Below, piece by piece: positions 1 through 42,393 of a stretch of DNA of 42,393 bases. The notes under the pieces are model-generated. The model was not told the origin of the DNA, ran no database searches, and saw only the letters and a program-made list of their open reading frames with translations. The stretch's first letter is position 1; every line of letters begins with the position of its first letter. Source of the DNA: a virus; IMG/VR virus record IMGVR_UViG_3300000956_000010, positions 1-42,393 of that record; one strand, 5' to 3'. A program made the position numbers and the translations under genes.

Positions 1-50
1 AAAACAACTCCTGAAAAATCCAGCTTAACTTTTGCTTTTTCATTTCTATT
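1..50. repeat. Terminal 50-bp direct repeat, left copy
   Basis: These 50 bases are identical to 42344-42393. The YdaU-like gene cut by the window edge becomes one continuous reading frame when the two copies are merged. The simplest reading is a circular or circularly permuted genome of 42,343 bp whose assembly kept a short overlap. Fifty bases is short for a biological direct terminal repeat, but that alternative is not excluded. Confidence 0.95.
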
Positions 51-437
51 TACATCTTTATTTTCATTTCTATTTCTATCTTCCATATGGTTATCCATAT
101 GGTTTTTTGTAGGTTTACCTATAGGTTTATTTTTAGATTTTGGCCTCCCTCCCATATTTCCATTGTTTCTGCGACTTTCCGTAAATTTTCTCCTCTTTTC
201 GGTTTCCTCTTCCAATTTTTCGTTAAACCAAAGCCCGTCTTTGTCGATAGTAAATTTGCTTTTTAGGTTATCCGAAACCGAACCTACGAGAAACCTAATG
301 GTTTCCTCCTTCATTCTGCCTTGTTGATGCATTAAGCATAATAAAGTTATATACTTGCCGCGATCTTCCCAATTCAGAGTAGCTACACCAGAATAAAAGT
401 CATTAGAATAAAATAAGAATGCAGGATCTTTTCCCAT
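1..437 (-). CDS. YdaU/DUF1376-like replication protein, N-terminal part (continues at 42343)
   Basis: The ATG is at 437-435. The frame runs off position 1 and resumes at 42343, giving a 239-aa protein that ends at 42061. Residues 5-85 resemble the DUF1376/YdaU winged-helix domain of phage replication initiators: a FYSNDF start, LNWEDRGKYITLL, then a GLWFNEKLEEE segment. A basic, Asn-rich linker (about 88-140) follows, then a helical C-terminal domain that begins near FMNAWDLW. Proteins of this type bind the origin and recruit helicase, as lambda O does. The part of the gene encoding residues about 103-133 is built of short direct repeats and may itself be the origin. A promoter and a structured leader of about 110 nt lie upstream. 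Confidence 0.85.
   Translation of the reverse strand, partial: MGKDPAFLFYSNDFYSGVATLNWEDRGKYITLLCLMHQQGRMKEETIRFLVGSVSDNLKSKFTIDKDGLWFNEKLEEETEKRRKFTESRRNNGNMGGRPKSKNKPIGKPTKNHMDNHMEDRNRNENKDVNRNEKAKVKLDFSGVV
37..129. repeat. Iteron-like direct repeats inside the replication gene (candidate origin)
   Basis: Three pairs of direct repeats sit side by side. TTTTCATTTCTATTT occurs at 37-51 and 61-75. CCATATGGTT occurs at 83-92 and 95-104. TAGGTTTA occurs at 110-117 and 122-129. The last two pairs share a 12-bp period. CCATATGG is itself a palindrome, and TTATCCATA at 91-99 differs by one base from the DnaA box TTATCCACA. The stretch is very AT-rich and encodes the linker of the initiator, the same position as the lambda ori inside gene O. 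Origin function is inference. Confidence 0.55.
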
Positions 438-446
438 AAAAATTAG

Positions 447-509
447 TCGCAGCCTCAAGCTTTAGTACCAACCGATGAAGGAGAGTAAACCAAAGCTTTT
501 TGGCTGCGA
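447..509 (-). promoter_or_regulatory. Leader hairpin just upstream of the replication gene
   Basis: On the minus strand, CGCAGCC (508-502) pairs with GGCTGCG (454-448), and AAGCTTT (498-492) pairs with AAAGCTT (463-457). The two helices are separated by a small internal loop, and the loop end is 28 nt. One more pair at 447/509 extends the stem. The structure ends 9 nt before the ATG at 437. Its loop holds TTCATCGGTTG (479-469), the exact complement of 551-541 at the predicted 5' end of the same transcript, so a pseudoknot or alternative fold is possible. It may control translation of the replication protein. Confidence 0.55.
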
Positions 510-557
510 TTTATTTTAAGTAAGATTGTTAAATTTTGTTTTCATCGGTTGTTAATA

Positions 558-587
558 CAAATATAACCTTTAAAGCTACAATTCAAA
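558..587 (-). promoter_or_regulatory. Leftward promoter for the replication gene
   Basis: Read on the minus strand, TTTG (587-584) is followed after 18 bases by TATATTTG (565-558). This matches the Bacteroidota -33/-7 pattern TTTG-N19-TAnnTTTG with one base less spacing. Transcription would start near 551 and leave a leader of about 110 nt before the ATG at 437. The genes upstream read in the same direction, so this would be an internal promoter that boosts the replication protein. Confidence 0.5.
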
Positions 588-619
588 ATTTATTTTATTA
601 ACTAAATTTGAAGAGTTGT

Positions 620-645
620 TAATACATTGTATATACAATGTATTA
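620..645. repeat. Perfect 26-bp palindrome
   Basis: The two 13-base arms, TAATACATTGTAT and its reverse complement, meet at 632/633 with no spacer. The element lies in the 222-bp gap between the zinc-ribbon gene and the YdaU-like gene. GTTGTTAATACA occurs at 615-626, running into it, and again at 548-559. Such a site fits a dimeric regulator or an origin element. It lacks the GC-rich stem expected of a terminator. Confidence 0.75.
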
Positions 646-659
646 CATTAATAAGGATG

Positions 660-878
660 CTATTTTTCCCTCGATTTATTTTTAAAATCAGCTTTTGCGT
701 CCTCGATTCCTAACTGAGGTTCAATCTTTAAATCCCTAATTCCGTCAGCGTATATAGTGGTATCGTAGTCGCAAATCTCACAATGGAATCGTCGTTTTCT
801 AAATGAGCAGCCTTTCCTACTCTTCACTGTTTTAACCAAAACCATTGGCTGCCTACATATCAAACAATTCGGTATCAT
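660..878 (-). CDS. Small zinc-ribbon protein
   Basis: This 72-aa protein has two Cys pairs, C5xxC8 and C33xxC36, flanking a basic segment (KSRKGCSFRKRRFHC). That is the layout of a small zinc ribbon that could bind nucleic acid or a protein partner. Its start overlaps the stop of the DnaA-like gene as ATGA (875-878), so translation is probably coupled. It is the last gene before the non-coding gap with the palindrome and the leader of the replication gene. The exact role is unknown. Confidence 0.75.
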   Translation of the reverse strand: MIPNCLICRQPMVLVKTVKSRKGCSFRKRRFHCEICDYDTTIYADGIRDLKIEPQLGIEDAKADFKNKSREK

Positions 879-1243
879 CGACTGTTAAATTTTAATATCA
901 GAAGCTTTTTCTGATGAAGCTGTTTTCTGGGGATTTGTTTTGATATTTCAAGCGCCCAGGAGCAACAGTCCCTCATTATTTTATCTTTTGTAAAAAGGCC
1001 GTCATAAACCTGCTTCATTGCATGAATCACTGTTGCATGATCTCGGTTAAAAAACCCTCCTATTGTATGCAAATTTAATTGAGGGTACCGGAATTTAAAA
1101 ACGGTCATTAAAACTTGACGAGGGATTACAACTTCTCGTTTCCTGGTCTTTGTGTAAAACAATTCCGCGTCCATTCCCAGGCAGTCAGCCATTGCGGTCG
1201 TCATTAATTTAAATTCGGCAAAAAAGTTTTTATAGAGTATCAT
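875..1243 (-). CDS. Stand-alone DnaA domain IV-like DNA-binding protein
   Basis: The 122-aa protein matches the C-terminal domain IV of DnaA, the helix-turn-helix that reads DnaA boxes. The key segment is RKREVVIPRQVLM at about residues 34-46, followed by the signature RDHATVIHAM at residues 67-76; the E. coli counterpart is RDHTTVLHA. The AAA+ ATPase domain is absent, so it cannot act alone as a full initiator. It could mark an origin, recruit or compete with host DnaA, or regulate transcription. It starts in an ATGA overlap with the previous gene and lies next to the candidate origin region. The last 17 residues are basic and not part of the domain. Confidence 0.85.
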   Translation of the reverse strand: MILYKNFFAEFKLMTTAMADCLGMDAELFYTKTRKREVVIPRQVLMTVFKFRYPQLNLHTIGGFFNRDHATVIHAMKQVYDGLFTKDKIMRDCCSWALEISKQIPRKQLHQKKLLILKFNSR

Positions 1244-1452
1244 TGTTTTCGAGCGTTCATTCTTACTATTCTTTCGGCTGTAGTTATAGCCTGGTCCAGG
1301 ACACTATCCCCCATGTCATTTATAATCTCGTTGACTGTCTTACTTGTGTAAGGGCTATGCAGACTTTTAAACATTAATCTCTGGGGCTCGGTGTATTGGG
1401 CCACGAGATTTTTTAAAATAGTCTGGGCAGCTTCTTTTAACGTCTGATTCAT
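1240..1452 (-). CDS. Small helical protein of unknown function
   Basis: I place the start at the ATG at 1452-1450, which overlaps the stop of the upstream gene as ATGA. A longer version starting at 1521 would overlap that gene by 73 bases. The resulting 70-aa protein (MNQTLKEAAQ...) is predicted to be helical, with no motif I recognise. It is translationally coupled on both sides, to the 62-aa protein and to the DnaA-like protein. Confidence 0.65.
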   Translation of the reverse strand: MNQTLKEAAQTILKNLVAQYTEPQRLMFKSLHSPYTSKTVNEIINDMGDSVLDQAITTAERIVRMNARKQ

Positions 1453-1637
1453 TTCAATGGCTTTGATACTCCTAGTGTAACTTTTATATTGCCAGGGGTC
1501 TCCTCCTTGAAGGATTGCCATACTAAACAGTATGTTTTGTTTTTACAGACAATCCAAATGGGGGAATCAGATTCGGCAATGTGATCAATGATCTTTTTGC
1601 CGTCGGAAACTACTGAGATTTTCAAATTTTTTACCAT
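1449..1637 (-). CDS. Small protein of unknown function
   Basis: This 62-aa protein begins with alternating hydrophobic residues (KNLKISVVSDGKKIIDHI) typical of a small beta-rich fold and has one Cys and two Trp residues. It starts one base after the nuclease-FtsK stop codon and ends in an ATGA overlap with the next gene, so it clearly belongs to the operon. No function can be read from the sequence. Confidence 0.7.
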   Translation of the reverse strand: MVKNLKISVVSDGKKIIDHIAESDSPIWIVCKNKTYCLVWQSFKEETPGNIKVTLGVSKPLK

Positions 1638-1638
1638 G

Positions 1639-3711
1639 TTATTTTTTATTAAATGCTTGAAACCTTGTTACAGTCGAATACTCTGGGGATTTTATTAGCC
1701 CATCCCCTTTGCCGGTTAACGACTCTGCTCCTGGTTCGTCAAGAACCACCATTGAGTCAATTTCTTTTGGGACCTTGAAGCATATTTGTACTGGAAAATT
1801 AACCTTCGCATCTCCCGTGATTACTTTTGTTGAAGCTCTTTGAGTGGCGGCGATAATTCGATACCCAGCTGATCGGCCTTTTTGAAGAAGTATCCGTAAA
1901 TTTTCTTCCAATGATTTTTCTACCCCTGCCTTTACAAGCTTTGTTTTAGTGCCTCCATTGGCGTAAAATCCGACCTGTTTTTCTTCGTAGATATTCAGCT
2001 CATTGCCTGATTTTGACTGAGCCACCGCGTCCGCAAACTCATCAAATATGATCATCCTTTTTCTGGACCCGCCAGATTTTACTATGTTGTTCATGGTCTC
2101 AACTTCATTTTTAAGCGCCTTTTCGATCTCTTCTATTTCCGATATTACGGTAACTCCTTTGCCTGAATGACCTTTAAATTCATGCTTAGGATCGCATATT
2201 ATTATATCGTTGATACCAGCGAGCCTTGCGTAATCAATTATTGCCATGATACAAACCGATTTTCCCGACCCCGTGGATCCACAAATCAAAACGTGCGGGG
2301 TTGAAGGATTGTCTAAATCCCAAACAACTGTATTTCCCATGTTATCAATCCCTATAGGAATCTTCATTCCAGATAATTTTTCAGGAGAGAACTCTAAAAA
2401 CTTCTCTCTCTTTTTGCCTGATTCAAGGGCCAGGTAAGACCTTCCTTCATGAACGTAAAGGTTTTTCATTATTCGAACACTCTCAACGCTTAGTGCGCTG
2501 GCAATGTCCAGTTTGTATTTATTCACGCTCGATACCTGGGTTCCAGCCTGGACCTCCAATAAGAAAGTGTTACTGGAATATCCATCGAATGTATGGCCGA
2601 CTTTAGCACTCAGGCCGAAGGTTCTTAAAACGTGCTCTATTTTTTCTTGTGGTGTCATGTCTTTGTTAGTTAAATCGTAGGTAATAAACTCCGCCGCATT
2701 CTCTCGGAATTTTTTTATTATAGATGGGTTTATTTGCCCGAGCGAAGCATCCCGTATTTTCTTTAATCTCATTTTTATGAGCTCCTTATTTGAAGCGTTG
2801 GGAAAATCCTCGATCTCGCAAATAAGCGTCCTTGCCCAAAACTCATAAACCTCAGCCAGGTCCACGTAATTGTCCGCCTCATTGATCATGTAAACGTAGT
2901 TTGGGTTCGATACCGCTTCAATCATTCTTTTAACCGGCTCGTAAAGCAATGCCTCGTAAAGCCTTCTCGTATCTTCAGTTATTTCTACTTTGAAGCAGTT
3001 TAGTTGCGGAGCTCCGTTTTTGTTTTCGGAATATTTGTTCTCAATAAACCAGACCTCATCAACGGCAACCTCGTTTTGAGATTCGAAAAGCAAAACGTAG
3101 GTAATGCCTTGTTTCCCTATAGAAAACTTCAGTTCCTTTTCGTCAGTAAAGGCGGCTTTGGATTTGTGATCAATGATTACGATTTTCTTGCTCTTGGTCT
3201 TTATTACAAGATCCATAACCCCGCTACACGGCAAAGGGATTTCAACTCCGTTTATCGTAATAAAATCGTGTATGTAAAGCTCTACGGCTATTACTTCGGC
3301 GATGTCGTCAATGTAAACAGACACCTCTTTCAGAAAGTTTTCCAGCAAGCATAGCGTTAATTTTTCGGCTTTCTTTTTACACTCCTCAATTGTCGGAGTT
3401 GTCTTTTGTGTTTTCCAATCCGAGGGTTTAACGGTGTCAATATAGTCGAAAGCTACTGATTGCAGCCAGGCAATATCAACCTTAATTCCTTTTTGAAATT
3501 GAAGAAAGAATGAAGCCTGAGCCTTATGATAAGCGCTTCCCGCAACCTCGCTTGAGGACCTTTTAAATGGCTCTTGGTAAATGTAGGACATTTCAAAAGC
3601 CTTTTCATTTCTTGAGAAGGTGCTCACCTTTGAGTAGCTCCACGATTTGATCAAGTAGTTACTAAAGTGTTCCTCCTGCTCGTCTTTGCTTAAAAGAGAG
3701 TAGCGATTCAT
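1639..3711 (-). CDS. PD-(D/E)XK nuclease fused to an FtsK-type DNA translocase
   Basis: This 690-aa protein has two recognisable halves. Residues 22-210 match a RecB/Cas4-type nuclease: GSAYHKA with H62, E144, GVMD with D167, IIDHKSK with D181 and K183, and QxxxY at 201-205. Residues 350-450 resemble the FtsK alpha domain (KLDIASALSVESVRI). Residues 455-690 are an FtsK motor, with Walker A GSTGSGKS (478-485), Walker B MIIFDEFAD (553-561), KGRSAGYRIIAATQR (611-625) and VITGDAKVNFP (630-640). The DNA-guiding gamma domain is absent. All visible catalytic residues are intact. It is coupled by ATGA to the upstream annealing-like gene. The likely role is to translocate along DNA while trimming ends for recombination, a single-chain analogue of archaeal HerA-NurA. 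That role is inference. Confidence 0.88.
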   Translation of the reverse strand: MNRYSLLSKDEQEEHFSNYLIKSWSYSKVSTFSRNEKAFEMSYIYQEPFKRSSSEVAGSAYHKAQASFFLQFQKGIKVDIAWLQSVAFDYIDTVKPSDWKTQKTTPTIEECKKKAEKLTLCLLENFLKEVSVYIDDIAEVIAVELYIHDFITINGVEIPLPCSGVMDLVIKTKSKKIVIIDHKSKAAFTDEKELKFSIGKQGITYVLLFESQNEVAVDEVWFIENKYSENKNGAPQLNCFKVEITEDTRRLYEALLYEPVKRMIEAVSNPNYVYMINEADNYVDLAEVYEFWARTLICEIEDFPNASNKELIKMRLKKIRDASLGQINPSIIKKFRENAAEFITYDLTNKDMTPQEKIEHVLRTFGLSAKVGHTFDGYSSNTFLLEVQAGTQVSSVNKYKLDIASALSVESVRIMKNLYVHEGRSYLALESGKKREKFLEFSPEKLSGMKIPIGIDNMGNTVVWDLDNPSTPHVLICGSTGSGKSVCIMAIIDYARLAGINDIIICDPKHEFKGHSGKGVTVISEIEEIEKALKNEVETMNNIVKSGGSRKRMIIFDEFADAVAQSKSGNELNIYEEKQVGFYANGGTKTKLVKAGVEKSLEENLRILLQKGRSAGYRIIAATQRASTKVITGDAKVNFPVQICFKVPKEIDSMVVLDEPGAESLTGKGDGLIKSPEYSTVTRFQAFNKK

Positions 3712-4526
3712 GGCATGGTAGTATTAGGCTTCGCCGTCTTTTTTTGATTGGAAAGTATCTCTTCTCTCCTCTTATTCATTGCCGCCTTGAAATCTTCATT
3801 GGTATGCAGTTCTGGCAATTGATTCCAGTACTTTTTGAGGTCTGTCGTAGAAGTCATTAATTCGATCTGTTCTTTCACCTGATCGTCGAATTCGGATGAA
3901 GATTCGTCTTTTGTTTTTTCGTCAGCCTCCTCCTTTGGTACTGGCTCGTATCCTGCCGCCTTCATCACAAATCCGAGTATGTTTTTATAACCCCTTCCTA
4001 TTGACCTTGTTTGCGCCTGCGCGTGTATAGCGTACTCATCAAAGCTTACTTTAGCGAGCTCCATATTCGTAACGATAGAAAACCCTCTGCAAACCACCTT
4101 ATCGGTAGTGATGTTTTTAATCTCGCAGTTGCATTTGTATTTGTAGAGCGGGAGAATTTCTTTTCTTATCGCCTTTTTTTCTCGCTGCTCAATCTCTTCT
4201 TTTATTTGACCTGCGTAAAACGGGACCTCTACCTCGTAAGAGTTTCCGCTCCCTTTCTTGGTCACCTTTTTATATAGAACTGTAAAAACCTCCCCCTCCT
4301 TGTGTAGTGCGATCGGTTCCGCGGGGTCATTGGTGAGGTTAAAATTTAATCCTGCGTATTTCCAGCCGTCTACGTTCGCATACTTACTGCCTTTTATAAG
4401 ACAAGATAATCCGCTCTTTTCAATAAACGTTCGGAGCTCATTTGCAAATCCTAAAATGTGATGCTGGTTACTCAACTGTAGAGGCGCTGAGGTCCTTTTT
4501 AATGCTACTTCTTTCTTAGTTCCCAT
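3708..4526 (-). CDS. Candidate recombination protein (single-strand annealing type)
   Basis: This is a 272-aa protein. Its N-terminal half has a YANVDGWKYAGLNFNL segment, and near residue 170 comes AQAQTRSIGRGYKNILGF followed by AAGYEPVPKEEADE. Phage proteins with a similar AQTRA...lGfv...AGYEpxPxEE layout often lie beside recombination nucleases and are thought to resemble Erf/Rad52-type annealing proteins. The C-terminus (about 205-272) is acidic then basic and looks like a flexible tail. Its neighbour is the nuclease-FtsK fusion, which fits a two-component recombination pair. Family assignment is by motif memory only. Confidence 0.6.
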   Translation of the reverse strand: MGTKKEVALKRTSAPLQLSNQHHILGFANELRTFIEKSGLSCLIKGSKYANVDGWKYAGLNFNLTNDPAEPIALHKEGEVFTVLYKKVTKKGSGNSYEVEVPFYAGQIKEEIEQREKKAIRKEILPLYKYKCNCEIKNITTDKVVCRGFSIVTNMELAKVSFDEYAIHAQAQTRSIGRGYKNILGFVMKAAGYEPVPKEEADEKTKDESSSEFDDQVKEQIELMTSTTDLKKYWNQLPELHTNEDFKAAMNKRREEILSNQKKTAKPNTTMP

Positions 4527-4720
4527 ATTGCTATTAGTTGATTTAAAATATTTTCATCGTAAGTTTTCAGATTAAATACCGATTGAACCCTCCATTTTTC
4601 GCGTTTTGTTAAAGTGCCATGATAATGCTGATACAGTACAAGGTAGTTCCAGTGACCACCTACTCTATCTATAAAGGCTGCATGTTTTTTGCGGTATTCG
4701 TTGCGTTCCCTGAAAGTCAT
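4505..4720 (-). CDS. First gene of the leftward operon, unknown function
   Basis: This 71-aa basic protein is rich in Arg, Lys and aromatic residues (FRERNEYRKKHAAF, WNYLVLYQHYHGTL) and is probably all-helical. Its ATG lies 18 bases downstream of a well-formed -7 element. The last 22 bases overlap the start of the annealing-like gene in another frame. A small, basic, first-expressed protein could be a DNA-binding accessory or an anti-host factor, but nothing in the sequence decides this. Confidence 0.65.
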   Translation of the reverse strand: MTFRERNEYRKKHAAFIDRVGGHWNYLVLYQHYHGTLTKREKWRVQSVFNLKTYDENILNQLIAIWELRKK

Positions 4721-4737
4721 AAGCTAATTTTACATGA

Positions 4738-4768
4738 CAAATATAAACATCATTTTGTTAAAAACAAA
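4738..4768 (-). promoter_or_regulatory. Leftward promoter of the replication operon
   Basis: On the minus strand, TTTG (4768-4765) is followed after exactly 19 bases by TATATTTG (4745-4738), the full Bacteroidota consensus. Transcription would begin near 4731, about 10 bases before the ATG at 4720. It lies back to back with the rightward early promoter. Confidence 0.8.
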
Positions 4769-4785
4769 AAAATAAGTACAAAAAA

Positions 4786-4816
4786 TTTGGAAATTTATTT
4801 TTTATGGCTACATTTG
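4786..4816 (+). promoter_or_regulatory. Rightward early promoter
   Basis: TTTG (4786-4789), a 19-base spacer and TACATTTG (4809-4816) match the Bacteroidota -33/-7 consensus. The first start codon, at 4841, lies 25 bases downstream. Together with the leftward promoter it forms a compact divergent pair with only 17 bases between the two -33 elements, so one regulator could control both operons. Confidence 0.82.
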
Positions 4817-4840
4817 TGTAAACAATTTAACTAATAGCCA

Positions 4841-5341
4841 ATGAAAAATCATGAATTTAAAATAGGAGAAAAAGTTTATCATCCCATATACGGGGCTGGT
4901 ATTATCGAGGGTGTTCGGGGTGTAACATTATATCCTTTTAGGGTTAGGTTTGAAGGGTTTGGGAATGGCTGGACATTTACAGAGGACGGTAAATTATTTT
5001 CAGAGGATTCGGCTCCCTCAATATTTCCATACCCTGTAAAAGTGGTTCCGGAAAACCCTGCAATAGTTGATCACAGCGAAAAGATAATGACTCCTGGTGG
5101 ACCTTCTGCTGTCGGCAGCAAGAAAATATCTGAATTGAGCCACGAGCTTAAAAAAGATATTTTCGATCGTCAGCAGAAGATTACTCAGGATTCTCTTATG
5201 GATGCCATTGTAAAGGCCGGAAAAATTCTCGATGTCTTTACGGCACTGAAGCAGTTTATTGATTTGCAGGAGTCAAATGAATCAAATCTAAATTTGATGA
5301 ACAACAGGATTGCACAAATCGAAAATTATTTACAATTATAA
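4841..5341 (+). CDS. Two-part protein with an N-terminal small beta domain
   Basis: In this 166-aa protein, residues 5-70 have the pattern FKIGEKVYHPIYGAGIIEGV ... YPFRVRF ... WTFTEDGKL ... APSIFPYPV. This looks like the small SH3/KOW-like fold seen in CarD-like and other GxGxV proteins. Residues 100-166 are helical and likely coiled. The same N-terminal pattern recurs in the gene at 8859. It is the first gene after the rightward promoter and so is made early. Binding to RNA polymerase or nucleic acid is possible but is only inferred from the fold. Confidence 0.8.
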   Translation: MKNHEFKIGEKVYHPIYGAGIIEGVRGVTLYPFRVRFEGFGNGWTFTEDGKLFSEDSAPSIFPYPVKVVPENPAIVDHSEKIMTPGGPSAVGSKKISELSHELKKDIFDRQQKITQDSLMDAIVKAGKILDVFTALKQFIDLQESNESNLNLMNNRIAQIENYLQL

Positions 5342-5353
5342 CAGGCCGGGAAA

Positions 5354-5593
5354 ATGATACACCTGCATCGTAATATGACAATAACTCCAGGTAATGCGCC
5401 TGAGATTGTCGCTCAAATAGCCTCCATAGTTAGAAAGATGAAGATAGCAATCGTCTTGTTGAGCCCTGGGAATGTTTTAACCCAGGAAATACTTGAATCA
5501 TTCAGCGACGAGCATTTAAAATTGATCTGCGACAATAGGATTGCAGAAAGAGATTTAATTAAAAGGGGCAGCCGGTTACCTGGTAGGGTGTAA
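5354..5593 (+). CDS. Small early protein of unknown function
   Basis: This 79-aa soluble protein has a central hydrophobic strand (MKIAIVLLSPGNVLT) and a basic C-terminus. It lies 12 bases after the preceding gene and in front of a GC-rich hairpin. No motif recognised. Confidence 0.65.
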   Translation: MIHLHRNMTITPGNAPEIVAQIASIVRKMKIAIVLLSPGNVLTQEILESFSDEHLKLICDNRIAERDLIKRGSRLPGRV

Positions 5594-5598
5594 CTGGT

Positions 5599-5635
5599 CG
5601 CGGGCGTAAATGGTGAATCAACGCACCCGCCCGCG
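5599..5635 (+). promoter_or_regulatory. GC-rich hairpin between early genes
   Basis: CGCGGGCG (5599-5606) and CGCCCGCG (5628-5635) form a perfect 8-bp GC-only stem around a 21-nt loop. It sits in the 60-bp gap between two early genes, in strongly AT-rich surroundings. There is no T-run after it, so a simple intrinsic terminator is unlikely. A transcript-processing, stability or attenuation element is possible. Confidence 0.6.
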
Positions 5636-5653
5636 CCCTTTAATAAAACAAAA

Positions 5654-6064
5654 ATGGGAAAGACATATCAAATAGTAAAAATTGATTTCGCATCTTTTAA
5701 GCTTTTTCAGGTAATTGAGCTTCCTGTAGGTGCCGAAATATTATCAGCTAACATAAGCGAAACAGGCAAGATATACCTTTACGCTAAAATCGAAGTCCCA
5801 TTTAAAGGACAAAAAAAGGAGCGTCGATCGTTCAAAGTGGTTGAAATCAATAAGGCGACCTGGAAAGAATCAAAACAGGATGAGGTATTAATAAAATACA
5901 TTGGTACAATTGAAGATTACGACGATTCTGCCTTTTGTATTTTTGAGATCATAAACGCTCCTGGTAGGGACAGGCTCAAGGCAATCATAATCTCTTTAAT
6001 TTCCATGGTAGCTTTAGGCGCACTGGCCACAATAATAATTTCAATTTTAAACAGGCTCTCATGA
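5654..6064 (+). CDS. Beta-rich protein with a C-terminal membrane helix
   Basis: In this 136-aa protein, the soluble part (about 14-100) has a repeating strand pattern, FQVIELPVGAEILSANISE ... KIYLYAKIEV ... IKYIGTIEDYD. It recalls the short phage proteins grouped as DUF7352. Residues about 109-132 are a strong transmembrane helix, with only a few residues after it. The topology suggests a tail-anchored membrane protein. It overlaps the next gene as ATGA. Function unknown. Confidence 0.7.
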   Translation: MGKTYQIVKIDFASFKLFQVIELPVGAEILSANISETGKIYLYAKIEVPFKGQKKERRSFKVVEINKATWKESKQDEVLIKYIGTIEDYDDSAFCIFEIINAPGRDRLKAIIISLISMVALGALATIIISILNRLS

Positions 6065-6282
6065 AAAAGAAAAAGATCAATACGGAAAGGCATTCATTCG
6101 CTGACATTCGTCTGATATGTAATATCGGAATAGGGTTTTATCGCCAGGATTACAGCCCAGAACACACCGGGCTAAAGGGGTATCAATGGGTAATCCTGTT
6201 GCCATTTTGTAAGATTGATTACACGAGCTTTATTATCGTGGATCTAAAACATAACATTGCTAAATCAGTTGAAAGCTTATGA
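6061..6282 (+). CDS. Small early protein of unknown function
   Basis: This 73-aa protein begins with a KKKK run and is rich in aromatic residues (GFYRQDY, GYQWVILLPFCKIDYTSF). The start overlaps the previous stop and the stop overlaps the next start, both as ATGA. That is strong evidence that it is translated as part of a coupled set. No family recognised. Confidence 0.7.
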   Translation: MKKKKINTERHSFADIRLICNIGIGFYRQDYSPEHTGLKGYQWVILLPFCKIDYTSFIIVDLKHNIAKSVESL

Positions 6283-6509
6283 GCTACAAAGAAAAATTCA
6301 TCCAATACTTGAAGAGTAAAGACCTTATTTATTCTCAGAACGTCAAGACTGACTTGGAGGGTTTATTCGAGCAGGCGGACAATAAAATAAGAATCTTGCA
6401 AAATAAAGCAAACTCACTTGAAAGGCTGGAATTGGAAAATATGAACGACAACGAGCGGCTTCAGCAATTTTTGGAGCACTTAAAAAGAAATCCTCACAAA
6501 CCATTTTAA
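6279..6509 (+). CDS. Small coiled-coil protein
   Basis: This 76-aa, highly charged protein is helical throughout. A heptad-like stretch (ADNKIRILQNKANSLERLEL) suggests a short coiled coil. It starts in an ATGA overlap with the preceding gene. No function assigned. Confidence 0.68.
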   Translation: MSYKEKFIQYLKSKDLIYSQNVKTDLEGLFEQADNKIRILQNKANSLERLELENMNDNERLQQFLEHLKRNPHKPF

Positions 6510-6520
6510 TATCAAATACG

Positions 6521-6781
6521 ATGAAAAAGAAGGTTAAAACAAAAGAAGAGATCGAGGCCCACGAGCATGCCAAAATGCTAAAGAGGAGATTCAAAAGCCT
6601 CGTTACAAGCATTAAAAATAGCTGCGCCGAAAAGGGGCTTCATTGTATTGAGTTACAATTCGAGTTTCTGAAGAACAATCCGACAACCAAATTACCAAGC
6701 CCGCTCTTTAGTTATGATGAGCATATCAAAGCTTTTGAGGAGGGTATTGAAATGTATAAGGGTCTGCTGACAAACAACTAA
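6521..6781 (+). CDS. Small basic helical protein
   Basis: This 86-aa protein starts with MKKKVKTKEEIEAHEHAKML and stays helical, with two Cys residues (34 and 41). The mixture of basic N-terminus and acidic C-terminus gives no specific lead. It lies 11 bases after the previous gene and 4 bases before the next. Confidence 0.66.
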   Translation: MKKKVKTKEEIEAHEHAKMLKRRFKSLVTSIKNSCAEKGLHCIELQFEFLKNNPTTKLPSPLFSYDEHIKAFEEGIEMYKGLLTNN

Positions 6782-6785
6782 AAAC

Positions 6786-7139
6786 ATGGAAGCAAGCAAA
6801 TACGACAGCTGGACGGAAAAGGAGAAGATTGAAATAGCTTCCCGAACCCCTCAAATACAAGAAGCCGTTAAGATGCTTATTGGATTAATGGAAGATATTG
6901 AAGCAAAGAATTACATCGAAATGGATTTTGTTTTAAATGTAATGGGTGTAGATTTAGCTGACACAAAATTCAAGTTAAAAATACAGCGATTGCCTGTCGA
7001 TGAACCCAAGAAAGAGGATCAGGAGGGATTAATATTAGAACTGTGCTCAGTTATTGGCGATTCAATAGGAACCGAAAGCGAGGCGATGGAAATCATTAAA
7101 TCCCGTTTCACGATCACCCGTAAATCCAGCTCACAATAA
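6786..7139 (+). CDS. Early protein of unknown function
   Basis: This 117-aa acidic soluble protein has a helical N-terminus (EKIEIASRTPQIQEAVKMLI), a middle strand region (IEMDFVLNVMGVDLADTKFKLKIQRL) and an acidic C-terminal part. No catalytic or binding motif seen. Confidence 0.68.
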   Translation: MEASKYDSWTEKEKIEIASRTPQIQEAVKMLIGLMEDIEAKNYIEMDFVLNVMGVDLADTKFKLKIQRLPVDEPKKEDQEGLILELCSVIGDSIGTESEAMEIIKSRFTITRKSSSQ

Positions 7140-7148
7140 AAATAAAAG

Positions 7149-7346
7149 ATGAAATCGAAAGGATATTTTCAAAGACTAAAGAATCACCCTGGGGTTAACC
7201 CTGCAATTTTTATGACGATTTTATCTTTTGCAGCAGCCGCAAGTAATAATCATATATCGACCTTAAAGGGAGCCCTTATTTTGGGTGGCACCTGCGCTTC
7301 AATTTTTTGGGTTATAGTACTATTAACGAATTTTAAATCAAAATAA
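7149..7346 (+). CDS. Small membrane protein with two predicted helices
   Basis: This 65-aa protein has hydrophobic segments at about 18-33 (NPAIFMTILSFAAAAS) and 41-61 (ALILGGTCASIFWVIVLLT), with basic ends on both sides. This is a helical hairpin with both ends likely in the cytoplasm. It ends two bases before the next start. Holin-like size, but the early position argues against lysis; an inner-membrane modifier of the host is equally possible. Confidence 0.65.
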   Translation: MKSKGYFQRLKNHPGVNPAIFMTILSFAAAASNNHISTLKGALILGGTCASIFWVIVLLTNFKSK

Positions 7347-7348
7347 GC

Positions 7349-8101
7349 ATGAATTTAGATCAGGCAAAAGAAGAAGTGGCGATAAAACACGGCTACGAAA
7401 ATTGGACAACATTGTTAATAAAAATCCCAGACAGTGGTTGGTATAAATATTACGAAGAAGCTGGGAATTTGGTTATTTCCTCCAAAGACACCGAGCTATC
7501 TGACTATAAAGAAGCTCATGAGTCGAAACAAGAACTAGTTAGAGAGATTGGTAAAATATTGGATGGAGAAAATGCTGCAAAACAACCCTCTTTATGTGAC
7601 CTGGTTGGCCCGATAAGGGATTTAAAGTCCGAGCTAGAACAGGCGAAGAAGGAAATAGAGGTGTTGAATGATCGATATAACAAATTGAACCATAGCTACA
7701 ATGCTTTAGATGAAGTTTACAGGCAGGAAACTAGAATATGTCGTCGCCAATCCAAAGATATAGAAGAACTGAAGGCGATACTAAATTCAAATTCGCCAGA
7801 AGTTATGAAGTTTCTAAATAAAAATACAAAGGATAAAATATTGCTCAATTCAGAAATTGACAGGCTGAAAAAGGAAATCGAATCTTTAAAGAAAGAGCGG
7901 GATAAATTAAAATCAATGCAGCCTCATGGCGCAGAGTTTGAGAAATTAATTAGGAAGTCCAATGACTATAATAATTTACAGGCCGAACTCGACAGGCTAA
8001 AGGGGGAGATAAGGCAATTAAAAGGATTTAGGAAATGTAATGATTGCGAAACAGAATTTAAGTCCGATGGCCGTTGCCCAGAATGCAACCCACTAGGATG
8101 A
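7349..8101 (+). CDS. Long coiled-coil protein with a C-terminal zinc ribbon
   Basis: In this 250-aa protein, residues 1-70 form a small globular part. Residues about 75-225 are almost continuous coiled coil, with heptads such as LKSELEQAKKEIEVLND and LKKEIESLKKERDKLK. The tail has two Cys pairs, C230xxC233 and C243xxC246, typical of a zinc ribbon. It is likely a dimer or trimer that presents zinc domains to a nucleic acid or protein target. No enzymatic motif is visible. Confidence 0.75.
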   Translation: MNLDQAKEEVAIKHGYENWTTLLIKIPDSGWYKYYEEAGNLVISSKDTELSDYKEAHESKQELVREIGKILDGENAAKQPSLCDLVGPIRDLKSELEQAKKEIEVLNDRYNKLNHSYNALDEVYRQETRICRRQSKDIEELKAILNSNSPEVMKFLNKNTKDKILLNSEIDRLKKEIESLKKERDKLKSMQPHGAEFEKLIRKSNDYNNLQAELDRLKGEIRQLKGFRKCNDCETEFKSDGRCPECNPLG

Positions 8102-8131
8102 AGTTTAACCATTCACCAAAAGAAAAGAGAG

Positions 8132-8278
8132 ATGATAATCTGGAATTTTAAAAACCCGCTAACATTTTTTGCCTGCTGTATATGGAATCTATCAGAATAT
8201 AGCGGGCTTTCGTTGCCGAATAAAATTGTTCCAATACTATTTGGTTTAGTTATTGGCAGGAAGGAGAAAGGGAAATGA
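8132..8278 (+). CDS. 48-aa membrane-associated small protein
   Basis: An ATG at 8132 opens a 48-aa frame (MIIWNFKNPLTFFACCIWNL...) with two moderately hydrophobic stretches and a basic end (VIGRKEKGK). Its stop overlaps the next start as ATGA (8275-8278), the same coupling used throughout this operon. It is too short for most gene finders. It fills an otherwise empty 170-bp gap. Confidence 0.55.
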   Translation: MIIWNFKNPLTFFACCIWNLSEYSGLSLPNKIVPILFGLVIGRKEKGK

Positions 8279-8472
8279 ACACAATATCTACGACAATAGA
8301 ATACAATGGTGCTGTGATTAAAGTTGAGAATAATAAAGTATATACTCGTGCCTTTGGAACCACAATTTATAATCATTCAATGCATTGGAGTTGGATTGAA
8401 ATAACAGATAAAATGACCAAATCGCTTAGGGATTATCTTAAGGAAAACAATTTATTTAACCCCAATCAGTAA
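8275..8472 (+). CDS. Small beta-rich early protein
   Basis: This 65-aa protein has alternating strand pattern TTIEYNGAVIKVENNKVYTRAF, then a Trp-containing turn (MHWSWIEITDKM) and a helical end. It is coupled to the 48-aa gene by ATGA. Function unknown. Confidence 0.66.
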   Translation: MNTISTTIEYNGAVIKVENNKVYTRAFGTTIYNHSMHWSWIEITDKMTKSLRDYLKENNLFNPNQ

Positions 8473-8491
8473 CAACCTAAAAACAGCCCCA

Positions 8492-8731
8492 ATGGAAGAA
8501 AACAAACCAACAACTCAGGAAGTCATTGAAAAATATTTTAAGGACGAAAGGAATATATATTTCAGTAGCAGTGATTCACTTAAAGCAATTGAAGGCGATA
8601 CTTATTTGACTTACAGAAAGACGGGTAAAATAGAGCTATGGTTTGGCGGAAATAATGGTGAATTTTGTCTGCTTTGTACAACTGATGGAAAATCTCTCGA
8701 AAACCTAATAAAAGCAATAATTTATCCCTAA
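8492..8731 (+). CDS. Small early protein of unknown function
   Basis: This 79-aa acidic protein has a helical N-terminal part (TTQEVIEKYFKDERNIYF) and a beta-like second half (TYLTYRKTGKIELWFGGNN). Nothing specific can be recognised. It sits between two very small coupled genes. Confidence 0.65.
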   Translation: MEENKPTTQEVIEKYFKDERNIYFSSSDSLKAIEGDTYLTYRKTGKIELWFGGNNGEFCLLCTTDGKSLENLIKAIIYP

Positions 8732-8736
8732 TTTTT

Positions 8737-8862
8737 ATGCCACAAGAAAACGTGCTGACGCAATTAACCGAAGCTGAGATTGGGGCTCTTTGTATAATTG
8801 GACTATGCTTTATTGTTTTTATAATCGCATTAATATTTAAATCAAAATTGGACAAAAAATGA
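8737..8862 (+). CDS. 41-aa single-helix membrane protein
   Basis: An ATG at 8737 opens a 41-aa frame. It has a polar acidic start (MPQENVLTQLTEAEIGA), one clear transmembrane helix (about 18-34, CIIGLCFIVFIIALIF) and a basic tail, predicting an outside-in N-terminus. Its stop overlaps the next start as ATGA (8859-8862), which supports translation. Confidence 0.6.
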   Translation: MPQENVLTQLTEAEIGALCIIGLCFIVFIIALIFKSKLDKK

Positions 8863-9191
8863 CAACACAAAAAAAATTCAAAGTAGGGGATAAAGTTATA
8901 ATCAATGGTGTTATAACAGAAATAAATACGAAAGAATCAGGGGATACACACCCCATTAAAGTAAGTTTTGAAACATTAAAACAATATGATTATGCCATGT
9001 GGTTTACCGAAACTGGTGGTTTTAACTACGGGCAGAAGCCGATATTATTCCACGCCAAAGAAATTGTAACTGTTAAAATATTTGGCAAGCAGGAGTTCAA
9101 TCGAGCAATAGAACTATGCAAGAAAAATTTAAGAGCCAGCAGTAATGTTGCTCATCAAAGTGAAATATTCGATAACCTCAAGATAAAATGA
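8859..9191 (+). CDS. Paralogue of the first early gene's beta domain
   Basis: In this 110-aa protein, the stretch FKVGDKVIINGVITEINT ... HPIKVSFE ... MWFTETGGF ... PILFHAKE follows the same order of elements as residues 5-70 of the gene at 4841 (FKIGEKV ... YPFRVRF ... WTFTEDGKL ... PSIFPYPV). I infer a shared small SH3/KOW-like fold, duplicated within the early operon. It ends in an ATGA overlap with the next gene. Function unknown. Confidence 0.7.
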   Translation: MTTQKKFKVGDKVIINGVITEINTKESGDTHPIKVSFETLKQYDYAMWFTETGGFNYGQKPILFHAKEIVTVKIFGKQEFNRAIELCKKNLRASSNVAHQSEIFDNLKIK

Positions 9192-9403
9192 CAACAGAGC
9201 AGAAAAACGATTTAATTGCAGAACAACAATTAGAAATAAGAGAGCTAAAGAAACGGTGCAAGGAGAATAAAAAATTAAGCCATCTTATCAGCATGAAATT
9301 TATTGCAATTGGGCAACCGTTGAACGACAATTGTTTAAAATTCAACAAGAATCAACTGAGATGGTGTCAGGGGGTGTTAGACTTAGTAGAACAAATAACT
9401 TAG
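9188..9403 (+). CDS. Small coiled-coil protein
   Basis: The N-terminal half of this 71-aa protein is a heptad-rich helix (EQQLEIRELKKRCKENKKL), and the rest is helical with two more Cys residues. It is coupled to the preceding gene by ATGA. No family recognised. Confidence 0.66.
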   Translation: MTTEQKNDLIAEQQLEIRELKKRCKENKKLSHLISMKFIAIGQPLNDNCLKFNKNQLRWCQGVLDLVEQIT

Positions 9404-9407
9404 TTAA

Positions 9408-9758
9408 ATGGAATCAAAAGAAATAAGCGACGATGAGATGATGAAAGATGCCAATAAATGGTCTCTATCATTTGACAGGATGGAGCAATTGACAGTTAAA
9501 TCGGCTCATTATGCTGGGCAAAAATTAATGCTCAATAAAATCTCCTCCCTTATCCCTAAATGGAGAAAGGTGGAAGAGGGTCTGCCAAAAAATAAAAAAC
9601 CAATAAGGTTGATGCTTTTAACTCACGACAATGAGATCATTGTTCGCCTTCTTAGTGAGACAAGTTTTATCGGTAGACGTGGTGAGGAAAATTCTATAAA
9701 AGAAATAGCTTCTCGTTGGATGCCCGAATCAGAATTGTTAAACCTAATACCTAAATAA
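9408..9758 (+). CDS. DUF551-like protein
   Basis: In this 116-aa protein, residues about 51-110 follow the DUF551 layout common in phages: WRKVEEGLPKNKKPIRLMLL, a central strand pair, then SRWMPESELLNL at the end. The N-terminal 45 residues are an extra helical region. DUF551 proteins have no established function. Here the gene lies just before the MazG-like gene. Confidence 0.7.
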   Translation: MESKEISDDEMMKDANKWSLSFDRMEQLTVKSAHYAGQKLMLNKISSLIPKWRKVEEGLPKNKKPIRLMLLTHDNEIIVRLLSETSFIGRRGEENSIKEIASRWMPESELLNLIPK

Positions 9759-9761
9759 ATC

Positions 9762-10157
9762 ATGGAAACAGCTGTACCAATAAAATTAAACGCATTGGCT
9801 CAAATTATATTCGAGAGAAACGTAGCATCCGGCTATTATAAATCAGAGAAAAATATCGGAGAGATGCTGGCCCTTATACATTCAGAAGTTTCAGAAGCCC
9901 TTGAAGCTGATCGAGAAGATAAATATTCGGTAGGAGCTTCTCGTAACATTCACGTAATTAATGGATGGGTGAAAGATTCTGATTTTCTTGAACATTACCA
10001 ACAAGCAATAAAAGGTACGTTTGATGAAGAAATGGCCGACATAATTATAAGGGTGTTAGATCTTTGTGGATTTAAAGGAATTGATATTGCTGGCCATATC
10101 CATGCAAAACTAAGATATACCTCAATTAAGGGTAGAAACAAGAAAAAGAGTTACTAA
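9762..10157 (+). CDS. MazG-like NTP pyrophosphohydrolase
   Basis: This 131-aa protein has the metal-binding pattern of the all-alpha NTP pyrophosphatase superfamily: SEVSEALEADRED with E42 and E45, then FDEEMADIIIRVLD with E90 and D93. It ends in HIHAKLRYTSIKGRNKKKSY, close to the terminus of phage MazG-like proteins. These enzymes cleave nucleoside triphosphates to monophosphate and pyrophosphate. In phages they are proposed to shape nucleotide pools or blunt host alarmone signalling. The catalytic residues appear complete. Confidence 0.85.
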   Translation: METAVPIKLNALAQIIFERNVASGYYKSEKNIGEMLALIHSEVSEALEADREDKYSVGASRNIHVINGWVKDSDFLEHYQQAIKGTFDEEMADIIIRVLDLCGFKGIDIAGHIHAKLRYTSIKGRNKKKSY

Positions 10158-10173
10158 CTAAAAACCTAAAACC

Positions 10174-10452
10174 ATGTGTACAATAACAGAAACAACTCAT
10201 GTAGCAGAGCACGACATCTACGTAGAAAAACACGTCGAAATAATCGAAGGTAGAACCCTGTCAAGCCCCAGGGGATATGACTACGGCATCCATTATAAAG
10301 ACAAGGAAGGAATTTATCATTCCTATCCTGAAGGCTCAAACCTGGGTAACGCCATCTTTATAATCCCAGCAGGAACAAAATACAGGTTTGATCCGCATCA
10401 AAACATCATTCAATCGGATAAAATAATGTTTGTTAAATTTAAAGAGAAATAA
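10174..10452 (+). CDS. Early protein of unknown function
   Basis: This 92-aa protein begins MCTITETTHVAEHDIYVEKH, with strand-rich segments throughout (GYDYGIHYKDKEGIYHSY, AIFIIPAGTKYRF). The composition suggests a small all-beta fold. It ends one base before the next start. I do not recognise a family. Confidence 0.68.
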   Translation: MCTITETTHVAEHDIYVEKHVEIIEGRTLSSPRGYDYGIHYKDKEGIYHSYPEGSNLGNAIFIIPAGTKYRFDPHQNIIQSDKIMFVKFKEK

Positions 10453-10453
10453 G

Positions 10454-10645
10454 ATGGCTCCAGAACAAATACAACAAGAGTGCGAGAAAATGTATGCTCA
10501 GATAAACCTTTGCGAAGAGCAACTAAGTATTTTAAGAAAGATGTGTAAACATGAAAAGACATTTGTTGGCGATTATCAATGGAGATTGGGGTCTATTATA
10601 CGAACAAAGCTTTGTAAATATTGTTTAACCCCTTTACAGCACTAG
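10454..10645 (+). CDS. Small helical protein with a Cys/His cluster
   Basis: I choose the ATG at 10454, one base after the preceding stop, over an upstream ATG at 10430 that would overlap it. The 63-aa protein has an N-terminal coiled segment (IQQECEKMYAQINLCEEQL) and then KMCKHEK ... KLCKYCLTPL. That layout could bind a metal through CxH and CxxC. Function unknown. Confidence 0.66.
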   Translation: MAPEQIQQECEKMYAQINLCEEQLSILRKMCKHEKTFVGDYQWRLGSIIRTKLCKYCLTPLQH

Positions 10646-10649
10646 CCCC

Positions 10650-10916
10650 ATGACACAAGAAGAAACAAAAGACAAGATTGATAAAATTTTAATGGATTAT
10701 GAATTGGGTCTGGATGGGGAAAATGTTGTTTCGGGTTATTTTTCTCACCTAGCCGCAAGAAAAAACATTTTAAAGCTAATCACTACAACTAAAATAAGAA
10801 TGATCGAGCAAATACAAAAATCATTTGATAACGACGGATTTATCGTCGGTAATATGTTGTTGAGCGATATGGTAAACGACTCATACGAAGAGCTCACTAA
10901 ACTAGAAAAGAAATGA
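10650..10916 (+). CDS. Small helical early protein
   Basis: This 88-aa acidic protein is helical (TKDKIDKILMDYELGL, AARKNILKLITTTKIRMIEQI). It ends in an ATGA overlap with the next gene. No motif recognised. Confidence 0.66.
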   Translation: MTQEETKDKIDKILMDYELGLDGENVVSGYFSHLAARKNILKLITTTKIRMIEQIQKSFDNDGFIVGNMLLSDMVNDSYEELTKLEKK

Positions 10917-11176
10917 AAAAAGGAGATTTTGTTACAGACGGCAAGAAGATTATACTTGTAACCGGAGGAGGCAAGGAGCCATTTGGAGACATGGCTTTTT
11001 CGGGAGTTGTGGTGGAGACACTTCCTCTTTGTGACGACGGATCAGAAATTGGTTACTATTCTCGATCCTGGGCACACAACTCATTTTCTAAATCTGAAGT
11101 GTCTATTAGGGTCGCAATAAACGACGGCAGCAGCAGTGTTAAAAGGTGTAAAGAATGCTTACAAATAATTCAATGA
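10913..11176 (+). CDS. Small beta-rich early protein
   Basis: This 87-aa protein follows a pattern I have seen in several phage hypothetical proteins: KKGDFVTDGKKIILVTGG, a middle FSGVVVE strand, then GYYSRSWAHNSF. It ends with a CKEC pair. It may be a compact beta fold with a metal site, but no function is known to me. The start overlaps the previous stop as ATGA. Confidence 0.68.
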   Translation: MKKGDFVTDGKKIILVTGGGKEPFGDMAFSGVVVETLPLCDDGSEIGYYSRSWAHNSFSKSEVSIRVAINDGSSSVKRCKECLQIIQ

Positions 11177-11177
11177 T

Positions 11178-11786
11178 ATGAATACACAACTCCAATTTAG
11201 AAGCCCAGATCCGGGGAGATTAATTAAAATATTCGCTGCGCTACTTTTCTTTTTGTGGCTCTTCGGTTTATGCGCCTGCTCGCCCGAAAAACGACTCGCT
11301 CGAATCGTAAAGAAGCACCCCGAATTAGTTAAATCCGATACGATAGAGAAAATAATTGAAATCAGTATCCCAGAAATCGAGATTGACACCTCAAAGGAAA
11401 TTAACCCGATTTACATCAAATCATTACTTGAGACGATCGAAAAGTACTCCAAAGGCATAGACAGCCCAAAAGGGGTCGAACTTAAACGAGAGGTCATAAA
11501 TATAGTAAACAATGTATCGCTAATAAAAGACACAATGTCATTCACCGAGGATGGGGTTCTGGTTAAACTATGGCAGCATAATGGCCGGGTGAATCTGAAA
11601 ATATTCAAGCCTGAAGAGAAAAAAGAGGTCAAGGTACCAGTTACAGTGAATACCATTCAGCCTGCGATCGAGTCCAAAAAATTTAATTGGGTTGCTTTTA
11701 TAGCGGGGTTGTGCTCCGGAATAGCTCTCAGTTACTTTATTATAAAGCTTTTCATATATCTATTCAAACCTAAGTCAAACAATTAA
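11178..11786 (+). CDS. Lipoprotein with a C-terminal membrane helix (u-spanin-like topology)
   Basis: In this 202-aa protein, residues 16-31 form a hydrophobic signal ending in the lipobox-like LCAC, with Cys34 as the candidate lipidated residue, followed by SPEKRLARIVKKHPELV. The long middle part is charged, with strand and helix propensity. Residues about 171-194 (WVAFIAGLCSGIALSYFIIK...) are a transmembrane helix with a short basic tail. A lipid anchor at one end and an inner-membrane helix at the other is the topology of unimolecular spanins such as T1 gp11. The gene is far from the lysis genes, so a different envelope role is possible. The -2 Cys makes the lipobox non-canonical. Confidence 0.65.
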   Translation: MNTQLQFRSPDPGRLIKIFAALLFFLWLFGLCACSPEKRLARIVKKHPELVKSDTIEKIIEISIPEIEIDTSKEINPIYIKSLLETIEKYSKGIDSPKGVELKREVINIVNNVSLIKDTMSFTEDGVLVKLWQHNGRVNLKIFKPEEKKEVKVPVTVNTIQPAIESKKFNWVAFIAGLCSGIALSYFIIKLFIYLFKPKSNN

Positions 11787-11797
11787 AACCAGAAACC

Positions 11798-12061
11798 ATG
11801 TGGATTAAAACAATCTTAACGCAATTCAAGAACAAAAAATTAACAGTGGCTGCATTCGTGGATGATGCACCATCAGTAAAAGCAGATACTTATCCAGAGC
11901 AGCCTTATTGGGTTTCCCTAAGGTGTGTATATGGATCGACGGTATTAAAGGATAGTGTTTTATTATGCAGCCTTGAATCTGCTCAGGATTTTGTGTCCAA
12001 TTTTAATAGCTCAATGGCTATTTCTTTTCTAAAAAGGCAGTACAATAGGATCGTGGTTTAA
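11798..12061 (+). CDS. Last gene of the rightward early operon, unknown function
   Basis: This 87-aa protein has mixed strands and helices (KKLTVAAFVDDAPSV, YWVSLRCVYGSTVLKDSVLL). Nothing specific is recognised. It is followed within 76 bases by the bidirectional terminator. Confidence 0.68.
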   Translation: MWIKTILTQFKNKKLTVAAFVDDAPSVKADTYPEQPYWVSLRCVYGSTVLKDSVLLCSLESAQDFVSNFNSSMAISFLKRQYNRIVV

Positions 12062-12071
12062 AAACAATTCC

Positions 12072-12079
12072 TATCTTTG
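12072..12079 (+). promoter_or_regulatory. Possible -7 element in the convergent gap
   Basis: TATCTTTG matches the -7 consensus TAnnTTTG, but no TTTG lies at the expected upstream distance. If used, it would give a transcript of only about 85 nt ending at the terminator at 12137-12170, a candidate small RNA. The call is weak. Confidence 0.3.
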
Positions 12080-12136
12080 TCGAGCTATTAGTTAATACAA
12101 TAAATCCTAAACGTGGTGTCATGCTGCTTTGAAGAG

Positions 12137-12170
12137 TAAAAACCCTGGGAACCCAATCTCAGGGTTTTTA
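12137..12170. terminator. Bidirectional intrinsic terminator between convergent operons
   Basis: TAAAAACCCTG (12137-12147) and CAGGGTTTTTA (12160-12170) form a perfect 11-bp stem with a 12-nt loop. There are A-runs on one side and T-runs on the other, so it works in either direction. It separates the rightward early operon from the leftward operon. The stop codon of the leftward HTH gene lies inside the right arm. Confidence 0.85.
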
Positions 12171-12365
12171 TTTGAACCCGTATTTTTCTAAGATGAGAAG
12201 TAATTTGTTTTTAAGCGAATCGGTTAACGGCTGAGTTCCGCTTAAAACCCTGTTGAGATATTGTTGGCTTACCCCTGCCTCCTGGCAAATCCCTGACTTA
12301 TTTATTCCCGGTCTTTGGAAGAACTTTTTTATCCTTCCCAGGAGGTAATTGCTTTGTTTCTTCAT
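12168..12365 (-). CDS. Small helix-turn-helix DNA-binding protein
   Basis: In this 65-aa protein, residues 8-60 resemble an XRE/Cro-type domain: a first helix (LLGRIKKFFQRP), then INKSGICQEAGVSQQYLNRVLSG, typical of the two recognition helices. It is shorter than a full repressor and has no dimerisation or peptidase domain. It is the distal gene of the leftward operon. A Cro-like or accessory regulator of phage promoters is the best guess. Confidence 0.72.
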   Translation of the reverse strand: MKKQSNYLLGRIKKFFQRPGINKSGICQEAGVSQQYLNRVLSGTQPLTDSLKNKLLLILEKYGFK

Positions 12366-12468
12366 TGTAAGGCGGATATATTATTTCAGTGAGTTTTGGG
12401 TCTACTGGATGACAAGTCGTTGTATTTATATTTTTTAACCTCCCGCAGGTTTGTCTTTTCCTTTTCAT
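12298..12468 (-). CDS. Doubtful small basic protein overlapping the HTH gene
   Basis: A 56-aa frame (MKRKRQTCGRLKNINTTTCH...) overlaps the first 68 bases of the HTH gene in another frame. Upstream alternative starts exist at 12507 (ATG) and 12519 (GTG). It is Pro- and Lys-rich with low complexity at the end. I list it because it fills a gap between operon genes, but it may not be translated. Confidence 0.35.
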   Translation of the reverse strand: MKRKRQTCGRLKNINTTTCHPVDPKLTEIIYPPYNEETKQLPPGKDKKVLPKTGNK

Positions 12469-12527
12469 AATGCTGCTTTTAGAAAGCGTAGAAAAAGGTG
12501 ACGGCATTTCTACCGCCACCCAGGTAA

Positions 12528-12728
12528 TTACTTACCTTGCTCCTTTAGGATCTCGTCAAGCGATTTCCCTTTGGCGCATTTTACGTGAACTACATTCTCA
12601 TGATCACTCATGTATAGCTCACTCTTCCCCAACCCCTTCTCCTTGTCCTTCCAATGCATCATAATTGGTTCCCCGCATACGACACACTTCGGCAAGGAAG
12701 TGATTGGTTCTACGCTTATTGTACTCAT
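12528..12728 (-). CDS. Small zinc-binding protein
   Basis: This 66-aa protein has C15xxC18 (KCVVCGEPI) and a second half with H48xxC51 (VVHVKCAKG). Together these can form a small CCHC zinc site. The C-terminus is a short helix. Role unknown; small zinc proteins of this type often bind nucleic acid or a protein partner. Confidence 0.68.
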   Translation of the reverse strand: MSTISVEPITSLPKCVVCGEPIMMHWKDKEKGLGKSELYMSDHENVVHVKCAKGKSLDEILKEQGK

Positions 12729-12781
12729 TTTTGGTTTGTTTTTAGTTAATAATTAAGTTAATAAATCCTAAGCTTTGAATT

Positions 12782-12997
12782 CTACGAGGAGTCCATATCG
12801 CCTCCTTTCTTTTTGAATTTGTCGTAAATCCAATTCCCTTTCGTATTCGGTCGATGCGTTATTACAATCTTCTTTTCTTCAGCAACATCAAACGGCCCCG
12901 GCCCTTCGATATCAGAAAGATCAACATCATCATTATAGCCTTTTCGCTTCCTGGAAGATTCGTGACCGTCTAATAAGTGATTGCCGTGAAAGCTCAT
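12782..12997 (-). CDS. Small hydrophilic protein of unknown function
   Basis: This 71-aa, very polar protein (SFHGNHLLDGHESSRKRKGY, DVDLSDIEGPGPFD) is likely partly disordered. Its start overlaps the stop of the preceding gene as ATGA (12994-12997), which supports expression. Confidence 0.6.
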   Translation of the reverse strand: MSFHGNHLLDGHESSRKRKGYNDDVDLSDIEGPGPFDVAEEKKIVITHRPNTKGNWIYDKFKKKGGDMDSS

Positions 12998-13236
12998 GAC
13001 AAAATCAGTTTATTAATAAGAGTCTCATCCTCATTCGGTCTGCTTTTTAATCCAAGCGATTCACTTTCACCGTAACACTCAGCGGATATTTTTGGCTCCA
13101 GATCGTCGGTAATAAAAACGTTGAATTTTACAAACCCTGCTGATATAGGATCGAACATCTTGAAGTCTGAGTGTTTCTGCCCTTCCGAAAATATGATCGG
13201 TAGGTTACCGGATGTGATGATGTATTTCTTTTCCAT
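12994..13236 (-). CDS. Small protein of unknown function
   Basis: This 80-aa protein has strand-rich segments (KKYIITSGNLPIIF, GFVKFNVFITDDLEPKI), probably a small beta fold. It is coupled to the next gene by ATGA. No family recognised. Confidence 0.65.
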   Translation of the reverse strand: MEKKYIITSGNLPIIFSEGQKHSDFKMFDPISAGFVKFNVFITDDLEPKISAECYGESESLGLKSRPNEDETLINKLILS

Positions 13237-13237
13237 G

Positions 13238-13573
13238 TCAGTCGATTTTTTTAACGATGTAAATTCTTTTTGTCCTGTCCGGCATCTTCGGCGGATTCAA
13301 AAGCAGGTCCTTAACCTCAAGCTTAAAGATAACTCTTTTGGTTCTCCTGAAGAGCCAATCTAAAAAAGTGGGGCGCGGGCAATAGAAGGTCAGATTTCTT
13401 GTTTCGGCCATGTTGGTGTAGAAATACACACCTATTTGAAACGTGACAAGATTTTTCATGAAATCATCGCTTTCATAGCCTGGTTGAACATAAGATCCGC
13501 TAACAACGCTCCTGGAAATCTTCTCGATTTTAGATATTTCTTCCAGCGTAAATTCTACTTTTTCTGTATTCAT
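13238..13573 (-). CDS. Protein of unknown function
   Basis: This 111-aa protein has a helical N-terminal part (TLEEISKIEKISRSVVSG) and a basic, Arg/Lys-rich C-terminal half (FRRTKRVIFKLEVKDLL, DRTKRIYIVKKID). It overlaps the preceding gene by 4 bases. I cannot assign a role. Confidence 0.68.
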   Translation of the reverse strand: MNTEKVEFTLEEISKIEKISRSVVSGSYVQPGYESDDFMKNLVTFQIGVYFYTNMAETRNLTFYCPRPTFLDWLFRRTKRVIFKLEVKDLLLNPPKMPDRTKRIYIVKKID

Positions 13574-13926
13574 TTTTCGCCTCCCTCCTGCATAAACGTT
13601 GAATCAAAATACGTTTCATTCACTTCATTAGTATCGGGATTGTAATAGGTATAACTCCAATCGTTGCAGTGTCCCCGCGGGGCAAAAATGTACCGATTCA
13701 CTACTTCTACTTTGACTATAACCGAATCAGTACGCACCCTGACAGCGAATTTACCTTTTTGCACCCTCTTTATAAAAGGGCGGTCCCCAACTTTAAATCT
13801 GGGTGGATTTTCAAGCTTCCAAAGCCTTAATTCGATTCCATCCACAATTTTGCTGGTTTGATAAGTTAGTATCCCCATTGCGAGAATCAGTCCGGCAATG
13901 GTAATCATTAATAATGCTGTTTCCAT
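13570..13926 (-). CDS. Membrane-anchored protein with a beta-rich domain
   Basis: In this 118-aa protein, residues 4-22 (ALLMITIAGLILAMGILTY) are a transmembrane helix. The remainder has strand patterns around FKVGDRPFIKRV ... VIVKVEVVNRYIFAP and ends acidic. Type II or signal-anchor topology is likely. Overlap with the next gene at 13570-13573 suggests coupling. Confidence 0.7.
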   Translation of the reverse strand: METALLMITIAGLILAMGILTYQTSKIVDGIELRLWKLENPPRFKVGDRPFIKRVQKGKFAVRVRTDSVIVKVEVVNRYIFAPRGHCNDWSYTYYNPDTNEVNETYFDSTFMQEGGEK

Positions 13927-13954
13927 GTTTTAGATATTAGGTTAATTTTTATTG

Positions 13955-14518
13955 CTATTTATATTTTGCATCCTCTTCCTCCATGAACTTAATAATCCTG
14001 TCCAATCGTTCCATTTCAGCAACAATAAGCGCCCCCGCCTTTTCAAGCTCCCGCCTTCTGGGGCCAATCCAGTTTCCAGGGGTATAATTTCCAGGCTTCC
14101 ACCATTCAGCGCTCCATGATTGAGGCCAAACATGCTCTGGATTTACTTTGAGTAGCCTTTCCCTGGTATCCGGGTCAGTCGCATACATTGCCGCAGCGTC
14201 TGCAAGCTCTCCGTTTATATATTGATTATCTCGCTCAGGGGTAAAATGCTCGTCATTAATTTGCCTGAGACGTTCTTTTTGAATGGACCACAACGGGGAT
14301 TCAGCTAAAAATTTCGGCTCTTTCATACGCATTGGATCTACATTGAAAAGCTTATAGGATAAGTAACCAAGTAAGCAGGCCACAGTAAATCCTACCGTGA
14401 AGCCGTACCCTGTCATAAAAGCTTCTAACGGCTTTTGGCTGCCAACAAAAAGGTTAATAATAAAGAACATCACTGGTGGGATGTGAAGATAGACCAGTAT
14501 TGCTAATAGTTTTTTCAT
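13955..14518 (-). CDS. Two-helix membrane protein with a conserved phage soluble domain
   Basis: This 187-aa protein has transmembrane helices at about 4-26 and 37-58. The soluble part begins SPLWSIQKERLRQINDEHF and has D...YINGELADAAAMYATD, then WPQSWSAEWWKPGN and RELEKAGALIVAEMERLDR. This ER-RQ ... GEL-AA-Y ... WWKP ... REL-KAGALI-AE-ERLD pattern recurs in proteins of many phages, usually without the membrane helices. Its biochemical role is not known to me. The fusion to a membrane anchor would place it at the inner face of the host membrane. Confidence 0.75.
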   Translation of the reverse strand: MKKLLAILVYLHIPPVMFFIINLFVGSQKPLEAFMTGYGFTVGFTVACLLGYLSYKLFNVDPMRMKEPKFLAESPLWSIQKERLRQINDEHFTPERDNQYINGELADAAAMYATDPDTRERLLKVNPEHVWPQSWSAEWWKPGNYTPGNWIGPRRRELEKAGALIVAEMERLDRIIKFMEEEDAKYK

Positions 14519-14524
14519 GATTTT

Positions 14525-15052
14525 TTATTTTAATTGTTTTCGATAAGCTTCACTCTTTATTTTCCTGGAAAGCTCCTGGGCCCTCATAAAATCCTCCCGC
14601 TCTTTTTCTGTAAGGTCAGATAAAAGCTTAAAATTATTCGGGTCGCTCACCAGTAGGTCATTTGCAGTTAAAAAGGCTCTGAAAAATACCGCATACTCCT
14701 CTTTGAATAAACGAAAGTAAATTGCTGCCTTTGACTCAATTTCAACATACTCCGATGCAGTGCACTCGACTAATACTCCGCCTCCCATCTTCTTTGCTTC
14801 TGATTTATTTTTAAGCACGTAAAGGTTCAATTTAACATTCGTTGTTTTAACAAACTGATTAAAAAGTGGAATTTGATCTTCGGTTATGTCAAAGAAATAC
14901 TCATTTCGCTTCTCGCTTTCAAGATCCTCAGGGTTAATCCCATGCTTTCGCATTAAAGCCTCAAGCATTTCGGATGCGTTTTGCTTCTCACCTCCCACGC
15001 CTTTATCGGCCAGGGCCTTTAATTTCTTTGCTAAGTCAATGAATTTGGTCAT
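14525..15052 (-). CDS. DUF2786-like protein
   Basis: In this 175-aa protein, residues 5-42 (DLAKKLKALADKGVGGEKQNASEMLEALMRKHGI) match the DUF2786 layout of a short helical pair ending in LM-KHGI. The remainder is helical and acidic, with a mixed strand segment near the middle. DUF2786 proteins occur in phages and bacteria, and their function is not established. The ATG overlaps the previous stop as ATGA. Confidence 0.72.
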   Translation of the reverse strand: MTKFIDLAKKLKALADKGVGGEKQNASEMLEALMRKHGINPEDLESEKRNEYFFDITEDQIPLFNQFVKTTNVKLNLYVLKNKSEAKKMGGGVLVECTASEYVEIESKAAIYFRLFKEEYAVFFRAFLTANDLLVSDPNNFKLLSDLTEKEREDFMRAQELSRKIKSEAYRKQLK

Positions 15053-15366
15053 GACTTCAGGATTAGTTCGAGTAGCTTATCTTTTAACACCTTGTTCTCC
15101 TCTTCTAATTGCCTTATTCTCATCAGGTGTTTAATAGGTTTCCCTACACGTGGAGCCCGATCGGTTCCGGCCGATTCCCCCTGGTTTATGAATCGAGATA
15201 GTGTTTTGGATTCGATCAGTCGTTTAAATCGCTTCTTCCATCTATGAAACGACGAGACAGAAACATTGTTTTGTTTGCAATATTCTATTATTTCGAGTCC
15301 GCTGGCGGCATCCGGGATACCTGTAACAACTCTTATTTTTTCTTTTTTATCTAATCTTGGTTTCAT
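15049..15366 (-). CDS. Transposase OrfA-like HTH regulator
   Basis: In this 105-aa protein, residues 7-50 (KKEKIRVVTGIPDAASGLEI ... VSVSSFHRWKKRFK) resemble the N-terminal HTH of IS3/IS66-family OrfA proteins. The C-terminus (RIRQLEEENKVLKDKLLEL) is a leucine zipper like theirs. There is no OrfB integrase, no terminal inverted repeat and no target duplication, and it is ATGA-coupled to a phage gene. It is therefore best read as a domesticated phage DNA-binding regulator. Confidence 0.68.
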   Translation of the reverse strand: MKPRLDKKEKIRVVTGIPDAASGLEIIEYCKQNNVSVSSFHRWKKRFKRLIESKTLSRFINQGESAGTDRAPRVGKPIKHLMRIRQLEEENKVLKDKLLELILKS

Positions 15367-15520
15367 ATTGCTTGGCTTTAGTTAATATGTTTGCTATTGG
15401 TTTTAAATAATGGCCGTCTTTCCGACCTGTCACTATTTTAAAGCCTCCTGGGAATTGTTTTCCCGCGTTCGTGCCGTGCCCTTTGGCTCGCAACCTATTC
15501 GGCTTCAGTTGTGACACCAC
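15347..15520 (-). CDS. Possible GTG-start small basic protein (overlaps structured segment)
   Basis: A frame beginning GTG GTG at 15520 encodes 57 aa (VVSQLKPNRLRAKGHGTN ... GGFKIVTGRKDGHY ... ANILTKAKQYETKIR). It is basic and plausible as a protein, and it overlaps the next start by 20 bases. There is no ATG, a stop lies 9 codons upstream of the GTG, and the same bases fold into hairpins. It may be a genuine small gene, an RNA, or both. Confidence 0.4.
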   Translation of the reverse strand: MVSQLKPNRLRAKGHGTNAGKQFPGGFKIVTGRKDGHYLKPIANILTKAKQYETKIR

Positions 15521-15586
15521 TCTTATTGCATCCGCAGTGGTCGCTTCTTAAAAGAGTACCGCCCACCTTTCGGCAGAACGGCACTC
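15399..15586 (-). ncRNA. GC-rich segment with multiple hairpins (candidate structured RNA)
   Basis: On the minus strand, GAGTGCCG (15586-15579) pairs with CGGTACTC (15561-15554), enclosing CTGCC-GAAA-GGTGG with a GNRA tetraloop. ACCACT (15541-15536) pairs with AGTGGT (15521-15516). GGGAA (15464-15460) pairs with TTCCC (15454-15450). GGTCG (15427-15423) pairs with CGGCC (15416-15412) on top of a 12-bp lower stem (15445-15432 with 15411-15399). Several pairs are G-U only when read on the minus strand, which favours that orientation, the same as the flanking genes. The region is far more GC-rich than its surroundings. No known RNA family recognised. Confidence 0.45.
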
Positions 15587-15594
15587 GTCAGAGT

Positions 15595-15933
15595 TTAAAT
15601 GGCCCCTTGTTTGGCCCACTCAAGCAATTCATTATCGTCGCATTCAAATAGCCCCATGTTGAAAAACATCATATCCCCACTTCCATCGCCCCACCAGTCG
15701 CTACACATTTTAATAGCTACGGTGCCAGACGCTTTTATTGTTTTTGATATTCCAGACATAAGGCCAGAAAATTGTTTATTCTTATCAAGGTTGGTAGAGT
15801 ACCCGCATGCGTAAGCGGTCTCTGTGCTTGATCCAAATTCAATATCGCAATCTCCCCAATATCCATTAATAATAATGAGCTTGATCGCTTCAATTTGTTT
15901 TTCAGTGAAGATCTTAAAGTGTTCGTGTACCAT
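15595..15933 (-). CDS. First gene of the second leftward operon, unknown function
   Basis: I choose the ATG at 15933 because a longer start at 15966 would lie inside the predicted -7 element. The 112-aa protein has a helical start (MVHEHFKIFTEKQIEAIKLI), then WGDCDIEFGSSTETAYACGY, and later MCSDWWGDGSGDMMFFNMGLF. The pattern of Cys, Asp and Trp residues is distinctive but matches no family I know. It would be strongly expressed, being first after the promoter. Confidence 0.7.
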   Translation of the reverse strand: MVHEHFKIFTEKQIEAIKLIIINGYWGDCDIEFGSSTETAYACGYSTNLDKNKQFSGLMSGISKTIKASGTVAIKMCSDWWGDGSGDMMFFNMGLFECDDNELLEWAKQGAI

Positions 15934-15963
15934 TTTGACGAGTTTTAATTGGTTTGTATGAAG

Positions 15964-15996
15964 CAAATGTAATACAAGGACTCACAAGGTTCCAAA
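15964..15996 (-). promoter_or_regulatory. Promoter of the second leftward operon
   Basis: On the minus strand, TTTG (15996-15993) is followed after 21 bases by TACATTTG (15971-15964). The -7 element is a perfect consensus; the spacing is two bases longer than in the strongest promoters here. The ATG at 15933 lies 31 bases downstream of the -7 element. Confidence 0.65.
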
Positions 15997-16139
15997 TTCT
16001 GAACCTATTATTTTTAAGCAATCAATATAACTTATTGATAACTACCTCAATAAAATTCATTTATCACATGACCGTCACATAAGATTTGGATCATATACCT
16101 AATATCAGGTCAATATCCTACTACCCTGAATACCCAAAA

Positions 16140-16152
16140 TGCACAAAGTGCA
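16140..16152. promoter_or_regulatory. 13-bp palindrome in the control region
   Basis: TGCAC-AAA-GTGCA is a perfect palindrome with a 3-base centre. A third half-site, GTGCA, follows at 16156-16160. It lies about midway between the two divergent promoters and could be an operator. Confidence 0.5.
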
Positions 16153-16185
16153 CCCGTGCAATATCATACCGGTCCGCATGCGCAT

Positions 16186-16219
16186 CCCATAAATCCCACC
16201 CAATAACCCATAAAAACCC
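16186..16219 (-). promoter_or_regulatory. G-quadruplex motif upstream of the terminase genes
   Basis: The minus strand carries five GGG tracts separated by loops of 7, 5, 1 and 6 bases, which satisfies the G3-N1-7 consensus. The plus strand shows five CCCA units in 35 bases. In an AT-rich genome this clustering is unlikely to be accidental. It sits just ahead of the late promoter and terS. A packaging-site or transcription role is inference. Confidence 0.6.
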
Positions 16220-16226
16220 AAAAAGT

Positions 16227-16262
16227 TGTCGCAATCACACCCAAAGGCATCTACTTGCGACA
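16227..16262. promoter_or_regulatory. Inverted repeat next to the late promoter
   Basis: TGTCGCAA (16227-16234) and TTGCGACA (16255-16262) are perfect inverted copies separated by 20 bases. The right arm ends 4 bases before the -33 element of the late promoter. That placement fits an activator or repressor binding as a dimer. Confidence 0.55.
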
Positions 16263-16266
16263 TAAA

Positions 16267-16297
16267 TTTGCTGTTTTTGAATGGTTTTGTACCTTTG
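16267..16297 (+). promoter_or_regulatory. Late promoter
   Basis: TTTG (16267-16270), a 19-base spacer and TACCTTTG (16290-16297) are a full match to the Bacteroidota promoter consensus. The terS ATG at 16328 is 31 bases downstream. This is the main entry to the rightward structural operon. Confidence 0.82.
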
Positions 16298-16327
16298 AAG
16301 AAGGTTAATCTTTTTAAAACCATAATT

Positions 16328-16636
16328 ATGCCAAGAGGATATAGGGCCGACGGCACGCCTACAGGTGGATCAAGAGGTGGAGGAAGGCCAAGCAAGGTTG
16401 AGGAGGATAAGCTGCGTAGGCTCGCTTTGAGTGCTATTGCAAAAGAATACGGCTCAGAAACTAAATTCTGGGAGGACCTGGCCAAGAAAAGCAAAAACAG
16501 TTTCCCGCATAGAAAACTATTGATGGAATACACCTATGGTAAACCAAAGGAGAGAATTGAGCTTGATATACCGCAAGATTCTATTCCTTTAGTTGATTGG
16601 GGGCTTCCTGAAAAGGAGAACAGGGGTAAAAAATGA
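16328..16636 (+). CDS. terS: Small terminase subunit
   Basis: The ATG at 16328 lies 31 bases after the late promoter; an upstream ATG at 16226 would place the promoter inside the gene. The 102-aa protein begins with a Gly/Arg-rich segment (MPRGYRADGTPTGGSRGGG), followed by helices (EDKLRRLALSAIAKEYGS) and ends GKPKERIELDIP...WGLPEKENRGKK. Its position directly before terL, with an ATGA overlap, supports the role of recognising the packaging site and loading the large subunit. It is short for the family, and sequence similarity alone would not settle it. Confidence 0.75.
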   Translation: MPRGYRADGTPTGGSRGGGRPSKVEEDKLRRLALSAIAKEYGSETKFWEDLAKKSKNSFPHRKLLMEYTYGKPKERIELDIPQDSIPLVDWGLPEKENRGKK

Positions 16637-17892
16637 TTCTAAGGAACCCAAAGTTTGGATCTCTTTATAAGTCTAAGGCTCGTTACAACATTGTTACTGG
16701 TGGAAGAGCGAGCGCTAAAAGTTTCGAGGTAGGAACGCTTACAACCCTTCTAACCTTCGAGCAATTTCACCGAATACTATACAGTAGGTTTACAATGTCC
16801 TCAGCTGAGATTAGTATCATCCCTGAATTTAAAGATAAAATGATGCGGATGGATGTTGAAAAGGTATTTAATTTCTCCGGCAACATCGTAACAAACAAGA
16901 GGACCAATAGCGAAATAATATTTTCCGGTATAAAAACAAGCTCAGGAAATCAGACTGCGAAACTAAAATCAATAGCAGGCGTTACCACATTCATAGTTGA
17001 CGAGGCTGAGGAGTTTGAGTCTGAAGAAGATTTTGACACAATAGACCTTTCTATTAGAACAAACATTGCCCAAAACAGGGTAATAATTATCATGAACCCG
17101 TCCCATAAGGATCACTGGGTATACAAAAAGTTCATTCGCGATAGCCATAAGATAATTTATATTGATGGGGTTCCGGTAGAAATATCCACTCATCCGAATG
17201 TGAATCATATACACACCACCTATCTGGACAACATTAAAAACGTCAACAAGAGTTTCCTTGACATCGTTGCCCAAATGAAAAAGGATAGCCCTTCTTTATA
17301 CGCCCACAAAATCATAGGCCAGTGGCTTGAGGTTTCTGAAGGGGCGATCTTCATTAAGACTAAAATGAAGTATTACAAGATCGCTGAGGCCCTGGAAAAA
17401 GCTTTTGAATCCGTTACGGCATACATTGACGTAGCCGATGAGGGGACCGACTATCTCGCAATGTTAATAGGAAAGAACATCGGCAGTAAAATATATATAC
17501 CCGAAGTAGTTTACAGCGACAGTAACACTGATGTCACGCTCGCATTATGCGCTGAGGCGATCAATAGGAATAAAGTTTCTTACTGTAGAGTAGAGAGTAA
17601 TTCTATGGGAGGTATGTTTGGTAAGCAACTCAGGTCATTGTGTCCAAATTGCATGATTCTTTTAGTGGCAAGCACTCAAAATAAGCACACCAGGATTATC
17701 CATGATGCTGTATTCGTTACTGAGAACTTTGTTTGGCTGGAAGAAAAGGAAAGGCCCCCAATGTATCAAAACTTCATGAGTGATTTATTTCTTTACACTA
17801 AGGATAAAGAATTCAAGAGAGACGACGCGCCGGATGCTTCCACCGGTCTTGCAATATTCATAAGGAGCCTTTACGCTCACCTGTATCCGTGA
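16633..17892 (+). CDS. terL: Large terminase subunit (DNA packaging ATPase and nuclease)
   Basis: In this 419-aa protein, Walker A is VTGGRASAKS at residues 21-30. Walker B with its catalytic acid is IVDEAEE at 121-127. The coupling segment VIIIMNPSHKDHWVYK follows at about 152. The C-terminal RNase H-like nuclease begins near AYIDVADEGTDYLAML, and a later acidic motif is DDAPDAS. The layout resembles the Terminase_3/PBSX-type family. It pumps DNA through the portal and cuts concatemers. Its stop (17890-17892) abuts the stop of the inverted portal gene with no bases between. Confidence 0.93.
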   Translation: MILRNPKFGSLYKSKARYNIVTGGRASAKSFEVGTLTTLLTFEQFHRILYSRFTMSSAEISIIPEFKDKMMRMDVEKVFNFSGNIVTNKRTNSEIIFSGIKTSSGNQTAKLKSIAGVTTFIVDEAEEFESEEDFDTIDLSIRTNIAQNRVIIIMNPSHKDHWVYKKFIRDSHKIIYIDGVPVEISTHPNVNHIHTTYLDNIKNVNKSFLDIVAQMKKDSPSLYAHKIIGQWLEVSEGAIFIKTKMKYYKIAEALEKAFESVTAYIDVADEGTDYLAMLIGKNIGSKIYIPEVVYSDSNTDVTLALCAEAINRNKVSYCRVESNSMGGMFGKQLRSLCPNCMILLVASTQNKHTRIIHDAVFVTENFVWLEEKERPPMYQNFMSDLFLYTKDKEFKRDDAPDASTGLAIFIRSLYAHLYP

Positions 17893-19131
17893 TTACCTCA
17901 ATCCTAATTCGGTCCTTAAAATAGCCATGGCCTCCTCCTTTGTCATTAAAAATGCCGCAATGGAAGCCGTAAGGGTGTCTACCAGTATTTTTATACTCTG
18001 CATACCCTTCAACTTAAATTCCTTCATGATGTCAAGATGTTCGTAGGAAGCCCTGAGCCTTTCATCTTCTTTGAGTCCAATGAAAGCGCCTAAATCTTGC
18101 ATGTCCAAATCTGCCCAGGGCTGTACGGCGTCCTGGTAAGTTTGAACATACCCCATCCGAACATTCTCATAAGTAGCAGCATTCGCGGCAGAGGCAAATA
18201 TATTCGAGTTCATTCTAAGGGAGTCGATCAATACAAGGGTGTTCTTATCAATCTGCTCAATGAGCATTAACTCCCTGGTTGGGTATCCGAATGCTTGCCA
18301 CTTCATTGCAGCTTGAGAGATAATTACACTCGCTTGATCTTCGCCTATTCCGTGTATCTCATGGAATTTTTTATAAAGTCTTTCTCGCTCCTTTTCTGTA
18401 ACCGGCACGCTTCCGAACTCCCCCTTGCCAGTATCGGCAGTAAGTGCCCCGATAGCTCCTCTCTTAGCGCTAATCGCGTAAAGGTATTCGTAAGCTTTAT
18501 TGATATTTGAAATCGGCATCTTATAGCCCTTGAGCGCGCTATCGCCTAAAAGATCATCATCAAGACTAGGGATCCTGGTCCAAAGGATTTCTTCTTGCTT
18601 AAACCTTCTTTCAATTCCTTTTCGGTCCCTGTATTGGTATTCCGACACCACGCCAGCCATTGAAGTTTGATCAAAGAATTTACCGGTAAGTATCGGCTGA
18701 ATGAATACCGGTGAGATATTTCTCATTGAGACGGGATACGTGTTCAATATCGGAGCGACTACATTTTTGTAGGTGAATAGGTTTCCGTAAATGATCTTGA
18801 ATTGAATTCTTTTGTACATGAACTCGTTAAATCCCTGGCTGAAATTTGGTTTATCGAGCAACTTTCTCAGTGGCTCATCCTCCACAATTTCCCACAATAC
18901 CCCACTTTTTGATTTTACTTTCCGCTCCTTGAATACCTGCATGTTGCTATACATGGAGAACAACCTATCGAATACAAGCTTTACCTGTGGGGTCTCGTAG
19001 TATACCTCACCGGGTTTGTCTGTATCAACCCAAACAGGGCCTTGCATTCCCATTATCCAATTTGAGCGGCCCCAGAAATTTTGTCCGAAAAGTTTTGAGA
19101 GCGGGTAAAAGATGTTTTGAAGGAAACCCAT
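17893..19131 (-). CDS. Portal protein, inverted relative to the late operon
   Basis: This 412-aa HK97-type portal has an N-terminal hydrophobic segment, YGNLFTYKNVV with the conserved GN-Y pattern, ISPVFIQPILTGK, then IPSLDDDLLGDSALKGYK and SANIFASAANAA-like clip and stem regions. It forms the ring at the capsid vertex through which DNA passes. Every other late gene reads rightward; this one alone reads left and meets terL tail to tail with zero spacing. I see no full-consensus promoter upstream of it (only a TAAATTTT-like -7), so how it is expressed is unclear. Confidence 0.88.
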   Translation of the reverse strand: MGFLQNIFYPLSKLFGQNFWGRSNWIMGMQGPVWVDTDKPGEVYYETPQVKLVFDRLFSMYSNMQVFKERKVKSKSGVLWEIVEDEPLRKLLDKPNFSQGFNEFMYKRIQFKIIYGNLFTYKNVVAPILNTYPVSMRNISPVFIQPILTGKFFDQTSMAGVVSEYQYRDRKGIERRFKQEEILWTRIPSLDDDLLGDSALKGYKMPISNINKAYEYLYAISAKRGAIGALTADTGKGEFGSVPVTEKERERLYKKFHEIHGIGEDQASVIISQAAMKWQAFGYPTRELMLIEQIDKNTLVLIDSLRMNSNIFASAANAATYENVRMGYVQTYQDAVQPWADLDMQDLGAFIGLKEDERLRASYEHLDIMKEFKLKGMQSIKILVDTLTASIAAFLMTKEEAMAILRTELGLR

Positions 19132-19178
19132 GATTTTTTATTTAGGTGAAAATTTAGGTAAAATTAAAATATTTATTT

Positions 19179-19186
19179 TACTTTTG
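19179..19186 (+). promoter_or_regulatory. Possible promoter restarting the late operon after the portal
   Basis: TACTTTTG matches TAnnTTTG and lies 22 bases before the ATG at 19208. No TTTG is seen at 19 bases upstream; only TTTA at 19153-19156. A promoter here would make sense because the inverted portal gene interrupts the operon. Confidence 0.4.
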
Positions 19187-19207
19187 CTCTGAATAAAAGA
19201 TTGTTGT

Positions 19208-19324
19208 ATGAAAGACCAATCAAAAACTCCACCCAAAAAAGACAAATTGACCCGCGAAGAGGTATTAAAAATCAGGCAGGAGAAATTTGACAAGATCAAA
19301 AAACAGGAAGTAGTTAAGAAATGA
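19208..19324 (+). CDS. 38-aa basic protein before the prohead protease
   Basis: An ATG at 19208 opens MKDQSKTPPKKDKLTREEV..., a 38-aa Lys-rich, helical peptide. Its stop overlaps the protease start as ATGA (19321-19324). Function unknown; a scaffold or leader role is possible. Confidence 0.6.
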   Translation: MKDQSKTPPKKDKLTREEVLKIRQEKFDKIKKQEVVKK

Positions 19325-20133
19325 AATACTCCGACGAATTAAAATCTCGATTCAGGGACCTTGTTAAGAACAAGGCTAAGTACATAGCTCTAAAAAAAGC
19401 AGAGTCGAAAGCTTGCGATGTCGTTGAAGCTGTTTTTGATACCGACTACGCTGTTTCGAAGATGATCATTAGTTCGAAGGATGATAACATGGAGGAGGGG
19501 ATTATAAAGCGAACGATCGTTGGGAATACATACGGGTGGATGGACTCCCACAAGGATGTTCATATACCAGGGATTTTCACCAAGAGTATTAACGAGAACA
19601 AAAACATGTTCCACCTACATGATCATGAGTTTAAAATCAACTCTGAGGTAGGGGACCCGATAAAAACATACGAGCAAACAGTTCCGCTAAAGGCTTTAGG
19701 GATTGATAAGAGAGGAACTGCTACAGCTCTATTAATGGACAGTGCAATAAAGAGGGAATACAACTCCAAAATTTTCAATAAGTACTTAGCTGGTAAAATA
19801 AATCAGCACTCAGTTGGAATGATTTACGTAAAAATGTATCTTTGCGTCAACGATGATGAGTTTAAAGAAGAGTATGCAAACTGGAAAAACTACATACCTT
19901 ACGTTATAAATGAAGATGATGCTCTCGAAAACGGTTATTTTTGGGCCGTTACAGAGGCTAAACTTATAGAGATTAGCTGCGTACTGGCTGGCAGCAACGT
20001 CTTAACTCCTACAATGCCAGTAAAAAGTTTAGGTGAGCCGGATGATTCCACTCATTTGAGAAACCCAGAGCCGGGAGCCCCCACTCAAATTGATTGTGAA
20101 AAATTATCCAAACACTTAAAACTTGATTCATGA
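19321..20133 (+). CDS. Prohead (head maturation) protease
   Basis: In this 270-aa protein, the motif pattern fits HK97-type prohead proteases. It has HIPGIFTKSINENKNMFHLHDH with the catalytic His, then KINQHSVGMIYVK, where Ser of HSVGM is the likely nucleophile. Later come WAVTEAKLIEISCVLAGSN and LTPTMPVKSLG. These enzymes cut the capsid precursor and then themselves during maturation. The gene lies directly upstream of the capsid gene and overlaps it as ATGA. Confidence 0.85.
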   Translation: MKYSDELKSRFRDLVKNKAKYIALKKAESKACDVVEAVFDTDYAVSKMIISSKDDNMEEGIIKRTIVGNTYGWMDSHKDVHIPGIFTKSINENKNMFHLHDHEFKINSEVGDPIKTYEQTVPLKALGIDKRGTATALLMDSAIKREYNSKIFNKYLAGKINQHSVGMIYVKMYLCVNDDEFKEEYANWKNYIPYVINEDDALENGYFWAVTEAKLIEISCVLAGSNVLTPTMPVKSLGEPDDSTHLRNPEPGAPTQIDCEKLSKHLKLDS

Positions 20134-21611
20134 AAAAACAACCAGGTGGGCTCTTAGGAAATAAAATCGCCCGCGAAAAGAAAATCAGAAAATTTTCCCT
20201 CACGGTTATTGGAATTGTACTGTTAATGATTGGGGTGACCTCAGTCAGTCTTTATAATTCTGGTAAGACCGTTAACGCCAACACGTCTACTGCTCTTGCA
20301 ATCGGACTAGGCGCAGCCTTTTACCGAAACAAAGATGATCAGGGTGGAGGTGGAACAGTGGCCGAGCCTACCGAAGCAGAAAAGAAGTTGCTTCAAAAGA
20401 TCGGTGAAGAGTCCAGAAAAGCGATTGATGAATACAAAAAGGGCGATAAGGAAGCCAAAGAAGCCTTCGAAAAAAAGATTGCTGATCTTGAAACCGAGCT
20501 CAATAATAAGTATAAGGATCTCGGCATCGAAAAAACAAACGAGGCGATCACTACTCTTGCGGCTGAATTGAAAGCCATGAAAGAGGAAGGGGTTGGAAAA
20601 GAAAAGCCAAAGACATGGTATCAGCAAATCTTTAAGCAGTTTAAGGACCTTGATTTTACCAATAAGTCTAAGACAAGAGATTTCCAGCAAAAAATCGAAC
20701 TGAAGGTTGCGGCCTTAATGACGATTGAAACCCATATCGTGCCTGCAAATGGCTACTCAGTTAACGTAAACAACTTCATTGACCAAGAGATTGGCGAAGT
20801 TCCAAAACCAGCCAACTTCATCTTGGGGTTGGTTACCGTAGAAACTCAAAGCGGGACTGAAAAAATCTGGTGGTCAGAAAGAAATACCGAAGAAGGTGAC
20901 GCTACGTTTATTGGAGAAGGAGACTTGAAACCTTTGATCTCTGCTAAATACGAAACCAAATCAGCTAACATTAAAGAGGTTGCTGAAAGATGGAAGTTTA
21001 CTAACAGATTTATTATGCATACCAACCGAGTTGTTAACGACTTCCGTGAGCATGCAAACGAATTAATGGAGCAGGAAATCGACACTCAGGTTTTATCCGG
21101 TGACGGAACTGGTGACAACCTTTCTGGTATTGCAGATCAGGCTTCAGCTTTTGTAGCTCCTGCGGAACTTGCAAACTACTACACAGACACAAACATCTGG
21201 GACGTTATCAACGCTGTATTAATGCAGGTTATCCTTGCAAATTTCACTCCTACCGCAGTTGTCCTCAACTCGGTTTGGAAAGCCAAAATGGCTGGAATTA
21301 AAGACGCAAACGGTGTTTATATCGTGCCTCCTTTTGTTTCTCCTTCAGGAGATACCATTAGCGGGGTTCGAATGGTGTTCTCAAACAAGATGCCTGCTGG
21401 TGACATCCTGGCTGGTGACCTTACAAAATTCAAAGTGGTATTCTCTGAGCAAGTGAGATACGACATTGGCTATGAAAACGACGACTTCTCTAAAAACCTC
21501 GTGTCTAATAAACTCGAAGCGTTCTTAGGAACTTACATCAAAGCTCCGCATGTACCCGCGATTGTTTATGATGACATTGCTACTATTACCGCAGCGATCT
21601 CCGCTCCTTAA
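20130..21611 (+). CDS. Major capsid protein precursor with an N-terminal membrane helix
   Basis: This 493-aa protein is an HK97-fold capsid protein. Residues 78-155 form a charged coiled scaffold (delta-domain). The mature part from about 190 contains EIGEVPKPANFILGLV, E-rich strands and an A-domain, and ends AFLGTYIKAPHVPAIV. Unusually, residues 22-41 (FSLTVIGIVLLMIGVTSVSL) are a strong transmembrane helix, with a second hydrophobic stretch at 52-65. The ATGA overlap with the protease fixes the start at 20130, so this segment is translated. The protease would remove it together with the scaffold. It may tether the prohead to the host membrane. Confidence 0.9.
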   Translation: MKKQPGGLLGNKIAREKKIRKFSLTVIGIVLLMIGVTSVSLYNSGKTVNANTSTALAIGLGAAFYRNKDDQGGGGTVAEPTEAEKKLLQKIGEESRKAIDEYKKGDKEAKEAFEKKIADLETELNNKYKDLGIEKTNEAITTLAAELKAMKEEGVGKEKPKTWYQQIFKQFKDLDFTNKSKTRDFQQKIELKVAALMTIETHIVPANGYSVNVNNFIDQEIGEVPKPANFILGLVTVETQSGTEKIWWSERNTEEGDATFIGEGDLKPLISAKYETKSANIKEVAERWKFTNRFIMHTNRVVNDFREHANELMEQEIDTQVLSGDGTGDNLSGIADQASAFVAPAELANYYTDTNIWDVINAVLMQVILANFTPTAVVLNSVWKAKMAGIKDANGVYIVPPFVSPSGDTISGVRMVFSNKMPAGDILAGDLTKFKVVFSEQVRYDIGYENDDFSKNLVSNKLEAFLGTYIKAPHVPAIVYDDIATITAAISAP

Positions 21612-21650
21612 TAATAAATCCCCCAGGGTGAAATATCCCTGGGGTTATTA
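21612..21650 (+). terminator. Stem-loop after the capsid gene
   Basis: CCCCAGGG (21621-21628) and CCCTGGGG (21637-21644) form an 8-bp stem with an 8-nt loop. Flanking TAATAA (21612-21617) and TTATTA (21645-21650) can extend it. There is no T-run, so it may act as a transcript-stabilising 3' end or a partial terminator just after the most abundant virion gene. Confidence 0.6.
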
Positions 21651-21672
21651 CTAACAATCAATTTTTAAACCA

Positions 21673-21966
21673 ATGGCTAAAACAGAAAAAGAAAAAGCGT
21701 CTGCCGAACCTGTAGGATCTGCAATTGATGCTAAAGGCATTCAAAAGAAAGCGGCTCAAGAAAAAAGGGTAATCAAATTGAATGATCGAATCCCTTTGAT
21801 CATCTTGAAAGACCACAAGCAGTACAAGAAAGGCCAGAAGATTGCCCCTCACAGAATTTATGGAGAGGCGCTTTTGGAGGATGGTATCGCTGAAAAGTGG
21901 GACAGAAAAGCAGAGCGTGAAGCTGAGGCAGCAGAAAAGAAAAAGAGAAAAGAGGTTGCAGCCTAA
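21673..21966 (+). CDS. Small Lys/Ala-rich head protein
   Basis: This 97-aa protein has highly charged ends with a central folded core (RVIKLNDRIPLIILKDHKQYKKGQKIA), which resembles small capsid-associated proteins in other phages. The C-terminal tail is KAEREAEAAEKKKRKEV. Its position right after the capsid gene, between two stem-loops, fits a capsid decoration or stabilising role; this is inference. Confidence 0.6.
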   Translation: MAKTEKEKASAEPVGSAIDAKGIQKKAAQEKRVIKLNDRIPLIILKDHKQYKKGQKIAPHRIYGEALLEDGIAEKWDRKAEREAEAAEKKKRKEVAA

Positions 21967-21974
21967 TCTCAAAT

Positions 21975-22000
21975 CCCCGGTTAACGCCGGGGTTATTTTT
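21975..22000 (+). terminator. Intrinsic terminator after the head protein
   Basis: CCCCGG (21975-21980) and CCGGGG (21987-21992) form a 6-bp stem with a 6-nt loop, followed by TTATTTTT. This is a canonical rho-independent layout and probably sets the high capsid transcript apart from downstream genes. Confidence 0.75.
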
Positions 22001-22045
22001 AATTAAAAGAATTTACTAACAAACTATTAACAAAAACAAAAAGAC

Positions 22046-22471
22046 ATGAAAAAGATAATCCTCATTTTATTCTCAGCGGTTCTTTTTTTGAATGCTGACG
22101 CACAAACCAATGTATTCGCCATGAACGGCACTGATACAGTTGTAAATACATCTACAGTTAACCTGGACATTACGGCCACTACAGACAACGCGATAATTTC
22201 TTTCCAATTGGTGACGACCAAATTGACTGGTACCGTTGCTGGTACATGCGCAATTCAAGCAAGCTTGGACGGGACAAATTATTTCCCTATTAACACAGTA
22301 AGTCCAATCGGTGGAGCGTATGCAGACACAGCTACAATTACCAACGTTGCAACCTTTACCTATAATTGGACGGACAACCCGTTAAAGTACAAATACTATC
22401 GACTAAAGGTTGTTGGAAGCGGTACAAGCACCTATGTAGTAGCAGGCTACGCGCAGGGAAGGAGACCGTAA
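22046..22471 (+). CDS. Secreted or periplasmic protein inside the structural operon
   Basis: This 141-aa protein has a clean signal peptide (residues 1-20, MKKIILILFSAVLFLNADAQ) with a likely cut after ADA or before QT. The mature part is Thr- and Val-rich beta (VNLDITATTDNAIISFQLV, AIQASLDGTNYFPI, YRLKVVGSGTSTYVVAG), with a repeated sandwich-like look. It is odd for a virion gene to carry an export signal. It may be a lysogeny-independent surface modifier, an exclusion protein, or a virion fibre that is exported. Confidence 0.7.
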   Translation: MKKIILILFSAVLFLNADAQTNVFAMNGTDTVVNTSTVNLDITATTDNAIISFQLVTTKLTGTVAGTCAIQASLDGTNYFPINTVSPIGGAYADTATITNVATFTYNWTDNPLKYKYYRLKVVGSGTSTYVVAGYAQGRRP

Positions 22472-22474
22472 TTC

Positions 22475-22990
22475 ATGGGGGTTTTAATTGATAGGGCTGA
22501 TTTTGTCGGCGATGTCAAGCTGGCCACAAATCAAAATACTGAGGCTGATGTTGACGCATATATAAGCCAATGGGAGGAGTTTTACTTGAGAGAGCTACTT
22601 GGAGTAGAGTTGTATGCTCTTTTTAAAGCCAATCTCACGGGGCAGGTCCCTACAGATCCTATTTACCTTAACATCTTTAACCCGATTGTTTCTGACGATA
22701 TAGACGGCCAAAAATACAATAGTATCGGAATGAAGAAAACCATTCTAAATATTTTGTGGTTTTTAATCGTCCGAGATACAAAGGCGAAGTTTTCTACTGG
22801 TGGGCCAGGTGTTCACGAGGTGGAAACAATGAGAGAAGAGTCCTACGATCGCGCAGATATTTACAGGAGATGGAATGATGCAGTAGGTGGCGCTGAGGCG
22901 ATACAGGCTTACATCAAAAACAAACCAGACATATACCCAACTTATAAAGGCTCTTGCAATGAGTTTCAAATAATCAGCCTGTTCCTATAA
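22475..22990 (+). CDS. Head-tail connector-like protein
   Basis: In this 171-aa protein, the N-terminus (ADFVGDVKLATNQNTEADVDAYISQWEEFYLRELLG) is like DUF6712-type connector proteins of Bacteroidota phages, and a helical body follows. Adaptors of this size sit under the portal. The order after the capsid genes supports this. The identification rests on layout and remembered family features, not on a search. Confidence 0.6.
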   Translation: MGVLIDRADFVGDVKLATNQNTEADVDAYISQWEEFYLRELLGVELYALFKANLTGQVPTDPIYLNIFNPIVSDDIDGQKYNSIGMKKTILNILWFLIVRDTKAKFSTGGPGVHEVETMREESYDRADIYRRWNDAVGGAEAIQAYIKNKPDIYPTYKGSCNEFQIISLFL

Positions 22991-22991
22991 A

Positions 22992-23873
22992 ATGGCAAAA
23001 GCGAAATCCATAGAAATCATCCGAACCATTGTTGAGTCAATGGTTTTTCGCTTTATTGGGATAGATATTGAAGATAATCTTGATGGGACCTGGACGCTTT
23101 CAACCTGCGCAACCTATCAGCTTCACGAAAACATGCAGATCACAATTGACTCGGTTTTGTACACCGTTGTTTCAGTTGTTGATAACGAGAGTGTTAAATT
23201 AAAAGGAGCCTCAGAGCCTCCGCTTGAGTTCAATATTCCAGCGCCTAAATTTTTTCATGGAACGGTTACCCAACAAAACCTCGAATTCTCTGACATAACG
23301 GATGCGAGAAACAAGGTTCCTTTTGTTTACTTACTTGAAACCTTCAGAGAGAGAGAAAACGACGACAATAATCTTATTGATCGGGTTCTTTTTGGCAGAT
23401 TGTTTTTCATGACCACGGCCGATAATGCGGCATGGACCACTGATCAGCATTACGAGAAGGCAATTAATGCGATGGACAACCTTAAAAATGGGTTTGTCTG
23501 GGTAGTGAATAACCGCCTCAACCGGTCTATGGATAAGATCCGAGAGCGAGATATTATTCGCCACCCGAAATTTGGAGTAATAGGATCGTTAGGCACAACA
23601 AAGGAAAAGAAAGTGACGCAGGTTTTTGCTGATGAATTGAGTGGAGTTGAGCTTGAATGCGACCTGGGGATAAAAAGAAATATGGATTGTTCGGACTTTT
23701 GTTTGACCGAGGCGATTGTTTGTGAGCCGGTGCTGATACTTGATCAGGATGGAGATGTATTTGAGACCGTTCCTAGTGGCGGTACATTTGACATTACGGT
23801 TTTCGACACCATTGAGGACGACCCGGATTTGAATGATGAGAGTATTGTTGAAGATATTGTAAACCAATTGTAA
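22992..23873 (+). CDS. Structural protein, probably head-tail joining
   Basis: This 293-aa protein has an N-terminal beta domain (WTLSTCATYQLHENMQITID, YTVVSVVDNESVKLKG), a helical middle (QHYEKAINAMDNLKNGF) and an acidic beta C-terminus. No catalytic motif. It follows the connector-like gene and precedes the fibre gene, a typical position for a head completion protein. Ends in a 1-base overlap with the next start. Confidence 0.6.
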   Translation: MAKAKSIEIIRTIVESMVFRFIGIDIEDNLDGTWTLSTCATYQLHENMQITIDSVLYTVVSVVDNESVKLKGASEPPLEFNIPAPKFFHGTVTQQNLEFSDITDARNKVPFVYLLETFRERENDDNNLIDRVLFGRLFFMTTADNAAWTTDQHYEKAINAMDNLKNGFVWVVNNRLNRSMDKIRERDIIRHPKFGVIGSLGTTKEKKVTQVFADELSGVELECDLGIKRNMDCSDFCLTEAIVCEPVLILDQDGDVFETVPSGGTFDITVFDTIEDDPDLNDESIVEDIVNQL

Positions 23874-25081
23874 TGCCTACTATTTATAAAACAATAAAAC
23901 TTATTTACAAGGATCAAGCCTGGTTCGATGAGAATGCTACGCTTGTTTTAAAAGCTGGCCAGACAATTTACCTTGCCGAGCCAGATACAAATACCCCGAC
24001 CGCTCCCAAATTTAAGCGTGGGGATTCGGTAAATCAGCTACAGAATCTTGTTTTTAATGATAGCGGTGGCGGCTCTGGCGTCCAGAGTGTAACCGGTCCT
24101 CCTGTTGACAATACTGATCCTGAAAACCCTGTTGTTAATGCTCCCACCCAGGCATCATTCGACGCATTAAATAGCTATGTTTTAGATATATTAGCTGGAC
24201 AGGTGTCTGGCCATATTGCTAATACAGCAAATCCACACAATACAACAAAAGCGCAAGTTGGGCTCGGTAATGTTGACAACACGGCCGACATCGACAAACC
24301 TGTAAGCACTGCCCAGGCTGCCGCAATTGCTTCGGCTGTTGCCGGCCTAATGGATTACAGGGGCGTATTTGATGCAAGTGTAAATGCTTATCCTTCTTCA
24401 GGGGGATCGGGCACTGCTGGCGCAATACTAAAGAGTGACTTTTGGATTGTGTCTGTAGCTGGAACCTTGCCTACTGGTTTAGTTGTTGAGGCAGGAGATT
24501 TGGTTATTGCAAAGATTGACACGCCTGGAAATACGCAAGCAAATTGGAGCATTATCCAATACAACATAGGATACACACCAGAGAATGCAGCTAATAAAGC
24601 TGCTACACTTGTAGCAAGCTCAACTCAATACCCAAATAACGACGCAGTAATTGCGGCTCTGCTTTTAAAATCAAATCTAATTGCACTTGTTGGATCAACA
24701 GCAGCGGCCAGAGGAGACAATGTTACGCAGTATCATGGCAAATTATTAGGTGCTTCGCCTGCTACAACAGCTACCAATAGAAGGTTTCAGTTCATGAGGG
24801 CAGGAACAATAACCCACATATTGTATCAAATATCAGCTACCAATGTTCCTTCAAATGAAGCCGTGCCTTTAAGTTTAAGACAGAATAACACAACAGATCA
24901 CTTTCTCACTAACATAGATTGGTCGGTAATTGCGGCAAACGTTCCAAGCGCTATTTTAATTCCGTTGGCCACTCCGGTTACCGTAAACACAACAGATTAT
25001 TATGAGCTAAAGGAGGCAACGCCAGTGATGGGAACTAATCCAGTATCGGCGACTTTAATTGTAGAATTTTTAACTTTGTAA
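23873..25081 (+). CDS. Fibre protein with tail-fibre repeat
   Basis: In this 402-aa protein, residues about 105-145 contain HIANTANPHNTTKAQVGLGN followed by VDNTADIDKPVSTAQ. This is the classic repeat of trimeric phage tail fibres (Phage_fiber_2 type). The N-terminal part is a short domain likely used for attachment, and the C-terminal part is Thr/Ala-rich beta. It lies between head completion and tail tube genes, so it could be a head or collar fibre rather than a tail-tip fibre. The end forms a beta-rich domain that may bind a surface receptor. Confidence 0.75.
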   Translation: MPTIYKTIKLIYKDQAWFDENATLVLKAGQTIYLAEPDTNTPTAPKFKRGDSVNQLQNLVFNDSGGGSGVQSVTGPPVDNTDPENPVVNAPTQASFDALNSYVLDILAGQVSGHIANTANPHNTTKAQVGLGNVDNTADIDKPVSTAQAAAIASAVAGLMDYRGVFDASVNAYPSSGGSGTAGAILKSDFWIVSVAGTLPTGLVVEAGDLVIAKIDTPGNTQANWSIIQYNIGYTPENAANKAATLVASSTQYPNNDAVIAALLLKSNLIALVGSTAAARGDNVTQYHGKLLGASPATTATNRRFQFMRAGTITHILYQISATNVPSNEAVPLSLRQNNTTDHFLTNIDWSVIAANVPSAILIPLATPVTVNTTDYYELKEATPVMGTNPVSATLIVEFLTL

Positions 25082-25082
25082 A

Positions 25083-25445
25083 ATGGAAGATACAGCAGAA
25101 GAAACTTTTAATCATCCAACACAAGGAGTTCTCGTAAAGAAGTCGGTTTATACTTTTGATGAAACGATTTACCCTACGGTTCAAGATGCAATTATAGCAA
25201 GGGCCGCATTTGTATCGGAGTTAAATGTTAGACAGGGGTTGTTCGATCAGGCTGTAATTGATTTACAAAACAATGTTATCACGGAGCAGCAGTTTTTGGT
25301 TATTAAGAACGGATTTATTTTGTGGCAGGAAACAGCGCCTAAGGGGTGGACAAAGAAGGATCCGTTTATTGAGGCCTCAAATGATGATGTGGATTTTAAG
25401 CAAAAGGCTTTTCTTAATGCAATGATTTTAAATAGGACAATATGA
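25083..25445 (+). CDS. Fibre-associated protein of unknown function
   Basis: This 120-aa protein begins with ETFNHPTQGVLVKKSVYTFD and has a helical second half (FVSELNVRQGLFDQAVIDLQ). Position between two fibre-like genes and an ATGA overlap with the next suggest a fibre assembly or attachment part, but there is no direct evidence. Confidence 0.6.
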   Translation: MEDTAEETFNHPTQGVLVKKSVYTFDETIYPTVQDAIIARAAFVSELNVRQGLFDQAVIDLQNNVITEQQFLVIKNGFILWQETAPKGWTKKDPFIEASNDDVDFKQKAFLNAMILNRTI

Positions 25446-26299
25446 TAACATTAAATGGAGTAAACGACAGAATAGTAGCAGTCGTTCAGATCGCACAGGC
25501 TACAAACCCTGTATCCATCGTTACAGGATGGAGAGTTGTGGGCCTGGTAAAACATATACCAAACGGTGCTGGATTTAATATAGCGGATTCAAACCCGGTT
25601 ATTATAGTCCCCGCTCCGATATTGGGTGAGCAGCATTTGGCGGAATACATTTCAGTGTCAAACGACGATACAATAGCACACCCTGTAAATTTATTTTGGG
25701 TTTCTGGTGCAAATAGCTATCGTTTAAAATCCATTACATTGGGTGCGGGAGAGAGCATGGAATATAACGGACGTGAGTTTAAAGTGATGTCAAGCAACGG
25801 TGCGGAAAAGATGATATACCAAAACGGAGTAAGCCCAATAGGAACAAACGTTAATATGGTGGTTGTGCCCAATGGTCCTGGCGTTGTAAACAATAACGCA
25901 ATAGCAAACACCATGCAGGACATTACCGGACTACAATTTGCTGGCATTGCCGGACAAAAATATTGGTTCAAACTGATGTGCGATTATTCTGCTGCTTTGG
26001 CTACTACAGGTAGTAGGTGGTCAATAAATGGGGAGTCTGCACCAACCGAATTAACATACGATTCAGATTATGCATTAACAGTAACAACAAGGACAATTAA
26101 CCCAAGCTTAAACGCATACGATTTACCTGCTGCTGTAAATGCAACCACTCCGTCGTTAACAGGAAACATAGCAATAGTTGAGGGCTTCATAAGGCCCGCT
26201 GCTAATGGCTTAATAAAAGGCAGGTTTGCTTCTGAGGTTGCGGGGTCTGCGATCACAGTAAAACCAGGGTCTTTCTTACAATGGCAACAATTAACATAA
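25442..26299 (+). CDS. Fibre or head-fibre C-terminal domain protein
   Basis: In this 285-aa protein, the C-terminal half has DITGLQFAGIAGQKYWFKLM, TGSRWSINGESAPTELTY, GNIAIVEGFI and FASEVAGSAITVKPGSFLQW, ending in QQLT. I have seen this conserved block at the C-terminus of fibre-like proteins in several phages. The N-terminal half is beta-rich and Val/Ile-rich. It probably forms a trimer with the gene at 23873, or adorns the capsid. Confidence 0.68.
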   Translation: MITLNGVNDRIVAVVQIAQATNPVSIVTGWRVVGLVKHIPNGAGFNIADSNPVIIVPAPILGEQHLAEYISVSNDDTIAHPVNLFWVSGANSYRLKSITLGAGESMEYNGREFKVMSSNGAEKMIYQNGVSPIGTNVNMVVVPNGPGVVNNNAIANTMQDITGLQFAGIAGQKYWFKLMCDYSAALATTGSRWSINGESAPTELTYDSDYALTVTTRTINPSLNAYDLPAAVNATTPSLTGNIAIVEGFIRPAANGLIKGRFASEVAGSAITVKPGSFLQWQQLT

Positions 26300-26309
26300 A
26301 ACAAAAACA

Positions 26310-26867
26310 ATGAAAAAGCTACTATTTATTACCGCGATTTTAATTTCTTTTCAGGCAAATGCCCAGGATAGTTTGTTTAACTGGTATGCAACATCTGACA
26401 TGGAGCTACTTCCTAATACCCACTATTTCGCAATCGGCTACGATGTGAATTCTACGGGCCCAAAAAGAAACATTATTCTTTTGAGGGGACAGCAAAAGTT
26501 TAGCATCTTATGCGACTCTTTAGATTTGAACGGTACACTTATAACGCCTCAGCGCATGGCCGCTACTCAGGCGGTTGTAATAAAATGTCAGGCGTTTACG
26601 GCCCAGGATATAGTTGACTGGAAGGCTACTGCCGGCATGGTTGATACATTGCTCGATACCAATTTACTCGCTACGAGGTATTGGGTTGCCTCTCAAAACT
26701 TTTTAGTGGACACAAATCAATCCTCCTTTTCAAAGGTATCAAACCAAGAAGAGCAGCCGTTTGATTTGGATGACACTTCGCTGGTCGGCGGACTATCTGC
26801 CGCACTTGTGTTGATATTGGGAATGTTTGTGCATCTTAAAATTGCGATCGGCAAATTAAAAAAGTAA
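26310..26867 (+). CDS. Exported protein with C-terminal membrane helix
   Basis: This 185-aa protein has a signal peptide at residues 1-18 (MKKLLFITAILISFQANA, cut before QD). The mature part is beta-rich with two Cys residues. Residues about 158-179 (GGLSAALVLILGMFVHLKIA) form a C-terminal transmembrane helix followed by a basic tail. Type I membrane topology is predicted: most of the protein outside the inner membrane, anchored at its end. A superinfection-exclusion or envelope-altering role fits the topology; neither is proved. Confidence 0.7.
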   Translation: MKKLLFITAILISFQANAQDSLFNWYATSDMELLPNTHYFAIGYDVNSTGPKRNIILLRGQQKFSILCDSLDLNGTLITPQRMAATQAVVIKCQAFTAQDIVDWKATAGMVDTLLDTNLLATRYWVASQNFLVDTNQSSFSKVSNQEEQPFDLDDTSLVGGLSAALVLILGMFVHLKIAIGKLKK

Positions 26868-26916
26868 TTGCTTAAAAAGATTTTCAATAAAAGCGTTTTT
26901 ATATCAAAAAGTAACT

Positions 26917-26924
26917 TAAATTTG
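26917..26924 (+). promoter_or_regulatory. Possible promoter for the major tail protein
   Basis: TAAATTTG is a -7 consensus 36 bases before the ATG at 26960. No TTTG lies at 19 bases upstream. The 92-bp gap is unusually long for this operon and the next gene is expected to be highly expressed, which supports an extra promoter. Confidence 0.4.
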
Positions 26925-26959
26925 TAATCATCAAACACTAACATCTAAATCAAAAAATT

Positions 26960-27880
26960 ATGGAAGCTTGTGAATGCGGCAAAAGTTTAGGCAATACCGG
27001 TGAGCCAAACTGCCAACCCATTTTTAAGGACCTCAAAAAACTTATTGTAGTGCCGATGCAGGCCGACGACGGCACGGATAACTACATTGATCTTGATACC
27101 CCGATCACTCAGTCAATTATTGACGGATGGATAAACAATGCAGATCCATCTAAGCGATTTTACCCGCTTCCGATTATGGAAGATGTTGGCGGCGAAAGGG
27201 CTGCAAGCTTGGTTCAAACCTCCGCCGGTGGAACAAAGAACCGATTAAAGCAAGGCGAAAGAACAGCAAACGGCAGTTTGTGGAATCAGTCTCCTCAGTT
27301 CTTAGGCCAGCTTGAAACAATGGCATGTAGGAAGATTGGAATCTTCATGATGGACTCTGCCGAAAGCATTCAGGGCACCAAAAAAGAAGCCTTCCCGCGA
27401 AGGTTGTATCCAATCAGGGTGAATGAAAATTCATGGGATCCAATTCTAGTTTTTGCTGTTGATGGAACCAATACTCAAATGATCAACTTAGCATGGGATT
27501 TCCATACTTCAGAGCAGGATAAAAATCTTCGAATGATCATTGCGAGCGAGTATGTAGGAGACCTTTATACTCAAGACGGATTGCTGGATATTTTCGCAGA
27601 ATTCAGCGCAATTACCACCACTGGGTTTACCGCTAAACTCTTCAGTTTATACGGAACAGCGGGAGAAAGTCAGCCTGATACTGGACTACTGATCACTGAT
27701 TTTGACATTAATAATGTCACCGATGATTTACCAATTACTATTCTTACAATGACAGAAAGTCCCGACGGAACCTATACGTTTACTTTTGCTGCGCAGGGCG
27801 CCGGAGAGGATTACCAGTTGATTCCAAGTAAAACAGGAAGAGACTACACTGCCGTAAGCGATGAGGTAATTCCAGGATAA
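26960..27880 (+). CDS. Major tail (tube) protein, probable
   Basis: This 306-aa protein starts with a Cys-rich tag (MEACECGKSLGNTGEPNC). The body is a beta-sandwich-like strand pattern with few charges clustered, ending in an Ig-like region (ITILTMTESPDGTYTFTF). Position ahead of the tail chaperone-like genes and tape measure, and its own leader, support a tube protein that would be present in many copies. The four Cys residues in the first 18 positions are unusual for a virion protein. Confidence 0.6.
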   Translation: MEACECGKSLGNTGEPNCQPIFKDLKKLIVVPMQADDGTDNYIDLDTPITQSIIDGWINNADPSKRFYPLPIMEDVGGERAASLVQTSAGGTKNRLKQGERTANGSLWNQSPQFLGQLETMACRKIGIFMMDSAESIQGTKKEAFPRRLYPIRVNENSWDPILVFAVDGTNTQMINLAWDFHTSEQDKNLRMIIASEYVGDLYTQDGLLDIFAEFSAITTTGFTAKLFSLYGTAGESQPDTGLLITDFDINNVTDDLPITILTMTESPDGTYTFTFAAQGAGEDYQLIPSKTGRDYTAVSDEVIPG

Positions 27881-27903
27881 TTTAACCTTTAAAAATAAAA
27901 GAC

Positions 27904-28137
27904 ATGGCTAATAAATTTGTAAAAATAGGCAGTACTTCTTATTCGGAGGCTGTCACAAAAATGACCAGGGATGAATTTGTAAAGATTCACTCTGCCGACG
28001 AAAATGCCGGTAAAAAATACGACATGGCCGTAGCGAAATTCAAGGCTCTTGAAGCTGAAGAAAAGGCTAAGGACGCTAAGAAACCCGCTAAAGAAGCGGC
28101 TAAGTCCGATTCAGCTAAGGCCGAAGAGAAAAAATAA
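27904..28137 (+). CDS. Small Lys/Ala-rich protein after the tail tube gene
   Basis: This 77-aa protein has a folded N-terminal part (FVKIGSTSYSEAVTKMTRDE) and a long helical Lys/Ala/Glu tail (AEEKAKDAKKPAKEAAKS). It resembles the small protein after the capsid gene in composition. It ends before an intrinsic terminator. Role unknown. Confidence 0.6.
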   Translation: MANKFVKIGSTSYSEAVTKMTRDEFVKIHSADENAGKKYDMAVAKFKALEAEEKAKDAKKPAKEAAKSDSAKAEEKK

Positions 28138-28159
28138 TTGGTTTGTATTTAGTAAGATC

Positions 28160-28191
28160 AGCCCTGCTCTTTTATAAGGGCAGGGCTTTTT
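28160..28191 (+). terminator. Intrinsic terminator after the tail tube genes
   Basis: AGCCCTGC (28160-28167) and GCAGGGCT (28180-28187) form an 8-bp stem with a 12-nt loop, followed by TTTTT. A textbook layout. It probably limits readthrough from the abundant tube transcript into the tail chaperone and tape measure genes. Confidence 0.82.
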
Positions 28192-28213
28192 GTTAATACT
28201 TTGTTTATAAATT

Positions 28214-28696
28214 ATGTGGTCGTTAAAAAGATTGGCGCTGAATGGAACTAAACTTAATCGAGAAAAGGCTTTCTACGAAACCATTAAATTTAAGTACATC
28301 CAAAATTTAGCTCTCGATCTCAATAGGAAAGATCAGCTATTCGAAAAAGGAACCGACGCTGCCGGTGACGTTATAGGGAGATACAGCCCAACGACAGAAA
28401 TTTTAAGCGAAGGAAAGACTTTTTCGTTTCAAGGAGAAAACAAAAGAAAGATTGCGGGAGAACCTTTGATGTTGTATGATACCGGAGATTTTTTTACCTC
28501 GTTCTCCGCTCAAGCCACAAAGGACGGGTTGATTATAAAGGCGGATTCAATACTTCCCGACGGTCGGGACTTAACTAAGCAATATGGTAAAGAAATTCTG
28601 GGGCTCAATAAAGAAAGCAAAGCAAAATTTGCTCAAGAAGCTAAAAAGCCCTTCGTCAGAGAAATCAAAAAGCAATTCCTTAAAGGGGTTAAGTGA
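28214..28696 (+). CDS. Tail completion-like protein
   Basis: This 160-aa helical, basic protein begins with KRLALNGTKLNREKAFYETI and ends with a Lys/Phe-rich helix (KKPFVREIKKQFLKGVK). The middle has LYDTGDFFTSFSAQATK, a pattern seen in small phage morphogenesis proteins. Position between tube and chaperone genes supports a tail terminator or completion role; low certainty. Confidence 0.55.
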   Translation: MWSLKRLALNGTKLNREKAFYETIKFKYIQNLALDLNRKDQLFEKGTDAAGDVIGRYSPTTEILSEGKTFSFQGENKRKIAGEPLMLYDTGDFFTSFSAQATKDGLIIKADSILPDGRDLTKQYGKEILGLNKESKAKFAQEAKKPFVREIKKQFLKGVK

Positions 28697-28721
28697 AAAA
28701 TACTGGACCAGTATCAAGGAA

Positions 28722-29156
28722 ATGCCAATGTATAACTGGAATAAAATACATGAGGATGGGGATTTTAGGTATTTAATGAGGGACATAAAAGGGTATATTG
28801 ACGATAAGGCGGCAGACGCTTTGAAATCACTTCAGAACGATCACATAAAATGCTTTGGGATTGACAACAGGTATATTGATTACAAGAAGGCACAAAAGAA
28901 AATAGAGCTTCTTTATATTCACCAGGCGTTAACCGGAGACAGGGGAAATCAGATTTTAATATCAGCGGCAGAGCTCAAATTAAAATCAATGTACGGGAAA
29001 GAAAAGAAGGATTCTTTAAACAAAGTTCAAATCTCCATCGAAAAACATTTGGGATTTAAGCTAAATTTGAAGGAGATAAGTGTTTTTGAGTACGGATGTT
29101 ATATCCGGGATCTTATTCAGGAGGTAGCAAACAGAAAAGCCAGTCAAAGAAAATGA
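28722..29156 (+). CDS. Tail assembly chaperone-like protein
   Basis: A start at 28584 would overlap the previous gene by 113 bases, so I choose the ATG at 28722; another ATG lies two codons later. The resulting 144-aa protein (MPMYNWNKIHEDGD...) is helical, acidic and basic in patches, in the place of lambda gpG between tail tube and tape measure. The final codons AGA AAA TGA overlap the next gene's ATG. A -1 slip at AAAA could in theory fuse it with the next frame, as in gpGT. Confidence 0.55.
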   Translation: MPMYNWNKIHEDGDFRYLMRDIKGYIDDKAADALKSLQNDHIKCFGIDNRYIDYKKAQKKIELLYIHQALTGDRGNQILISAAELKLKSMYGKEKKDSLNKVQISIEKHLGFKLNLKEISVFEYGCYIRDLIQEVANRKASQRK

Positions 29157-29338
29157 GGACTGAAAGAGAAAAAAAAGAAGCGAGGCTTGAGAATTTATAC
29201 AAAATAAGGTCTCAAAAAGCGGGGTGTTTACCATGCGGCAGAGCTATAAATGGGAAGATAAGGAAGATTGAAAGAGAGTTAGCACTTATGGATGAGGCCG
29301 AAAAGGTTATAAGTTCAATGCAAACCAGCAATAATTAA
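29153..29338 (+). CDS. Small helical protein, possible second part of a gpG/gpGT pair
   Basis: The ATG at 29153 overlaps the previous stop as ATGA and is preferred to an upstream ATG at 29096. The 61-aa protein is basic and helical (MRTEREKKEARLENLYKIRS) with a CLPC pair and ends in an acidic helix. It is in the -1 frame relative to the upstream gene, as T is to G in lambda, and precedes the tape measure by 11 bases. Simple coupled translation explains it as well as frameshifting does. Confidence 0.55.
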   Translation: MRTEREKKEARLENLYKIRSQKAGCLPCGRAINGKIRKIERELALMDEAEKVISSMQTSNN

Positions 29339-29349
29339 TTTGCGAATCA

Positions 29350-32028
29350 ATGGCAGAAAGCGAAAAATTAACGTCTGACGACATAATTCAGGACAATGCC
29401 CTCAAGCCAACAATTGAGGACTCTGAAAAGCTTTTGGCTAATGTCAACCTATTAATTGCCGGATTTAAAAATCTTCTAAAGGCTTCAGAAAAAGTTTTTA
29501 ACGGACCCAGAAAGATCGAGACGGCTGAGGACATTGAAAAGTTAAACGAGGAACTAAAGAAAAGTCAGCGCGCGCGCGAGGGGTTGAGTGTTGCGCAGAA
29601 AGAAGCTATAAAGTTAGAGGAGCGACTCGCTAAATTAAGATCAGAGGAGGCGATCAACAACGAGAAAATAAAAATCCAAATATCAGAACAGGCGAAAGCT
29701 AACAAACAGGCGGCTCGTGAAAAGCTTGGATTGGTTGGGATTTACGATCGTGAGAGCAGGCGATTAAACGAGCTTCGAAAACAATATAAGGACGTAGCCG
29801 TATCTCAGGGTATAAACAGCAAAGCGGCAAGGCAGCTTGCAAAAGATGTAAATACTCTCGATAAAAGCCTAAAAGATGTTGATGCCAGCGTAGGCCAGCA
29901 TAACAGGAATATTGGTAACTACACCAGCGCATTAACTATGCTTCCTGGCAGATTTGGACAGGTGGCTTCCAGTGTTAAGGATCTGAGCGGCCAGTTTGTA
30001 AGACTCCTGGCTAATCCGATCGTTCTTTTTATCGTGGCTTTAACAGCTTCGGTGGTTGCTTTAGTAAAAGCGTTTAAGAATACAGATACAGGAGCCCTGG
30101 CATTTGAGAAAATAATGGGGCGCGTAACTGCTACGGTAGACGTTATCCTGCAAAGGCTTGGTTTATTGGCTAGTGGCATAATTGATTTTTTTAGCGGAGA
30201 TTTTACCGAAGGGAAAGAGAAAATTACAAGGGCGTTCGCAGACATTACCGATCAGATAAAGGAAGCCAATGCTGCATCGGATGAATATTTAGATACTCTT
30301 GATGCCATCGAAGAGGCTGAAACGGCATTCATTAATACTCGCGCAGCAAACAATAAAAGGGTTGCGCAACTTAAATTTACAGCAGCTGATAAGAGTCTAT
30401 CTATCCCGGAAAGAAGAGCGGCCCTTCAAGAGGCAATTAAATTAAGCAAGGAGGAGTTTGCCCTGGATGTTCGGTTTGCCAAAGAGAAATTTGACGCCCA
30501 GGTTAAAAACCAGGCGGCCAGAATTGGTGTTGAGGAAAAGTTTTTAAGGGACTTCCTTGCCTTGAATGGTGACCAAGCAGCTGCTGCCGTTGATCAGGAT
30601 ACAAGAGCAAGAAAGATTAGGGAGTTTAATGCAGGGGAAACAGAGAAGCTATTGGAGGACCTGTTGGCTGCTCAAATCAGCGCTGACCAGAAGTTTTTTG
30701 AAGAGAATAAGCGAGCAATCAGCACGCTATCTTCGCTTAAAGATGAAGAGTTTGAGCTATTGCAAAAGGAAAAGGAAAGGGAAAATAAATTTATTGAGTC
30801 TGAAACCCAAAAGCAGTTAGCCGCAGAAGAGCTTAGATTTGAAGCTGAATTTCGTGACGCGCAAAAGAACAATGAGAATTTAATTTCAGTGGTGGAGGCG
30901 CATGAAAAGAACAAGGAGAAGATAATTTCCGATGCTTTCAAGCGCGCGCAGGAAGAGGCAAACAAACAAGGGGACGAGAAATCAAAACAGGTCGAAGAGG
31001 ATTTGACTAAGGAATTAAAGCAGCTTGAAAAACAGCAGGAGGCTATACAAAAAACAAGGATTCTATTAACAAAAGAAGGTAGCAAAGAGCGCCTGGGGGC
31101 TGAGATTGAAAACATATTGGAGGCTCGCGAGATTGAACTTCTTAACGCCCACTTAACCGAGGATGAGCGAGTGGCTATATTTTTGGAGGCCGAAGAAAAG
31201 ATAAAAAAATTAAAAGCTGACTTCAGAAAAGAGGAGCTGCAGAAAACCATTGCTCAAACCCAGGCAATAGCCGACGTTTTCGATAGTGAGCTTACAAAAA
31301 GGGATGAGCGCGAGAAAAAACTCCTTGACCAGGAGATAAAAAGGCGTGACGACGCCATTGAAAAGCAGCAAGAGCGGGCGGAAAAAGGGCTTGAAAATAC
31401 TCTGGCTTTCGAAATTGCCCAACGTGAGCAGGCTGAATTAAGAAAAAAAGAGCTTGAAGAGCGGGAAGCCAGGAGGAAAGAGGCGCAACAATTGGCCGAA
31501 GCATACTTGCAGGCATACATTTCTGAGTTAAATCAGCCAGGAAGCAACCCTCAAACGGCAGCGTTTAAGGCTTTAGGAGATGTTCTTTTAGCAAAAGCCC
31601 TGGGGTTAACCCTGGCTGGCGCGTTTAAGGATGGGGTTGAGAATTTGGAAGGTCCTGGAACAGGAACCAGCGACAGTTTATTGATAAGAGCCAGTAAAGG
31701 CGAGAGTGTTATAAAGGCAGACGCTACGGCAGAAAACCCCGGACTTGCAAGCGCATGGAATAGCGGACTACTGAATGAATACCTACAGGAAAATTGGCTG
31801 CCTAAATATTTAGGCGCTGCAGATATTCCTTCCGGAGACACAATTGTTAATACTTTGTTAACAACTAAATTAATATCCGAGGTCGAAGGCTTGAGGGATG
31901 ATTTGAATAAGCGCCCTGTTTACAGGTATGATATTAATAGGGCTATGGATGTTATTGAAGAGGCTTATAAAAACGGGGTTAAGCAAACCACTATTTTAAA
32001 AAATAGAAAAACCTGGAAAGGTAAATAA
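29350..32028 (+). CDS. Tape measure protein
   Basis: This 892-aa protein is dominated by coiled coil (about 30-180 and 300-730, with long Glu/Lys/Ala-rich stretches). A segment before the first membrane helix (YTSALTMLPGRFGQVASSVK) is typical of siphophage tape measures. One hydrophobic helix lies at about 221-241 (ANPIVLFIVALTASVVALVK). The C-terminal part has a globular region (GAFKDGVENLEGPGTGTSDS) and a basic end. It sets tail length and passes into the host envelope on DNA entry. By the usual 0.15 nm per residue rule, a tail of about 130 nm would be expected. Confidence 0.9.
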   Translation: MAESEKLTSDDIIQDNALKPTIEDSEKLLANVNLLIAGFKNLLKASEKVFNGPRKIETAEDIEKLNEELKKSQRAREGLSVAQKEAIKLEERLAKLRSEEAINNEKIKIQISEQAKANKQAAREKLGLVGIYDRESRRLNELRKQYKDVAVSQGINSKAARQLAKDVNTLDKSLKDVDASVGQHNRNIGNYTSALTMLPGRFGQVASSVKDLSGQFVRLLANPIVLFIVALTASVVALVKAFKNTDTGALAFEKIMGRVTATVDVILQRLGLLASGIIDFFSGDFTEGKEKITRAFADITDQIKEANAASDEYLDTLDAIEEAETAFINTRAANNKRVAQLKFTAADKSLSIPERRAALQEAIKLSKEEFALDVRFAKEKFDAQVKNQAARIGVEEKFLRDFLALNGDQAAAAVDQDTRARKIREFNAGETEKLLEDLLAAQISADQKFFEENKRAISTLSSLKDEEFELLQKEKERENKFIESETQKQLAAEELRFEAEFRDAQKNNENLISVVEAHEKNKEKIISDAFKRAQEEANKQGDEKSKQVEEDLTKELKQLEKQQEAIQKTRILLTKEGSKERLGAEIENILEAREIELLNAHLTEDERVAIFLEAEEKIKKLKADFRKEELQKTIAQTQAIADVFDSELTKRDEREKKLLDQEIKRRDDAIEKQQERAEKGLENTLAFEIAQREQAELRKKELEEREARRKEAQQLAEAYLQAYISELNQPGSNPQTAAFKALGDVLLAKALGLTLAGAFKDGVENLEGPGTGTSDSLLIRASKGESVIKADATAENPGLASAWNSGLLNEYLQENWLPKYLGAADIPSGDTIVNTLLTTKLISEVEGLRDDLNKRPVYRYDINRAMDVIEEAYKNGVKQTTILKNRKTWKGK

Positions 32029-33918
32029 ATGGAAGTTATACCATACATAGCGGAGCAAGAGGCTACCGGGATTATAAACCTGGAAGCATTGTTTATTGAG
32101 CTTAATTACGACCAGGATGATCCAACGGCGCAGGCTGGAATAAATCAATGGGAGTTAGGGGTTGGTGACAAAAGGCGCAGGGGGGATGCTGCTACGCTTG
32201 CAAACAAACATATTGATGGAGGGCTTACTAACGGGGTTGGAATTGGAGAAGGGCTTCCATTTAAAATATTAATCAAACATTCCGGGCAGTCTTATACCGT
32301 ATTCGATGGGTATTTTGACCTTACAAAATGCGTTCGGAAGTGCGATCAAATAGATACTCCTGCAATTGAAACCGAAAGCCTTGAGGCAGTCCGATCCCAA
32401 TTAGATGGAGTTAGTTTTGAAAGTCTTTTTCTGGTAGACAAAACCATAACGGACGCTGATATGATACCGGTCCCTTATATCATAAGCACAATCCCGGACT
32501 ACCAGAATACAGTTATTGCGATGCTTGGTGTTTTTGTTTTAACGAACGAGCTTAAAAATCAGCTTCAGGCGCTAAAGGAAATGTTGCCCGATGCCGGTAA
32601 TCCATTTACCGCAACAGTGATCATTAAAATAATCCTGAGGGTTGCTTACCTCACCCTGTTAGTGATAGCCATTGTAAAGTTCATTAAGGATATTTTTAAC
32701 CTGATCATTCAGCCGGTGAAGTATCATTACGGAATGCATTTTTTAACTACCGCTCAAAAGGCGGCAGAAAAGTTAGGGTATCAGTTCAAGAGCTCGATAC
32801 TTGAATCTTTCCCATTCAATAAAATGGCTTACATCCCACAAAAGGATAATCAGAAGGTTAACTCCGATATGAATGGAGTATTAGGATTTTTGAAGCCTAC
32901 ACCAAATGAACAAGTGGGTTATTTTAAGGGTACCGCGTTTCAGTTTTTTGAGGATCTAAAATCTATTTTCAAGGCTAAAATAATCGTAAGAGATGGTGTT
33001 ATAAGACTGGAAAGGGAAGATTACAGAATCAATAAAAGCGTTTGGCAAATGCCACCGGTGGAGATACTGGAAAACACTTTTAATTTCGACCAGCTAAAAA
33101 GTAACTACATGATTCGGTTTGCTACCGACGACAATGATAAAAATACCAGGCAGGTATATCCCGGTACGCTTATTCAGGTCCAGACTTTACCGATAGCTGT
33201 CACGGACAAGAAGAAAGTTTTATTAACAAACTTTGAACAAGTATTCATTCCGTATGCGCGCGCGATAAGAAAGACGGAATTAACATACCCTGAAAGGATT
33301 TTCGATTCCTTTTTTAAAGGATTCAGTGAGGTTTTGGGGGCTCTGGTAGACGTGGTAAATTCTCTGATAGATGTAGTGAATCACATTATAAAACTGATCA
33401 ACAAGGTTATTAAGGCGCTTGAAACGATAGGTATTGACGTGGGGTTCGAAGTAAAACCTATACGACCGCTTTCGGTAACCAACCTGGCAAATTTAATTGA
33501 GAACAGAATCGGAATGATGTTGCTTGAGAATGATTTTTTAACGGTCCCAAAAATATTGCTGGTCGAGAAAAATTCGAATGCAAAAAACAATAAGGCTTTA
33601 TCTATCAATGAGGCTACGATCAACGCGGAATATTTGTATGACAATTTTCATTTCGTGCAAAGTTTCGTTCCGAGTCAATCCAAACCAAATGCAAATCAGT
33701 ATCTTTACTACGAAGTTTTGGGCATCCCTTTTAAGTGCGAGGACTACTTAAAATTGCGGGCGGAAGAAGGAGGGTTTCTTGATCCTGACGGCAGACCGGC
33801 AGAGACAAGAACATTTAAATGGTATCCTCATTTGGAGAAAGCCGATATAGGATACAAGGTAAATGTTTTGTACACAAAGAATTTAAAGGAGCAAAAAATA
33901 TTATCAAATGGAAAATAA
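32029..33918 (+). CDS. Tail tip protein with a membrane-like segment
   Basis: This 629-aa protein starts directly after the tape measure stop, where distal tail proteins lie. N-terminal beta domain (residues 1-150) with IGEGLPFKILIKHSGQSYTV. Residues about 195-217 (ATVIIKIILRVAYLTLLVIA...) form a strong hydrophobic helix, and residues about 424-468 form a long amphipathic one (FSEVLGALVDVVNSLIDVVN). Hydrophobic segments in a tail-tip protein could insert into the host membrane during entry. The remainder is beta-rich and ends in a basic tail. Analogue of Dit/Tal by position only. Confidence 0.68.
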   Translation: MEVIPYIAEQEATGIINLEALFIELNYDQDDPTAQAGINQWELGVGDKRRRGDAATLANKHIDGGLTNGVGIGEGLPFKILIKHSGQSYTVFDGYFDLTKCVRKCDQIDTPAIETESLEAVRSQLDGVSFESLFLVDKTITDADMIPVPYIISTIPDYQNTVIAMLGVFVLTNELKNQLQALKEMLPDAGNPFTATVIIKIILRVAYLTLLVIAIVKFIKDIFNLIIQPVKYHYGMHFLTTAQKAAEKLGYQFKSSILESFPFNKMAYIPQKDNQKVNSDMNGVLGFLKPTPNEQVGYFKGTAFQFFEDLKSIFKAKIIVRDGVIRLEREDYRINKSVWQMPPVEILENTFNFDQLKSNYMIRFATDDNDKNTRQVYPGTLIQVQTLPIAVTDKKKVLLTNFEQVFIPYARAIRKTELTYPERIFDSFFKGFSEVLGALVDVVNSLIDVVNHIIKLINKVIKALETIGIDVGFEVKPIRPLSVTNLANLIENRIGMMLLENDFLTVPKILLVEKNSNAKNNKALSINEATINAEYLYDNFHFVQSFVPSQSKPNANQYLYYEVLGIPFKCEDYLKLRAEEGGFLDPDGRPAETRTFKWYPHLEKADIGYKVNVLYTKNLKEQKILSNGK

Positions 33919-34135
33919 CGATATGGTAAAAGACCTGACTAAAATAGTCAGTGGGTTCCAGGGGTTTACAGACAAGGCTTCGGAAATGGTTGAAAACTTT
34001 ACGGTGGGGTTACCAGAAGAGGAGAAGCAGAAATACAAATCTGAGCTCAAAGAGGCCAACATGCAGATGAAGCAGGTCCAGGATAAATTAAAAGGGGTTA
34101 TGTCTGACATTTCAAACTTACAAAGCAAGCTTTAA
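33908..34135 (+). CDS. Small helical tail protein
   Basis: This 75-aa, almost entirely helical protein (MVKDLTKIVSGFQGFTDKAS, MKQVQDKLKGVMSDISNLQS) has regular heptads. It overlaps the preceding gene by 11 bases and the next by one. Possibly a small coil bundled with the tip complex. Function unknown. Confidence 0.65.
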   Translation: MENNDMVKDLTKIVSGFQGFTDKASEMVENFTVGLPEEEKQKYKSELKEANMQMKQVQDKLKGVMSDISNLQSKL

Positions 34136-36585
34136 TGATCACTATTGAAAGCGTAAAAATAGGAGACGTATTTCGCCCTTCGGAATGGGTTGAATATTTG
34201 CTTGCCATGATGGGTGAGCGAATATCCATTTCCATTAAATTTAAGGTCGAGACAGTAGCTATTTCAAGCGAAGGGAATTCAATTTATCTTCAGCCTCCGA
34301 TAAGCTTAATAGGAACTACCGATAACATCGGGGTTATTTACGCTGACGATCCTTTGGCTTTTGCTGAATTTCAGGTCGGGGATTTAGCTCGTGTAATCGG
34401 AGCGCCAACGCCCGGAAATAACGTGAGCTTAATTATTACCGAAAAGATAGCCGATAACATTATACGGCTTTCTGCCGGGTTTGCAGTGAGTGAAGTTTTG
34501 CCTACAGACGCGTACGTTATTTTGGGAAACAAATTTTCTGGTATTCGATACTTTCACAACTTCATTGGCAATACGGACGCTACGGATTTTGTCAGCAAGA
34601 TTGATGGAGAGATACAGCTTTTGGAAACAAACGAGGCGGACCCTGCCAGCCCTGCCGATAAAACCATGATATTTAACGGGCAGAAAGGCTACCAATATGG
34701 AGGAGCGATAATAAGAGGAGTAAGCTTTACCGATAATATTCAGCGATTCGAAATCGTTCACGATACCGTAGTTACCCCTACGTTTCTGGCTAGTCAATTA
34801 CAGGATCTTCTTGACCTTGTGGCCCCCGATTACTACCAGGGAGGAGCCTGCTTAAAGCTGGCCTTTAAAATAGAATGCAATCGAAGTTTAAGCAATCCCA
34901 ATCCAGCGCAATTTAAAGTCGTGGATGATGTATTGGGGAATACTGGCTGGGAGGGCGAGAGTTATAATGGCGGAATTAACCGGTTTTCTATAGCCGGTCT
35001 TACAAGAAAAAGGGTTTCTGATAACGAACCTCTGCCAGCAATCCAAATTGATGCCGAAACTCAGTTTGATTTTACTATAAATTGTATCGCCCCCTCAGCT
35101 TTTCATAATGCAAACACAAGGGTTGTAGCTACAATTTGCTACTGTCCAGAGGATGAAACGGAATATCAAAACAACGGCAGGGATTTTAAAACAAACTTCG
35201 TATTTGATCGAGCGAGTTGTTTAATGGGGGTGGCCTTGCCAGCCACAGGAGATAATTTCGGGACCAACCTGCAGGTAATTACCGGAATAAAAACAACCTT
35301 TATCAGCGCAACTGAGATTAAATGCAAGCTTAATTTTAGCCTGGGATCTCTTGCTAAACAGGTCATGAGCCAAAGTGAAGGAATGAGATATTTCCTTTGG
35401 ATCACAACCGAAACCTCGTCATTAACAAGAGCTACCAGCGACAAGGCAAATATTATCCTTGACATCAATTCTCTTTTTGAGGACCTTGATGATACTAATA
35501 TTGTGTCAGCGCAGACCGGATTCGTTATACACACCGGCGAGGATGAGGGCGATGCGCAGGATTTCCTAAACGTTTTTCCTACTGATGATGTGGCGGCCAC
35601 TACAGTTTTCAGCATGGATTATGCTGAGGGTAATCCCATTTTAATTAAAAAAATAGAGGCTGGAATCGTCCTTAAAAAACCTGGTGAGCTTGATATTGAA
35701 CTGGAAAAATTCTCGTTTGATCTATCTTCCTCTCCGCTTCAATCAGGATTATTTCCTTACTTCAACGTTGAACAAGACAGAGTTTTTAAAATACCCGAAG
35801 ATGAGATACGTAAAACTATTAAGCTTTTAAGCAGACAGGATCTCGATACCGGCACAATTAAGAACTGGCAGCTCATCTACCCATTTATGCATAGGTGGGA
35901 ATATTGGGTGAGCTTGGGATTCCTTTCTAATTTACCTGCAGGTATCTTTGACACCGCAGAACCGCTAAACGGAGTGAATCATTTTTGGCACCGATACACC
36001 GAGGTTACAGGATGGGGTATTTACCAAAGAATGAGAATCGTTATCGAGAAGAATGGAGAGGAACTTGAGCAGTTCTTTGATGAGAATTTTTCCAGCTACG
36101 ATTTTTTATCAAATCCGGAATGGGAAAACGAGACTATAAAGGCGTACACGCTCGCTGACGAAGAGCTTTTAAATGGAACCGATAAGCTTATTTTAGGGTA
36201 TGATCTTACAAAAATCGTAGCTTCATTTGAAAAGATTGACGGGGATTTACCAGACGTGGCAGACGTGCATATTGTTTTTTGGATTGGAAGGAAAGAGATT
36301 GACGGAATCGAAAATGTTCGCAGAGCCTCAAGCAAATGGGAGCTCGATGCCGATAGCTGGTTTAAGTCTATTGACACCAGTAATAAGGTTGTTATAGAAA
36401 ACCCCTCTGCCGGAGTCTATACAGGGACTATCCTAGTGGACAACTCTAAAATTCCGACCGACAGCGACATGAGGATCTATGCTCGAATTTACGACCCGGT
36501 GCCATATACCCCTGAGGATGCTAAAATAACTGAAGGCGGACAATTAAAAGCAACTGAAGCAGGCGACTTAAAAATCATTGAATAA
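34135..36585 (+). CDS. Large structural tail protein
   Basis: This 816-aa, beta-rich protein has repeated segments of similar style (VSLIITEKIADNIIRLSAG, AFKIECNRSLSNPNPAQFKV). Its middle holds a CYCPEDE segment and its second half contains WIGRKEIDGIENVRR. It has no recognised enzyme motif. Position and size suggest a tail appendage or baseplate hub component. The C-terminus (EGGQLKATEAGDLKIIE) looks like a short adapter repeat. Confidence 0.7.
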   Translation: MITIESVKIGDVFRPSEWVEYLLAMMGERISISIKFKVETVAISSEGNSIYLQPPISLIGTTDNIGVIYADDPLAFAEFQVGDLARVIGAPTPGNNVSLIITEKIADNIIRLSAGFAVSEVLPTDAYVILGNKFSGIRYFHNFIGNTDATDFVSKIDGEIQLLETNEADPASPADKTMIFNGQKGYQYGGAIIRGVSFTDNIQRFEIVHDTVVTPTFLASQLQDLLDLVAPDYYQGGACLKLAFKIECNRSLSNPNPAQFKVVDDVLGNTGWEGESYNGGINRFSIAGLTRKRVSDNEPLPAIQIDAETQFDFTINCIAPSAFHNANTRVVATICYCPEDETEYQNNGRDFKTNFVFDRASCLMGVALPATGDNFGTNLQVITGIKTTFISATEIKCKLNFSLGSLAKQVMSQSEGMRYFLWITTETSSLTRATSDKANIILDINSLFEDLDDTNIVSAQTGFVIHTGEDEGDAQDFLNVFPTDDVAATTVFSMDYAEGNPILIKKIEAGIVLKKPGELDIELEKFSFDLSSSPLQSGLFPYFNVEQDRVFKIPEDEIRKTIKLLSRQDLDTGTIKNWQLIYPFMHRWEYWVSLGFLSNLPAGIFDTAEPLNGVNHFWHRYTEVTGWGIYQRMRIVIEKNGEELEQFFDENFSSYDFLSNPEWENETIKAYTLADEELLNGTDKLILGYDLTKIVASFEKIDGDLPDVADVHIVFWIGRKEIDGIENVRRASSKWELDADSWFKSIDTSNKVVIENPSAGVYTGTILVDNSKIPTDSDMRIYARIYDPVPYTPEDAKITEGGQLKATEAGDLKIIE

Positions 36586-36601
36586 TTACTAAATTTGTTT
36601 T

Positions 36602-37609
36602 ATGGAAAAAATTTCCCTTTACCCAGCCATCACTCTTCCGCTTTTAGATGAGGATCTTATTGACATTAGTCAGTACATTTCTCCTGGGGTTTACCAGACA
36701 GTAAAACTCACCTACGCTGAATTACTTTCCGAACTCTCTGCATGGAAACAAGGCGGGAATGCATGGGGCGAAACTGGAACGATTGGCACAACCGATAATG
36801 AGGAGCTTTCATTTATCGTCAACAGTACCCAAAAAATGAAGATCACGACCGATGGGACAGTGATCATAAATAATATAGATGCAGCCATAGCTTTGATATG
36901 TACCGCAGACGGGTTCCTTCCTATAGCGGCGATACAAAACGACTTGGTTGGTGGAACCACTGCGATAAGTGCTGAAAACTTCAGCGCTAACACTCAGGCA
37001 AACGCCGGTTCTTTCACCATGAGAAATACACTCAATAATGGTATTTCAAAGGCTTTAAATCTTACAGAGCTTCTCACTTCCGGAACCTCTTCTGATGGAA
37101 TTGGAATCGGTATAGACTTCTCTGCCGACACTACGACATCGGATGGGGAGAGAATGGGAAGTTTGTCCATGTATTGGGAAGAGTCTACACACGTGGATAG
37201 AACCAGTGGTTTTGTTTTTAAGACGGTGACCGATGCAACGACAGAGGCCGAGGTAATGCGGCTTGTTTTTGGCAATCTTATATTTAACGGGCCCGGTGCT
37301 GTAGGCATTTCCTCTTATGAAGGATGCATGTTTGTTGGTAATACAACGGTGTCAGGGGCTTCAGTAACCGATGGGTATATTATGTACTCTGAGGATATTG
37401 GTGCCGGAGATGCTGTCCCTCATTTCCTGAATGAGCAAGGGGACCTTATAAAACTATTTACCGTTAACCGGGCAAATGCGTATGTTATAACAAACGGAAC
37501 CACTGATAGGGGTTATGATGCAAATACGGTAGCGGTAGCTGAGTTAGCTGACGTTGTTTATACCTTAATAAAAGACCTGGCTTCAACCGGGTTAATACTT
37601 TCACCATAA
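36602..37609 (+). CDS. Tail appendage or fibre-like protein
   Basis: In this 335-aa protein, the segment WKQGGNAWGETGTIGTTDNE followed by ELSFIVNSTQKMKITTDGTV is a pattern common in tail fibre and spike proteins. The remainder is Thr/Ser/Gly-rich beta (NFSANTQANAGSFTMRNTLN, FNGPGAVGISSYEGCMFVG). It could bind a host surface polymer. No catalytic triad or pectate lyase motif is seen. A TAAATTTG lies only 5 bases before the ATG, too close to serve as its promoter. Confidence 0.7.
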   Translation: MEKISLYPAITLPLLDEDLIDISQYISPGVYQTVKLTYAELLSELSAWKQGGNAWGETGTIGTTDNEELSFIVNSTQKMKITTDGTVIINNIDAAIALICTADGFLPIAAIQNDLVGGTTAISAENFSANTQANAGSFTMRNTLNNGISKALNLTELLTSGTSSDGIGIGIDFSADTTTSDGERMGSLSMYWEESTHVDRTSGFVFKTVTDATTEAEVMRLVFGNLIFNGPGAVGISSYEGCMFVGNTTVSGASVTDGYIMYSEDIGAGDAVPHFLNEQGDLIKLFTVNRANAYVITNGTTDRGYDANTVAVAELADVVYTLIKDLASTGLILSP

Positions 37610-38538
37610 TGGCACTAGGAGAAGCCATATATCAAGATTTTAAAATCCTGCTCGATAATCCAGAGCAGCAGGTTGTTGATTTGGGTATCGAAGAGCTAAG
37701 GGCTCGATGTTGCTTCAATCTTCCCGCGCTTGCGCAAATAGGTGGAACGGATCCGTATAAAAATGATAAGGCGGGGGTGTTGTGGTTTTATGGTCTGGGG
37801 GTTACCGGTGCACTCATGATGCTTCAAAAAGAAATAGGCGGGGAGTTTATGGACGATGTTGTTTTGGATAATGACGATCTGGGGACCTTGTATGAATTTG
37901 GATTCGAAATTAATTCCCGCGGGGAAAGCTTAATGGGATTTCTTATAGATTGGAGCAAGGTCTTGGAGCAAAGGGGAGAGGGTAAATACAGGGTAAAAAC
38001 AGTAGAGGATACTATTTTTGCAACCGAATTAAATCAGTATAGCTTTGAATATTGCCTTGAAACTTACACCTCCCTGAGAGCCGACGGCACTGTAAGGATT
38101 GACTTTTGGAATGCCGGAATAATGGGTAATACGTCAGACGATACTAAAACCAGGGACTTTGGGGACTTTATTTTTTATACAAATGTTAGGCTTCCGGATA
38201 GTATATTTGCCTTGTCGGATAAAAGCGCTTACGAAAAAGAATACGTGAGGTATCGAAACGGCAGAGAGGTTTGGAATAAAGATAAACAGGCTCAGGAGTA
38301 TAGCTTAAAGACAGGATTACTGCCAGCCTACCTGCATAATTATCTCAGGACAGATATGATGCAGGCGGAAGAAACATTGATCACGGATTACAACAGTGTA
38401 AACCCTAATAGGTACATAGGAAAGCCGGTTAAATCAAACAGCGCTTACGAAATACCATATTTGGAAGGGGCTTTGCTTACTTCAGTGGAATTAACTTTTG
38501 ATCAACTATATAAAAACCTAATACACAAACGCTGCTAA
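37609..38538 (+). CDS. Tail-associated protein of unknown function
   Basis: This 309-aa acidic protein has helices in the first half (IYQDFKILLDNPEQQVVDLG) and Tyr/Asp-rich strands in the second (DFGDFIFYTNVRLPDSIF). No family recognised. It starts with a one-base overlap with the fibre-like gene, so it may be part of the appendage module, for example a fibre chaperone. Confidence 0.6.
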   Translation: MALGEAIYQDFKILLDNPEQQVVDLGIEELRARCCFNLPALAQIGGTDPYKNDKAGVLWFYGLGVTGALMMLQKEIGGEFMDDVVLDNDDLGTLYEFGFEINSRGESLMGFLIDWSKVLEQRGEGKYRVKTVEDTIFATELNQYSFEYCLETYTSLRADGTVRIDFWNAGIMGNTSDDTKTRDFGDFIFYTNVRLPDSIFALSDKSAYEKEYVRYRNGREVWNKDKQAQEYSLKTGLLPAYLHNYLRTDMMQAEETLITDYNSVNPNRYIGKPVKSNSAYEIPYLEGALLTSVELTFDQLYKNLIHKRC

Positions 38539-38539
38539 A

Positions 38540-38965
38540 ATGGTAACCGAAAAAATATCAAAGCTTCTAAAGGCTTACAGAGCCTATCAGGCATTAAGTG
38601 AGCTTAACCCAAAGCCCAGAATAAATCCTCTGGCCGCATATGAATGCGCTAAACTGGCTCAAAAATTAAGGGCCATTAAGGCTGCTTACAGTCAGGCCCA
38701 AAATGGGTTGATCAAGGAGTACGGGGAAGAGGTTATTAAAAACGGAAAGAAAACAGGAGAATTTCAGGTTTCGCCGGAGAGTAAAAGGTTTAAGCAGTTC
38801 ACAGAAAAGTCCGCAGAGTTATTGAACAAGGAGGAAAAGATTGAGGTTGATTTAATCCCATTCGACTTGTTTACTGAGGCTAAAGGAACAACCTCCCTGA
38901 CCCCTGATTTCTGGGAAGATTTTTCAATATTTATTCTTGATCCAAAAACTAAAAAATCGAAATAA
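38540..38965 (+). CDS. Helical protein of unknown function
   Basis: This 141-aa protein is helical in its first two thirds (KLLKAYRAYQALSELNPKPR, YECAKLAQKLRAIKAAYSQA), then a charged segment and an acidic end. A scaffold-like or accessory tail protein is possible. The stop overlaps the next start by one base. Confidence 0.62.
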   Translation: MVTEKISKLLKAYRAYQALSELNPKPRINPLAAYECAKLAQKLRAIKAAYSQAQNGLIKEYGEEVIKNGKKTGEFQVSPESKRFKQFTEKSAELLNKEEKIEVDLIPFDLFTEAKGTTSLTPDFWEDFSIFILDPKTKKSK

Positions 38966-39138
38966 TGAGCTTTAACCCCCAATCAAAAGAAGATTTAAAA
39001 AATCTGGCTATTGCCAAAATTGATTCATTTCCGGAGCCAACGAGCGAGGATGAATGTAATATAATTGCAGATAAAGTACATGAAGAGCTCTGTAAAACAA
39101 TCAACCCCGATACTACCTACCCTACGGGACGCTGTTAA
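38965..39138 (+). CDS. 57-aa small protein
   Basis: An ATG at 38965, sharing a base with the preceding TAA, opens MSFNPQSKEDLKNLAIAKID..., an acidic peptide of 57 aa with two Cys near its end. It overlaps the next gene by 59 bases in another frame. Modest evidence for translation from the start overlap only. Confidence 0.5.
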   Translation: MSFNPQSKEDLKNLAIAKIDSFPEPTSEDECNIIADKVHEELCKTINPDTTYPTGRC

Positions 39139-39493
39139 TGTAACAATAGCGTTTTGTTCTGTAGTATTATTTCGGGTAAATTTTGCTATTTGTAGTCATT
39201 TTTATGACGTACAAGTGGATTCAATGGGCTGGTGGCGGCTGAGGACAAACATTTACGCCGTATGCTTTTTGATGTGTTACTATATCGCAAAGCAGCGGCC
39301 AACGATAGGGTTAAACTTTATTTATTCCGTAGGAATCGGAGTAGCGATTTCCGACGTTGTTGATCGGGTTTTCTTTGATATTACACAGGAAACAAAAGAG
39401 GATTTTTGGATGGTCGTATTAACTTTTTTATTTGCAATTATAGAGCACGTATATGACTACAGGAAAAGGCGACGATCAATTTCTGACCAATAG
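39080..39493 (+). CDS. Multi-pass membrane protein, possible holin
   Basis: I use the ATG at 39080; one at 39065 is also possible. The 137-aa protein has hydrophobic segments at about 17-40, 58-71, 77-94 and 107-122, with a strongly basic C-terminal tail (YDYRKRRRSISDQ). Size, membrane nature and position just before two other membrane proteins and an endolysin-like gene fit a holin. Confidence 0.6.
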   Translation: MKSSVKQSTPILPTLRDAVNVTIAFCSVVLFRVNFAICSHFYDVQVDSMGWWRLRTNIYAVCFLMCYYIAKQRPTIGLNFIYSVGIGVAISDVVDRVFFDITQETKEDFWMVVLTFLFAIIEHVYDYRKRRRSISDQ

Positions 39494-39815
39494 GGAGGTA
39501 ATGAGCGAGGTTCGGGCTGGGGTCAAGAACATCGAAAAGAAGGTCGACGACATTGTAATTAAAGGGCAAGCCGTTGACGAGATTATTTACGGTAATCCTC
39601 AAAAGAAAATACCCGGCGCGCTGGAAGATATTGCCATGCTCAAGAGATTTAAGGCGAAGTTGGAAAGGGCGGCGATATGGGTTTCTGGTGCAAGCGTGGT
39701 TACCGGAGGAGTAGCTTTTAAAAAGGAAATAATAAAGTGGCTCTCCACGCTCTTTAGTATGCTACTGGTCTACGGAGATGTTTTACTGATGTTTTTATTA
39801 ATCGTAATCAATTAA
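39453..39815 (+). CDS. Coiled-coil membrane protein (holin accessory-like)
   Basis: This 120-aa protein has a soluble helical N-terminus (VMSEVRAGVKNIEKKVDDIV) similar in style to hemolysin XhlA-type proteins. Two hydrophobic segments follow, at about 75-85 and 97-118, the second ending LLMFLLIVIN. It overlaps the preceding gene by 41 bases. Likely part of the lysis set. Confidence 0.6.
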   Translation: MTTGKGDDQFLTNREVMSEVRAGVKNIEKKVDDIVIKGQAVDEIIYGNPQKKIPGALEDIAMLKRFKAKLERAAIWVSGASVVTGGVAFKKEIIKWLSTLFSMLLVYGDVLLMFLLIVIN

Positions 39816-39819
39816 TTAT

Positions 39820-40248
39820 ATGATAGCAATCCTAAAAAGATCCGAACAGCAGCTTAACCCAAAAGAAACTATAGGTGAATTGTTTGTGTATGACACCGAC
39901 GAATTCGAAAAGGTATTCGAAGGAAATTTGGTCTATCAATGCAAAACATTGGAGCTCCCCTGGAAAGGAAACAAGAGGCAGGAAAGCTGCATTAAGAAAG
40001 GTATCTATGATGTTATAAGAAGGAAATCAACCAAATATGGGGACCACTTTCATGTAACCAATGTTGAGGGTAGGGAAATGATTTTAATCCACGCTCTTAA
40101 TTTTTACACTCAGACATTGGGCTGTATCGGCGTAGGAGATTCCTTCGGGGATATTAACAAGGATGGATATACCGACATTTTAAACAGCAGAAAAGCTCTT
40201 GACGATTTATATAAACTCCTGCAGTCATTCAAACTTAAAATTCAGTAA
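39820..40248 (+). CDS. DUF5675-like protein, probable cell-wall lysis enzyme
   Basis: This 142-aa protein matches the DUF5675 layout: TLELPWKGNKRQESCIKKGI, then REMILIHALNFYTQTLGCIG, with His91 and Cys102 as the likely active-site pair. A GxHxx...GCI arrangement of this kind recalls LD-transpeptidase/YkuD proteins that act on peptidoglycan. No signal peptide, so it would need a holin to reach the cell wall. Position between membrane proteins supports the endolysin role. Confidence 0.75.
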   Translation: MIAILKRSEQQLNPKETIGELFVYDTDEFEKVFEGNLVYQCKTLELPWKGNKRQESCIKKGIYDVIRRKSTKYGDHFHVTNVEGREMILIHALNFYTQTLGCIGVGDSFGDINKDGYTDILNSRKALDDLYKLLQSFKLKIQ

Positions 40249-40249
40249 C

Positions 40250-40564
40250 ATGGAAGAGATGTTTAAATTTTGGCTCATTGCTTACCTGGGGATGATCCTT
40301 CATATTCTTAAAAAACTAAGGGCTGCCATGCGTAAACCAGGTTTTACCCTGGGTGGGTTTACAAAGGAGCAGGCGGTAACAACATTAAGCAGCATTATAG
40401 CTATACCGCTCACTATCTATTTGATCAGAGACAATATATTTCTACAGGAGCTTTGGCCGCTTACAAGCTTTACGGCCGCTGCAATTGGATATATCGGTCA
40501 GTCGGTAATACTGAGTGCTTTCGACGAGAAATTCAAGAAGGGCGAGCCACCTCAAGCAACTTAG
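40250..40564 (+). CDS. Three-helix membrane protein, probable holin
   Basis: The ATG at 40250 follows the endolysin-like stop; a longer start at 40199 would overlap it. The 104-aa protein has hydrophobic stretches at about 5-20, 44-60 and 70-88 with a short charged tail. Holins of three helices are common at this size. It ends 32 bases inside the convergent NinG-like gene with no terminator between. Confidence 0.68.
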   Translation: MEEMFKFWLIAYLGMILHILKKLRAAMRKPGFTLGGFTKEQAVTTLSSIIAIPLTIYLIRDNIFLQELWPLTSFTAAAIGYIGQSVILSAFDEKFKKGEPPQAT

Positions 40565-41060
40565 ATTTTGCCTCGTACAATATTATTATTTGCTGGTAGT
40601 CGAAGGCCGTTCTCCTTGTTTCTTTGTGGCGAAGCGATTCGAGTTCATTAACAACATCCTGCCCGTATTTTCTGATCATTCCATTGGTGTACCCTGGGAA
40701 ATTTCCTTCTTTAAAGATATTGCAGTAAACGCACTGTCCGTTAACGTTCCTTTCATCAAACCTTAGACTCTCGTAAGTTGCCGCCCAATAATGTCCAGCT
40801 TGAATTAAACGGGTTGATTTCTTAACCTGGCAGCTTATACAAACGAATTCTCCGTTTTTAGAGTCTCTGATCCTTATAAAGGAATTAAATGCGGCTATGG
40901 CTTTCTTTTTGAGTTTCGTTAAATCAGATTCTTTGCTTTCGGATCCATGGTCTTTTAATAAAAAACTGGCTTTATTTGTACAATATTTGCAACGGCCATG
41001 ACTAAAAATGTATCTGGGGTGTCCGCAGTCGCAGCAAATCTTTTTCTTTCGTTTAATCAT
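40533..41060 (-). CDS. NinG/Rap-like recombination protein
   Basis: In this 175-aa protein, the N-terminal zinc fingers are C9...C12 and C24xxC27, then CISC at 74-77. The conserved block QAGHYWAATYESLRFDERNV is followed by NGQCVYCNIFKEGN with C110 and C113. This is the layout of lambda NinG (Rap), a structure-specific endonuclease that resolves Holliday junctions and D-loops. It is the distal gene of the replication/recombination operon and meets the last late gene with a 32-base 3' overlap. Catalytic residues are not known to me well enough to check. Confidence 0.8.
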   Translation of the reverse strand: MIKRKKKICCDCGHPRYIFSHGRCKYCTNKASFLLKDHGSESKESDLTKLKKKAIAAFNSFIRIRDSKNGEFVCISCQVKKSTRLIQAGHYWAATYESLRFDERNVNGQCVYCNIFKEGNFPGYTNGMIRKYGQDVVNELESLRHKETRRTAFDYQQIIILYEAKSKLLEVARPS

Positions 41061-41397
41061 CGAGATTCTCGTAGCCTTTAATTATTTCGTTTTCAAGCTC
41101 AAGCTTTAAGTTGATCAGTATTTGAAAGTAATCAGCAAGGCATATCTCGCACGCGCGTACGCGCACCTCTGAGTCGAAGGTTTTACCCGCTGGGATTTTC
41201 TTCTCCTGCAGCTCCTTAATAGCTGCCTGCTTAAATTCATTAAACTGCTCCGGGCTGTAAGTTAATAATTTTAAAGCCATTAGATATTTAAAGGTGACGC
41301 AGCCGGTATCACTAAAGGTTTTTATTTTCTTGTAGTGTTCGAACTTCATTAAGGCTCCCGCCTTATAAACCTGGTCCTGTTGTTGGGGTGTTAACAT
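41053..41397 (-). CDS. Protein of unknown function in the replication operon
   Basis: This 114-aa helical protein begins MLTPQQQDQVYKAGALMKFE and ends with a long acidic helix. A few Cys residues (33, 83, 86) are present, two as CEIC. It overlaps the NinG-like start by 8 bases. No family recognised. Confidence 0.68.
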   Translation of the reverse strand: MLTPQQQDQVYKAGALMKFEHYKKIKTFSDTGCVTFKYLMALKLLTYSPEQFNEFKQAAIKELQEKKIPAGKTFDSEVRVRACEICLADYFQILINLKLELENEIIKGYENLDD

Positions 41398-41408
41398 TGT
41401 CGTGGTTA

Positions 41409-42137
41409 TTAATCTTGCTTTGGGAAATCCTCGTTGTATCTTGTGTTTACGTACTGCTGGATATCCATCGGCTTATCCTTGTAGTTTATAAATCGAGGGC
41501 CTGTTCCGCCTCTATCTTGCTTAGTAAAAATCTCATCGAATTCGATGAAGTATCTTCGCATCATTTTTTCTGCCGAGGTTAATTCCCTGGGCTTGGATTC
41601 GTACTTTGGTATCTTCGCCTTTTTTGAAATCTCAAGGGATTTTAATATCGCGCTTGTAACATCAGGATGCCAGTCAAGTTTCTCTGCCCGTTTTAAATTT
41701 GCTTGCTCCTGAAGCAGCGATTTTGTTTCTTCGGCTATTTCAATATCGAACAAATCTAAAGCTGCCATTATTTTCGATCCATCAATCCCCTCGTAAAGGG
41801 GTCCGTATTTCATTGTTTTAAACCTTTTGAAGAATAAAACCAGGTGCTCAGGGGTTAAATGTGGCTTTGTGTCCATTATGAGTTGAGCCGTCTGAGCCAC
41901 CTGGCCCCCGTTCATAGTTCTTGCGAAGTTGAAGAATGTAGCAAGGTCTGATATTAAGCCGACCAAATATGTTTTTATAGCCCCAGTCCCATTATTTTCA
42001 ATAATAAGTCGGATGCTTCCAATCTTAGGGTCAATCAAATCAGATACCGAAGGCGATGAGTTAACGATTTCCGAAAGAGTGTTTAAGAGCGTCCCTGGTG
42101 AGCTCTTCATAACTTTGTCCTTGTTTTCCATTTCCAT
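41409..42137 (-). CDS. Replication-associated protein of unknown family
   Basis: In this 242-aa protein, the segment LIMDTKPHLTPEHLVLFFKR with MKYGPLYEGIDGSKIMAALD resembles a domain I recall from Bacteroides mobile elements (DUF6633-like), where it lies next to replication genes. The remainder is helical, with a basic end. The first 77 bases overlap the end of the YdaU-like gene in another frame. It may be a helicase loader or replisome organiser, but I cannot see a Walker motif or other decisive feature. Confidence 0.62.
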   Translation of the reverse strand: MEMENKDKVMKSSPGTLLNTLSEIVNSSPSVSDLIDPKIGSIRLIIENNGTGAIKTYLVGLISDLATFFNFARTMNGGQVAQTAQLIMDTKPHLTPEHLVLFFKRFKTMKYGPLYEGIDGSKIMAALDLFDIEIAEETKSLLQEQANLKRAEKLDWHPDVTSAILKSLEISKKAKIPKYESKPRELTSAEKMMRRYFIEFDEIFTKQDRGGTGPRFINYKDKPMDIQQYVNTRYNEDFPKQD

Positions 42138-42393
42138 TTGATTTTGAATAGATTCCTTGCCAACCCTTACTTATAGCATATTGTATTAATTCAACTGCTT
42201 TTGTTTCATTGTTTCCAGATAGCTCCGCCAAATCTTTAAGCGCCCCCTGCAATCCGATCGGCTTATAGTTAAAATTAAATTGCTCCTTTTTATATTTTAC
42301 CCACAAATCCCAGGCGTTCATAAATTGATCCGAGTTAAAGGGAAAAACAACTCCTGAAAAATCCAGCTTAACTTTTGCTTTTTCATTTCTATT
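42061..42393 (-). CDS. YdaU/DUF1376-like replication protein, C-terminal part
   Basis: Continuation of the gene that starts at 437. Positions 42344-42393 repeat the first 50 bases of the window. The frame runs from the linker (KVKLDFSGVVF) into FMNAWDLWVKYKKEQFNF, ...GLQGALKDLAELSGN, YAISKGWQGIYSKSNG and ends HSFGNR. This C-terminal helical domain is typical of phage replication proteins that contact the helicase or its loader. The stop is at 42061-42063. Confidence 0.85.
   Translation of the reverse strand, partial: NRNEKAKVKLDFSGVVFPFNSDQFMNAWDLWVKYKKEQFNFNYKPIGLQGALKDLAELSGNNETKAVELIQYAISKGWQGIYSKSNGNGKQGQSYEELTRDALKHSFGNR
42344..42393. repeat. Terminal 50-bp direct repeat, right copy
   Basis: Exact copy of 1-50; see the left copy. 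It marks the join of a circular or circularly permuted genome of 42,343 bp. Confidence 0.95.

Follow-up and report, generated by a model that had tools for sequence, protein, structure and literature searches.

Recombineering is founded on the annealase-exonuclease pairs of phages, and motors of the FtsK family act on double-stranded DNA (dsDNA) as rings. In the SynExo systems lambda Red (Redalpha and Redbeta) and RecE/RecT, a nuclease and an annealing protein are encoded together. Redbeta binds the Redalpha exonuclease in part through its C-terminal domain, and cross-pairs of Red and RecET components fail on dsDNA, the contact being specific (PMC5052646). End resection by archaeal and bacterial HerA-NurA relies on a dsDNA motor coupled to a nuclease (PMC9960219), with motor (HerA) and nuclease (NurA) encoded by two genes. 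AdnAB, AddAB, RecBCD and Dna2 carry a nuclease beside an ATP-driven motor in one chain, the motors being SF1 helicases that act on single-stranded DNA (ssDNA). We analyzed a 42,393-nucleotide stretch of viral DNA (IMG/VR record IMGVR_UViG_3300000956_000010, positions 1 to 42,393; here called the window), in which a PD-(D/E)XK nuclease and an FtsK-type motor are fused in one protein, an arrangement of phages of Bacteroidota. This fusion and its candidate annealing partner are probably a novel form of exonuclease-annealase pair. The literature searched, an incomplete collection, contained no account of the fusion or of the C-terminal tail shared by its partners.

The fusion gene lies on the minus strand at 1639..3711, where 690 stop-free codons run from 3711 to 1639 (the reverse complement of 1639-3711); the plus strand of this interval has no open frame and many stops, and the sequence-only reading had named no strand. 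Its 690-aa product comprises, with all coordinates on the minus strand, a Cas4/RecB-like PD-(D/E)XK nuclease domain (residues 22-229; 3025..3648), a conserved helical middle (residues 246-345; 2677..2976), an FtsK alpha domain (residues 354-418; 2458..2652), and an FtsK RecA-like motor (residues 446-690; 1642..2376) with Walker A GSTGSGKS at 478-485, the Walker B pair DE at 557-558 and TQRAS at 623-627. Pfam matches to PDDEXK_1 (residues 23-229, E 5e-10, 40.1 bits against a cut-off of 22), FtsK_alpha (354-418, E 8.5e-8) and FtsK_SpoIIIE (E 6e-9) all exceeded the curated cut-offs, and PHROG gave the same division (PHROG 1218, exonuclease, residues 24-211, E 3e-13; PHROG 1358, FtsK-like, residues 339-686, E 2e-41), so that the nuclease and the FtsK part are each supported by two independent libraries. 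The H, E, D, D-x-K and QxxxY motifs are present in order, and the residues that the sequence-only reading had named (H62, E144, D167, D181/K183 and QxxxY) proved correct: H62, E144, D167, D181, K183, Q201 and Y205 were invariant in 42 family members, as were K484, the lysine of Walker A, and D557-E558 of Walker B. This invariance suggests that nuclease activity is central to the fusion. The cysteine columns of the family alignment held no conserved Fe-S cysteine set in the nuclease domain. The interdomain region, which is helical in the AlphaFold2 model, has no family match and is as conserved as the catalytic parts (3.22 bits versus 2.88 bits for the nuclease).

An AlphaFold2 model built from 42 sequences had a mean pLDDT of 86 and a pTM of 0.50, with a weak spot near residues 320-350; these values lend credence to the two halves taken singly but leave open how they are placed relative to each other. 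In Foldseek searches of the PDB, FtsK of Escherichia coli and Pseudomonas aeruginosa ranked first for the motor (6t8o and 2ius; best E 7e-24), in agreement with Pfam and PHROG 1358 and with the earlier assignment of an alpha-like domain and a Walker-type motor. Lower-ranked matches that bear a nuclease included Cas4-like ACE1, AdnAB and Dna2. The fusion thus resembles AdnAB, AddAB, RecBCD and Dna2 in having a structurally similar nuclease and an ATP-driven motor in one chain (Foldseek having returned AdnAB and Dna2), but its motor is an FtsK-type dsDNA translocase and no set of Fe-S cysteines is conserved in it. The comparison with HerA-NurA made in the sequence-only reading stands for the logic of a motor plus a nuclease; it does not extend to the components, because the motor is of the FtsK type with an alpha domain and the nuclease is Cas4/RecB-like, both in one chain. 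The DUF87/HerA match was weaker than that to FtsK, and NurA was not among the Pfam matches of the fusion, which therefore does not belong to HerA-NurA. With FtsK/SpoIIIE the fusion has in common the alpha domain, the RecA-like motor, Walker A and B and the TQR motif. The N-terminal membrane segments of classical cell-division FtsK are absent, with the nuclease sitting in their place, and the chain stops after the motor, without a gamma domain.

The closeness of motor fold and alpha domain to bacterial FtsK, together with the occurrence of FtsK-like genes without a nuclease in phage genome records (mycobacteriophages and others), would fit a motor for DNA segregation, for handling of concatemers or chromosome dimers, or for conjugation-like transfer, to which the nuclease is an accessory. 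This may hold for other FtsK-bearing phages. For the fusion we regard it as the least probable of the alternatives considered, given that neither a KOPS-reading gamma domain nor a membrane domain is present and that the invariant nuclease residues speak for a central nuclease activity.

The joining of both domains in one chain is not peculiar to the window. First protein scans yielded 31 loci in viral contigs and 11 in genome contigs, and in all 42 relatives the two halves shared a frame except where a contig end truncated them. A wider scan with the alignment brought the number to 91 distinct fusion proteins, every one of which, apart from those truncated at a contig end, spanned both halves in a single frame, and a frameshift or assembly artefact, the condition under which the earlier claim of a fusion was to fall, was rejected on these grounds. 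Stand-alone nuclease or motor halves were not found in any of the fetched loci, with the exception of one contig-cut piece and of locus L248 (2104-4213, plus strand), where the fusion is split over two overlapping frames, probably because this contig was misassembled or contains a frameshift. In another relative (L114:3784-6687, plus strand), an intein-like insert of about 270 aa lies inside the Walker A loop (GATG^CLSADT...VHN^SGKS); inteins favor conserved active sites such as this loop. A search of 50,697 phage genomes gave no match to the whole fusion, the best coverage being about half (the FtsK part), and the nuclease half alone had no match in these records. By record title all 11 genome-contig loci belong to Bacteroidota (Tenacibaculum, Flavobacterium, Paludibacter, Paraflavitalea, Tannerella and others). 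Each of four host genomes examined has its own separate, weaker FtsK match. In a sample of 395 genomes from the phylum of the Tenacibaculum host, only that host itself carried the fusion, which is accordingly rare in host genomes.

The gene that ends at or overlaps the start of the fusion gene differs between phages and encodes RecT, ERF, Sak4-like, Bet-like, PHROG 3657, PHROG 15333 or other proteins. Among 41 partners, Pfam identified RecT in 9, AAA_24/Sak4-like in 6 and ERF in 5, and PHROG matches were RecT-, Bet-, Erf- and Sak4-like; one locus (L020) had no recognized partner within the stretch read. Mapped on a tree built from 87 fusion proteins, the class of the partner requires at least 31 changes. 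The replacement is directly visible between loci L063 and L065 of two near-identical phages, in which the fusion DNA is 98% identical and homology resumes upstream, with the annealing gene in between replaced. This swap, between a PHROG 561 and a PHROG 3657 type (L063:3702-4499 and the matching L065 gene, which ends at 4528), left both flanks intact. A long tandem repeat array with 24-bp steps lies upstream of the swapped gene in L063 (2606-3430) and is far shorter in L065. PHROG 3657 and PHROG 15333 have no assigned function; their members bear the tail described below and occupy the annealing slot (for example, L001:7129-7989 and L087:3350-4057), and tail and slot together suggest that they are probably annealing proteins. 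Since the slot in relatives holds RecT, ERF, Bet-like and Sak4-like proteins, the earlier proposal of a recombination or host-DNA-degrading machine was strengthened in its first part; of host-DNA degradation as a purpose there was no sign.

Motor-nuclease defense complexes are known (PMC11291478), and PADLOC models of HerA-type and other motors matched the ATPase of the fusion, as they would if it were mainly a machine for degrading host DNA or for exclusion, similar to HerA-nuclease defense, with the neighboring protein protecting or recycling phage DNA. The PADLOC matches were, however, confined to the motor, with none on the nuclease, and the fusion does not qualify as an anti-phage HerA system; moreover, most loci have an annealing protein in the partner slot, and relatives of these proteins elsewhere can precede YqaJ recombination nucleases. 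We consider a mainly host-DNA-degrading or exclusion role very unlikely. In a sample of 10 annealing relatives without the fusion, the downstream gene was YqaJ in 3 (L179, L319 and L332), and the other 7 had no Pfam match. The YqaJ-type nucleases, although found downstream of the same annealing families, differ from the fusion in being small, single-domain proteins with no motor and no shared annealase tail.

The partners, although drawn from unrelated families, nearly all end in a common tail, roughly K-[P/V/I/L]-[E/D]-[L/M]-P-COOH. Position -2 was L or M in 89/93 partners and the last residue was P in 69/93; position -5 is frequently K, and a KK..[LM][KR] stretch is often found upstream. In about one-quarter of the tails the final residue is not P but L, M, A, Y, S or K (L108 ends LDLK). 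We collected viral-contig relatives for four of the partner families and divided them by the presence of a downstream fusion gene. An [LM]P end was found in 50/67 proteins with the fusion versus 0/208 without it, and the association held within each family (PHROG 3657, 22/31 versus 0/49, Fisher P = 7e-13; RecT, 9/14 versus 0/56, P = 3e-8; ERF, 6/6 versus 0/56, P = 2e-8; Sak4, 13/16 versus 0/47, P = 5e-11). A looser form of the tail was present in 65/67 versus 5/208; the two failures were L003, which has an in-frame tail (KKELMRSNENKGEEMP) behind an internal stop, and L031, which ends DLPS. On annealing-protein trees from which the last 25 residues were left out, independent contrasts went in the predicted direction in Sak4 (3), RecT (3 to 5), PHROG 3657 (4 to 6) and ERF (1), with 0 in the opposite direction. 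Background occurrence of [LM]P was 5/947 among other ORFs of the same loci, 2 of the 5 being partners themselves. Across partner classes, the last residue showed no significant coevolution with the fusion (permutation P = 0.28). Five Sak4-like proteins without the fusion (L409, L410, L411, L414 and L424) have, at or near their ends, acidic tips of the D-D-P-F or S-P-F type that recall SSB tails, and the C-terminal tips of Sak4-like proteins may be exchangeable adaptors in general.

The tail could also be a by-product of the gene junction, arising from the context of the start codon, from translational coupling, or from recombination with a breakpoint so placed that the final codons of the former annealing gene stay joined to the fusion gene. 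Overlap by ATGA was seen in 51/93 partner-fusion pairs, and CCATGA naturally yields Pro-stop; in L063 and L065 the conserved DNA begins 16 nt ahead of the fusion ATG, so that the last codons could remain; and tails with the same terminal state tend to group on the fusion tree, with 12 changes versus a shuffled mean of 17. Yet among other ATGA-overlapping genes of the same loci, [LM]P occurred in 2/100, at least 1 of which was a partner, and the tail was retained where the genes lie apart (L054, L027, L106, L112, L015 and L018), including a locus with an HNH gene between them (L015) and one with three intervening genes (L018). Overlap and simple linkage are thus insufficient to account for it. 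The HNH endonuclease-like ORF of L015 is at 7477-8004 (plus strand), and the tail is still present there. Several different Pro codons are used in nonoverlapping pairs, the terminal codons being variously CCA, CCG, CCC and CCT. Both L063 and L065 retain KK..M[KR]..MP despite the swap of the annealing gene, and in the upstream KK..[LM][KR] part the DNA differs and the pattern agrees. An artefact of the start overlap was rejected as the source of the tail by the ATGA control and the separated genes, and we judge the wider by-product explanation unlikely.

In the window itself, the partner is a 272-aa protein encoded at 3708..4526 on the minus strand; the coupling to the fusion gene that had been proposed from the sequence takes the form of a 4-nt ATGA overlap. 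The codons of its C-terminal tail (3711..3746, minus strand; QKKTAKPNTTMP) end in the family motif [LM]P-COOH, the protein terminating in KPNTTMP; no other window ORF of at least 60 aa has an [LM]P end. It had no significant Pfam, PHROG or PADLOC match, no tblastn match in the 50,697 phage records and no relatives found in viral contigs; a single-sequence AlphaFold model had a pLDDT of 35, and hhalign gave it a probability of 9% to ERF and 0.2% to PHROG 3657. Its designation as an annealing partner in the sequence-only reading is upheld by position and tail, not by membership of an annealing family, and it is a candidate annealing protein from these two features. An annealing protein of known family, as found beside the nuclease in SynExo pairs, is present in relatives of the fusion, whereas the window partner has no family match; the best reading is that fusion and partner would act like a SynExo pair. 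A small ORF that overlaps the start of the partner gene (71 aa; 4505..4720, minus strand; no Pfam or PHROG family) is possibly the first of the operon, and a downstream ORF with a DnaA C-terminal (domain IV type) helix-turn-helix (875..1243, minus strand; Pfam Bac_DnaA_C, E 7e-14), homologues of which lie near the fusion in 8 related loci, possibly belongs to it as well. Elsewhere in the window are a divergent gene with a subthreshold CarD/TRCF RID domain match (4841-5341, plus strand; E 8e-4) and a pyrophosphatase-like gene (9762-10157, plus strand; PHROG 9236, E 1e-21).

We think it probable that the locus encodes a phage homologous-recombination module, in which the exonuclease shares a chain with a dsDNA-translocating motor of the FtsK type and annealing proteins are interchangeable via a docking tail. 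The FtsK part would form a ring around a dsDNA end and pull in DNA using ATP; the lack of a gamma domain suggests that loading is not directed by sequence, which makes DNA ends the likely entry. The nuclease, near the entrance of the ring, would degrade one strand, probably the 5' strand, leaving ssDNA. The annealing protein encoded by the adjoining gene may be tethered to the nuclease-motor by K-x-[E/D]-[L/M]-P-COOH and load on the emerging ssDNA, and the outcome would be strand annealing that serves repair, mosaic exchange or the formation of concatemers. What the sequences show is the fused architecture with its catalytic residues intact, the conserved place in the operon, the replacement of partners and the association of the tail with the fusion; from these we infer that the motor forms a ring, that resection is driven by ATP, which strand is degraded, and that the tail binds the fusion. 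Our guess for the docking platform of the tail is the helical middle (residues 246-345), which is conserved like the catalytic parts and belongs to no known family. The help that the C-terminal part of Redbeta gives in binding its nuclease is a precedent for such docking (PMC5052646). A SynExo nuclease is a 5'-3' dsDNA exonuclease in physical contact with its annealase, and for such a contact the shared tail is indirect evidence here. Lambda exonuclease, in contrast, has no motor, and SynExo pairs are reported to be specific; the fusion, as a single nuclease family, is accompanied by annealing proteins of many families with a common tail.

We propose that the annealing domain has been swapped repeatedly among unrelated families, with the tail kept, because the contact is the short tail. 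We lean, by a little, towards a general form of this proposal, in which a C-terminal peptide of about 5 to 20 residues suffices for evolutionarily unrelated annealing proteins to function with a single motor-driven resection nuclease, giving these phages a modular recombinase with a freely exchangeable annealing part. If true, a foreign annealing protein would become compatible once the tail was grafted onto it. A motor-bearing nuclease served by many tail-sharing annealing proteins would explain the free swapping of phage recombination genes, would allow compatibility to be tested directly through the gain or loss of a few residues, and would offer a possible route to recombineering in Bacteroidota.
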